From NCBI GenBank assembly GCA_027943245.1, contig JANDJZ010000319.1, positions 1 through 57,031 of the forward strand: a DNA stretch of 57,031 nt. Direction: 5' to 3'. The translations under genes were made by a program, and so were the position numbers. Shown piece after piece: positions 1 through 57,031 of this stretch. Positions within the stretch are counted from its first letter, which is position 1, and every line of letters starts with the position of its first letter. The stretch comes from Acanthamoeba sp. SK_2022b (Eukaryota > Discosea > Longamoebia > Acanthamoebidae). The notes under the pieces were generated by a model, which worked only from the letters and a program-made list of their open reading frames with translations, did not search any database and had not been told where the DNA came from.

Positions 1-767
1 GGGGCGGCTGCGGGTGCAGCACGTGCTGGGGCGGGAGCAGGAGCGGAGGCTGGACAAATTCAAGGTTGCGCACGGGAGGGCGTGCAGGGTCAGTCGGGTG
101 AGCCCAACACACACGTGAGAGGCACGCACGACCTACCTTGAGAGAATTGGTTCTTTGCCGCAGAGACAGGGGTCACGTTGACCTGCTGCGAGGTGCTTCC
201 CACTACCACGGGCGGCTGCGACTGGGGCTGCTGCTGCCAGGATCGGGCGGGAGCGGGCTGGCTGAGGTTGCCCCCCACGTGGGCCGTGCTCTTCTGCACT
301 TCGACCTGCTTGGGCACGCCGAACTTCTTTGCGTTCTCCTCTTCGAGCTGCTCCCTCAGACGCTGCACGCCCACGACGAGTTCTCGTTACGCGCTCGCAA
401 AGACAATAGCGAGAGAAGAATGAAAGAGGAGAGAAGGAAGCGAAAAAGAATCCAAACGACCCGTACCCGTTGGGCCTCGGCAGCACTGACGATGCTCGTG
501 TCCTTGGCTCCCGCCTTGATCGTTGTAGTGTTCTAGCGTTTTTGATTCGAGGGGGGCGTTTAAACGAGCAATTAAATCAGAAAAGTAGTTTAATCATAAC
601 ACAACAGCTGCCACGAAGTACCTCGAAATCAGGATCGGTGTCCCACTCATCATCGTCATCCTGGGAAATAAAAAAAAAAGTGCATCAACAGCGAGTAAAC
701 ATTTTGTGCAAAGGTGATTGCTTACCGCCTTGTTGGCCCAAGGATCATCAGCAGGAGCGGAAAACAT
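1..767 (-). CDS. Cortactin-NTA-like acidic-motif protein, 3' truncated
   Basis: Minus-strand gene starting at the ATG at 767-765 (MFSAPADDPWANKA) and running off the left edge. Four introns can be placed in frame. The second exon encodes DDDDEWDTDPDFE, which closely resembles the N-terminal acidic region of cortactin/HS1 (D-D-W-x-T-D-P-D-F), the segment that binds Arp2/3 complex. A charged helix follows (RLREQLEEENAKKFG), then a Gln/Pro-rich linker and an Ala/Pro-rich stretch at the window edge. I see no cortactin 37-residue repeats, and any SH3 domain would lie outside the window. The likely role is actin-patch or Arp2/3 regulation at the cortex; this is inferred from one short motif. The start lies 108 bp downstream of the end of the methyltransferase gene on the same strand. 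An upstream in-frame TTG is not a credible start. Confidence 0.6.
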
Positions 768-875
768 GGTGGATTGTAGGTGCTGCTGGGTTTGCGTTGG
801 TTTTGTGAATGGAGGCGCCTGCCACGGCAGCCTGCGCTTCCTCAAATGAAAATGTGTCGACGAGGAGTGCTGTCC

Positions 876-2619
876 TCAAGACGAACTGGGTTCTTCTTTA
901 TTGGGCTCACGCGGTTTGGTGGCCGTGAAGAGGACGCAGTTGTAAACGGAATGGAGCATGGACCTGGCATCGTCGTCATAGGTGCACTGTCTTCGCTCCT
1001 CCTTCTGCAAGTGAGCGAACGCAATAGGTGAGCAGTGATGTCCAGTTGGCTTAGGATAATTGGCACGAGTGTTAGCGCATCTTTACCTCGATCACGAAAC
1101 CAAAGGACAGGATGACTTGCCTGAGCTCTTCCCAGGACAACTCGATCGAGAGCTCTCCCGGCATCTCCGACCAGTGATACAGCAGCGGACCTGATCGCAA
1201 CGAGGCCGGTATAAGGGAACTGCTCATCAAACAACACATATCCACGCGTACCGATGTTAACCCACACGCCGCCGGGCCTGAGCAGCCTATGGATGGTCTC
1301 CACATAGTCGACCACATTTTTGGCAGTGTCCATGAAGAAACACGTCGCCACACAGTCGTACGCTGTGACACGTGGTATCAGCCAAGCATGGAGGAGATCA
1401 GGGAGAGAAGTATGGCGATCTCCATACCATCATCGTCGTCGTAGAAGGACTCTAGAAAGTCGCCGGCCGCCATAGAAAAGTCGACGCCCTCCGGAATGTC
1501 GGTGGGGGACACATCGGGCACGTTGATCAGCCGGAATGGATCGTCGCTCTTTAACACGTTCGCTGACTGGAGCACAAACGGGAAGATGGGATACTGTTGG
1601 TTGCCGGTCCTACAATTTGAACGAATGGGTGGTCCGTGAGGAGCAGTGAGCTTTGAACGGACAAGGAAGGGGACAGGTAAAACGCCGCCAGCAATGGGCA
1701 AGAGTGCCTACCTGTTGAGAATGAAGCTGGAGGAGAGGAGCATGAAGAACGAGAACTCGTTGCCCTGGCACGCATAGCCTGCAACATCAGCGCGAGCATA
1801 CAGGTATTTAGCCTCCACAATGCAATCGGCCATGTTGTGCTCGATTTCGTTACCTCGTTTGGCCAGCTCCCAGGGCAAGCGTCCGAGGCCGCTGCCGGGC
1901 ACCAGAACACGCACAGAGTTGCTGAAGAGAGTGCGTCGTAACGAAAGGGCCCAAAGAACAAAGCCACCACACCACCATAAGCAAACACGGCAGTGCATGG
2001 AGACTAATGACAGCATTGACGGCACAGAAGAGAGAGACGCACAGCTCGGGACCTGGGAACCGGGCCTCGATCTCGTCGATGAGGGGTTGGAAGCATGCAT
2101 CTCGCTCCGCTTTGCCTTCTTCGCTCCACTCGCGAACGAACTGCTTGAGAGTGCTGCGCACCTTGTCCAGGTCGGCTTGCTTGGGCACCACTGCCTCGGC
2201 GAAGTCGTCTCCCGTTGCCTACAATCGTGTGGTAGGTATTTAAATATAAAAAAAATAACAAAAAATACAAGACGACGCGGGCGTACGCGTTGGTTCTCAA
2301 AGAGCTGGTTGACGGTCAGGATCTGCTCTATAAAGCAAACATTAAAATCGATGCAGGTCTTCATCTTCATCCACTTCTGTTGTGGCTTTACAAGCTCCTG
2401 CAGGAGCTGCTTGTGGCGCTCTTCCAAGCGCAAGAAATCCCGTTCCGCTTTCCTAACGAATGACATCGCCCAGTCTCGGTACTCTTTAAATGCATTGATG
2501 ATTCGCTGCAGCGCTTTCTCCTCCTCCACTTCCATCTCTTCTGGGGATGGGACTTGGTCGTGTGCGTGATTGTGGCCTCCACAGCTGTGCCCATGCTCGT
2601 GTGCATGCGCGTGCTCCAT
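876..2619 (-). CDS. CARNMT1: Carnosine N-methyltransferase (N2227 family)
   Basis: SAM-dependent methyltransferase of the N2227-like family; the characterised members make anserine from carnosine. The start is the ATG at 2619-2617. The N-terminus ([13 protein letters not shown]...) has eight His and a Cys in the first 20 residues. Then come the family helical region ([19 protein letters not shown]), the motif I loop [21 protein letters not shown], the [16 protein letters not shown] segment, the [11 protein letters not shown] acidic segment, and a C-terminal [14 protein letters not shown] strand joined across an intron. The last exon reads [20 protein letters not shown] and ends with TGA at 876. 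Six or more introns are needed. Order and spacing of the conserved blocks match the family throughout, so the assignment is firm. The substrate in an amoeba is not known from sequence. Confidence 0.92.
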
Positions 2620-2781
2620 TATTTTGTACGAATATTTAACAAACAATAAATAAATAAAAATATGGCAATGCGCTCTCTCGCATTGATTGAATGGATTTTC
2701 AACTAAGCGGTTTTTAAATAGGACTGTATTACTCTCTTCGTGTGGCGGGTCTGTGCAGGGAAAAGATTCATCTTTGGAAGT

Positions 2782-3397
2782 TTAGTCAACAGTGGACATG
2801 GTGTTGCCGCTGGACACGTCAGCCTCAGTGAACTTCTCGCCCTTGGCCTCAGCAACGCGGGCAGCTCCCTTGCGGGCAAGGATAGCCTTGCGGTCCTTGT
2901 CGAGCTTGAGCTTCTTGATCACGACCTTGGAGGGGTGGACGCCAATCTTGACAGTTTGACCTGCAAGACCAGGTCAGAGAAGAAATGCAAAAGCGCCAAT
3001 GCAGTACCAAGAAAGCTTTAAGAGCAAAGATAAGGAGGATGGACGCACCGTTGGCCTTCTCCCTGGTGATCTTCTCGACGTGGATGATGTACTTCCTCCT
3101 GTAGACGTCAGTGATCTTGCCCTCACGACCCTTGAACGAGCCCCTGACAATCTCAATCTCGTCATCCTTCCTCACGGGGATGGAGCGGACCTGCAGGTGC
3201 AAAAATCGATAAATCTACTTGCACAAATCAAGAATTCGGCAGTCGATCAAGATCATCAGGGTACGTACGTGGTACTTCTCGCGCAGCTCCTTGGAGAGGG
3301 GAGCGCTCATGATGATCCTCCTCTGGGAAGAGGGGGCCTGGAAGTGGGCCTTCCTGGCCTTCCTTCTGGACGAGGAAACGTTCTTGTTGTACTTCAT
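2782..3397 (-). CDS. RPL26: 60S ribosomal protein L26 (uL24)
   Basis: Complete cytosolic large-subunit protein in three exons. Exon 1 (3397-3269) encodes [19 protein letters not shown] and ends at KYH. Exon 2 starts at 3190 with the KOW-motif region ([20 protein letters not shown]). Exon 3 carries the basic C-terminal half ([19 protein letters not shown]) and an acidic tail ending in TMSTVD with a TAA at 2782. Length (about 135 residues) and motif order match eukaryotic L26. It sits at the exit-tunnel rim of the large subunit. On the coding strand, the stretch just upstream of the ATG is strongly pyrimidine-rich (C/T runs around 3410-3480), reminiscent of ribosomal-protein leaders, though no transcription start can be read from sequence alone. 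Confidence 0.96.
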
Positions 3398-3726
3398 CTT
3401 TTACGGGGGAGACGACGAAGGACCGCCACAAAGAAGAGGCAGAAGTCGGGGAGGAGAAGAAGAAAAAGAAGAAGGATAGAGAAGCGCAAGCAGGAGAGAA
3501 AAGCCATTTCGATTTGGTGTCGACTATTCTGTTGGCGCCATAAATCCGGACACCGGGGCTAACAAAACGCGCAGGTAAAAATAAAAAATACCAAAACCCA
3601 GCCACATGGCGATGGGCGATTGCTGGGGAAATCTGTGGGCGGAGTCGCTTATTGGGGGTTTGAGAGCTGAGGTCACAGTGGTGTATGGGGCTGTTTGTTC
3701 TCTTGAAATAAAAAATCATAGCAGGG

Positions 3727-6590
3727 TCAGCAATTCGTAGCTGTTTCTTCTTGTTGGTTGAAAGGCTCACTTGGCTCATCTCCCACGGAGGATGTAGCCG
3801 ACCTTTCATCTATTCACATTCAGAAACATTTCAGGACCAAGTAAGCCTTCCAGAAAGGAAGACAGTGTGCACTTACCTCCGGAGCCTTCAACGAAGGAAG
3901 AGTTGTCTTCGTCAAGCGGAAGAACGTTGTCGTTGAGCCTGAACGTGGGCACCGCCGCAATCCTGCGTGCGGCAAGTCCGATCTGAGGCGGACCCTCGTC
4001 GCCGGCGATCGTGAGTCGTCGTGCCGCTGGCGATCGCGGGGTATCCTCAGCATCGCCACCTCGTCGGGGCACTCCCTCCGGCGCGTCCGCAAGGCCACCG
4101 ATCGAGCTACGTCGCATGCGTGGTGCCTCGGCCTGAAGGTGCAGCGGTCGCGCCAGGCCGGGCCTGCGCGGCGAATCTATGGGCGTCGGGGAGTGGTCCG
4201 GCAGGGCGTTGGCACTGACCGACCTCTTTCTCTTCTCGGCCACCATCAGTCGGCCCAGCTGGCCCCTGGGCCTCTCAAAGCCTTCCGCACCAGTCTCGTT
4301 GTCCTTGGGCGGGAGGGACGATGTCCGCTTGCGCTTGTCCATCTCCTCCAGCATAGTGAGCCGGCGAGGGGTCGCGTAGGCCGGCAAGTCGCCCTCAGTG
4401 TCCGAATCGGTCAGGTCGGGACGTACGATTCGGTTCAACGAGCTTCCCTTCGCGCCGGGCTTGGGTGCCGGGCTTGGGGGCGCGTCGAGAGTGGTGAACA
4501 GGTCGGTGATGTTGGGCGCCTTCTTCACCAGCCTCACTGTAGGCAAGGAATGAATGAGTGATGCGATGGTACCGGCGCAGCCCGTGTTAGGATACAAGAA
4601 CGGGCGCTTCGACGTACTGGCCACAGTTTGAGAGCCGTCGACAAGATCGACAAGTTTGCGAATCTCCCGTTCGGGGCGGAGCGTGCCCTTGGCCTTGTTC
4701 AAGACTTCCTTTACCTTGTCCGGCAGATCGTCTAGAAAAGAGAAGGTCCATGAGCTAACGGTCATCGCTGGATGTGGCTGTTAGTCGGTTTTTTGAGCCA
4801 GTACCTTCTCCATCGCAAATGTTGAGGAGTGCAGAGCCAGCGGCCATCTGCATCTTGAAATCGACTTTTTTCGCTTGGAGGATGTTCAAAAGCATGGGCA
4901 ACACGCCCAACATCTTCACCTTGGCCTTGTTCGAGTCTGGAGGATAATAATTATAACAACAGAAAAGGAATATGAATGTAAAGTAAGCGCTTGAGAGAGA
5001 GAGAGAGAGAGGGAGAGAGAGAGAGAGCGTGCGTGGTATGTCGTACTATTCCCAAGGCAAACGTTGGCAATGGCGAATGCAGCATTTCTGACGACCGACG
5101 GGTCCTTGGAATCGCGCAGCAACACCACGAGCGGCTCTATTACGCCCTCCTTTCCCGCCTCCACTCGCGCCAGGGCTGCGTGATTGCAGCAATGGTCAGC
5201 ACTGCCCCCCCCCCACAACGCAGGATGAGCAGAAGGCGTACGATCTTTCATGCAGAGGAGACCGATAACATTGGCCACCCAACGTTTGGCTTCGTTGTCC
5301 TTCTTGGGCGAGTCGAGTATCCGCACGAGCGGGTCCAGGCCGCCCTTCTTCACCACAAGGTGTCTGTTTTCCTCTGTTTTTACGTGTTGAAATGGCACAC
5401 GATCACACCACAGCAATGTGTCGGGATAAGCATGCGGCCAAGAACGGAAGCGAATTCATGGAAGAAGGGCGTGCCTGGTCCCATGAGATTGCCGAGGGCG
5501 AACGCCGCCCATCTGTTCACCCGGAAGTTGGACGAGTGCAGGCAGTTGACCAACAGGCCGACACCTCCGCCCTTGCTCACCAATCGCACCGCTTCCTCTG
5601 CATCACAAAAGAAACTCCACTGAAGTCAGCAGTTTGCAAGGCCCGGGAGGTGGTCGAGCGGAACTCGACCGGAGGCGCATGGCTCGATGTACCGTTTTCC
5701 ATGCACAAGATGCCTACAGCATTGCACGCCCACCTATTCACGGTTTCATCGCTGGACTTGAGCAACCGCAAGATGTAGTCTACGCCCTTGAGGTCCATCA
5801 CCTCCTTTTTGTTGTCATCTTTCGAAAGCACAACGTGTGGGCGGCGTGGGTGTGAGGCGAGCTCACGGCTGCCAAAGACCACGCGGAAGTAGGCCTTACC
5901 ATTGTCGATGCACAAGTTGCCAATTGCGCACACGCTCCAGCACTGGACCTTGATGTCCCGCGATTTGAGGCGCAAGACCAAGGGCTTGAGGCACCCGTGC
6001 ATTGCCATAGACTTTCGATTGTCGGCTGCGGCGGGCCACGGTGCACACGGTGGATGACGATAAGTCTAAGTAAGTTTCGAATTGTACACGTACATCCGGC
6101 AAACGCCGCCATGTGCAGTACATAGAAGGGGAGGCACCGTTGTCTTTGGTGAGCCATGATATGGTGTTTGCGGCCCATTCTTGCACGCGGGCACGAGAAG
6201 AGAGCAGACCCTCCACGAGGCCCTTCACCTCCTCTTCCGGAAGCGTAAGGTTGGCTGGCGCGACAAAATGAGCACCAGTAACAAATGTCAGGCGGTTGCA
6301 CGTAGGATGCCCACGTTCTGGCGCCTCGCACCAGCAGTCGGAGCCACGAAGGCAAAAATAAAAATCAATATTAAAAATAAAAACACATCAAAAAAAAATA
6401 CGCGAAAAAAAAAGAGCGAAGACGAAATGGAGGGGGGCAAGTACAGTTCTGTGCTTTCTCGGAGAGGGCTTTGAGATGCTCAACCTCTGCGGATAGGGGT
6501 ATCTTTAGCCGGCTTGCACCAACCTTATTATGCGGAACCTGACCGGGCGATGAGAGTGGTACCCTTTTTGGTGGCCTGACTGTTGCCCAT
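3727..6590 (-). CDS. Armadillo-repeat protein with myristoylation-type N-terminus
   Basis: The start is the ATG at 6590-6588 (MGNSQATKKG), where Gly2 and a small residue at position 6 fit an N-myristoylation signal. Short exons then lead to a series of about nine armadillo repeats, for example VQEWAANTISWLTKDN, VQCWSVCAIGNLCIDNG, VNRWACNAVGILCMENG, VNRWAAFALGNLMGPG, AKRWVANVIGLLCMKD and VVRNAAFAIANVCLGNS. The C-terminal third (about 3850-4540) is low-complexity and Ser/Arg/Pro-rich with RRLT/RRSS kinase-type sites, so probably disordered. The stop is TGA at 3727. A lipid-anchored ARM protein recalls yeast Vac8 in general plan, but orthology cannot be claimed. One intron holds a GA microsatellite. 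Its start faces the LEA-2-like gene across 344 bp. Confidence 0.85.
4993..5027. repeat. (GA)n microsatellite in an ARM-gene intron
   Basis: A near-perfect GA tract of about 35 nt with one interruption, lying in an intron of the armadillo gene. On the coding strand it reads as CT and may serve as a polypyrimidine tract. Confidence 0.95.
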
Positions 6591-6934
6591 GTTGTGCCAA
6601 GAGCTCGCTGTGGTAGGGGTCGTACGTCGGTCGGGTGTGGGTATCAAGAGAAGTGGCGGGCTTTGACAGGTTTTTTGCCCCGGTTGGCCGAAACGACGGA
6701 AAAATCCTGCCGCGGCCAGAACGACCACTCCAACAACACCCCGAACTGGGCACCAAGCTATTTCGGGAGTACACCAAGCCAGCAAACGCTCTCGGCTTGC
6801 AACAACGCCCCAACGCGCGGGACGGCAGATCAAAAGGGAAAAGTCGATTTTCTTTGTGCGACAAGGAAAGGGTGTATTTTCTTGGCTCGAGCAAATAATT
6901 CCGCCAACAAAGAAAAGGTGAGCGAGAAACCATC
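6591..6934. promoter_or_regulatory. Divergent intergenic promoter region
   Basis: 344 bp between the starts of the armadillo gene (leftward) and the LEA-2-like gene (rightward). No open frame here is continuous with either neighbour. It must hold both promoters, but I could not identify a convincing TATA box or named site. Confidence 0.5.
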
Positions 6935-7903
6935 ATGCTGAAGATGGCCAGTAAGTACCACACACGGGAGGAGGCACAGGAAAAGGCGGACTTCTTGCTG
7001 GGGTCCGCTCGACACCCAGACTACTATCATCGTAACCCAATCGAAAGGGTGCGGGACTGGTGGACCGCCAACCCCATCAAACGCAAAGTGTACCCCTCTC
7101 GACATCGTCTTCTTATAGGAATGACCCTTTTTATTTTTTTTATACGTCATTTGGATTATTTTCTTGTTTTTTTTAAGCGTTTTTTAAAAAATATTCCTTT
7201 AGGTACCTGAGCGTGGGGGTGGTGTCGCTGGTGTTGGTGCTCGTGTTGGTGCTGGTCATCTTCTTCCTCTCTCCGCGTGACCCTGAGCTCCTTTTCAACT
7301 CGGCCAGTGGCGTGAGCCTCACCTTTGCTCCCTTCAAGCTCTCCCTGCAAGTGCGTGGCCATCTCCGACCCCTTACTCGCACAGGCACACTCACCATCAG
7401 GCCACTCTGCTTCTTTGTTAAGGAAAACTTCTTGCTGGACAACCCCAACTACGTGGATCTGAACGTGAAGCTCTTCACCGGTGCGGTGTACTACAACGAC
7501 ACGACTTTGGGTGAGTGGGACTTCAAGCCAAGCACCGTCGGCATGCGTGACGACAAGGTCTCACCCGTGCACGCATGCACGCACGCATACGCACTGACAT
7601 TGATCGTGTTCGTGATGAGCAGAAGTTTGAAATCCCTGTGTCTGTCACGGGACCACAAGAAGTCGCCGACGCCATCCAGAAGCAGTGCGCCACGGCCGCC
7701 TCGTTCACCTTGCGCGTCGACGGCTTTGTGGGTACGTTGCATGGTTTGTGTCGTATACGGGAAGAGTCTCCTCTGAGCATGGCTGACGCGTTGTGGCCAC
7801 TGCGTTTGGTATGTGCATCTCGCGTCTAGGTGTGAACTTTATGTTCTATGACGACTTCTGGAGAACGTCCTACCTTCGCGAGGTATCCTGCCCCAAGGCG
7901 TGA
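6935..7903 (+). CDS. LEA-2 / NDR1-HIN1-like single-pass membrane protein
   Basis: The start is the ATG at 6935 (MLKMASKYHTREEAQEKADF). A cytosolic, charged N-terminus of about 50 residues is followed, after an intron spliced AAAGT|GTACCC to TTTAG|GTACC, by one hydrophobic segment, YLSVGVVSLVLVLVLVLVIF. The extracytoplasmic part has the LEA-2 pattern: alternating hydrophobic strands, then FLLDNPNYVDLNVKL and LFTGAVYYNDTTLGEWDF, then a KKFEIPVSVTG strand. Plant NDR1/HIN1-like proteins have the same N-in, single-TM, LEA-2 topology and a comparable NPN motif. The last exon ends REVSCPKA with TGA at 7901-7903. The function in amoebae is unknown; lipid or stress association is only suggested by the fold. 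The family call rests on pattern, not alignment. Confidence 0.65.
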
Positions 7904-8084
7904 GGACTACCTGTGGCACAGCTGTTACACACTCGCTTTTGGGCGTGTTCTTGGCTCGGCGTTGTATCTGCCATGGCACGTAGTGCACTAGGCGAGGTTA
8001 TTTCAAAAGACGTAACGCACCCGAGTCCTTGAAGGTCCCAGGTGCGGCCTCAAACATCATCTGGTCTTTTTGTACAAAGGCAGC
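7904..8084. other. Convergent 3' region
   Basis: 181 bp between the stops of the rightward LEA-2-like gene and the leftward ABHD17-like gene. It should hold both 3' UTRs; no gene is seen. Confidence 0.6.
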
Positions 8085-9503
8085 TCAGTCGTCTTGCTCG
8101 GCTTCTTCCTCATCACCGTCATCTGAGGCGCTGTCCTTGCGGCCGTCTTTGCCGTCCTCCTCTCGTCGCTTGGCTTCGAGGTGGGCGAAAAAGGCCTGAA
8201 GCGAGCTTAAGAGCGGCTGCATGAAGTCACACTCCACATTGTTGTGTCCCGCACCCTCCAGGCTGATCAACTGGTTCCACGAAGAGCGAGTGAGCGGGAG
8301 ATCGGTGCATTGGACTCACACGCATGCAGTACCTTGTAGGGATTGCCCGCCTTCGCGTACAGCTCAGTGCCATGCCAGTAGGGAACCACTTCGTCATCGG
8401 TTCCATGGATGATCATCGTGGGTATGTCGATTTTACCTGGCGACACAACTGTGTAAGTAAGCTCCCACACCCAGCACAAGGAGAGAAGAGGAGCGGCGCA
8501 CCGATTCGGTTCACATTAACGAATATGTCGACAGGCAGCATGGCTAGCGTTGTAGACACCACACGGATGGCGCTCGCCTGTCACGATGGGAAGTGTAGGC
8601 GTGTATGTGTGAGTCAGCCAATAAAAACACGGAGGCAAGGCATCAGCATAAAGGTAGAGGGGCATGGTTACGATGGGACTCTGCAGGACAAACCCGGCCG
8701 GCAGCATAGACGACATCGGGTCGGCGTCGTCATCTCTGTAGATGAGGCGAGTCAGCCATGGCTTGCAGCGTGCGAGTGGCGCTCGGGAAGGTAGTACCCG
8801 CCGGACACGCCCCGACAGAACATGGACGGGCTCAACCAAGACGAGGGTCGATTCTGAGCTCGTGCGAGCGCGCACAGGCGCTGGCCCAGGTAGCACGTCG
8901 GGCCCGACCCGATCGACCGGCCGTATCTACGTGTTGGCTCAACCAATTATGGCTGCATCAGCTACCTCAAGGGAGCAGAGGGCGTGAAGAAGAGGGGACA
9001 TACAGGATGATGCGGGATGGAGGGATCTTGAATTCCTTGGTGAGAAGGTCGTAGGCCCCCTCAACATCGGCGTAACACGACGCCTCAGTGGGTACGCCAG
9101 GGTGCAGGCCATAGCCACGATAGTCATAGCTCAGCACGTTCACCTGTCACGCCACCCAGTCGCAACGACGTGAGACATGACTCAGGCAGGGTGCGAGTAG
9201 GGGGAAGGAGGTACGGAGAAGGTGCGAGACATGTAGCCAAGCCACTCGTTAAGCTGCCCTATGTCCTCCGCGTTGCCGTGGCTGAACAATATCGTGAAAC
9301 GCGGCCTGCGAGTGCACACTTACGTAAGTAATCAAAGAGATTGAGAATATTGAGAAGGGGGAGGAAGTGTACGAGGTGTGCGCCCAAAATGTGCAGGGGA
9401 TGCGGTCTCCAAGTTTGGAAGTGGCCCACACAAGAGTCGACATCTGCTCGTCATACGAGGGGTAGGGCGGCAAAAATGCCTTGCTGGCCACCACGTTTCC
9501 CAT
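8085..9503 (-). CDS. ABHD17-like alpha/beta hydrolase (protein depalmitoylase family)
   Basis: The start is the ATG at 9503-9501: MGNVVASKAFLPPYPSYDEQ, like the KLAFLPPEPxY segment of ABHD17/FAM108. Splicing at an internal donor (CACACCTC|GTACAC) gives RFTILFSHGNAEDIGQ, the oxyanion-side strand. Then come VNVLSYDYRGYG, SRIILYGRSIGSGPT (nucleophile Ser in GxSxG), GFVLQSPI, IDIPTMIIHGTDDEVVPYWHG (acid Asp) and SLEGAGHNNVE (catalytic His). The triad is complete. ABHD17 enzymes remove palmitate from membrane proteins such as Ras. The Cys-rich palmitoylated N-terminus of the animal enzymes is absent here; MGNVVASK is instead a plausible myristoylation signal. An acidic tail ends EEEAEQDD. At least six introns are required. 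Confidence 0.9.
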
Positions 9504-9646
9504 CTTCTCTACCGTTCTCTTTTCTGGCGTTGTCTGCGAGCCGTTTGCTCCTTTTTCTGTTTTTAGCGCGTTTTGTTTTTCTTTTGATATTTTGTAATCT
9601 TTGGCAAAATTCCTATGCTACTTTATTTTATCTCCACGGACGTGTG
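9504..9646. promoter_or_regulatory. Short divergent promoter region
   Basis: 143 bp between the ABHD17-like start and the PGAP5 start. The middle is T-rich, with TTTATTTTAT around 9621-9630 as a weak TATA-like candidate for the rightward gene. Confidence 0.4.
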
Positions 9647-11784
9647 ATGGGCAAGGGTGGTGATGGCGAGGCGATGATCGCATGGAGGCACGCGTGGCGA
9701 CGGAGGTGGTGGTATTCCTCGCGGCCGGCCCTGGTGGTGTTCCTGCCCGTGGCCGCCCTCCTTCTGTGCGAGTACGGCCTCTACTACCTGGCCCTGGCCC
9801 GCTGCGGTGGCTTCCCACTGGTGCCCCCTTCTCAGAACGGAGATGACCACTCCGCGTCACCCGGCGGCAGCGAAGCCGACAGCGGCCTTCCTGGCGGAGG
9901 AGACGACCTCTACCTGCTGGTCATAGCCGACACTCACCTCCTCGGGTTAGCCGCCTCCCCCTCCCGTGGTGGAGTTTCGTTCGTTTTTTGTAGTTTCTTT
10001 CTTTTTCGGGGTGTGGCAAGAGAATGAAGGTGTGCCATCAACGTGGGAAAACCCTCCTCAGTTCATGAACATCGCTAGTCCTTCTTCTTCTGTTGACAAC
10101 AGTCCGAACGGCCACTGGTTCGACCGAGCCCGGCGAGAGTGGCAGATGGAACGCGCTTTCCAGTCAGTTCTCTCCGTGCTCGAGCCCGACGCCGCCCTCG
10201 TCCTCGGCGATGCCACCGACGAAGGCAAGGTAAAGAAACGTTCTGAACCAACACTTGTGAGCGAGCCACTACTTACTCCGCATGAACGTGTCACGCACAC
10301 ACGCACACGCACACACAGTGGACCACCTTTCTGCAGTGGGAAGGCGATGTGAAGCGGTTTCGTCACCTCTTCCGCCACGATCCCGCCTACACCCAGCTCG
10401 AGGTCGTGGTGGGCAATCACGACGTCGGGTTCCACGACAGGATGAGCTCCAGCCGCATCCGGTAAGTGTGCGCGCGAGGAGGGGCTGCTTCAGTGCGGGC
10501 AGGTGATGATGTGGTGATGGCGTTGGGGCCGTCTGCAGACGGTTTGAGACAGAGTTTGGGGAGAGCAATCGGCTTTTCTTTGTAAAGGACCAGCCGTTCG
10601 TGATGCTCAACTCGATGGCGTTCGAGGACGAGTGCCATATGTGCCAGAGCGCCAACGACAAACTTACTGCGATCATCGAGCAGCTCAAGACGGTCGAGAC
10701 CGACCAAAGGAAGCGGCGTCCCATCCTCCTCACCCACTTCCCGCTGTTCCGCAGGAGTCAAGAGTTCTGCACTGAACTCGACATCACCCACGAGCTCGTC
10801 GAGAGTATGTGCTTCACTCTTCTTCTTTTTCATCATTATTTCTTCTGTGGCCTCCTCTTCTGATATATGAGTGTGCTGTGCGTGTGTATGGACAGAGCTG
10901 TCCGAGTTCGAGGGAGACGAGCTGCAGGATGGCGTGCTCTACTACTCGAACATTCCCCACAAGGACGTGGTGAGCCGAGACGCGACAAACAACATCATGT
11001 CCAGCCTCAACCCCGCCTTCGTCTTCTCCGGCCACACCCACTACCACTGCCTCTATGAACACTCCAACGGTGTGAGCCTCTTACTGTTCTGCCGCTTATG
11101 TGCTATCTCGCCAGGACAGAGCCAGTCTTACTTTGTGTCTGGTGTGTTTGTGGTGTCCTCGGCAGGTGTGAAAGAGTTGACGGTGTCCTCGTTCAGCTGG
11201 CGCAACAGAGCCGACCCTAGCTTCGTGCTGGCCACCGTCCACCCCACCCGACGTACGTTGCGATCTTGTGTCCCCCATTTAGAGGCAGCTGTAACGCGAA
11301 CAAAACCTGCGCAGGAAGGGGAAAGCGAAAGCTGCCCGCGGAGCGATTAGACACCGAAGACATCGAAGGCGAAACAAAGGCGTGGGAGGAAGCGAAGGAG
11401 GAGCACGCAGACGAAGAGAGGGAAGCGTTCGCAGAGGCGCTAGCGGACCCGCTTGCAGGCAACCAGGTAGAGCCAACAGAGGAGGGCGATGGCCGAAGGC
11501 GACGGAGCCGACTCGACGATGGGAGCACAGACGGCGACAGGGAGGAAGGCGACCACTTGGATGAAGAAGGGGTGCGATTGAGAGGCGAGGAGGGCGAGAA
11601 TGACGAGGTGGAGGAAGTGGAGGTCTACTTCAAGCGATGCCAGTTGCCCTCCGAGGCTACCATCGTAAGCGTGTATGTACTGTCAGCGATCATGTGGGTT
11701 GCGTCTCTGGTCAGCCTCTGCTGTGGCTACCCACACAAGACTGCACGCAACGCAGCCTCACGCAAGATGCTGAAGCTTGTGTGA
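9647..11784 (+). CDS. MPPE1: GPI-remodelling metallophosphoesterase PGAP5/MPPE1
   Basis: Calcineurin-like phosphoesterase that, in animals, removes an ethanolamine phosphate from the second mannose of GPI anchors in the ER/Golgi. The start is the ATG at 9647, followed by a signal-anchor helix (about [20 protein letters not shown]). Metal-binding motifs appear in order: [11 protein letters not shown] (DxH), [23 protein letters not shown] (GDxxDEG), [37 protein letters not shown]. The family signature [17 protein letters not shown] is exact in plan. The last exon (from about 11319) adds an acidic stretch of roughly 95 residues before a C-terminal TM segment ([20 protein letters not shown]) and a short cytosolic tail ending RKMLKLV. 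Both TM ends match the family. The acidic insert is longer than I recall for the human protein. Confidence 0.94.
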
Positions 11785-13618
11785 ACGATCATCATGGCCA
11801 TGAGGACACAGCACATATATAGATGCTGTTGTTGAAGAATCACAGGTTGTGGTCAAAGGGCAAGGCTCCTGTGCTTCCAGAAATGCCCTTGCCCCAGCTG
11901 CTCACAGATTGTGGCATCCGTGTGAAGAGAAAAATCAGGGTGAATCACACTTTGTGTCACGGAAATACTTGCTGAAAGACACTACCTCTGGAGCACCATA
12001 GCATCCACTTCAGACATATCTGGGCACTTTATCAACTGCTGAAGGTGACGCTACACATGAAGTACTGCAACACTTGAAGGTATGTTACCTGGATGTGTTT
12101 TAGTCCTTTGGTTTGTCCTAACCTATGTACAATCAAACAGGAGCAAGGCCTAAATGCAAAATCACAAACAGCTGATGGTGATGCTGCTGTCCATTCAATT
12201 GCACATTTAATTTTGGATAGATAAAAGAGTTTAGGTCATCATATGCATATTTGAGATTGCATTTGTAATCTTTAATGAAAATAAAATTTTGAAAATTTCA
12301 CAAAAGTGAATTTGATATGGAATCCTAATTGCAAAAAATATCTAATTTTGATTCTGTAAGTAGGAAAAACAGGGCAAATGGGCTGAAAGGATATCTAAGA
12401 TCTCCTGGATGGGCGAAGAGACAGATAAAGGGACCAACTTGAACGTTGCAAAAGGGTAGAATTAGAATAAAACCAAAGAAGGCTGTATTTTCAAGTGCAA
12501 GTTAAACATCACAGTCAGACCTCTTGTGTGCTTTTCAGGTGAACAATAAGAGCTTGAACAGGCAAGCTTGTGCAGAGGTGCCAAAGAAGGCAAGTGCAAA
12601 GATTAAAGGCTCCACTTCTTGATGGCGCTGTTTTTCCATAGGCCTGCAGTTTCAGGATCTTGATGACTGGTCACAGTTGGTGTTGAAAGTGTAGGACTTG
12701 TTTGTGCGACCTATAGATGATGTATAGAGCTGGAAAACATTGTGTATGTGATGAAAAAAAGTGGGGTAGCTGGTTGTATATGCATATGCAATGGAGAGAT
12801 AGGTGAAAACTGAATGTAAAACATAGCTGTGTATGTGTATGTGACCAGACCCACTGTTTTTCTGGATGATGCCAGTGTAGTTTTGCGATTTCTGATAGGC
12901 TGACTTGCAGTTGGCATTGTTGAGGTGGGCGGTTGAGGGCTACAAACACAGGTTTCAGCCATTGTGTACAGGTATGCAGTCAATGTTTGTAAGGCATGTA
13001 GGTTGATATTGCACATATGCACTTTAGCAATGGAGTGTGTACTCTGGAGTTCAGAGATTTGTCCCAGAGGATCTGTTTGTGGCTGCCCTGCATGGCTCAG
13101 TCACATTCCCAAGGAGAATCTTCTCCATAAATTAAGCACGTCCAGTTGAATGCAGAACTGATCAATATTGAGCACATGACCAAGGCTGGGTCCCTTTGTC
13201 CTGTTCCCACACAGGGACAGCAAGTGCTGATCAAGTCCTTCAAGGAAAAGAGCGTTCTAATCATGGGCAAGCTGTTGATGCAGCCATGCATGCTCAACAA
13301 TGGAAAGCCTGAATACCTGGTCATCAACAGCAACCATCACCTGGATGCTGCCTGCACAGCATATCCAAAAATCCTCCTGGCTGATGAATGCCCCTGCTTG
13401 ATCTTTTTACCCATGGTATTGAGATATCTTACTTCATGTTAAAAGGAGGGACTGAGTGATGCTGATGTACAGCTACTTGCAACAAATGGGAGTTGCCAAA
13501 AAGGATTAATGGGTCATTCTTCTGTTGGCTGATGGTGAATATTATTAGCTGTGAAGTGTAGTAAAACAACTTACAAGTGACTGTGTGTGTGTAGGTGATG
13601 GAGCATCGGAGGGCAACA
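11785..13618. other. Gene-free, AT-richer, CpG-depleted island
   Basis: About 1.8 kb without a supportable gene. Composition changes sharply from the neighbouring exons. Counting by eye between 11821 and 13620 I find about 14 CG dinucleotides, while single 60-nt lines in the neighbouring ATPase gene hold up to about seven. TG and CA are abundant. Several 60-nt lines in a row have no CG (12061-12360, 13261-13560). Reading frames are short and broken; the longest, 13146-13442, lacks an ATG start and a recognisable domain. The pattern resembles decayed, formerly methylated inserted DNA. No terminal repeats or target-site duplication were found by eye. Confidence 0.75.
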
Positions 13619-15835
13619 CTACACAAGAAAGTGCGCAAAGGTGGGTGACATCGCCCAGGCCAAGCTGTCATTAGATGTGGTGATGAGGCATGTTCGTGGA
13701 TCTGCAGGGGCCGAGGAAGGTGTTGCTGCCATGTGACGTTGGCCGTTCGGCTGCTGCGCGCGCTTGTTGTTCGTGATGACTATGACGTGCTCCGCGTCAG
13801 GAAGCTGGTCCGCGAGGAAGCGTCTCGTCTTGATCAGCTCCTTGATGTTGTCACTCTGGCTCAATGCCCTGGTCTGCGTGTGCTTAGCGCCGATGTAGAT
13901 CAGTACCGCCTGCGCCACCGCGGCCACAGGAGCTTAGAACGCTGGGCAGAGACACGATCTCGGAGACGGGAGTAGTAGGACTACCTTATTGGCGGGATGC
14001 AAAAGCTGCTCATTGAGCAGCCCGCCCAAAGTGTTGGAACTGGAGAGGAGGATCGCGTAGGGAGCACCGTGCGACAGCAGCTCAACGGCGGTGCCGTCCT
14101 GGAGGGTGATAGAAGTGGGCACCTTTGCTTCTGCCCCCTTATGCTCCGCCGCCTTCTTGGCTGCCGTCCACCACACTCCGGCCGCGGGAACCAAGAGGCG
14201 GCGCACTTTCGTTGCTCTCGCGAAGCGCAGCTCGGTGAGGGACACATCGCAGATGGTCCCACAGAAGAGGTCGCGCGCCTCCACGTAGTTGCGTCTCCGC
14301 CGACGAGCCCACTCGCTGGCCACGTTGTGTCGCAGGACGCGGTGTTGGAGGGCCAGCTTCTCAAAGCTCGCCGCGTTGGGATAGAAGCTGGTAAGGGTGC
14401 GGCTAGCAACGGCAAATAGCTCACAGTCGCGCGGCTGCTCGTGGCTGTCGCTTGTGGCCCGGAGCGCTGCTTGGGCCAACACGAAGGGAACCTCCATCAC
14501 CAGGTCCCGCTCGGAGATGTTCCATGTAGTGACCCAGTGTTCCTTGTCCCTGGGTGGGGGGCGCAAGTGCACGAGGCCGGCCCGCTCGAGGTGGGCCACG
14601 GTGATGCGTTGCGTGCGTGGAGTGCCAGGCTTGGAGATGACCGATTTGCGCGTCACTGGGATGCCTGCAAGCGCCAGCAGGAGCCCAAACAGGGCAGAGC
14701 CCTCCCGGCTCCAGCTGTTTATGTTGAACATCTCGGCGACTTCCTTGATGAGATTGTCGCTGATCCGATCGAGAGAAAAGGACTCAGAAGGCGAACCCTC
14801 TTTCATCAGCACGCGTTCGAGACACTCGAGGGCGCGCACGTTGCCGCCCAGGGTAGCGAGGAGGCGCCGAAACGGCTTGCCGCCCTTGTCGAGCCACTCC
14901 TGCCCGCTCACCTCCATCGCTCGCTGGCCATTACGGGGCGGAAACCGGAACGACGCTACAAGTTGGCTGATGGGTCCCGGCGAGAGGGGCGATAAGAGTA
15001 CGCTGGCCGTCGTGGCGTCTGTCGGATCCAGTACTTCGGTTTTGTGGGGCGCCGCTGTCCCGGTGAGTGTGCCCAGAACGAAGAGCCCCCGGGCCTGAGA
15101 GATGGCGGCCTGCAGCGCGCGGTTGAGGGCGGTCGACAGAGGCTCTTCGCGCATCTGTTGACCAAGACCTCCGCGATAGGGGACCATGATGTCGAACGCG
15201 GTCTGGATCTCGTCAATGGCGATGTGCAAGATCTCCGGAATGCGAGGGGACGGATCGGCGAAGGTGGGTGCCGCCTTGTGCCGCTGTACGCCGTTGAGCA
15301 CCTTGTCCAGCGCGAAGGTTCCCCAGAGTGTGGGATACTCGCGCACCTGCGACCTGAAAGCGCTGCACACCCAAGCATAGGGAACGTGCGGCAACCAGTA
15401 CTGGTGCGCCAGTCGCAGGCCGAGGATGACTGACGGTGGACACTTGACCTCATCCAGGGTGAGCGCGTTGCCGTTGTGGCGTATGTCTAGCACCACAGTC
15501 TTGCTGTTTGCGAGCGCTACTTGCAGCGCTTTCGCATCGCAACCGTTGTCAGCTAAGGAACGTGAATTTGCGTACTTCGCCAGAAGACCCAGCAACTCAA
15601 GGTTGAAGCGGGTCTTGCCCACACCACTCGTGCCGTGGATGAAGCCTGTCGACCACGCCTTCTTGTCTGCGAAGGAGCCACTACGAAATGCCCGCCAGCT
15701 TGGCACGACCACGCTGCCCCATAGCGTTTCGACAGCACCCATGCGGTCCTGTGCCTGGAAGGGGAGGCGGGTGGAGGTCGGGGAGTTCTCGAGGACTCTC
15801 GGCAACGGCCAGTCGTATATGGTGGCCATGTACAT
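13619..15835 (-). CDS. P-loop ATPase of Crinkler/RHS-like type
   Basis: Largely one long exon (15835 to about 13985), unusual among the intron-rich neighbours, plus a short last exon (about 13920-13619) joined by an 'AAG|gtagtc...gcgcag|GCG' intron. The start is taken as the ATG at 15835-15833 (MYMATIYDWPLP). Walker A is IHGTSGVGKTR near residues 67-76. A Walker B-like strand is ILHIAIDEIQ near 202-211. A winged-helix-like region follows and a C-terminal alpha/beta part (LLSHGAPYAILLSSSN, VLIYIGAKHTQTRA, EHVIVITNN). This ATPase plan resembles the P-loop modules of Crinkler/RHS proteins, which are expanded in some protists and linked to mobile or effector families. That assignment is by resemblance only. 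An additional upstream exon near 15850-15990 cannot be excluded. CpG is normal within the gene but depleted on both sides. Confidence 0.6.
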
Positions 15836-16704
15836 CAAGTAGTCGTGTGCGTCGTCTACAGGGAGGGGAATGCAAGTTAACTTGGGGCGAACAGGTGTGG
15901 GTCGTGCGGGTAGCTAGTGCAACCGTGGTTGTTGGAACCTCTTTTAAATGAGACCGTTCGAAGAGGGTGAACCGCAGATCGCTGATGCCAGGCAAGTGCC
16001 AATCTGGTGAGACCGGGACCTACATGTACTGCACATGCATAAAGGATATCAATTTGGTTATCAGAAAAAAGAAACCCATCAGAATGTTACGTGTGCTGTA
16101 CGTGCTGTCAAGAGATGCATTCGGGGAGGGAGAGAGCCCCATGCCAGTGACTGATGCCTAGTTGTGAACCTGCGCATTGCGGCTCACCGGGGGTGCTTTT
16201 TTCTTGGAGCTGAAGAACCTCCAAACGCCTCGTACTCTATTTGGTAGTTTGCTGTTTTTTATTCAACCTGCAATTTAAGATGCGCAGATCATCCACAGGT
16301 CATGCAGAGGGTCAGCTACAATGAGCACTGTACAAGCCATCTAAAGAAGGACCATAAGCATTCCAACTGCCTGCAGAGGACAAAAAAGCAAAAAAGCAAA
16401 CAAATCAATGTTGGCTAAGGAAAAACCTTGGAGAGCTGGAACAGAGAGGGCAATCACCAGTTAGTCTCCATACGTGCATGCAAAGCTCGCCCTGGGGAAA
16501 GTCAAAGGTGCACTTTACAGGAGTCACACCAACTTGTCAACCACCTGACTGACGTTGTGGAACATGTGCATGCACCAAGGGTGTTTCCACGATTGCTTTG
16601 CATTTGTAGTGTTTACAGGGTGACCTATGCCTTCCGCCCAGAAAATAGGCATAGGTAACTGCCGATGTGCCCTTCCTAGAGAACTCAAGATCGGACGGAA
16701 CGCG
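15836..16704. other. Gene-poor spacer, mostly CpG-poor
   Basis: About 870 bp between the P-loop ATPase start and the end of the chromodomain-DOT1 gene. The first 150 bp may hold the promoter or an upstream exon of the ATPase gene (a frame containing SDLRFTLFERSHLK). From about 16020 to 16680 CG dinucleotides are sparse (about 15 by eye), with no coding frame of interest. Confidence 0.6.
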
Positions 16705-19700
16705 TTAACTCTGTTGCTGCTGTTGTTCGGCCTGTTCGCGTCGAAAGGTGGCGAGGAGTGAGCCATCGGCGTCCCTTAAATTGCGCGCCGGCTCCCAACT
16801 GTTCTCCTCCTCGGGATATCCTGTCCGTGGCGTGGCGTGTGGCATAACGCGTGAGTTGTGAACAACAAACAAGAGACCGCTTTGATAACGAGAGGGGCTA
16901 GCAGGTACCGAGCCACTTGAGAAAGTATTCGATGCGGCCGTACCTCCTCCTCTCGGCCACGATTCGTTCCACCTTGTAAACGTGCTCCTCCTCCTCCTCC
17001 TCCTCCTCCTCCTCCACTTCTTGTTCTTCTTCCTTTTCCTCCTCCACTTCCTCCTCTTTTTTCTCCTCTCTCTTTTTCTTCCTTCCCCTCTTCTCGCCGT
17101 CGCTCTTTGACCTGGTCTTTCTCTTACTCGCCTTCTGTTGTACAGCCTCGCTCTCGCTCTTCCTCCTCCCCGGTCTCTTCTTCTTCTCTTGAACCTCCTC
17201 CTTCTCGTCGCTCGTCGCCGTAGTCGTTTCCTTAGCGTCGCTGTCGTCCACTCCAGAGCCGGCCGGGGCCGAGCTGCGCAGCCTTACCCGGCGCCTCGGA
17301 CGCTGCGGGTCTGGCGTGCGGCAGGCAGTCGACTGTACGTCGTCATCGCCGTCGCCGTTAACGTCGCGCGAGGCGGCGTCGAGCTCGGCAGCGGGAGTCT
17401 CGGTGGCCTCCTCCTCCTCCTCCTCCTCGCCTATCCCGGCTACTACGAACTGACACGCCTCCAGGATCACCTTCTGCGCCTCCTTGTCGACATCATCCTG
17501 TTTGCTGGTCCGTCGTCGCTTGGCAAGACGACGCTTGCCCGAGGGCTGCTCGTCGGTCTCCTCCTTCTCACGCTCCCTCTTTGTTGCCTTGGTCGCAGCG
17601 TCGGGCTTCTCCTTCGGCTTCTCGCCCAGCTGTTGTTTCCTGAGTCGCTCTCGCTCGAGCCGTTCGGCTTCCAGGCGCTCGGCCTTGAGCCGCTCCCGCT
17701 CGAACCGTTCCTTTTCTCGTTGCTCCTGGGCGAGCCGTTCCTTCTCGAGCCGCTCGGCCTCACGCCGTTCCGTCTCGAGCCGCTCCCTCTCGAGCCGCTC
17801 CCTCTCGCGTTGTTCCATCTCGAGCCGCAGTCGCTCTTCTTTAAAGAGCCGCGCCTTCTCCTTACGGATCATGTCCCGCTTGTGCTTCTCCATCCTTTCC
17901 CTCTCGCGCTCCCTCTCCCGCTCCCGTTCCCTCTCCCTCTCCCGCTCTTTTTCTCGCTCTATCTCGCGCTTGCGCTCCTCCTCCGCGAGTCGGGCTCTCT
18001 CGATTCGCTCCTGTTCGTGCTTGACCTTGGCTTGTATCTCAAGCCTCTCCTTGTCGGCCTCGTTGATGCGTCGGCGCACCTCGGCCCGGTATCGCGCCAT
18101 CTCGCGCCCTAGCTGGCAGTCGTCTTCTCCCGACAGCTCGACGGGCGGCACCAGCATCATCGAGATGTCCGCATCGAACCTGCGACCGAAGGCGCGGGAC
18201 GATGAATAGAATTTCCTTGAAAAGAGAGTTAAACCAAATATTATCGTGTGGGAGGGGCAAAACAGAAGATGAAAGGCCGTACTGCGATACGTCCTCCCCC
18301 TTGGCCCTGAGCTCCTCGGAGACTTTGATGCAGTCCATCACGCGCTCCTGCACGAACTTGAGCCGTAGACGCGTTCGCTCCTCGTCTTCACCGTCTCTGT
18401 ATTCGTCAAACACCACCGCGCCAGCGCTCGGCAGCTCTGCGGTAATGCCGGCCTTGGGCTTGCTGCCTTCCTTCTCGCCAGTCCACGAACCTCGAGAGCC
18501 GTTTCTCCACCCAACCGGCTCTGTTATTGCATTGTGTTATGGCTGTCAAGCACCGCCCCAATCCAAGGGAGGAAAAGGGTGAGACACGTAACTGTTGGCG
18601 TTGTAGAGGTAGTAGGTGATGCTCGCGCTGGTCCAAGGCACCGCCCCCAGCGGTGAAGCCAATCTACGTTGGTGCACGAGCCACGCGTGCAAAGAATGTA
18701 AGACGTGAGCGATAATGAGTGAGGGAGCAACAGGGGATAGTGAGGCCTACCGATGTGGTGTGCCGAGCATGCTCGATTCTCCCAGTTCTCTGCATACACG
18801 CGCAACACACGACATGAACGTGAGGTCATGAGGTATGAGTTCTAAACTTGCAGAGCGGGATATGGCCGTGCAGAAGCCAAGCCGATTGCTACTCACCGCA
18901 GGGAGACGACACGGGTGGCACCATGCTGGATGTTGACGACAAGCTTCCGGCGTATACGTTCGTTTTGTTGCAGGTCGAACGTCAGGTTATTGACAAATAC
19001 AACTGTCGCTTCACTGCTCGTAGCAACATGCACGAGAGAGAGAGAAGAAGAATAGGGCGAGCGAGTCAGAGCTTGAGCAAGCAGAGCGGCTAGCTTGGGT
19101 ATGGAGAAGAGATTACCCGAGACAAGGCGGCAGCAAGTCGAGGAAGTCGCTGCAGATGAACTCAACTCGCCCCCGCTTGTAAAGCCTGCCCTCATCCACC
19201 TGACCAAGGAGGGTACAGTGTCAGAGGTTCGCCCGGGAGAGTAGGCAGGACAGCCGGTCGAAGCGTACACGCGCGTCAAAGGCACGCTGAAGAGCGACGG
19301 CAGCGTTGTGCTGTTCCTTGTCTGACTCCACGGCGATCACGCGGCAGCCTGTCTGGGCCGCCACTTGCGCGGCGAGCTGGATAACAAGCCACCCGTTCAA
19401 ACCATTTCGTCGAATGCATCAGTTAAAAGGGATATAGGCAGAGCGGTACGTTGCCAGTCCCAGAGCCGAGGATGTAGAAGACATCGTTGGCTTGGATCGT
19501 GAGGCGGTGGATGAGGTCGTCGACGAATCGCGGCCCGACCTGCTGATGCGCTTGTAGCATCAGGTTTGGCTGAGTGAGGTGCTGCGTGGCCCTCCACAGC
19601 TCGATGAATGCCGCGCAGTTCATCAGCTCCCTTGTCGTTCCTTGCGGAATGGTCGTTTGGACCATTAGTTTACTTGCCGTCGTCTTTAGCGAAGGAGAAG

Positions 19701-19785
19701 GTGAGGAAGTTGAGGGTTCTGGATTCGGAGCGAGGAATTCGGTGGCCTCCAAGGGCCGCCTCCTCATAAGCCCTCGCCGATTCAT
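16705..19785 (-). CDS. DOT1-type H3K79 methyltransferase paralogue with C-terminal chromodomain
   Basis: The start is the ATG at 19785-19783 (MNRRGLMRRRPLEATEF). The DOT1 fold is assembled from several exons: FVDDLIHRL, then NDVFYILGSGTGN (motif I), LAAQVAAQTGCRVIAVESDK, RGRVEFICSDFLDLLP, EATVVFVNNLTF, and PLGAVPWTSASITYYLYNAN, which corresponds to the SVSWTGKPVSYYLH block of DOT1. In motif I the usual Asp (DLGSGVG) is Ile, and the YGE element ahead of it is missing, so activity may be reduced. Next is a long basic-acidic helix (R/E repeats, 17600-18100), then acidic and lysine-rich linkers. The C-terminus is a full chromodomain (from about 16984 into the last exon): VYKVERIVAERRR, IEYFLKWLGYPEEENSWEP, with Tyr/Trp/Tyr in the aromatic-cage positions. 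The stop is TAA at 16705. It is a head-to-tail neighbour of the second DOT1 gene. Confidence 0.85.
16985..17015. repeat. (CCT)n tract encoding poly-Glu
   Basis: A trinucleotide run of about 31 nt inside the chromodomain-DOT1 gene. On the coding strand it gives the Glu run immediately before the chromodomain. Confidence 0.9.
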
Positions 19786-19979
19786 CTCTTGTCCATCCAG
19801 AGCTTCTGGCCGTTTGTGATACAACGACTTTTCCCGCCTTATTTTCTTTTCATTGAAAGCTTGCCGTAGCAGAGCAGACACGTGGAGGGCTAGGGTTGGA
19901 AAAGGCCTCCCGACCACTCGCTGCAATAAAGGTTGGTTACAGTGCAAAATGCCACAATCGCCAGGGACAAAGCCAAGAC

Positions 19980-22900
19980 TCAGTCGGAGGAGCGGGCGGA
20001 GGAACGCCGCTCGCGTATCCTGCGCTGAAGCTCCTCCTTGCGCTTTTGCTCGTCCTCGCGCCACTGGTCCCAGCCGCGAAGGAGGTCCAGTTCCCTCTGC
20101 CGTCGAGTCTTCTTCTGACGTCGAGGCTTCTCCTCTTTCACATGCGCCCGGTCGCCGTTGCCGTTGCCCTCGCCGTCCGATTTGGCGGTCGCAGCAGCGT
20201 GGGCCGCTCCGTCCAGCAGCGGAGCCAGTCGAGGCAACGGGTCGCTGCCGGGCGGAGTGATCGAGGACGAATCGACCTCCTCGCACACGTCTCGGCTGCG
20301 CTCCTCCTGTGCCTCCTTGGCCTCCACCTCTCGCTGCATTTCCTCCCACTGCTTCCTCTTCTTGTCGAGCGCGGCTGGCGCCGATCGTCGGGCCAGCCTC
20401 TTCTTCTTTTGTACAGGCGCTTGGTCCTCCGTGTCTTGCTCTCCTCTCTTTTCCTTTGTCTCGTCCCCTTCGTGCTGCTTATCCGCCTCCTCCCGTTGTT
20501 GTCGCTGCTGCTGTTGCTCTTGGCTGCCCACGTTCTGGTCGCCTGACTGGCTGATGGCGTGGAGGGCCTTCCTGAGCGATCGGTACACGCTCCCATCCGG
20601 ACTCGTGAAGGTCCAGGCCATACCACACTTCCTCCGGCCCCATCCGTCCGGAAGCGGATGAGAGCTATTGGATCTCCTGCGCGTCTTCACCTCCGCTGCA
20701 GCAGCGACTTCCACGCTACTGATACCGTAACCACTGGGTTCGCCTTCGCCTTGGATGGCTTGATCGCGCTTCTCCTCCTCTTCCAACTCTCGCCGCTTCT
20801 TGTTGGCTGTTGCGGCGGCCCCGCGCAGGGAGTCTGACCGACGCTTGGCGAACCTCACTGGCACTGACGGCGACGGCGCGGGCGACGAGTCGGGAGTGTC
20901 CTGGGCGTCCTTGAGGCGCCCTCCCTCCTCGATAAACTCGCGCACCTTCTTCAGTGACGTGAACACTTCGCCTGTGGGTGACGTGAACTTGTAACGTCGG
21001 CGACCGCCGGGCTCGCACCTGATCTTACGGATCCAACCCGGCGGCAGAGCGTATCCCGTGACAGGGCTGGAGCCGGTCACTGGAGGCGTTCGGTCCCAGA
21101 CTGAGACCCTGGGACTCCCCCTCGCAGACACTGCTGCCGGCTGCTCGGCCTCGGATTCGGAGGAGAGGGCAGGGCTGATGTGAATGTAGGGGCGACTGTC
21201 AGCGGTGACATTGACGAGACGACTCCCGAATCCAATTGCAAACAGGCGTACCTGGGCTGCTGTCGAGCGTCGTGTTGGAGACTCCACTTGGCGAAGTCGG
21301 CGGCGAGGGACTCCCACTCGCTGCCGTTCGTTGTCGAGAGGCGGCGTGGGGTAGCGCGCTTCTTGGGCAGCTTCACCTCCTTCTTCCATCGCTTCAACTC
21401 GTCCTCGAGTGTGGCCAGAGTCACGGGGATGCTCTCGCGGTTAGTGTCGCCCCCGGGCTCGTGCGTTCTCCTCGCCTCGATTTGCCACGAGACAAACTGA
21501 TCCGCTAGCTCTTCGAAGCTGGCATCGTGTACGGTCGACGACGAGGACGACAAACGGGCCGTGGCAGGGCTCCCTCGGCGTTGGCCATTCCTTGCGCCAC
21601 CTCTTGATCGAACTGCGCCCTTGGGTTTATCCAGATCGCCGCTCAATTCAACAAACTTGAGCGTTTCTCCAGCTCGCTGATTGCTGACCTCCAACCTGTG
21701 ACAGTGCGTGTTAAATGAAAAAAATAGAAAAGAATTAAGTATAAAAACATCAAAGAAAGGAGACGGAGAACGTACTTGGCGGTGTCACAGCCAAGCGACT
21801 TGAGCATCTGGGAGACCGCGTGTCCCCTGCGCAACACGTGGAGCAGATGCTTGGCTGACGCACCGCGGAACTCGGCCTGTATGAGAGCACCCATCTCGAC
21901 GTCGCTGTTTTCTTCGCTCTCGTTCCCCTTGCCCTTGGCGGCAGGGGAGGGCGCCGCTGGATCAATGACGATTTCTCCGTCCTGAAGCGAGCACACCAGG
22001 TTGTCGCTGAGCCGAAGCCCCTTCTTTGCAGCCTCTGGGTAGTGTAGGAGGGCCAATGTTGGTCGCGACAGTCGAAGAGAGGCACGGTCACGAGCTCTGC
22101 TTCCACAGCTTCACCGACAGGCACCACGAACCTTTGAACGCCTTCTGTCTTTCGAGGTTGTTTCTATCGACCTGGTAAATGAAGTACTCCACGCTCTTGT
22201 CTGTCCACGACACCGCGTCGGGCGACGAACGACATCTAGCGTTGGGGGGCAGAAACCAAGACCGTTGCAGTGAACACCATAATAAGGAAGATAAGAGACA
22301 CATTGGGCCGTACTTGAGCCACGGGAACTTGAAGAGGTGACAATAGCTCTTCACGAATCGAGTGCTTGTCGGCCGGAACCGAGGCGCAAAATCCCTACAT
22401 CCGCAGTATGTCGTATCAGGGATCACGGTATTGAGTTGCAAAATGGAAGCGCGGGTAATGGATGATGCATGACTCGGAGAATGAGCGTCACTACCAGACA
22501 CAAAGGAAGGAGCAAGTACTTGAGCGTGATGATCCTGACCCCACTGCTCAAGCCAGCCTTGAATTTCTTGAGCACACTCTGCTCCAGATGCTGCGGAAAG
22601 CAGTAATTGTTCAAGAACACGACCGTCGCCTTGCTGCAAGGGGAGACAGTGGGTCAGTAATCAAACAGCGCTGGCGACAGACCAACGGTGGGTGGGCCAA
22701 ACGCACCTGAGGTCTACCTCTGGGCTCAAGATGTCCCCACACACGAGCTGCACCTCTCCCCGCTGGAGGTTTGCTCTTTGCAACTGGTGCAAATACGGGT
22801 GAGACCCAAGCGTCCCGCTCTCGCGACGGGGGGCATACCAGAATCTGATAGTTCTTGAGCAAGGCTTGCCCAATCGAAGTGAGCTCACTCCTAATCTCAA

Positions 22901-23239
22901 CGCCTACGGCCACACAGCCCGTTTGCGCCGCCACTTGCAGCACCACCTGTGAAACGCCCCTTAGAAGAGGAAGAAGATAAGTTGGGAAGACAAGTTCGCT
23001 GCACGTACATTGCCCACGCCGCTACCGAGATCATAAAGCACATCTTGGCTCGATAGCCTGAGGGCCTTGATAAAATCGCTGACGAGCACTGGATTGACTT
23101 CGCCGTACACTTCCTTGCTGGCCGGAGCATAACGGCGCAACACTTTGGGATCATACTCAGGTGTCATCTCCAGCACCTGCTCCCATATCGCCTCATAGGC
23201 AGCGAGCGAGATGAAATTCTGGCTCGCCTTTCCTGCCAT
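19980..23239 (-). CDS. DOT1-type H3K79 methyltransferase with two MBD-like domains
   Basis: The start is the ATG at 23239-23237 (MAGKASQNFISLAAYEAIWE). The catalytic core is complete: KEVYGEVNPVLVSDFIKAL, VLYDLGSGVGN (motif I with Asp), VVLQVAAQTGCVAVGVEIRS, GEVQLVCGDILSPE, ATVVFLNNYCF, then SPDAVSWTDKSVEYFIYQVD, the DOT1 C-terminal strand block. After a Ser/Lys-rich middle come two modules of methyl-CpG-binding type: GYALPPGWIRKIRCEPGG with YKFTSPTGEVFTSLKKVREF (about 20919-21050), and HPLPDGWGRRKCGMAW with TFTSPDGSVYRSLRKALHAI (about 20541-20657). Both have the LPxGW start and the SPxGxxFxS strand of MBDs. A long charged tail ends RERRSSARSSD, TGA at 19980. DOT1 methylates nucleosomal H3K79; MBDs bind methylated CpG DNA. 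The combination suggests DNA-methylation-guided histone methylation, which is inference. Confidence 0.85.
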
Positions 23240-23467
23240 CGATGACGTTCAGAGGAGACAGCTTGCGAATGCACAATAGGCCTTGATACAAGGATGTAAG
23301 ATTCAATTGTGGCTTGTCGCTCCCCGCTCTACGTTCGCATCGCCTCCCCGGTCTCCGGCTCTGACGGAAGAAAGGCGGCAACAACCGCTGCAGTTTTGGG
23401 TTAGCCTTATTATCCCCGCCTTTTTCCTCCTTCATTTCCTGGTGCCCCCACATCTTGGCAAGCAACC
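23240..23467. promoter_or_regulatory. Divergent promoter region
   Basis: 228 bp between the leftward DOT1-MBD gene and the rightward orphan gene. It must contain both promoters; no defined element was recognised. Confidence 0.45.
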
Positions 23468-24540
23468 ATGAGCATGGACGCCAGCGAGGTGCCCAACGAC
23501 ACTGACCTTTTGGCAACTGAGGGTACTGAAGTTTTAACAAGTGCACACTGCATCAAATACTGACTCACCTTTTTGGAACACGCGATTACTCAGATTTTGA
23601 CCTGACACCTCCCGTTAAGGTGGAATTAAATTCCAACTTGATCCCCTACACAAAGCTCCTTCATGGCCACTTCGAGAACCAGAAGGATGAGTTGACACGG
23701 TGGTGGCTCCAGCTTATTGAGACAAACGTGGATTCGTTCCTTCGCTCGCTGGGCTACGACTTCGACGCCGTGCCCTTCCACTACATCGACCATCCTCCCC
23801 GCTCTATGCCCGTCATCTTCAAGAACCTACAGATGATACGCTTCCTGCTCAAGGCGTCAGGCACAAACCTCGACGGGTGCCTCTCTCTCTCTCTCTCTCC
23901 GGCAGTGCAGTGCGTTATTTGGTGTAGCTCTTGTGTGTACCTCTCTCTCATTTCTGACCGATGCATGTTGCGCATGCGCACACGTCGCAGTGCTGCCTCG
24001 CTGCCAATGAGGCGACACATCTTGGACGGGCTGGTGAACCCACTGAAGAGGATCATCTACTCCAGAATCGACGAGTACGCTCACAGCGTCATGCTCTTTC
24101 TCTGGCACGAATGCAACTCGCAGCTGGGTATCCACCTCGCCGACACCGATGGCCACCCCACATTCGCGGCTGTGTCGTCACCTGCGGCAGCCGATCGTAA
24201 AGCCATTGGAAGGGGCAACGACGCCGATGCCGATGAGAAAGAGTGGGTGCCCTGCGCCGACCTAGAACTCATGAAGGATCTGCTGCAGAGGACACACGCC
24301 ATCTCCGAGGGGCGAAAGAAAGTGCTGCTCAGTCTTCTCGGGGACATACACTACATCGACGAGATGAAGAGGCTCGAACAGGACTTCTTCATCGACCCCG
24401 CTACCGCTCCACAGGAACGGCAGAAGAAGGCGCCACCATCAGACATCGTCCCCGTAACTGGGCTCATCGTGGGCAAGCTTCACCGATTAGAGAACGAACT
24501 CAAGACAGTCGTCGAGCACTGGTCAAGACGAGGTCTCTGA
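23468..24540 (+). CDS. Orphan helical protein, function unknown
   Basis: Three exons (23468-23522, 23594-23876, 23991-24540) give a 295-residue protein with consistent phases. It begins MSMDASEVPNDTDLLATE. No family was recognised. The body looks mostly alpha-helical with conserved-looking aromatic and His residues (HGHFENQKDELTRWWLQLIE, AVPFHYIDHPPRSMPVIFKN, MLFLWHECNSQLGIHLADTD). A short acidic insert (around 24215-24245) and a C-terminal helix (TGLIVGKLHRLENELKTVVE) follow. There is no signal peptide or membrane segment. The second intron contains a CT microsatellite. RPC9 follows only 50 bp downstream on the same strand, so its promoter must overlap this gene's 3' end. Confidence 0.75.
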
Positions 24541-24590
24541 GGGTTGGCCTTGTATTTTTTTATTTTTTCGAATTGTAGTCAAATTGCGAG

Positions 24591-25531
24591 ATGCAAGTGT
24601 AAGCGGCCCTCGCCCTGATGTTGCACATAATCTCGTTCGCGTTGTGTTCACGCAAAAGTGCTTGCGATTCGGAGGCGTTGAGACTGACGCTATTTGATTT
24701 GACATCCAGGCTGGACACATCGGGCTTGATCACCAACTTTGAGGTCTACCATTTACTGAGGGAAAAACACGCTCTCGACAATGCCAGCAAGAAACTTCGG
24801 CACGTTCCCTTGATTGAGGCTCAGGTACCGCCCCCAGCATCCAATCTTCAATCCTTTAATTATTTTTTTTTTATTAAATTATAAAAATCATGTGGCTGAA
24901 GCACGTCCTCGTCTGCTGTGTGGCCGCAGGTGTTGGGCTACATTTCGACGACGCAAGCAGCAATGGAGGATCAGCAGGGCGTGGTACAGTTTCTAGAGCA
25001 AGTGAAGAAGTATGCCCTCACCAAAGCCGAGGTGTCGCAGATCCTCAATCACTGCCCCACCACCGAAGTGGAGCTGCATTTGGTACCACTGCTTGCTCTC
25101 ATGACCAGCAAGCTTCATCCCGCTGCTGATCGTGTGCAACCATAACCACGCGTGCTTATGTTATGATCGGAATCTGCCATCAGATAGTGGAACAGTTCGA
25201 AGAGCGATTGGTCCCAGAGCAGCGAGCAGAGCTGCTCGCGGAGATAAGCGCCCTTCTTATCCCACAGCATGGTGAGAATGGTGGGCAGGTGGCATCGGCA
25301 TCACGAGAAGAGCAAGAAGAGGAGCAAGAAGAGCAGGCAGAAGAACAAGATGAAGTGACCATGGAGGTCGAAGGTTCCGAGGTAGTTGATGGCGACGAGG
25401 AAGAAGACAACGAGCTGGTTCACGAAGAGGAAGCTAAAACGGGTGGGGATGGCGAGGAAGGTATGGCCGATGAAGGCGAAGGTGGTGGCGATGATGACGA
25501 CGACGCTGGCCAAGGCCAAGACAACAACTAA
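24591..25531 (+). CDS. RPC9: RNA polymerase III subunit RPC9 (CRCP/Rpc17)
   Basis: Four exons (24591-24598, 24710-24824, 24930-25082, 25184-25531) give 207 residues. The first exon is only 8 nt; joining it gives MQVLDTSGLITNFEVYHLL, which aligns with the N-terminus of RPC9 (MEV...LLSNYEVFQLL). The HRDC-like helical part has the family core YALTKAEVSQILNHCPTTEV, followed by VEQFEERLVPEQRAELL. RPC9 pairs with RPC8 as the Rpb4/7-like stalk of Pol III and helps initiation. The C-terminus carries an acidic, low-complexity tail of about 85 residues (E/D/G-rich) that is longer than in the human protein. Confidence in the family is high; the tiny first exon is inferred from splice phase and homology. 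Confidence 0.9.
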
Positions 25532-25820
25532 AACCATACGGCAACCTCGAAAGCGACGGTTGGTTGCGCTCTGTCGCTAAGAATTGCGCAGCTGCCCAGA
25601 GACGCCTTTCTTTCTTTCGGGGCTGCGGAGACCGAAATTGTGCCGACGTTCTTTTCGTTCTCTTCTTCCTCGATCCGAACGCGTGAGGCTGCATCTTCAT
25701 CACAACCTAGCCCATTCGAATGGTAAATTGAAAAACTCTCTCTGCGCCTCGCTTCAAAATTCTCCTTGTTTCTCCATCTTTTTCATCTCTCGATCTAATT
25801 TTCAAAATCACCAGTCGAAA

Positions 25821-26654
25821 ATGTCAGCCTTCAGCTCTCTTCTGGTTCTGGTCTTCGCCCTCTGCCTCTCCTTCGCTTCTGGTACGACATTATGCCGAAT
25901 GCTCTCACATTTCTTTTCCCCTTTACAGCATATTTTACAATTTAATCACGGTGAGTTGGACTTCCAACCAATCTGTTTGCCCCCATCTTCAGTGAGGGCT
26001 TTTGATGGCTATGAAATGTACGAGGATGATCTGATGGCCTCTAACTGCACGGACTTCGACAACTGCCGCGATTGCGCGGCGCAATCGAACTGCGGCTGGT
26101 GCCCCAGCCTCGGTCTCTGCCTGGAGGGCACGGCCAACGTGTCTACCGACGGAACCTGCAACGTTACCACCGGCGGCTGGCACTTCAACGCCACCCAGTG
26201 CCGCAACTGCTCGTCGTTCACCAACTGCAAGTCCTGCGTGGAGGCCTACAACAGCCACGACGGCACCGTGTGCGGCTGGTGCCAGCCTTACGGTACCGGC
26301 AAGAACCAGACCAATGGCACCTGCTGGGAGGGCACCGCTGCCGGTCCCTTCTTCAAGTCCCATACCGCCAACGAGACCTGCGCCCAAAAGCACTGGGGTC
26401 TGTCTTCGGACTTCTGCGGTACGTTTGATCCTCCACCAACGTTGTCCGGTTGCCCCTGTCTGTCGACTCATTGCTGCGTCGAACCTCTTTGTGTAGGCGA
26501 TGATGACTCGGAGAAGAGGAAGTTGGCAATCATCATCGGTCTCTCCGTGGCCGGTGGTCTGTTTGTGCTCGCGGTTCTGGCCACCATCATTTTTGTCATC
26601 GTCAAGAGGATGCAGAGGGCTCGCGGCTACCAGGCCATCAACGAATCCGCCTAA
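25821..26654 (+). CDS. PSI-domain type I membrane glycoprotein
   Basis: The start is the ATG at 25821: a signal peptide (FSSLLVLVFALCLSFASG) is split by an intron before VRAFDGYEMYEDD. The ectodomain has two Cys-rich plexin-semaphorin-integrin-type modules: NCTDFDNCRDCAAQSNCGWC... and NCSSFTNCKSCVEAYNSHDG...VCGWCQ. Eight N-glycosylation sequons are visible (NCT, NVS, NVT, NAT, NCS, NQT, NGT, NET). A juxtamembrane DDDSEKRK leads to one TM helix (LAIIIGLSVAGGLFVLAVLA) and a short basic tail, KRMQRARGYQAINESA, with a YxxI-type sorting motif. It is probably a plasma-membrane or endosomal receptor or adhesion protein. Ligand unknown. Confidence 0.85.
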   Translation: MSAFSSLLVLVFALCLSFASGTTLCRMLSHFFSPLQHILQFNHGELDFQPICLPPSSVRAFDGYEMYEDDLMASNCTDFDNCRDCAAQSNCGWCPSLGLCLEGTANVSTDGTCNVTTGGWHFNATQCRNCSSFTNCKSCVEAYNSHDGTVCGWCQPYGTGKNQTNGTCWEGTAAGPFFKSHTANETCAQKHWGLSSDFCGTFDPPPTLSGCPCLSTHCCVEPLCVGDDDSEKRKLAIIIGLSVAGGLFVLAVLATIIFVIVKRMQRARGYQAINESA

Positions 26655-27002
26655 TCAATCAGACGGCTTGACTCGACTCCTTGTTCACTCTCTCCCTTCC
26701 ACTCGCCCCATAAAAGCTGCCGAATTAATTTTCGTTTGTTTATTGGTGTTATCCCTAACCACACGGGCGGTCGAACCTGGGACTGTGGTGGAAGCGTCTG
26801 GTCGTAGCGGCTGGCCAAGGCTCATCGCTAACACATGACAGGTAGAGCCCTCCAAGCTGTGTTGCAAATTTATAAACGCAGATTTTCCTTTTCTGTATTT
26901 TTTGCTTCGTGACCTTTCGGTTTCCTTCTCTAAGGAGAAGCCTGGGAAGGAGGCCACCGCAAGCGGACCGTAGAAGGGCCCTGACAGCAGGTTTCCCGAG
27001 CA
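26655..27002. promoter_or_regulatory. Intergenic region upstream of Rictor
   Basis: 348 bp between the PSI-gene stop and the Rictor start, both rightward. TATAAA at 26871-26876 is a possible TATA box, but it lies about 130 nt before the ATG and support is weak. Confidence 0.35.
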
Positions 27003-30000
27003 ATGGCGACGAGGCCCAAGGTCGATTTTCTGCTGCGGAGGCAACAGTCCTTCCAGGTCACCCCAGCAGCACCCCCTAATACGCTGCCCCAAGGTCCCTC
27101 TTTCTCCCTGCACACTCTCGACTATCTTCCAGCTCCTCACAAACTGTTCCGACTTCGCTTATCTGCAGCTGTGGAGCAGTTGGAGATACTAGAGAATGAA
27201 GCGTCTAACCTGCGTCAGAAGATGGAGGCACTGAAGGCACTCTGCAGTCTGAGTACCGGCATGAGCCACCTCGGGGAGGCCTTTTCTCGTCGCTTTGTGC
27301 TCTGGTAAGCTCTATAGCCGTTGCCCTTGACTGCCCGTTCCCGTACCACTTACCTTTTGCACTCTGCTGCGGCCTCCCTAGTATTCGAGGCCTCATCTCA
27401 TATCCGCGGCTCGTCGTGCGGGTGCAAGCGCTGCGTACGCTGCGCTTCATGACCATTGACCCCATACTCGTCCGCAATATCACAACAAGCCATACTGCGC
27501 TTCTTGTCGCTCGGTAACGCCTTCAAACACACTGTTGTGACAGTGTAGATTCTCCCCCTACGTCTAAGCTAACCCACCTCGTTAATCGCGGGACATTGAT
27601 AGGGCGCTTGAAAGAGAAAAGGATGGCTCGCCAGAGCGCATTCAGGCTTTCCGGGCTTTGTACCGCATGATCGACGTAGGTCCCATGTATATCTCACGTG
27701 CTATCGTGTCTGCCGTGGTTGCGATTGCCGAGTGCATTGGTGACCCGCTGTGCACTGTTGCGATGGAGGCTCTATGCAGCCTGGGTGCGTCGAATATTTT
27801 CAGTCAATCGTCCCTCTGTAGTTCTTACCATCTCTGTCCACGTGTTTGGCGAACGGTGTGCAGCTGTTGTGAATCCGCGGGTGGTGGCGCTGAATAATGG
27901 CATACGCACCATCTTCAAGGCTGCAGTTGATCTTGATCATGCACCGATGCAAGAGGAATTGCTCCGCACCATTCTCTTCCTCCTCAACGAGCCCGTCTGT
28001 AGTCCCTATGTCCGTCTCAACTGCGACATGCAAGTAAGTACCACACAATCCCGCACATCCAAGGGCATGCGCACAGTTAATTCGTATTGCTACTGCCCAG
28101 TGCCTACTGGCGCCAATCACCGACACCGATCCTGAGATCCTGCCGCCTAAAGTGGGGGACGCCAAGGACGCTGAAAAGGAAAAGGCCGCAAAAGACCACT
28201 ACCGAGCAGGCAGGGTGCTGTGCATGGATGCCGTGGGGACCCTGCTCAAGAACTGGGCCGGCCTGGTTAGCTTTGCTGCCGATCCGCTCGCCCTTCGCTC
28301 CCTCGTCGAGGCCCTTCGGGTCAGCCCCCACACCGAAGTCAAGGCACTACAGCGCCCGCTTCTTGTTCTTGACGTCCGTTGCATGGAACGGCACAGTAAC
28401 TGTGGGTGTGTCCAGGAGCTTATCCTCGCGACTCTGTTCTCGGTGTTCAGCATTCCAATACCGCACGAGGATTCATGGATGTTCTCTAGCGGCCATGACA
28501 CTCAGTCCAGAAGCTACGCGGACCATACCATCAACGCAATGAACACCCCATCCAGGTAGGCTTGTTCCGCTCTCACGTTGTCTCACATGCCTCACGCCCA
28601 ATCGTGTGTGGTATGTCAGGATCTGTGCCGAGAGGCCCAACCTGGTCCACATGTACAGATCGGCGCTGCTGATCGCCTTCGTAAACTGCGGTTTAGTGGA
28701 GGCGCTGGTAGACATGGGCAAAGAGCAGGTAGAGGAGCAACAGGACGTGCGCGCAGGTCAAGGCGGCGGCAGCCTGGAACTTGGGTTCAAGGCAACCATA
28801 CTCCTCGGCGACCTACTGCAGATGTCCCCCTCCCTTCTGCCTCGCGTACAGGTCACCCGTTTGCAGGTGAGTCTAGCTCTGCCACCTTCCCAACTCTGTA
28901 CACTGAATTATTGTCCGTTTCTTGTCCGTTCAGACTCTGGCCACGCTCGTGTCGCATGCCGTCTCGTTCGTCGAACATCCAAAAGTGAGATCTTCAACGT
29001 CGACGATCATCTCGCATCTGCACCAGTGCGCCCAGTCGAGGTGAGCCCCTCTTCTCGACTGGGTTGCCTGCGGACACTGGTCTGTTGCTCATGCACGACA
29101 TCGATCTTTTGATCACAGGCGGAGATCACCTAAGGACTATAGCGGAGCATCAGTGGCTACAGGTGGTGCCAACAAATATAAACGGCTCAAGGGCAGAGAT
29201 CGCAAGCTTGACCGGTGCGCACTCACCGCCCCTCCATGGCGCTGCTTTCCTGCATCTGTGATCCTCACTCCTAAATTGTCCGGCATGCAGAATCGACGAC
29301 GTGCGCACCAGGGTGGACTACTCGATGGAGCCCAGCCAGTTCATGCAGAAACTGCAGCAGACGCAAGTCCTTGCCACGAAGGAGTACACCAAGTGGGACT
29401 GGGATCAGATCGAGGAGGCCCTCGAGGGCCCGCTGCGCAACCCGGTGCACCTCACCACCGCGACCCAGCGCACCGTCTTCATCAAGCGGATTCTCTCCTT
29501 CCTCAAGCCCACTGACAAAGGCATCATGAAGGAGCAGTACACTGTGGTACGCTATGCGCCCAGCAATAAGCTTGGGGTGTAAGGCTCTAACAACGCCTTT
29601 CTGCCTGTCACTCCCAGACATACCTCAAGTACGTCTGCGTGGCGTGCCTCTGCGTGGAGTTACTGCTGCAGAGCGAGGCCGGTGAGGAGTTCCTTAAACA
29701 GCACGGGCTGGTCAGAAAGATCGCCGAGCTCTTCCGAGATGAGCTCGATGGGGTGCGTCCCTTTCGCGGGGGTCGTGGTGAATCTGATCGAAACCAATTT
29801 TTCTCTCACCGCTGTGATCCAGAAATCATCGCTCAAAATTCTGCAAGAAGACCGAGTAGCCGATTTGATGGCCCGCGAGTACTTCACTGTGCTAGGCACC
29901 TTGTCCTCCTCGACCAGGTGAGAGGTTTTTACTTGTAGTAGGCGGGCGATTTTTCACTCAACCGATATCTCTTCTTGGGACGCACAGGGGGCTGGAGCTG

Positions 30001-31965
30001 ATGAATCAACACAAGATCTTCGCTTCCCTGGGCGAGATGCAGTCGTCGCCCAACCTGTCCTTCCTTAGTCTCACCTCGCTCGACTATTCCATGTACGCGA
30101 ACACTCCTTATTACCCTACCTTGACCACTTCGACCGACTGTGTCGTGCCCTCTTCTTTTCCCTTCCCAACAGTGGCGGCCAGTCGCGCGTGCTCATCTCC
30201 AAATCACTGACCTCCACCGCTTGGGTAAGTATGCCTTTGTTACCCCCTTCCCGATGAATAAAAGATAATTCTTGCTAATGCCTTCGTTGCGCTTGTCTTC
30301 TCTCAGCCCGTGCGCTACTTCGCCACCAAACATCTGCGGCTTCTCTACCGTTCAGGGGTTGCCTCGTTCGCAGTCTGGGGTGTCCAGCTACTCAACAAGC
30401 AGGTACGCTTCCGCACTTGCCATTCCAAAACCTCGTCGAGTGACTACCTTGCTGTTGGTCTCTTCAGTTGGGGGACGAGAACGCTAAGGTGTTCCAGATG
30501 GCGCTGAGCACGCTGGACGAAGCCTGCGATAACTCGGAGTGCCTGGATACCTTCGTCAAGTGTCGACCCTCGTTGCCCCTCCTACTCGAGTTCGCCTCCA
30601 CCAACCACCACAACAGCTTTCCCACCGATCTCTCATTTAGCTGCTGCGCTTTGCCTCCCCAATTTACAGGTGCAAGGACAGGATGGCGTCGGACTTGATA
30701 CTCAAGTATGGCCAGTCTGGAGATTGGTTGCAATCAATTGAACGATTAGCTGACTTCTCTTCCGTTGCAGGATGCTCTCGACCGAGGCCGGTTTCGAGTA
30801 CTTGCTCGAGGCGGGCTACCTGGAGAGTGAATTGGAGAAGTGGAAGGTAGAGGGGCATGTCGAGTACGTGCTAAAGCTGGACGAGGCCCTCGAGGGCATG
30901 GCCAGTAACAAAGGCAAGATCTGGCGTGAGGAAGACAAGCAGGCGCTCGTCCCGCCCCATTTCTATGGAGAGCTCGCCAAGACGCAGCTGGGCAGCGAAC
31001 TGCTGGCCGTGTCCGGTCACATGCGCCATTTTGCCAGCGTGCTTCGGAGCAAGCTCGGCACCACGTCCGTGCTCAGTCAGCGCGCAGCCCTCTGGCTCAT
31101 CGTACGCTGTGTGCCTGGCTTATCCTCGAGCTCCTCGTACCCCGTTTGATTGGTCGCTTTTATCTGTTGACGCAGGGCCATGTGGGCGCGTCGGAGAGAG
31201 GTCTACGCTTCCTAGAGGCAGATAGCCTTCTGGAGCTAATTATCAACTTGGCCGAAACCTCTGGCTGTCTCTCCCTGCGAGGGTTCGTGTCGGCCAACCT
31301 CCCCCGAGGCAGTTTTGACTGAGCTCATCACGAGGTGGGTGTGGTTCAGAACGTGTTACTACGTGCTGGGCTTGATCAGCCAAAGCGCGAGGGGGCGTTC
31401 GTTACTGGATGGGCTAGGGTGGGAGTCACCCTACAGCAACGCCAACATCTGCGTGCCCAAGGACCCCGCCAGCTCGGGCCTCTTCAAGGCAGGCATTCCT
31501 TTCCCGCTCCTCTGGGCTCAGTCCCACCATCCCAACCGTTGGTGTGCAGATTAAGTCTTTCAAGTTCGAAGGATCGCGGGCGCTGCTGCCGTCGGTGACC
31601 AGCCTGGGGAAACACTACCCGGCCGGGGACCCTCGTGCCGAGTGTCTCCAACAGATCGGCGCGCTCTCCAATCCGATCATCATGGACCGGGCCAGCCGCC
31701 AGATCACCATGTATGCTCTGCCAGCTCACTTCCGAGATAGCACTACGTCTCCTGGCTGACAACAGTCTGCTGTGATTGGTGCAGCTTGCGAAGCAAGCAC
31801 CCGGAGATCTTCTTTGAGCGAGGGTTCATACTGGAGGTATTGCAGCTGCTGGCCAGCTTCCGGCTCAAGCTTTCAGCCCGACGGTTGGTACATTCGTTGA
31901 TTGAGAATGCGGCCTTCACGCCGCAGGTCTGTCGTGACCTGCCCTGGGACGACTCGCTTGTTTGA
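27003..31965 (+). CDS. Rictor (TORC2-specific subunit; Pianissimo homologue)
   Basis: Scaffold subunit of TOR complex 2, which controls AKT-type kinases, actin and, in Dictyostelium, chemotaxis. The start is the ATG at 27003 (MATRPKVDFLLRRQQSFQ). The N-terminal helical-repeat block includes RGLISYPRLVVRVQALRTLR, KALEREKDG-type and DHAPMQEELLRTILFLLNEP segments (27370-28560). The middle has KWDWDQIEEALEGPLRNPVH followed by FIKRILSFLKP (about 29395-29510). The Rictor_V block is clear: QRAALWLIGHVGASERGLRF, LSLRGTCYYVLGLISQSARG (31075-31400). The last exons give NPIIMDRASRQIT, HPEIFFERGFILEVLQLL and FRLKLSARRLVHSLIENAAF, stop at 31963-31965. The long phospho-regulated insert of vertebrate Rictor between Rictor_V and the C-terminal helices is nearly absent. 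About twenty introns are required; individual junctions were not all checked. Confidence 0.88.
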
Positions 31966-32486
31966 TACATCAGATTGTTGGCAACCGGAGAGATGTGAGA
32001 CAAACAGAAAACTTGTGTACATCCGATAAACGTCACCAAGGTTAAGGGGGCGTGCGTCATAGCCCCCCTCCTCGACGGCTCCCGTAACTCCCGGTGTTAA
32101 AAAGTTAGACGAACATCAAGTCTTGTCTTGGCCTGCCTTGCGGTTGAAGAGCGCGAGGTGATGCTAAAGAACTGGAGGATGGCCACCCTCCACTTGATCT
32201 GCCGCAAACACCGCCACAGCTTGCCACAACCTCCTCGCTCCTGCCATGGTGCACGTAAGGATGGCAACATGTGTTAATTCTTGAAACCACTCCACCTACA
32301 GATTGTGGTGCAGCCTCTGCATTTCAGGCTCTCCTTGAGGCCAAGATGCTGGCCACTGCTTACACAGCTTGCCTGCCTGCAGCACTGTTGGTGTTTGAAG
32401 TGGGAGGGAAGCAATGGTGGCTTTCTTTTGTTCGAGCCCAGGGTTTTCGGGCCCACAAAACGAATCCAACTCTATCCAAAACACGC
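31966..32486. other. Convergent 3' region with a CpG-free stretch
   Basis: 521 bp between the Rictor stop and the stop of the leftward TPR gene. It should hold both 3' UTRs. From about 32256 to 32428 no CG occurs, unlike the sequence on either side. A short plus-strand frame here (AFQALLEAKMLATAYTACLP...) has no recognisable identity and could be a relic of an old insertion. Confidence 0.5.
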
Positions 32487-35400
32487 TCATTCGTCGTGCT
32501 CATCCTCGACCGCATCCTCAATGGTGACCTTGTCCTCCTCGGCAGTCGGCGCAGCCTTGGCCTCCGCGTTCGCTTCCTGCAACACTTCAGCATAGGACTT
32601 GGTCTCGGTCTCCTCGGTTTGCGCGGGAGCAGCCTCCTCCTCCTGCTTCTCCTCGGCCTTGGTCGAGTCCTCTTCGTTCGTCTCCTGCAACACCTCGGCG
32701 TAGGTCTTAGTCTCGGTCTCCTCCTCTGCTCGGTTCTCCTGCTGGGGAGCGGCCTCGTCGGCCTTGGCAGCCTCCTCGTTCGCCTCCTGCACCACCTCGG
32801 CGTAGGACTTGGTCTCAGCCTCTTCGGTGGTCTTGGCCTCCTCAGTCTGCGCGACAGACTCCTCGGAGGTCTTTACCTCCTCCTTCTGCGTTTCCTCGGT
32901 CTCCTTGACGGTCTCGGGCGCAAGGTTGACATGCTCAACGAGCGACGGGGCGGGAGCCTGGCCAGGCAGGTGGGCGAGCAGGCTCGCGAGGTACTTGTTG
33001 CCCGTTCGCTCGGCGATCTCGATGGCGCCGGCGGTGGCCTCCTTCCACGTTCGCTCCTTGTCCTCCTCCGAGGTCTGCTGGTTCACGGCCACGATGGCCA
33101 GGTCCCGCAGGACAACGGTCTCGAGCAGCTGGTCACCAAGCTGGCGGGCGAGGGCGAGGGCCTGGTCGAGGTGCTTGCGGCCCTCGTCGGCCTTGTCGAC
33201 GGCATAGCGCGTGTAGAAGGAGCCGGCCAGGCGGTTGACAAAGGCCAGCACGCGACGGTCGGCGGTCTCGTCGGCCACGGAGAGGGCCTCGGTGAAGAGG
33301 GCAGTGGCCTCGGCCTCGGCGTCGTCGAGGGCGCGGGCCTTGGCGAGGCCGGTGAGGGCCAGCAGCTGGGCGACGTGGTGCAGGCTGCCCTTGGCGCGGG
33401 CGAGCGGGAGGAGCTGGCCGAGCATGGAGAGCGCGTTGGCGTCCTGACCCTTGTTCTCGGTGAAGAGCGAGAGCGCGACCAGACGGGTCTGCACGTTGAG
33501 GATGGTGACGATGTTCTCCCGGGCGTGGGGCACGGTCGAGATGTGCTGCAGGCAGCGCTGGAAGTGCTGGATGGAGGCCTCCATGCGGTTGGTCCAGAAG
33601 TTGGTCTCGGCAAGCAGACCGTTCAGGGCGAGCACGTTGAGCGGCGTGCCGCCGCAGCAGGCCGCGTCGACGTAGTTGGCGGCCTGGTCGGCCTGGGCCT
33701 GTGCCTTGGCGACGTCGCCCACGGTGAGGTAGTGCAGCGCGTAGCCGGCGCCCACGGAGCCGAGGTGGATGACCGAGCTGTCCTTCTCCTTGGCCTTCTC
33801 GGCCAGCGCGAGGCACTCAAGCGCGCGGTCGACCTCGCCCAGCCAGTCGTGGATGGCCGCCAGGCGCACCAGCACCAGCAGCTCGCTCTTCTCGTTCTTC
33901 TCCTTGGCAAACTGCTCCAGCGCGCTCTCCAGCTCCTGCTTGGCCTTGGCGTAGTCGCCCAGGAAGAGGTAGCACTCGCCCAGCTCCGTCCTGATGTCAC
34001 CCTGGTTGAGCTTCTGCGTCGTCGGCGTGGCCAGCACGTCCAGCACCTCCTGGATCTTCTTCAGGCCCTCCTCCTTCTGCCCGGCCTGTGGATGTCACGC
34101 AAAAATAATTACAAAAAATTGATTAAAAAATTAAAAAGAAAAGAAAAACAGGAACCAAGGTCACCTGGATGAGGTTGCTGGCGACGGTGGCGAGGACGAC
34201 GGTCCTGATCTCCAGGTCGGTGGTGCCGACGAAGGAGTTGAAGGCCTCGGTAAGGAGCGCGTCGGCCTTGCTGAGCTGGCCCATGAGGGTGTACATCTTG
34301 CCCAGCTGGAACTTGAGGAAGCGGCACAGCCAGCCGCTGCCGATCTCGCTCTCGCCGCCGGCGGTGGCCGACTCCTTCTTCTTCAGCTCCTCGGCCACCT
34401 TCAGGGCCTCCTCCAGAGCGCGCACAGCCGTGGCCTTGTCGCCCATCTGTAATTTGACCAGCCCGGAGAGAAGCGCGCGAGTCAGTCGCTGTCACTGACT
34501 CTCGGCAGAGAGGATGTGAGAATGGGGGATTGATGGGAGGACCTCGGAGTAGATCTTGGCTTGGCGGATTAGGGCAGGCGGGACGAGAGAGGTGTCGCGC
34601 TCGCGGAGGGCGGTGAGGCCGGTCTCGATCATCTTGAGGGCCTCCTGTCGCATCTTGAGCTTGTGATAGGCCTCGGCGAGGTCGATGGCGATGGTGCCCC
34701 AGGGCATCTCCTTGGAGAGGGAGGAGTTGGACTTGGCGAGCTGGTAGGCGCGCTCGAGGAGGTCGCGGGCGCGGTCGAGTTGCTCGAGCTTGTTGAGGCA
34801 GTAGAGGCCGAGGAAGTAGAACTGCTTGAGGCAGAGGAGCGGGTGCTGGGCCTCGTCGATCTGCTTGAGGGCGTGGAGGGCGCGGTCGACGGTCTGGACG
34901 GCGAGGTCGAGCTGGCCCTGCTCCTTGTAGCAGATGACGAGGGACATGATGGACTCGAGGGTGCTCTCCACGGGGGCCTTGGCCACCTTGGCGGCGTCGA
35001 GGTATCGCTCGAGGTACTTGATGGCCTGCTCGTTATGCTCGGCCTTGACGTTGCCCCACGCGAGGTAGTAGTTGTAGAGCATGGCGAGGTCGGGCGGCAG
35101 GTCGGTGCCCTCGGCCTTGGCCAGGCCCTGCTCGAGGTAGTTGATGCAGGCGGGGTAGTCCTTGAGCGCGTAGGTGAACTCGCCCACGCTGAGCATGAGC
35201 GACGGGAAGAGCTCGGTGTGCTCCTTGCGGCCCTCGGCGCGCTTGAGGTAGTCGAGCAGGAAGTCGATGCCGCGCTGGTGCTGCTTGGTGTTGAAGTAGC
35301 ACTCGGTGAGCATGACGAAAAGCGACAGGACGTGCTTGGCGTTGGTAGCCTCCACTTCCTCCTCGGGGGTCTCAAGGAAGTTCTTGAGGCCCTGCTCGAA

Positions 35401-36182
35401 CAGCGCCATGGCCTGCGGGAAGTTCTTGAAGTTGTACGACAGCACCGCCAACTCCAACAGGATCGGGCCCAGCATTTCCGAGTTGATCTCCTCGGCAAAT
35501 TGCAGGGCGATATTGTAATACTGAGAACAAAGGCGATTAAGAATGATGGCGTGAGCCGCGTGAACGCATGATTGCCGATTTAAAAATTAAAAATATTAAA
35601 GGTGCAAAAAATTGCAATTTTGGTGCAGTTGGAAATGAACAAGAATAGCGAATTAATAAAGCACGTGATTACCTGCACGGCAGCCTCAATGTGTTGCTTC
35701 TCGAGCTGCTCTTGCTGAAGGAGCGAGCTAGCGAGGAGGAAGAGAATGTTGATTTGCGAGGCCTTGTCGCCCTCGCGTTCGGCCTGTTCCAAGCCGTTTT
35801 GAATCTCTTCGATGGTCATCCTCGAAGCCTTCTCGAGGGTGATCTTGGCATCATCCGCCCGCACCATGGGCTTCTTGCCGCCCGCGCCGGCACGAGCCTG
35901 CTTCGCAGCGGCTGCGTCGGCACCTCCTGCCTTCTTGGTAGGACGCTTTCTGCAGGGGCGATCGCGATTAGAATATAAAAATTGCGAACGGACGCTACTC
36001 ATGTATGAAGGATGGGAAGCGAACCGCTTGATTTTGGGCTGGCCACGCAACCACAACGCGAGTCCGACAGCGCCGGCGATGGCAAGGGCGCCCACGCCCA
36101 AACCGAGGAACAGACGGTTGTTGGTGACGCTGGTGCTCACCGCGCCGCTCCCTGTGGTCGGTACTGATGAGTCCTGCTGCAT
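32487..36182 (-). CDS. Membrane-anchored TPR-repeat protein with acidic repeat tail
   Basis: The start is taken as the ATG at 36182-36180 (MQQDSSVPTTGSG). The preceding bases read like a splice acceptor, so an upstream exon or the in-frame ATG at 36269 is possible. One TM segment follows, RLFLGLGVGALAIAGAVGLALWL, then a basic linker (RPTKKAGGADAAAAK) and a long array of tetratricopeptide-type helical pairs from about 35860 to 33050. Examples are GPILLELAVLSYNFKNFPQA, HVLSLFVMLTECYFNTKQHQ, YNYYLAWGNVKAEHNEQA and RTELGECYLFLGDYAKAKQE. The tail (32490-32940) is very Glu-rich and holds three copies of ETK(S/T)YAEV(L/V)QE(A/T)N, 34-36 residues apart. The N-terminal anchor plus TPRs recalls organelle receptors such as Tom70, but length and repeat type differ, so I claim only a TPR scaffold on a membrane. 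Confidence 0.8.
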
Positions 36183-36507
36183 CTGTGCAAGGATGTGTGT
36201 GGCGGCGAAGATGAGATTGAGCCCAGGCTGCAAGAACGCGCGTGCCCAAAAATTCGAGGAACTTTGCATCGGGGTAGCGAAATTTCGAAGGAGGAAAAGT
36301 GGACTTTCTTTCGCGCCATTTTGGCGAGGCAGGTTTGCTCAGCCGATTCTTGATCACCAACACGACAGCAGTGCATGCTGAAAACTGTCACATTCTGGAT
36401 AGAGGCACCGAATGCAGGCCAAATCACCGCTACGACAGCGAAAGAAGGAGCCTAATGGAACAGTTGTTGGAGCAAAAGAATTGGACGAGAAGCGCGCCAC
36501 GTCAGGA
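36183..36507. promoter_or_regulatory. Divergent promoter / 5' leader region
   Basis: 325 bp between the TPR-gene start and the chosen MAP65 start. It includes alternative in-frame ATGs for both genes (36269 leftward, 36412 rightward), so the true 5' ends need transcript data. No clear core element was found. Confidence 0.4.
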
Positions 36508-38659
36508 ATGGAAGAAGAGGACAAAGGCAGGGTAGACGACGTGCTCAGACTCGTACGGCGCGACTACGTGGAGCTCATTACGATATGGAACAGCATCGGC
36601 CTCGCCTCAGAGAAGAAGAATGCCGAATCACAAACCCTACAGCAAGAGATTGAAGAGCTTTTCAAAGTTCGCCTCACTATGTCACACTCCACCGTCGCTT
36701 GACAGACCTTCTCATCTCTGGTATTTCTCATCTATAGCGCAGGCTTATGGACTTGGCCAAGTTCAAGGAGGAGATGGAACGGGAAATTGCCTCACTACAC
36801 ACCGCCGTATGTGAGCTTCGCGCTCTCCTGCCCGACCTCGACACCGATTCGCTCTGTGGCGTACGCTCTCACCTTCGCCTATGCCTTTACACACACGGAC
36901 CTCAGTCCTTACCTCTGACATTGCACGTCCACGCCCACGGCTAACCCACCCTTGCACCTCTTGTTGTTAGAAATACGATCCCAAAGCGCACCTCTACGTA
37001 CAAATGGAGCAGCTGAGGGCCATTCGCGACACCTTGCAATCGGCACGTGCACATTGCTTGCTTGCCCCAACGTTTCGCTCTCCCCCGTGTCGCGTGGTTG
37101 GCGTCGGTCTTGATCTCATCATTCCTTTGCGGCGGCGGCGGTGGTCAGGCCCGGGAGGAGCGCCTGCGTGCCATGCGCGAGATACAGTCGCGGTTCCTTG
37201 CCCTGTGCGAAGAGCTCAGGTGGAAGAACGAAGCCGAGGCGGCCGGCACGGAGCGCCGAGGGGCGGGAGACAACGACGACGATGAGGAGAGCAACGGAGG
37301 CGACGAACTCGCCTCCGATCGCCGTAGCGCGGATGAGGAGGGCCGCCTGCTGCCCGCCGACTTCTTCCTTCCGCCCGAGCACGACCTCTCCGAGGCCCGC
37401 TTGGCCCGCTTCAAGGAGAAGGTGGCCGAGGGCGACAAGGAGCTGGTATGTGCAGCCATGAATGACCCTGCGATGTGCACCGGCCGCTCTGACGCATGGC
37501 CTCTCTCTCTCTCTCTCTCTCACTTATGTATCAACACGCAGGATGAGCTGAAGAAGCTCGTGGCGCCGCTGAAGCGAGACATCGGCAAGCTGTGGCAGGA
37601 GCTCTACATCACGCCGGACCCAACCGACGAGCTGGACAACTTCGTAGTGGGCCGCCGGCCGTGCGCGTCGATCGAGCAGCTGCGGACCTTTGACGTCGTG
37701 TGTCGACTGCGGCGCAAGAAGTCGGACCTGGAGGAGGAGCGTGATCGACGACGGAAGGCCCTCGACAAGGCCATGGACCACATCCGCGAGCTCTGGGCCA
37801 TGCTCAAGATCAACGAGGACGACCAGGACAGGAGGGAGTTCCTTGTCCGTAAGGACGCCCTCCCCGCTTACTCTGCACAGCAGATCGCTGTGGTGCGCAT
37901 GCCCCCCCCCCCGTCTTTTAATTTTCTAATCGACGTCTCAACAATCTATCGGTTCAATCGCTCAACTCCTGCTCCACGACCGATCTAACGCTGGCAATGC
38001 CACGCGCTTGCGGTGGCTGCGTTGAAACAAAACGCAGTGCAAGGAGGAGCAGATGCGGCTGGAGAAGATAAGCGAGTCCAAGATAAAGGAGATGATCGAG
38101 GACGAGAGGAGTCGGCTGAAGGACCTGTGGAAGCAGCTGCACATGAGCGACCAGCAGATTCAGGAGTTTCTCGACTCGCTGGCCAACACCGGCGCCGGTA
38201 AAACGCCCACCCCGCCCCACTCCGTCCTATCCGTGGTCTCCTTCGCGGCCTGAAGCATTCCGCTCATTCCATTCGCGCTCGTCCTCTGGGGTGCCAGGCA
38301 AGTACTCGTTCGACGTGCTGGAGGCGATGCGGGTCGAGGTGAAGATTTTGACGGAGCGGCTGGCGCGAATGGGACCGCTGATCAAGCTCATCGTGCGGCG
38401 CGAGTGGATCAAGAGCGAGATGCGGGCGTTCGAGACCAAGGCCTCGGAGAAGTCCCGGCTCTTTGGGCGGAGCACGCAGCTGCTCGAGGAGGAGAAGTTC
38501 CGGAAGATCGTCGCCCACGAGTTCCCGCGGCTCACCGACAAGCTCAAGAAGGGGCTGGTCAAGTATGAGGTGACCCCTCCCTCCTCTCACGTTCTCTCTG
38601 CCCGTGCACCCTGCCCGCCGCAACGCAGGGCCTCCACTCACCCACGCACGCTAGACTCA

Positions 38660-38729
<70 letters not shown>

Positions 38730-40157
38730 CAACCATCGCAGAGCAAATACACGGAGCGGTTCGTGTTTCAGGGAAAGCGGTACCTCAAGACCATGCAGGA
38801 GGAGCAGCAGCAGCCCAACTTTGCTCTGCTTCACCTCAAGCTCTTCTCGGGTCAGTTCGCCCTCTCCCCTCCCCTCCTCTTCCCCTCACTCCTACCTCCC
38901 GCCTGGCGCTGGCGGTCTTTCTCACACGACGGGGCTCCCTACTGCCGTGCAGGCAACGGAAAAGAGGAGGCGCCCGTGAACAAGCAGAACCTGATGGGCA
39001 TGATCACCATGCAGAAGAAGGAGAAGCTCCCACCGCCGGTATGCATGTGCCTGTGACTGTTAAGAGAGGACGGGGAAGGGAGGGAGGCGCACGCGTGCTC
39101 ATGCGGTGGTGGCGCCTTTCTTTCCGCTCCAGGAGCCGGCTGCGGCGGCTCCCGCTTCCGTCGCTCAGCTCGCGGGGTCGTCTTCGCGGGTTCCCACCAA
39201 GCAGCACACTTCAACGAAGTTGTCGTCCAAGACCTCCTCTACCACCACCACCACCGCTTCATCCTTGTCGACCTCGACCTCTCGAACCAAAGACCCTGCC
39301 ACTGACTCTGCCACCTCTCCGACTCGCTCCACGTCCACTTCCACTCCATCCAAACCTTCTTCATCTTCATCATCATCATCTTCCTCCTCCTCCTCGACTC
39401 GACCAAAGACTCCCTCAGCCAGCAAGGAGAAACCAGACAGGCCACCGGCCACCCCAGCCTCTGCGACCAAGTCCAAACTCGCGCGAGAGGAGAACGTGGT
39501 CAACGGCAGCAGACCAGCGCCATCAGCAACGCCTGCTGGAGAGAGCAGTAAGGCCAAGCGATACAGTGCGACGCTGTCGAACTCGGGCGTGCTCTTCACG
39601 CCGGGCCGCCCCAGCAATCGAGGTACGGCGGGGGCACGGGCGACCCAGCTTTTGCACGGAAGCCTCACACCAAACTCTCTTGACAGCAACCATCGACGTG
39701 CGTTCGGTGCTGAGCGGCAGCTCGAGCGCCACTCCCTCTGCCGCCTCGCGGAGCCGAACGGCAGCAGCCGTATCGACAGCGGCCACGCCCTTGAGAGACT
39801 CATCAAAGAGAGGTGCCAAGCCCACTGCCCATCCCTGTGCCACAATCGCAAGCCACTTGGCTTGGCCTCGGCATGCCGGCCACTAACCCTGTGCCCTGCA
39901 GTCCCCGCCACGCCTTCTCGCACAACAGCTCCGTCGAAGGATCCTGCGGCTACACCCGCGCGGGCCTCCAAGTGCGCTCTCCTCCCTTCCCTTTTGTCAT
40001 CATGACGTTGATCACGCGGTGTGATGGCTGACCCGCAACTGAATCGAATGGCAGGGCGGGGACGGCCAAGCCTCCAGAGGACGAGAGCGCAACGCAACCA
40101 CCATCGTCCTCCAGACTCAATCGTTCATTGTCCTCGCGAGCTGTGCGCAACATCTAG
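36508..40157 (+). CDS. MAP65/Ase1/PRC1 microtubule cross-linker
   Basis: Antiparallel microtubule-bundling protein of the spindle midzone and cytokinesis. The start is taken as the ATG at 36508 (MEEEDKGRVDDVLRLVRRDY); an in-frame ATG at 36412 would add 32 residues. The N-terminal dimerisation/rod part includes ELITIWNSIGLASEKKNAES and LKRDIGKLWQELYITPDPTD. The spectrin-like core shows the repeated L-W pattern (DHIRELWAMLKINEDDQDRR, SRLKDLWKQLHMSDQQIQEF). The microtubule-binding end has REWIKSEMRAFETKASEKSR, LLEEEKFRKIVAHEFPRLTD and KYTERFVFQGKRYLKTM, corresponding to the FTNRGG...LLKEEK...LP region of PRC1. A Ser/Thr/Pro-rich basic tail (39130-40150), probably phospho-regulated, ends LSSRAVRNI with TAG at 40155-40157. 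Introns contain a CT tract (about 37500-37521) and a long GT microsatellite. Confidence 0.88.
38663..38728. repeat. (GT)33 microsatellite in a MAP65 intron
   Basis: A perfect GT dinucleotide run of 66 nt in an intron, ending about 14 nt before the CAG acceptor. Confidence 0.97.
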
Positions 40158-40628
40158 CAGTCGTTTTTGAACCCTAGACCACCACCCCCCCAGTCCCGTG
40201 TAGGCACTTGAGGGCACTCACTTTCACGGACAGCACGGACGTGGCAAGATGTTTTCCATGCTGGCACACAAACCATTGGGGCCGATGAGGCAGAGCACAA
40301 CTCAGTTCGACTGCTTGGTGTTGCTTGTACCGCGCTACACGTCGTTCATTGTCGTACCCTTCATTTTCATTCTATCGCCTGAGAGCTGGACGATGGATGC
40401 TTCACCACCAGCGCAACCCGCCTCGAGAAGAGAAAAAGCACGCACGACCATGCCCCAGCACGCTCCCATGGCGAACCACCACGCCCACCGCGCCATCTAC
40501 TCGGAGTAACCCAAAGCTAATTGTCCAATGGATCCACCTTCTTTTGCTCTCATCATGGCAAAGATGTGAAGCAAACATGTCTTCAGCACTGAATGGCAAG
40601 CGGTTGACGTTTACAAGACGCACCGCTC
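40158..40628. other. Convergent 3' region
   Basis: 471 bp between the MAP65 stop and the AMP deaminase stop. No gene, repeat or RNA could be supported; CpG content is normal. It probably holds two 3' UTRs. Confidence 0.55.
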
Positions 40629-43600
40629 TCAGGCAGAGTCGGTGGCTGAAAGCTCGGCGATCATCTGCTGCAGGTGCTCGGCGGGCAACGGCCGCGCGAC
40701 GAGGATGCCCTCCAACCAGCGTAGCTCCTGCACACGCGAGAGGTGCCCAACACAGACGCACGTACGTGAGTGCACACGGCGACCAGGCCGCTTTTGCCAT
40801 CGCGTTTCGGTGAGGAAAGAAAGGGGAGGTGCTCCGTACGTCAAGCAAGGTCTCGTGGCGGTAGCTGATGCGAATGTCAGGCACATTGGTCTTGTTGATG
40901 TCTGCTCAACACATCACGCAAGGAAGCCGATGATGAGCATGCAAACTATGGGTGGGGAGGGGGTTGGCGTTACCGTTTCCACGGGGCCCGGGCATTTGGT
41001 AGTGGGGGCCGAGCCAGTGGGACTTGACGGCGTGCTCGAAGCCACTCTGGTAGACGCTGTTGCGGGCAATCTCGCAGAGATCGGTGGGCGTCAGCTTGTA
41101 GACCTGGCCCGCCACGCTGTACTCCTCCACCAGCGGCTCCTTGGTGATGTGGAACTGCAGCGGGTCGTCTGTCGAGAGCGACACGTTCAACCCTGCCATA
41201 TGCAATACGCAATAGAGCGGTTTGAGTGCCCCTGGCAGCCTTTCCACTCAAGAGGACACACACAGCACGCACCCTTGGCAAAGAAGTTGGGGAACGGGTT
41301 CTTCTGGTACTCGACGAACAGGTTGTTGTTCGAGGATGGGGACATGGCCAACCCGACCTGCGCCAAGTAGTACCTACGACAAGACACCGGGCATCGGTCA
41401 GCTAACGATGCACACGAAACGACACACGTGCGATGAACATTGTCGTTGGGAGGTCCAGACGTACAGGTACTGGAGGACGGGCGCCTTGCGCAGATTGATG
41501 CCGTGCGAGATGTTCTCAGACGTGAGGAACGCCGCTACACGCAAAAAAAAAAAAAAAAAAAAAAAAAAACACACGAAAAAACAACGAAAAAACGAAAACC
41601 GTGGCATTAGTAGCGGCCAGGGTAGCGCTGTGTACGGTCGTTTGCACACTGCAGTCAAGGGTTCATACCGGCGAGATGGTCGATTTCTCCGGCCTCGCCG
41701 CTGTGCGGGCGAAGGACGAACGTGCCTGCCGTTCACGATTAAAAGAGAGGGCGGTGAGCAGCGGCGAAGAAATGGCGGTGGGGGAAGGGCGCGACTCACG
41801 CATGTTTTTGGACTCGCGGAACTTGTTGAGGGCGTAGAGGTTGGAGTAGAGGTAGTAGAGATAGTAGGAATAGGGCGGGTTGCGTTTCTGTTCATCGGTG
41901 GCAGACACGAGGTAAGTCCATGCAACCGCCTATTATTCAATCAATAAATGAAGACCGGGCGTGTACCTTTGTCCACTCGTTGGGCTCCGGAATGCTCTCG
42001 TACAGACGCTGCTCGGGCTGGAGAAAATAATAATAATAATAAACAAAATAAAAATCAGCGATTAATAAATACCACAAAGGGGAGGTAACGGCCACACGGA
42101 CGAGACGTGCCTTGCTCTCGTCGTCAACGCAGTCGATGCCGATGACCTGTTGGAGGAACTGGTGGAGAGCGGGGTTGGAGGCTGGGTCGCGGGTGACTTC
42201 GAAGAGCGGTCGGAAGATGTTGCAGAGCAAGTCCTCGAACGACTCCAGGTTGGGCGTCGCCGACTCGCGGAAGATCTCGTAAAGACGCGGGATCTGAATA
42301 AGCCACCTATCCGTCGTCGCCACGTCGGTCACAACGCGCCCACGCACGTACAACGCACGCTAAGCGATGGGGCAAGAGATCACTGGCTGGTCGGATGAGG
42401 TGGGCGGGTACCTGACGTTGTCGGAGTGGATCTTGTTGTCGATGAACCAGTTGGCGAGCTGAGTCCATTCGTCGGGCGAACGGCCGTAGATGGATATGCG
42501 GTACTCGGCACTCTGGTATTTGGTGTCCTCGAGCGAGCGCATCAGCTCCTGCGTGATCTCGGCCATGTACTTGCCCTTGATGAAGTTGGACGTCTTCAGG
42601 AAGATCTCCCTCAGCCTGCTTTGTCCGCCTACACCACCACGCGTCTGCGTCAATCGGCTGGCCATTTGTGCGTGTGCGCGTGCGAGAGTAGCGAGCGACG
42701 TACAGGGGTTGTACTTGAGATTGAACTTGTCGAAGCGGTGGAAAATGTTCTTGTCGGCCTGCAACACCAGACCACAGAGCAGCGGAACGACCTTTGGTGA
42801 GCTGCCCACGGAGGCGACTCAGGGGGGGTAGGGTGTGTGTACGTGGACGTCGAGCGTGTCAACGGAGAGCTGGTAGGGCGAGAGATTGAGCGACTCGAAC
42901 ACCTCCTGGAGGGTGAGGTAGCGACCGTCTCTGTAGATTACCACATCATCGGGACACTCGCGCAGCTTTTTCTTGATGAACTTGAGCAGGTGCTGTGTGA
43001 TCATAATCACCGCCGGCGGGAGGTGTGAGTGAATCGCAGCCTGAACAACGGCGCGCAGCTGAGTGGCGAAGTCGAGCGCGAGGCGTGGTACCTTTTGGTT
43101 CATGGCCGACGAATGGTGGACGTGCGTGTCCACCTTGCGCACGTTGTAAAAGTCTCTGTGCGGCACGGTCTTTTGCTCCTGCGGGTGGGGCACGTTCTCA
43201 TTGCGTGAGCCGTCGCGTCAACAGCATAGGCGGGAAAACCCCACGATCCAGGAGGACAGCGCACCTCAACTTCCTTGGACTCGTTGAGCACGGCGTGAAG
43301 ATGGAAACGCGCCTCGAGTACGTGGAGCCTGCGTGGACATGTCGATGTTGGCACAGGAGGCGACAACACCAAAAAAGAACGGGACATGGAGGGGATGACG
43401 TGCCTGCGATAGGAGATACTCTTGGCAGGCCCAGCAGTGGCCACACGCATCATGTAGTTGACGTCTTGGAAAAACTCGCGCACGTTCGGAGCCGCTTCAA
43501 AGGCCGGTCTGTCCTCTTCCTCCGCTGAGGACAGAGTGGGGGTGTGTACACGTTGGACAAAGGGACACACGGGCATTGGCAGAAAAGAGACGAGAGCTGC

Positions 43601-44686
43601 GAGGGCGTGGACGAACCTTGGGCATTCTCGAAAACCACAAACACGCCGCTCCTCATCTCAAACGTATGCTGCGAAGGCGCCCCGCCAATGGAAAAGGAAG
43701 ATGAGAGTAAGTAAGTGTGCGTGATTCTCCCATGAGAACGTGATGCCAATACCGCTGAGGCAGTGGGAACGTCCACGGGCGGAGGCGTGCCAAAGGTGGA
43801 GTCGAGGGAGTAGGGCCACGGAGACTGCCAAGAACAAAATACACATCAGTACAGAGGCCAGGAAGAGGCACGACGATGGACGAGAAGAACGCGCGGGACG
43901 TTTAGGTGCGGAAGGGGCACCTTGGGCTGGTACAGATACTTCTTGCGCAGCGCCAGACACTTTTGGATGTCCCTCGCGGTCTCAAGCGCTTCATCGGTGA
44001 TCACCTGACCCTCTGTAGTGATGATGATCCTCTACACCCGACACATCACGAACGCAAGTCAGTCGGCGATACATGGCGGCTCGATGCGCACAGAGACAAC
44101 GAGGTGAGGGGAGAAAAACTCGTGGTCCAACCGTTGCTGACCGCACAGGGACAGGGCAAATACCTGGAATGGGGAAGGCTCGTTGCGCGAAGGCCCGGTC
44201 GGGCGAGCGATGACGCTGGTGGACTGCCGCAAGGAGACGGCAGGCTTCTCCTGTTGTCCGCCGGAAAGGAGAGCATGTCAGAGATTAAAGAATAAATAAA
44301 TCATGTGAATAAATGTATAGATTGAAGAAATGGAATATAAAAAGTTAACATGATACCACGGCAGCTGCCATCGCTACTGGAAGCATCTGCCCTTGGTGCC
44401 TCCGGTTAATCAATGAAATAATAGAAAATAAAAATAACAAATAATAGTAGCACAGGCTGCTGACCTTGAGCTCGGTGATGGTGTCGCGGTAGGTGAGCGA
44501 CGTAGAGGGGGCGGTGGTGCCATCCCCATCCTCCTCCAATTCTCCTATACTCGAAGCTGATCTTGAGCCCATCATTGGTGATTCAGAGGTGCTTGGCACG
44601 ACAGGGTGAGGTGCAGATGCAGATCCAGGCACGACAAGTGGAGGCGAGGCTGCACGCTTGGTTGTTGCTTGATGCTTGTGATCCAT
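40629..44686 (-). CDS. AMPD: AMP deaminase
   Basis: Zinc enzyme converting AMP to IMP plus ammonia in the purine nucleotide cycle. The start is the ATG at 44686-44684 ([20 protein letters not shown]), followed by a Ser/Pro-rich disordered leader and YRDTITELK. Conserved blocks then appear in order: [40 protein letters not shown] (HxH zinc ligands), [157 protein letters not shown] (catalytic Asp pair) and [15 protein letters not shown]. The stop is TGA at 40629. Many short introns; one holds a poly-A tract (41543-41569). Confidence 0.95.
41543..41569. repeat. Poly-A tract in an AMPD intron
   Basis: 27 consecutive A on the plus strand, so a poly-T (polypyrimidine) tract in the leftward AMP deaminase transcript. 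It lies just inside an intron. Confidence 0.95.
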
Positions 44687-44879
44687 GCTGCTCTACGTCT
44701 GCTGCTTCCCGTTCGAGATCTGTGTCTCCCTGTCTTTGCGTGTGCGTTTTTGGCTACTGCTGGTTGCCTTGCAGACAAGGCACGTTCGCAAAAAAAAAGT
44801 TTGTGTTTAAAATTTCCGACGTGTCGGAAAAAACCACGCAGGCAATCTCCCGAGCTGCTGCTGCTGGACGCACAAAGCA

Positions 44880-46225
44880 TCAGCCCACGGGGTTCTGGCC
44901 TTGTGGGGGGCAGAGAACCGCCAAGAGCAACTCATCGAACTCGTCTATCGGGGTGTCGTTCTTGCCGCCACTGGGAAAGGAGCGGCGAGCCGATTAGTGC
45001 AATAAGAGTTGATGGGTTGGTAGTGTTATGTGTGCGTCGTCGTACGGGAAAGATTCAGCATAGAGAGCGGCAAGCTCGAAGAGCCGCTCAATCCATTGGT
45101 CGAGCGCGCCTAGCCGTAGCCCTTTGCCCAACTCGCCCTGTCTCTTTTGTTGCACCTGTGTGTCTTTGAGTCGGGGTGGCCATCCGCTTTGTGTCGTGGA
45201 ATCTAGACAGGCACGGCCGCGTTACCAGTTGCGAGAGCAGTGGCCAGACATCATCTGGAATGGCCACGCCTGCGGTGAGCTCATCAAAATTGATTGGAGG
45301 AAGTGCCCTCCCCTCCTCGGTCTTCGCCCGCATCCACTGGAGAGGAAGAGGTAGAGGCAAGGTAAGACATTCATCTCAGATAACTATGGTCACATGCAAC
45401 GTGCCTCGACGCTCAGAAGCGGTCGGATGATGTAAAAGTACTTCTTGAGCGACACAACGTCCATCGGTCCCTTGTTGTTCTCAAAGTAGAGCTTGTCGTG
45501 CTTCTGTTATTTCTACGCCTGGATTAGACGAGTGATTGGGTGGAAACAGGATGGGAGTGTGACCTTTGCCATGTTGATGTAGTGATGGGTGAGCGCCCGC
45601 GGCTGAAAATGCTTCCGGGCGAGCGCCATCACTCGAGCGTAAAACGCTTCGTCCGCGTAATAGACGATCGGCGAACGCAGCCTGGAGGCAAGGGCGAGTT
45701 GAGATCCAAGCCACTACCACATACACAGTAAAACCAAGCGCCCGAACCAATCCAATAAGGCAGGGTTGGATTCACGAAGGAGGCCGAGCGCCTTGTCTAC
45801 GTCCCAACCAAACATGTCCAGCTCTACCGATACGCCAGCAGCTTCGTCCACGCCTTCCATGGGCGGGACTGGTCATGTGGAAATGAGCGTAAGCGGCCAA
45901 CCAACCGAGCGTGGTGTGCACCAACGCACGTTCGATGGTGCTGCTTGCCCGAATGTTGAGCGAGGGCCGACGCGATGGAGAGATCGAGAGGTACTCTCTG
46001 GACGTCAGTTGCGAGTTAGGGGGCGTTTTTCACCACGCACGTGCTTAGTGTCCTCAACAGGTACCGCAGAGGCCGAGCGTAGACAAAGCGAACATCTAGG
46101 TCGGAGGCGGGGTGAGCGAGGCCCGCTGCTCGACTGCCGCCCTCAGCCACGAGCAGCAGCCTTACGCCCCACTCCACCGCCCTTGCCTCTAGAGCTTCCC
46201 TCACCCTTTGACCGAGCTCTGTCAT
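44880..46225 (-). CDS. RlaP-like nucleotidyltransferase (DNA polymerase beta superfamily)
   Basis: The start is the ATG at 46225-46223 (MTELGQRVREALEARAVEWG). The catalytic signature is LLVAEGGSRAAGLAHPASDL followed by DVRF: the GS pair and DxD metal ligands of the pol-beta fold. Downstream exons give VELDMFGWDVDKALGLLRES, NPALLDWF, SPIVYYADEAFYARVMALAR, THHYINMAK, KLYFENNKG...KKYFYIIRPLL, INFDELTAGV and a C-terminal PIDEFDELLLAV helix, stop TGA at 44880. These match, in order, the bacterial RlaP/YcgL family (PF10127-type) associated with RNA repair. Substrate and acceptor are unknown. It carries several spliceosomal introns and local codon use, so if acquired from bacteria it is long established. 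The RPA34 gene starts 208 bp away, divergently. Confidence 0.82.
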
Positions 46226-46433
46226 TCCTGTTCAATGGCAGTGGACCACTGAGGTGGTGCACATGACAAGAGGATGCAGGGAACATACTTTCGTGCTCTC
46301 TTCCGACAACCTGTCGTGTTTGTTGTCGTTCGTTTGGTCGCTGTTTCTCGGAAGCTTGTTTATTTTCCCACTTCTTTTCCTTTTCTTTGACCTTGGCTCC
46401 GGCACCAAGAGAGATCAACACGACAAGCTCGCG
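46226..46433. promoter_or_regulatory. Divergent promoter region
   Basis: 208 bp separating the RlaP-like and RPA34 start codons. T-rich on the plus strand around 46310-46390. No specific element recognised. Confidence 0.4.
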
Positions 46434-47977
46434 ATGAAGTCCGCCTCGAAGGGTTCCGCAAAGGTAATCCTTACCCGTTCGCACCTCTTGCGGTGTTTTG
46501 GCGAAATCGCGAGGAGCATCCCATTTTAATCATCCAATTTTAATCTTAATCTGAAATTCACGCCGCACAGCGAAAAAGGGACGAGGAGGAGGCATCTCAG
46601 AAGAAGAAGGAAAGCAATGCCACCTCAAAGGTTGTAGATGTTGAGCCCCCGGCCAAGAAGACCAAACAGGCCGAAGAGCCTCGCTCCTTTGCCTCAACTG
46701 CCGAATGGTGCTCCTTTCGCTTTTATTTTTCTATTATTTTTTACTAGTTGCTGGTTGCTGACGCGCGAGCGCCCAGGCTGGAGTCAGAGAGGTGGAGCCA
46801 GGTGGGCTTGGGCGATGGGCCAGACTTCTACAGCGCCGTTGCTGCGCCCAACGTGGAGCTGTGGCTTATTAAAGCGCCCGTCGAGGTGCAGTTCTTCTGT
46901 CTGCTTAACTCTTGTCCTGAGACCACACGCCTAACACTTTCCATCACTCTTTGTGCACTCCAGTTTGATGCCTCCGCCCTTGTGGACAAGGAGCTGTCCG
47001 TTGAGCACTTTGCCGATCTGAGGTCGGGTCACGCTGCCTCCCGCTTCACTGTGGAGGTTGAAGGTAGGACCCTACCGAGTGGCCTCTCTTTCCCTTTACG
47101 CGGGCGCTGACCGTTTGTCTCTCAGGAGAGAAGTATGCTGTGCAAGCCGCTGACCCGGGAGAATACAGGCAGCTCATCGACATCGTGCCTTCCACTGAGG
47201 AGCAGCGAATCCTCCTTGGTACCCCGCGTCCTGAGGGCACCCGCATCTCGTTCCGCCGCGTGTGTGTTGACCGGATGGCGTGCAGGCAAGCCGTTTGAGC
47301 GGGGCTTCAACATCACCCACGCCGTCGATGCGCAGGACATCAGCGTGGTGCCGATTCGCCCACGGCCGATCGTACCTCAGCCCTCCAACCTCCGCCTGCG
47401 CTTCCGGCCCCCCGGCTACGGTAAGCCGCCGTGCACCCCCAGCCACTCCTCCCTGCTTCTGCCTTTCTGTCTCCTCAGGGCGCATCCACCCATGCGTGTC
47501 TCACTCGATCATCTTTCGTACTCGCCGTTGGTTGATTGCGCGCAGTGATGACCAAGAAGGAGAGCAAGGAGGAGGAAGTGACGTCCAAGAAGCATTCCAA
47601 GGCCGTCCACATCGCCAAGCGCACCACCCCGCCGCTCCGGCCGGTCCCCATCGCCAACAAGGCTGGCGTCATCCCGCCACCGGAAGACGAGGTGCCCACC
47701 TGCTTATCCTCTTGAGTCTCAGTCCATTCACGCTGCGAGTCCGGAGGTCTCACCACCCCCTCGTGTGTCGCAGGTGGACGAAGACACCGGCGATGATGAA
47801 GAGGAGGAAGCGAAGGAGGAGCAGGAGGTACCACTGGAGAGAAAGAAGAAAAAGAAGAGCAGCGAAAAGGGGGCCTCCCCAAAGGCAGACGCCAAGAAGT
47901 CGAAGAAGGCCGAAGCCGCCACGCCCACCAAAAAGAAAAAGAAGAGCAAGAAGAGCAGCAAGGCAAAGGACGAGTGA
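46434..47977 (+). CDS. RNA polymerase I subunit RPA34/PAF49 (CD3EAP-like)
   Basis: The start is the ATG at 46434 (MKSASKGSAK|R). A Lys-rich leader is followed by the dimerisation domain of the Pol I RPA49/RPA34 heterodimer: AAPNVELWLIKAPVEV then FDASALVDKELSVE, matching the family's 'xLWLIxAPxxFD' strand. Then come YAVQAADPGEYRQLIDIVPS, the strand GFNITHAVDAQDISVVPIRP, and PSNLRLRFRPPGYG, which parallels the PPQIPPGLRPRFxxFG segment. The tail is acidic then strongly Lys-rich (KKKKKSKKSSKAKDE), typical of the family and likely nucleolar. TGA at 47975-47977. RPA34 sequences diverge strongly between lineages, so the call relies on the strand motifs and overall plan. Confidence 0.75.
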
Positions 47978-48079
47978 AGAGCGACGCGCGACGCAGTACA
48001 TGGACGATCGTGTCAGTTGTGTGTGTGAATTCATTCTACCATTTTGTTTCTCCAGACACTCCCCTGCAGGCGGCTTCCA

Positions 48080-48101
48080 CTCTCTCTCTCTCTCTCTCTC
48101 C
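48080..48101. repeat. (CT)n tract
   Basis: A dinucleotide CT run of about 22 nt in the convergent 3' region between the RPA34 and EF-hand genes (47978-48153). Nothing else is seen in that gap. Confidence 0.9.
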
Positions 48102-48153
48102 GCGCGTGCTAGGTTCAGACTGGCTCAGTGTGCCCAAGTATCAATCAACTCGC

Positions 48154-49149
48154 TTAGCTCCTCTCGATGTTGAAGCTTTGCATGAGCTGCATGAAAGAGT
48201 CGCCGAGCAGCTCGTACACGAGCTTCGTTTCCTTGCCCACCTCAATCCATTCCTGCGGAGAGCGCGCGTGAGCGGGAGGTCCTCCACCACCCGCGTTGTG
48301 GGGGGGAGCGACTGAATGTGAGAGTGAAGGGTGGTGGTTACCGCAAGGGTGATCTGGCCATCCTTGTCCTTGTCGAGCTGGCGCACAAGGTCAGCCGCCT
48401 TCTTGATCGCCTCTGATTCGGAGACCTTGCCCTTGTTGCTCAGCCTGAGCACCTGAACGGGCGAGAGCGACGGGGAGCGGGTAAGGCAGCTGCCACGATA
48501 GGACCACGTCACGTCGTTGGCCCTGTGTGGCGCCGGGGAGGGGAGGCTGCAGGGACGCACCATCAGCACGTTGGTGATCTCAGAGTGGTCGAGCACCTTG
48601 TTGCCATCCTGATCAAAGGCGTTGAAGATGTGCTTCAGCTTCTCCTCCTCGCTGCCCTTAAGGTAGACACCGAGCCACACCAGCAGCTCGCGGAAGGAGA
48701 TCTGAAAGAAAGAAGGGAAAAAAAATCAAAACAACGATTTGTTAGAAAGAGAGTGCGCAACGATTAGAAGAGGGAAGAGAGTACCGAGCCGTTCCTATCC
48801 ATATCCATGTTGTCAAAGATCTCATCAAGGTCCAGCTTGTCGCCAAGCAGCTGAATGTATTGCGTGACAATAAAGAGCGCGTGTGAGAAACGTAAAACGG
48901 CTCTCCCATCAATGGGCATTGATGGTTGCAACTAAAATTAAAAGCAGCAAATACAACAGCGCGCACCTGTGCGGCATCGCGACCCACGTGATCGCGGAAG
49001 AGATTCTTAAACTGCTCCTTGTTAAGTTCAGGATTCTTCTTGTCGGTCGCTCGGCTGAGGAAATCCTTCTTCAAGACCTTCAGCTCCTTGTTGGTGTACC
49101 CATACTGAGTCACCAGCTCCTTGTCCTGCTTCGTGAGGCCCGCTCCCAT
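48154..49149 (-). CDS. EF-hand calcium sensor, NCS/calcineurin-B-like
   Basis: The start is the ATG at 49149-49147: MGAGLTKQDKELV, where Gly2 and Thr6 fit N-myristoylation. About 200 residues from five exons. EF-hand loops are visible: DMDRNGSISFRE, DQDGNKVLDHSE and DKDKDGQITLAE, each with Asp at position 1 and Glu at 12. The N-terminal hand (RATDKKNPELNKEQFKN) lacks a canonical loop. The spacing of hands and the helix FRELLVWLGVYLKGSEEEKL resemble recoverin/NCS-1 and calcineurin B. The end is SFMQLMQSFNIERS with TAA at 48154. Calcium-dependent membrane association is likely; the partner is unknown. Confidence 0.88.
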
Positions 49150-49190
49150 CTTGGTATCTCTTGATTGTATCCTTCAGTGCAAAACCACCC

Positions 49191-49198
49191 TTTATATA
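49191..49198 (-). promoter_or_regulatory. TATA box for the EF-hand gene
   Basis: On the minus strand this reads TATATAAA, about 42 nt upstream of the EF-hand ATG. It lies in the 229-bp divergent gap with the isocitrate dehydrogenase gene (49150-49378). Spacing implies a very short 5' UTR. Confidence 0.5.
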
Positions 49199-49378
49199 TT
49201 ATTTTCAAACTCTGAAATGCGATTCGCGAGCATACATGCCAGTGAAAGTGCGTCGCGTTTTCAATTTAAGGATGGCGGCAAAATCCCGGCTTTGATCGCG
49301 ATGAGCAAGAAAGCGTAGCCAACAAAAAGATCCGGCGCAAGATCCAATCGTTGGATTTAAAGAAGTAAGAATAGCAAC

Positions 49379-51307
49379 ATGAGAGCCGCCAATCTGCGCC
49401 TGCGAGCCCTGCCTGCCCGCCTTGGCTCTACACCTCTGCCTCACGCCTCGTCGGCTCCTCTTGTTAGCCGTAGGCTCTATGCCGTACGTTATTCCTCTTG
49501 CGTGTTGAGATGAGAGGCTACCATCGGAAAAATTTGAATATGATTTCTTGACGTACTCACTAGCGCCCACTGCGCAATGCTCAGGCATCCCCCCTTGCTC
49601 GCAAATCTCAACTTACGTTCCGTTCCTCAATAAATTGGCGTTTGCAGGATAAGCCCGCTGAGACCAAGACCGTAACGCTCATTCCTGGTGATGGCATCGG
49701 TGAAGAAATTTCGGAGGCGGTGGTGCAGATCTTCTCTGCCGCGAAGGTTCCCGTGTCGTGGGAAACCGTGAAGGTGTCCACCACGACCGCCAAGGAGGGC
49801 AGTCTCTCTTCGCTGCTCGGTGGCGACGTCATCGAGTCGGTCAAGAGGACTCGCCTCGCTCTGAAGGGTACGCTCGCTTTCTTTCCTTGTTCCTATCCTT
49901 TGAACTTCTTCCTTCTGCCAAATCTTCATCAAATCTCGCCTCTTACGTGTTGCACTGCTCCAGCGTAGCTCTCGCCTTCTCACTTTCTGTCTGCACTCTT
50001 TTAGGCCCGCTTGCCACTCCCATTGGCAAGGGTCACATGTCGCTCAACTTGGCCCTGCGCAAGCAGTTCAACCTCTACGCCAACGTGCGGCCGGCCCGCT
50101 CTATTCCCGGCGTCAAGACCGCGTACGACAACGTCGACATTGTGGTCATTCGTGAGAACACTGAGGGCGAGTACTCTGGCATCGAGCACCAGGTAACCCG
50201 ACAGCAGAGCTCTCTTTCCCTCCTTCTTACATCGTTATAGACAAAGATGGTTGATGCTGATCGTGATGCCTTGCAGGTTGTTCCCGGTGTGTGCCAGTCC
50301 ATCAAGCTCATCACGAGGGAGGCGTCGAGGCGCGTTGCGCAGTATGCCTTCCAGTACGCCGAGAAGCACAACAAGGACAAGGTGGCTGCCGTTCACAAGG
50401 CCTCCATCATGTACGCGCCCACGCTCCACGAACGGCCACGTCTCCCAGCAGCCACGGCGCTGCTAACGCAGGTCCTTTCCCAGGAACCTTTCCGATGGTC
50501 TGTTCCTCAAGTCGTGCCGCGAGGTGGCCTGCGCCTACCCCTTCGTCGAGTACGAGGAGATCTCCGTCGACAAGGTCTGCATGCAGGTACCGTCTCCTCT
50601 TCCCTCTTTTCCTCTGATGTCTTGGAGCCCTTATGGCCCGGTCAGCACGCCCGTGTTTGTGCCTGTTCATCTTGAGCGCTCACCCACTCGTTGCGATGGT
50701 TGTCACAATGGATATCGCCGTGTAGCTGGTGATGGCTCCCGAGAAGTTCCAAGTGCTGGTGCTCCCCAACCTGTACGGTGATATTGCCAGCGATCTCTGC
50801 GCCGGTCTGGTTGGTGGTCTCGGCCTCACTCCCTCCGGCAACATTGGCGCCGATACCGCCATCTTCGAGTCGGTATGGCCGCCACCAGACGCCCCGTTCT
50901 CCTCTCGCTGTTCTTTCGCCTTTTGGCATTGGCGCCGTGTTCATCTCTCCCTCTCTCTCCGACGTCAATCTGGGTCTTTAGGTTCACGGCACGGCTCCCG
51001 ACATCGCCGGCCAGAACAAGGCCAACCCCACCGCTCTGCTCCTCAGCGCAGTCATGATGCTCAGGCACATGGGCCTCTTCAATTACGCCAGCCGCATCGA
51101 GCGTGCCACCTACGACGTGCTCCGCGAGGGCAAGGTACGCCTCTACGACTTTTACTTTCTACCAGAGCCTTGGTGTGTCCTGTCTGACCCGCGTGTGGGC
51201 GTGTGGCTTCTCCTCAGACGCTCACGGGCGACCTTGGCGGCTCAGCCACCACGACCCAGTTCACGGATGCCATCTGCCAGCGCGTGTCCAACGACCACCA
51301 GGCCTAG
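49379..51307 (+). CDS. Mitochondrial NAD-type isocitrate dehydrogenase, catalytic (alpha-like) subunit
   Basis: TCA-cycle enzyme oxidising isocitrate to 2-oxoglutarate. The start is the ATG at 49379 with an Arg-rich mitochondrial presequence ([20 protein letters not shown]). The mature part begins [20 protein letters not shown]. Substrate-binding and dimer motifs follow: [76 protein letters not shown] (spliced ATCAT|gtacgc...cag|GAAC), [52 protein letters not shown], and a C-terminal [20 protein letters not shown]. It ends at TAG 51305-51307. The catalytic Arg/Tyr/Lys/Asp context is intact, favouring the catalytic over the regulatory subunit. Seven or so introns. Confidence 0.94.
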
Positions 51308-51396
51308 AGCTGCGCCTAGAACCTCCCGACCTGCCCTTGTCTTTTTGCTTGCTCGAGCTCGTACAAACAAGAAGGCGAAGTTGTTCATCGCTGTGT

Positions 51397-51413
51397 TTTT
51401 TTTTTTTTTTTTT
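51397..51413. repeat. Poly-T tract downstream of IDH
   Basis: 17 T on the plus strand in the 388-bp gap between the isocitrate dehydrogenase stop and the LIM gene start (51308-51694). That gap should hold the IDH 3' UTR and the LIM promoter; no gene is seen. Confidence 0.85.
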
Positions 51414-51694
51414 GATTGGCTTTTTGAAATCGGAAGTGGTTTCGTAATTGAATTTCGATTGTTCTTCGGTCTGCGTTCCGGCAATTCCCACTTTTAGCTG
51501 GCCGCCAACCCAAGAGCGGGAGTCCGGCAGAAGTTGTTGTGGTTGCCACGGGGCGAGTTTGTTCTACTGGCGAAGGAGCACGCCCCGCTTCCGCTTCTGG
51601 TTCGCTGTACTCGGCTTCACTGTCCAACTGCGTTTACAAGAGAGACTGCGAACTCGGCCACTGTTAGAAAACAACTGACTGAGACGGGGCGGTG

Positions 51695-54600
51695 ATGAGT
51701 GAAGGCAAGCGCAACAGCGCCATGCTGTCCGCCAAGCAGATGTTTGAAGACAAAACCCGCACAGTGCGCAATCCTCCGTCTTTACCCGCAGTTTATTTTA
51801 GGAGAATTATTACGAGAGGTTGATTGAGCTGGGGAGTGAGATTGATGAAAGATGAACCTTATCCTCCAGTGCCCTGCGCTGACTTGTTTTATACATTAAT
51901 TATTATTTATTTCGCTCAGGATGGCGGGACCGCGCCCGCAGAAAAGAAGAGCACGGGCTCCCGCATTACAGTGCAAGCGGAGACCTGTGACGTCTGTGCA
52001 AAGCGGGTTTATGCCCTCGAAAAAGTACAGGCCGGTACGCCCTCCCCCCTCTGCTCGGTTGTGCAGCTTGCCCGCAACGCGGTGTGCGGTGGGTCTCACC
52101 CCGTGCCGTTATTCGGTTCGTGCAGATGGCAAGAACTTTCACAAGGAGTGCTTCAAGTGCGATCACTGCAAGTCCATGCTAAAGCTGGGCTCCTATGCCT
52201 CTCTCCAAGGTAACGCTCGCTCCGCACCTTCTCCCTCCTCTACTTCTGCGCGTGCTCACATGCAGCGGTGAGACCGGTTGGCCTCATCACGGTCACTCGT
52301 GACGCTAACGGCCCATCGTGATCTCACAGGCAAATACTATTGCAAGCCTCACTTCAAGCAGCTCTTCGCGCTCAAAGGCAACTACGCCGAAGGTAACCTA
52401 ACCCCTCTCCCCAGATGCCGCCGCAGTTGCGCGCCGCAGTCTCCGACTCGCTGCCCTTGCTCATACGATTTCGCAATCGTTCGCGGCCGTCTCGTGGTGC
52501 ACACAGGCTTTGGCGAGAAGAAGCCCGAGGAGATGTGGAAGGAGGGCCGGGAGAGCGCCCGCAAGAGCTCGTCGCCTCGCGAAGAGGGCGAGAGCGAGAA
52601 GGAGAGGAAGGAGCGCGAGAAGAGGGAGGAGAAGGAGCGCAAGGAGAAGGAGAAGAAGGAGGAGAAGGAGCGCAAGGAAAAGGAGAAAAAAGAGAAGAAG
52701 GAAAAGAAGGAAAAGAAGAAGAAGGACAAGAAGGAAGGGTCCAAGCTGCTGACCTCGACGTCGACGCGAGACCTGGATCTGGAGAGCGACCTCGAGTCGG
52801 ATACCGATGACGACTCGTCCATCAAGGACACGTCGTCGCGCAAGTCGAAGAAGAAGGGCGGCAAGGAGAAGAGGAAGGAGCTGGAGAAGACGGTCAAGGA
52901 GCAGGAGCAGGCCATCGGCGCCAAGGACGAGGAGATCCGAACGAAGACGGCCGAGCTGGAGAAGGACAAGCGGGAGCTGGAGAAGAAGGACAAGGAGATC
53001 GACAAGCTGCAGAAGAAACTCGACGAGCTCAAGGAGAAGCAGAAGAAGGCCGAAAAGGACGTGGGCGAGAGCGAGGCGCTGGCGTCGCTCAAGCGGGAGA
53101 ACGACGACCTGCGCCGCCAGAAGGAGGAGACCGAGGACCGGCTCGAGAAGCAGCTCGACGGCGAGAAGGAGAAGCGGGAGGCCGCGCAGCGGGAGCTGGA
53201 GCAGGTCAGGCGCGACAAAGACAAGGCCGTCAAGGACGCCGACGACCTCCGACGCGAAAAGGACAGGTATGCGATCCCGGAGGACTCCTTCGTCGACGAG
53301 GAGAGCAGCAGTCGGCTGACATGACACCTTTCCCCTCCTCACCCCAGGGTCAAGCGAGATGCCGACGATGCCAAGTCGGAGAAGGAGAGGCTCGCCAAGG
53401 AGCTGGCCAAAGGCCAGTCCGGTACGCTCGCCGCCTCTCTTCTCGCCATCAGCGCGCAGAGGGGCAATCGCTTAACGTCAAGGGCTCGGCCGCTGTGACA
53501 GGCACCGACTCGCTAAAGCGCGAGAAGGAGGCGGCCGTCAAGCTGGCAGACGACCTCAAGCGCGAGAAGGAGCGGCTGACCAGGGAGCTCGACGACCTCA
53601 AGAAGGCGTCGTCGCGCAGCGCTTCGGACAAGGTCGAGAGGGATCGGCTCGCGCGGGAGAACGAGGACCTCATCCGCGACAAGGAGAGGCTCCAGCGGGA
53701 GCTGGACGCCAAGACGCGCGAGGTCGAGGACGCGACCCGGCAGCGGGACGCCGCGAAGAGCGACCTCGAGAAGAAGGTCGCCGAGCTCACCGACAAGGTG
53801 GAGAGCGTCAAGCGCGCCAAGCACAGCCTTAAGGAGCAGCTCAAGACGCTGGAGAGCCGTGGCGGCAGGGACTCGCGGGCAGGCAAGGACGCGTCGGCCA
53901 AGGAGGAGGAGCTCCGGCACAAGATCGACGACATCAAGAAGGAGCGGGACAACGCCAGGGCCGACGTGGAGAACCTCCGGAGGGAGAAGGAGGCCAAGGA
54001 CAAGGAGCTGCGCAAGCTCAGGGACGAGCGGGACGACGCGGCGAGGAAGGCGCAGGACCTGGAGCGGAGGCAGCGGGAGGTCGATCAGCGCGCCCAGGAG
54101 CTCAAGAGCCGCAACGACGACCTCAACGCCAAGCTCGCGGCCGCGCTCGAGACCGGCGGGCCCTCGCGGAAGCCGTCCGCCGTCTCGGCTGCCGCAGGTG
54201 CCGACGCCGAGGCTCTCCGTAGCGAGATCGAACGCCTCAAGGCCGAACTGGCCGACGCAAAGAGCAGCAGGGGCAAGAAGAGCCGTGACGGAGACGTAGG
54301 CCTCCCACCTCTCTCCTCGCCTCCTCTGGGTTTTCCCTGTGCGTGCGTGGTTGTGGCTCATTCGCGACTCGCTCTAGCAGGACTCGGACTCGGACTCTGA
54401 TTCGGGTTCGGACTCGGACTCGGATGGCTCGGACGACAGCGACTCGGACGACGAGGGCGGCGGTGGAAAGAACAAGGCCAGGAAGCTCAAGCGCAAGGTG
54501 GCGGAGCTCACGACGGTGGAGAAGTTTGTCCACCTGGCCGGCATCCCCGCCCATGGCAATGGTGAGCGAGACGGCAGCGACGACGACGACGATTCGCCGC

Positions 54601-57031
54601 GCGGAGAGGAGCGGGAGAAGATGCACAAAGAGCTCTACGGCCGGCTTCTCCGTAAGGACGCGTTCCAGGTCGACGGCAATCACGGGCGCCTCTTGGGGCA
54701 TCTTCTGGAGGCCATCGCCGCCAACACCGCGGTACCTGCCCTTCCCCCAGCTTGCCCCCCCCCCCCGCTTCGCTCCCTATGCTCGGTGTCGCTCATCGCC
54801 ATTCGTTGGCCCGTTTCCACACACCACAGAAAAGCGCAGGCGATAACGCGATGCTCTGCTATTGGCTGTCCTACACCACTCGCCTGCTCCATTTCATCAA
54901 GACCGAGGTACCGGCCGCTTCTCCTCTCTCTCTCGCTGGCCTGGTGGAGCGAGCGTGTGGCTGACGGTGATGGTGCTGGTTGGCCTGGCCGTGCAGGCAT
55001 CGCTCGACGAGAAGCTGGCGTCGGAGGTCGAGTTCTGGGAGGAGCTGGAGGACCCCAAGACCAGCGGCGTGCAGGTCTCCAAGATCACCTCCACCGCCGA
55101 CGACGGCGTCGAGGCCTTCCTCAGCGGAATCCACGCCGAGATTATCAAGGTCTACTCGGGCCTGCTCGCCAACGTCCGCAAGACCGTCATGCCCATGCTC
55201 AAGCCCTGCATCCTCCGCCAGGCCCAAAAGTACACGACCATACTGTTTATTATTATTATTTTTTTTAAAAAATACTTATTTATATTTCTGTATGACTATT
55301 ATTAATAATGTTATTCTTGTTTTAAAAGGGTGGTACAGAGGAGCCGAGGCTTCATCCCGTGGGACGTGAACGAAAGCCTCAAGAGCGTGAGGGACATCAT
55401 CCGGGTGCTGCAGGAGGTGCTGTTCTGTATGAGCTCCGACCAGTACAAGGTCTACCCGATCATCGTCCGCCAGTTCTTCACCCAAGTGTTCCTCGAGATC
55501 GACGTCGCCCTCTTCAACAAGCTCATCGAGTGCTCGCTCCCGCCCGACCCCAAAGCCCAGCGCGGCGGCGAGCCCCCCAAGGACTACTGGTAACCCCCCC
55601 CCCACTCCCCGCTGTCGTCTCGTACTGTCTGCGGTCGCACTTTGCTCACCGCTCCGCCACGTCGCAGGGACCTGTTCACGTGCGGTAGCGGCTTCCAAAT
55701 CAAGAACTCGCTCACCGAGCTGGACGCCTGGCGCCAGGAGGAGCAGATCTGCTCCAAGCTCCCCTTCTCCCGTTCCCCGTACGACCCTCCCCACTCCCTC
55801 ACTCTCTCCTTCGACGCGGAACTGATCTTCATCGAATTGTGGGCAAAACAGGAACAATTCGTTCGTGCGCATCACGCAGGCAGTGAACGTGTTGGTCATG
55901 CCCAAGTCGCCCGTGCGTCTCCCCTCTTGTAATCATCGTTGGCTTTCGTTTCCATCGAGGCCAGCGCGCGCGCTCTCCCCGCTGCTGCTGACGGTGCCCT
56001 CTCTGCGTGCGGTGTTGTGGCTCGTGCAGGACTTCTACGGGAACGAGGAGATGATCAAGTCGTCGTTCCCTCACCTCAACCCGCGCCAAATCGCGCACCT
56101 GCTGGACTCCTTCCGTCCCGACGAGTACCTCTCCCCCGTCGACCCCGCCTCTCACCGCGGGTCCAATGTCAAATATCATGAATCGCTGACCCTCTGCTCT
56201 CTCGCCTCCTTCCCCACAAACAGCATGGAGTCGAAGCGCGTGCCCAAGGAGTCGTTCGGCCTCCTCAACCGCATGGTACGACACTTCCGCTCTCTCTCTC
56301 TCTCTCTAGTTCTTCCCCCTGGGGCTGACCCGTCTGGTGTGCCCCCTCCCACAGATCGGTGCCGCGTCGCGCGGCCGAGGCCCTCTGCCGCTGAAGCTCG
56401 AGGAGCCGGGCCTCCTCCCCTACGACGAGCGGGTACTCGCCTCGCCTCCTTTATGGCTTTGCCAACGATCCCTCCCCGCTGACCCGTCCGTGCGGTGGGC
56501 GCAGGCCTTCCCCGGCGAAGGCGAGGGAAGCGGTGGCGGCGGTGGTGGCGCGCGGAAGCCCAGCCGCAGAGATAGCAGCGAGAGCGAGAGCGATGCCAGG
56601 AGCGTCGGCAGCCGCAGGAGCGCTGACAGCGAAGGCGAGCGAGGCCCGCCCCGGGGCCGAGGCCGGGGCTTGGACGCGAGCATGGGCGGCGGTCGTGGCC
56701 GCGGAGGAGGCGCGTCATGGGACGACAGCGGCAGCGAAAGCGAGGGCGGCCGAGACCCGATGGGCGGCCGCGGGCGTGGCCGCGGAATGCCGCCCGATGA
56801 GGGCATGATGATGGGCGGCCGAGGTCGCGGAGGAGGGGACATGGGCGGTCGTGGCCGCGGAATGCCGCCCGATGAGGGCATGATGATGGGCGGTCGTGGC
56901 CGCGGAGGAGACATGGGCGGCCGCGGTGGCCGAGGCGGCGATATGATGATGGGCGGTCGTGGCCGCGGAATGCCGCCCGACGAGGGCATGATGATGGGCG
57001 GCCGAGGTCGCGGAGGAGGGGACATGGGCGG
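51695..57031 (+). CDS. LIM / coiled-coil / Dilute (DIL) domain protein, 3' truncated
   Basis: The start is the ATG at 51695 ([20 protein letters not shown]). A single full LIM zinc domain follows ([38 protein letters not shown]; 51985-52390). Next is a highly charged Lys/Glu region and a long coiled coil (52540-54290), then a (DS)n acidic patch (54380-54440). A Dilute domain as in myosin V cargo-binding tails spans about 54830-56150: [110 protein letters not shown]. The last visible exon is Gly/Arg-rich with tandem repeats. No myosin motor is present. It probably links actin or adhesion structures to cargo or vesicles; this is inferred from the domains. The 3' end is beyond the window. Confidence 0.85.
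54379..54430. repeat. GGACTC-type repeat encoding Asp-Ser run
   Basis: Degenerate GGACTC hexamers in the LIM-DIL gene giving an (Asp-Ser)n acidic patch, a likely CK2-type phosphorylation platform. Confidence 0.8.
56690..57031 (+). repeat. Tandem RGG-type repeats with [12 protein letters not shown] units
   Basis: In-frame minisatellite in the last exon of the LIM-DIL gene. The unit [15 protein letters not shown] occurs three times (near 56785, 56860 and 56970), separated by [14 protein letters not shown] spacers. Copies are nearly identical at DNA level, indicating recent expansion or homogenisation. It continues past the window edge. Confidence 0.9.

Follow-up and report, generated by a model that had tools for sequence, protein, structure and literature searches.

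A 57,031-nucleotide stretch of Acanthamoeba sp. SK_2022b (contig JANDJZ010000319.1), here called the window, bears on its minus strand two adjacent intron-bearing genes, B (23239-19980) and then A (19785-16705), both of which are recognised as DOT1 by hidden Markov models. Taking into account the residues that each gene has kept or lost, it is reasonably probable that this tandem pair consists of an H3K79 writer, B, and a DOT1 with impaired catalysis, A, which a predicted chromodomain would tether to chromatin. DOT1 is the non-SET histone lysine methyltransferase, whose di- and tri-methylation in yeast and human needs H2B ubiquitin, as stated in a section of PMC10951340.

Gene models and the splicing of B

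It had been proposed, from the sequence alone, that the locus holds two DOT1-type genes on the same strand, 194 bp apart, with unrelated C-terminal halves. The coordinates of the gene models match this proposal exactly, and the C-terminal halves are indeed unrelated, with a chromodomain in A and two MBD-like modules in B. Open frames and manually chosen splice sites were the basis of both models, and all 16 chosen introns have GT..AG ends.

23239-23009, 22946-22839, 22783-22707, 22633-22520, 22394-22314, 22235-22132, 22034-21776, 21695-21252, 21174-19980, minus strand: gene B, 870 aa, 9 exons (GT-AG introns and alignment with P0001)
19785-19450, 19376-19269, 19199-19117, 19013-18897, 18789-18751, 18663-18593, 18520-18283, 18179-16909, 16820-16705, minus strand: gene A, 792 aa, 9 exons (GT-AG introns; introns 1-5 in the columns and phases of those of B)
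19786-19979, no strand: intergenic gap between B and A, 194 bp (from the gene models)

In A, an alternative ATG start lies at 19665; exon 5, of 39 nt, and the join of exon 6 to exons 7-8 are predicted, being set by splice logic. In the case of B, the closest relative is P0001, a protein of 913 aa read from a 4,020-base contig, which spans junctions 1-7 of B gaplessly and junction 8 with a one-residue gap, the tail being common to both. P0001 is uninterrupted where B has eight introns, and it is thus most simply a spliced transcript. It also carries the same fusion of DOT1 and two modules, and so gives independent support to both the predicted splicing and the predicted fusion of B. The two proteins are identical at 224/240 positions of the DOT1 part, at 77/90 of the 90 residues that follow and at 90/169 of the subsequent linker, with 42/60 around module 1. 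In the predicted model of P0001 (mean pLDDT 62.4), the DOT1 domain and the two small modules are confident and the linkers are of low confidence; in a Foldseek search with this model the top match was human DOT1L, and yeast Dot1 and T. brucei DOT1A appeared lower in the ranking.

A conserved DOT1 domain in B

22175..23152, introns included, minus strand: DOT1 catalytic domain of B, aa 30-224, with VYGE, DLGSGVG, GVE, VVFLNN and VSWT (Pfam, PDB sequence match and column test)

The spliced B protein matches Pfam DOT1 with 135.4 bits (E 2.4e-39; cut-off 23) and, by sequence, the chains of human DOT1L (E 6e-27) and yeast Dot1 (4.5e-15). Motifs X, I, II, VI and VIII are as in human DOT1L and yeast Dot1 (KMT4), which are of the H3K79-methylating type. 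Five of the seven DOT1 motif strings listed in a section of PMC10951340 are exact in B, motif III being DIL and motif IV NNYCF, two variants common to P0001.

These strings are, however, a poor yardstick, since the seven regular expressions match 12, 107, 1, 85, 2, 6 and 15 of 107 protein-search rows, VYGE occurring in only 12 of these unpicked rows and VSWT in 15, and the absence of a string is by itself weak evidence. Conservation was therefore judged by alignment columns, over a set of 109 other DOT1 rows made up of the human and Balamuthia proteins and the 107 protein-search rows (fungal where named). Across 77 columns conserved at 90%, B retains 45, P0001 46, Balamuthia 45 and A 32, a count biased towards fungi; a fairer test is offered by the 22 columns in which all 109 rows agree. 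B retains 21 of these 22, and it is likely, as far as conservation can tell, that this gene encodes the H3K79 methyltransferase of the cell.

MBD-like modules of B

20916..21053, minus strand: MBD-like module 1 of B, aa 514-559 (Pfam MBD and DUF7028 scores; predicted model against solved MBDs)
20541..20660, minus strand: MBD-like module 2 of B, aa 645-684, homologous to module 1 (hhalign; the equivalent region of P0001 has a pLDDT of about 90)

Both modules are short and present the pattern LP.GW...F.SP.G, and their homology is supported by hhalign with a probability of 94.7. Module 1 scores 19.8 bits against Pfam MBD on the spliced protein (cut-off 21) and 21.7 bits in the genome search, and P0001 gave no Pfam MBD match up to E 0.1. 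Against DUF7028 the same module reaches 28.4 bits on the spliced protein (cut-off 27), and the best DUF7028 match in the genome search, 18.1 bits, lies below that cut-off. A plant link of DUF7028 was not used, no passage on an IDM1 MBD having turned up in the search of PMC4416881. The predicted model of module 1 matches solved MBD structures, and a search of PDB sequences with module 2 gave no MBD match. Both modules are described here as having an MBD fold by prediction.

It had also been suggested that these modules read DNA methylation. The predicted MBD fold is in favour of this suggestion; against it stand the Pfam MBD scores at or below the cut-off and the residue found in module 1 at the position of the arginine of MeCP2 'FRSK', which we take to be the arginine that contacts mCpG, since this residue is Thr in B and Val in P0001. 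In module 2 the position is occupied by Arg in both proteins.

In A. castellanii, genes that are silenced or related to viruses bear 5mC together with H3K9me3, as described in a part of PMC12344493, and a passage of PMC10538959 places DNMT1, UHRF1, CDCA7 and HELLS in A. castellanii. In the genome studied here, contig C265 contains a DNMT-like gene read as intron-split, with a BAH match of 14.2 bits, below the cut-off, which is a candidate eukaryotic DNMT. Matches to PF00145 on contigs C152, C44 and C231 looked bacterial by eye and were dropped as support for 5mC.

A diverged DOT1 domain in A

18593..19533, introns included, minus strand: diverged DOT1 domain of A, aa 85 to about 251 (Pfam, PDB sequence match and column test)
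19540..19554, minus strand: QAHQQ in the place of motif X (EVYGE), inside one open exon and independent of splicing
19450..19476, minus strand: motif I of A, YILGSGTGN, with Ile for Asp (alignment columns)

A matches Pfam DOT1 with 69.5 bits (E 3.8e-19) and human DOT1L, by sequence, with 6e-8. Both catalytic parts are thus above the Pfam cut-off on the spliced hand models, the HMM check suggested by the sequence-only reading, and the motifs it had quoted are found in both genes. In contrast to human DOT1L and yeast Dot1, A lacks motif X and the Asp of motif I. It retains 14 of the 22 columns that are identical across the 109 other rows. Of the eight lost residues, four are YGE of motif X and the Leu that precedes this motif, where A has a gap; in addition, the Asp of motif I has become Ile, one Val and the Gly of motif II have both become Ala, and the Ser of motif VIII has become Pro. 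The glycines of motif I, the Glu of motif II, the NN of motif IV (VVFVNNLTF) and the Trp of motif VIII (VPWT) are kept. Since motifs X and I lie within a single open exon, a splicing error behind the main losses is ruled out.

According to a section of PMC10951340, the cofactor is bound by motifs X, I, II and III, and the lysine channel is formed by X, IV and VIII. Judged by its altered columns, A is a fast-evolving and probably catalytically impaired DOT1. The two genes had been described as a pair of H3K79 writers, a description that suits B and fits A badly, in which motifs X, I and II are changed.

A rather unlikely alternative is that both proteins are active H3K79 methyltransferases, with A directed to H3K9/K27-methylated chromatin and B to methylated DNA. 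Some activity of A is conceivable from the Pfam score and the residues that it keeps, and the Arg of module 2, the DNMT-like gene on C265 and the joint occurrence of 5mC and H3K9me3 in A. castellanii (PMC12344493, in part) would suit such a division of labour. Furthermore, Trypanosoma, with its DOT1A and DOT1B, resembles the present case in having more than one DOT1 per genome and in the missing motif X, without which both enzymes are active, as described in passages of PMC10951340. However, in these kinetoplastid proteins, of fewer than 300 residues, motifs I-III are canonical, whereas A has altered motifs I and II in addition to X; and module 1 of B lacks the 'FRSK' Arg.

Taking together the loss of key DOT1 residues and the predicted chromodomain, A would probably act as a chromatin-bound partner, and not as a second enzyme.

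Charged linker and chromodomain of A

17630..18109, minus strand: Glu/Arg/Lys-rich, proline-free stretch of A, 160 residues, possibly one long helix (composition)
16741..16978, minus strand: chromodomain of A, aa 732-781, split by a phase-1 intron (16821-16908), with cage residues Y, W and Y kept (Pfam and HP1 alignment)

Beyond its DOT1 domain, A has a linker in which Glu, Arg and Lys make up 68% of 160 residues, followed by an acidic run and then by the chromodomain. Net charge pairing at i+3/i+4 in this linker exceeds that of 1995 of 2000 shuffles, and E-to-K/R(i+4) pairs are not above shuffles. The spliced model matches Pfam Chromo with 50.9 bits (cut-off 25.1), and the domain aligns with HP1 (chain 1kna, E 3.2e-14) in such a way that YKVER and KWLGY fall on YAVEK and KWKGY of HP1, with retention of Y, W and Y at what are presumably the aromatic cage positions of HP1. 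The chromodomain earlier read at the end of A is thus borne out on the spliced model, its fusion to the DOT1 domain being predicted from splice logic.

The charged linker and the chromodomain might instead belong to a separate gene, A being only a DOT1-like domain, which we consider quite improbable. The join is made through short introns, there is some distance after YYLYNAN over which either of two frames could be read, and exon 8 has a Met-Met close to its beginning. Nevertheless, the frame is continuous, the introns are GT-AG and have the phases of introns 6 and 7 of B (1 and 2), and the space left between A and such a separate gene would be just the 103 bp of intron 7.

A full-length or transcript-like A-type protein was not found in the protein search, which sees only relatives of similar length sharing short words. 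This search did return P0110, an A-type fragment of 173 aa from another sequence source, apparently read through introns, which is identical to A at 24/36 positions of exon 2 and 27/39 of exon 4 (51/75 together). In motif VI, P0110 contains the additional residue peculiar to A; it keeps GVE and NN, and the retention of GVE indicates that one of the substitutions of A is not general to A-type sequences. In the same exons, B and P0001 are identical at 35/36 and 36/38 positions. A-type sequences thus seem to evolve faster than B, a comparison in which P0001 and P0110 may be from different species.

Duplication and phylogeny

Introns 1-5 occupy identical alignment columns in A and B and have the same phases (0, 0, 2, 2, 2), and intron 6 is of equal phase and lies 18 columns apart, so that five of the six compared introns coincide. 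Such common columns and phases are what the duplication of a gene with introns leaves behind, in agreement with the tandem duplication earlier proposed, and identity between the two proteins is 28% (63 of 227 aligned positions). Chance is ruled out, given that both genes are HMM-positive and have these intron columns in common.

The phylogeny of both catalytic domains, suggested earlier as a check, gave a less simple picture. In a maximum-likelihood tree of 20 rows (five named sequences and 15 of the 107 others), A joins B, P0001 and Balamuthia with weak support (83/73), and a clade of A, B and P0001 alone is rejected (p-AU 0.018). The end branch of A is the longest in the tree, with 3.5 changes per column. 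This placement could be a long-branch error; equally, the duplication could be older, in which case the second copy would have been lost from Balamuthia or have gone undetected there.

It might also be thought that A is a decaying duplicate devoid of function, and the long branch, the low identity to B, the lost invariant residues and the lack of a transcript-like relative in the protein search could be read in this way. Such decay is nonetheless very doubtful, since the nine exons of A are all open and have GT-AG ends, its GC3 is 0.74 (0.73 in B, with introns at a GC of 0.52) and its chromodomain is intact. Moreover, P0110, coming from another source and keeping A-specific residues, indicates that A-type genes persist elsewhere, which argues against simple decay.

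Comparison with known DOT1 proteins and proposed roles

To our knowledge, the human and yeast DOT1 enzymes contain neither an MBD nor a chromodomain. SETDB1/2 are histone methyltransferases that combine an MBD with a SET domain; as in B, an MBD fold stands in cis with a histone methyltransferase, the catalytic domain being SET in those proteins and DOT1 in B. The DOT1 domain of Balamuthia mandrillaris (P0002) matches that of B with 51% identity in an alignment covering 92% of the query part, and this protein has a Pfam CUE domain and no MBD-like module, whereas B has two.

DOT1 had been taken to be usually single-copy and free of reader domains, which fits yeast and human; several DOT1s are nevertheless described for brown algae, kinetoplastids and dinoflagellates in passages of PMC13076208, PMC4751559 and PMC10951340, the second of which is a survey of Dot1 across genomes that includes A. 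castellanii. Brown algae have at least five DOT1 subfamilies (DOT1.1-DOT1.5), with lineage-specific copies, novel domain associations and one 'degenerated DOT1 domain', as reported in a part of PMC13076208; here there is a single tandem pair. Thus, DOT1 expansion with new partners and a degenerated copy is of a kind already known, and what appears to be new is the combination of chromodomain and MBD-like DOT1 proteins. In the titles and abstract starts of the open literature, searched for DOT1 with Acanthamoeba, chromodomain, MBD and H3K79, a published account of this pair was not found.

For the preferred reading, that of a likely writer beside an impaired, chromatin-tethered DOT1, the following steps can be proposed. 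B would methylate H3K79, and its MBD-like modules would anchor it on DNA or nucleosomes. After the duplication, A would have lost efficient binding of S-adenosylmethionine and of the lysine channel, and its residual DOT1 fold and its chromodomain, on a long charged linker, may occupy H3K9/K27-methylated nucleosomes, where A could exclude or modulate B. Methylation-independent functions of Dot1 in yeast are described in a portion of PMC6265471.

A more specific version, which must be regarded as rather speculative, opposes the two proteins: B would be a writer with MBD-fold DNA readers, and A a pseudo-writer whose chromodomain, bound to H3K9/K27 methylation, keeps H3K79 unmethylated in silent, 5mC-marked chromatin, which in Acanthamoeba is enriched for virus-derived genes.

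Fusions of this sort, of a DOT1 domain with MBD-fold modules and of a degenerate copy with a chromodomain, would offer a simple genetic system in which to ask whether chromatin carrying DNA methylation and H3K9 methylation can guide H3K79 methylation or shut it out. In A. castellanii both marks are present on silenced and virus-related genes (PMC12344493, in part).

Genome context

In the genome searched (44.9 Mb, 1129 contigs), an exon-by-exon search for DOT1 found no copy beyond the A/B locus, the next match having an E of 0.83. The DOT1 family search recovered the exons of B and missed A, so further diverged copies could also be missed and the copy count is a lower bound. A profile search gave 48 Chromo matches, among which the intron-split chromodomain of A does not figure, and the chromodomain is therefore common in this genome. 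A profilin encoded by the genome is closest to PDB entries 1f2k and 1acf, both Acanthamoeba profilins, in keeping with an Acanthamoeba source. Contig C434 contains a candidate with MBD and Pre-SET domains.

With regard to the histone itself, the context of H3 K79 (AQDYKTDLRF or AQDFKT/DLRF) was present in four of the six contigs whose H3-like loci were read. In contig C734 the frame of an H3-like variant stops before this context, and contig C387 yielded no frame. In a viral fold library, the best match was a DOT1-domain protein of Hyperionvirus.

C-terminal tail of gene B and a ubiquitin-binding domain beside DOT1

When residues 691-870 of gene B, which combines a DOT1 domain with two MBD-like modules, are aligned with P0001, its closest relative, the extreme C-terminal tail (RRQRELD.LRGWDQWREDEQKRKEELQRRIRERRSS) is almost identical and the linkers are divergent. 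This tail forms a helix in the predicted model, and could possibly act as a nucleosome-binding element.

The DOT1 protein P0002 from Balamuthia mandrillaris (1295 aa) carries on one polypeptide a DOT1 domain and a CUE domain, the latter scoring 45 bits in Pfam. CUE domains bind ubiquitin. Since DOT1 is linked to H2B ubiquitin, this architecture is suggestive.

Neighbouring open frames

The window also contains the following open frames:

1708-2778, minus strand, frame resembling carnosine N-methyltransferase (CARME)
13937-15913, minus strand, 659-aa frame with a P-loop-like motif (GTSGVGKT), adjoining gene A (diverged DOT1 plus chromodomain)
37017-39883, plus strand, pieces of a MAP65/ASE1 microtubule bundler, split over two frames

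Searches with the 659-aa frame against Pfam (at E 0.001) and NCBIfam (at E 0.01) gave no match.

Other contigs of the assembly

Contigs C152, C44 and C231 carry C5 methyltransferase genes without introns, bacterial-looking by eye; thus, the assembly (G000) seems to include bacterial sequence.

An MBD followed by Pre-SET pieces is found at locus L039 (G000:C434:46500-50500), a candidate SETDB1-like H3K9 methyltransferase. The H3 encoded at locus L022 (G000:C734) is divergent: its core is altered (RKMAFRRLVLEIGQ), its ARTKQTARKS tail looks intact, and it is perhaps a special variant.
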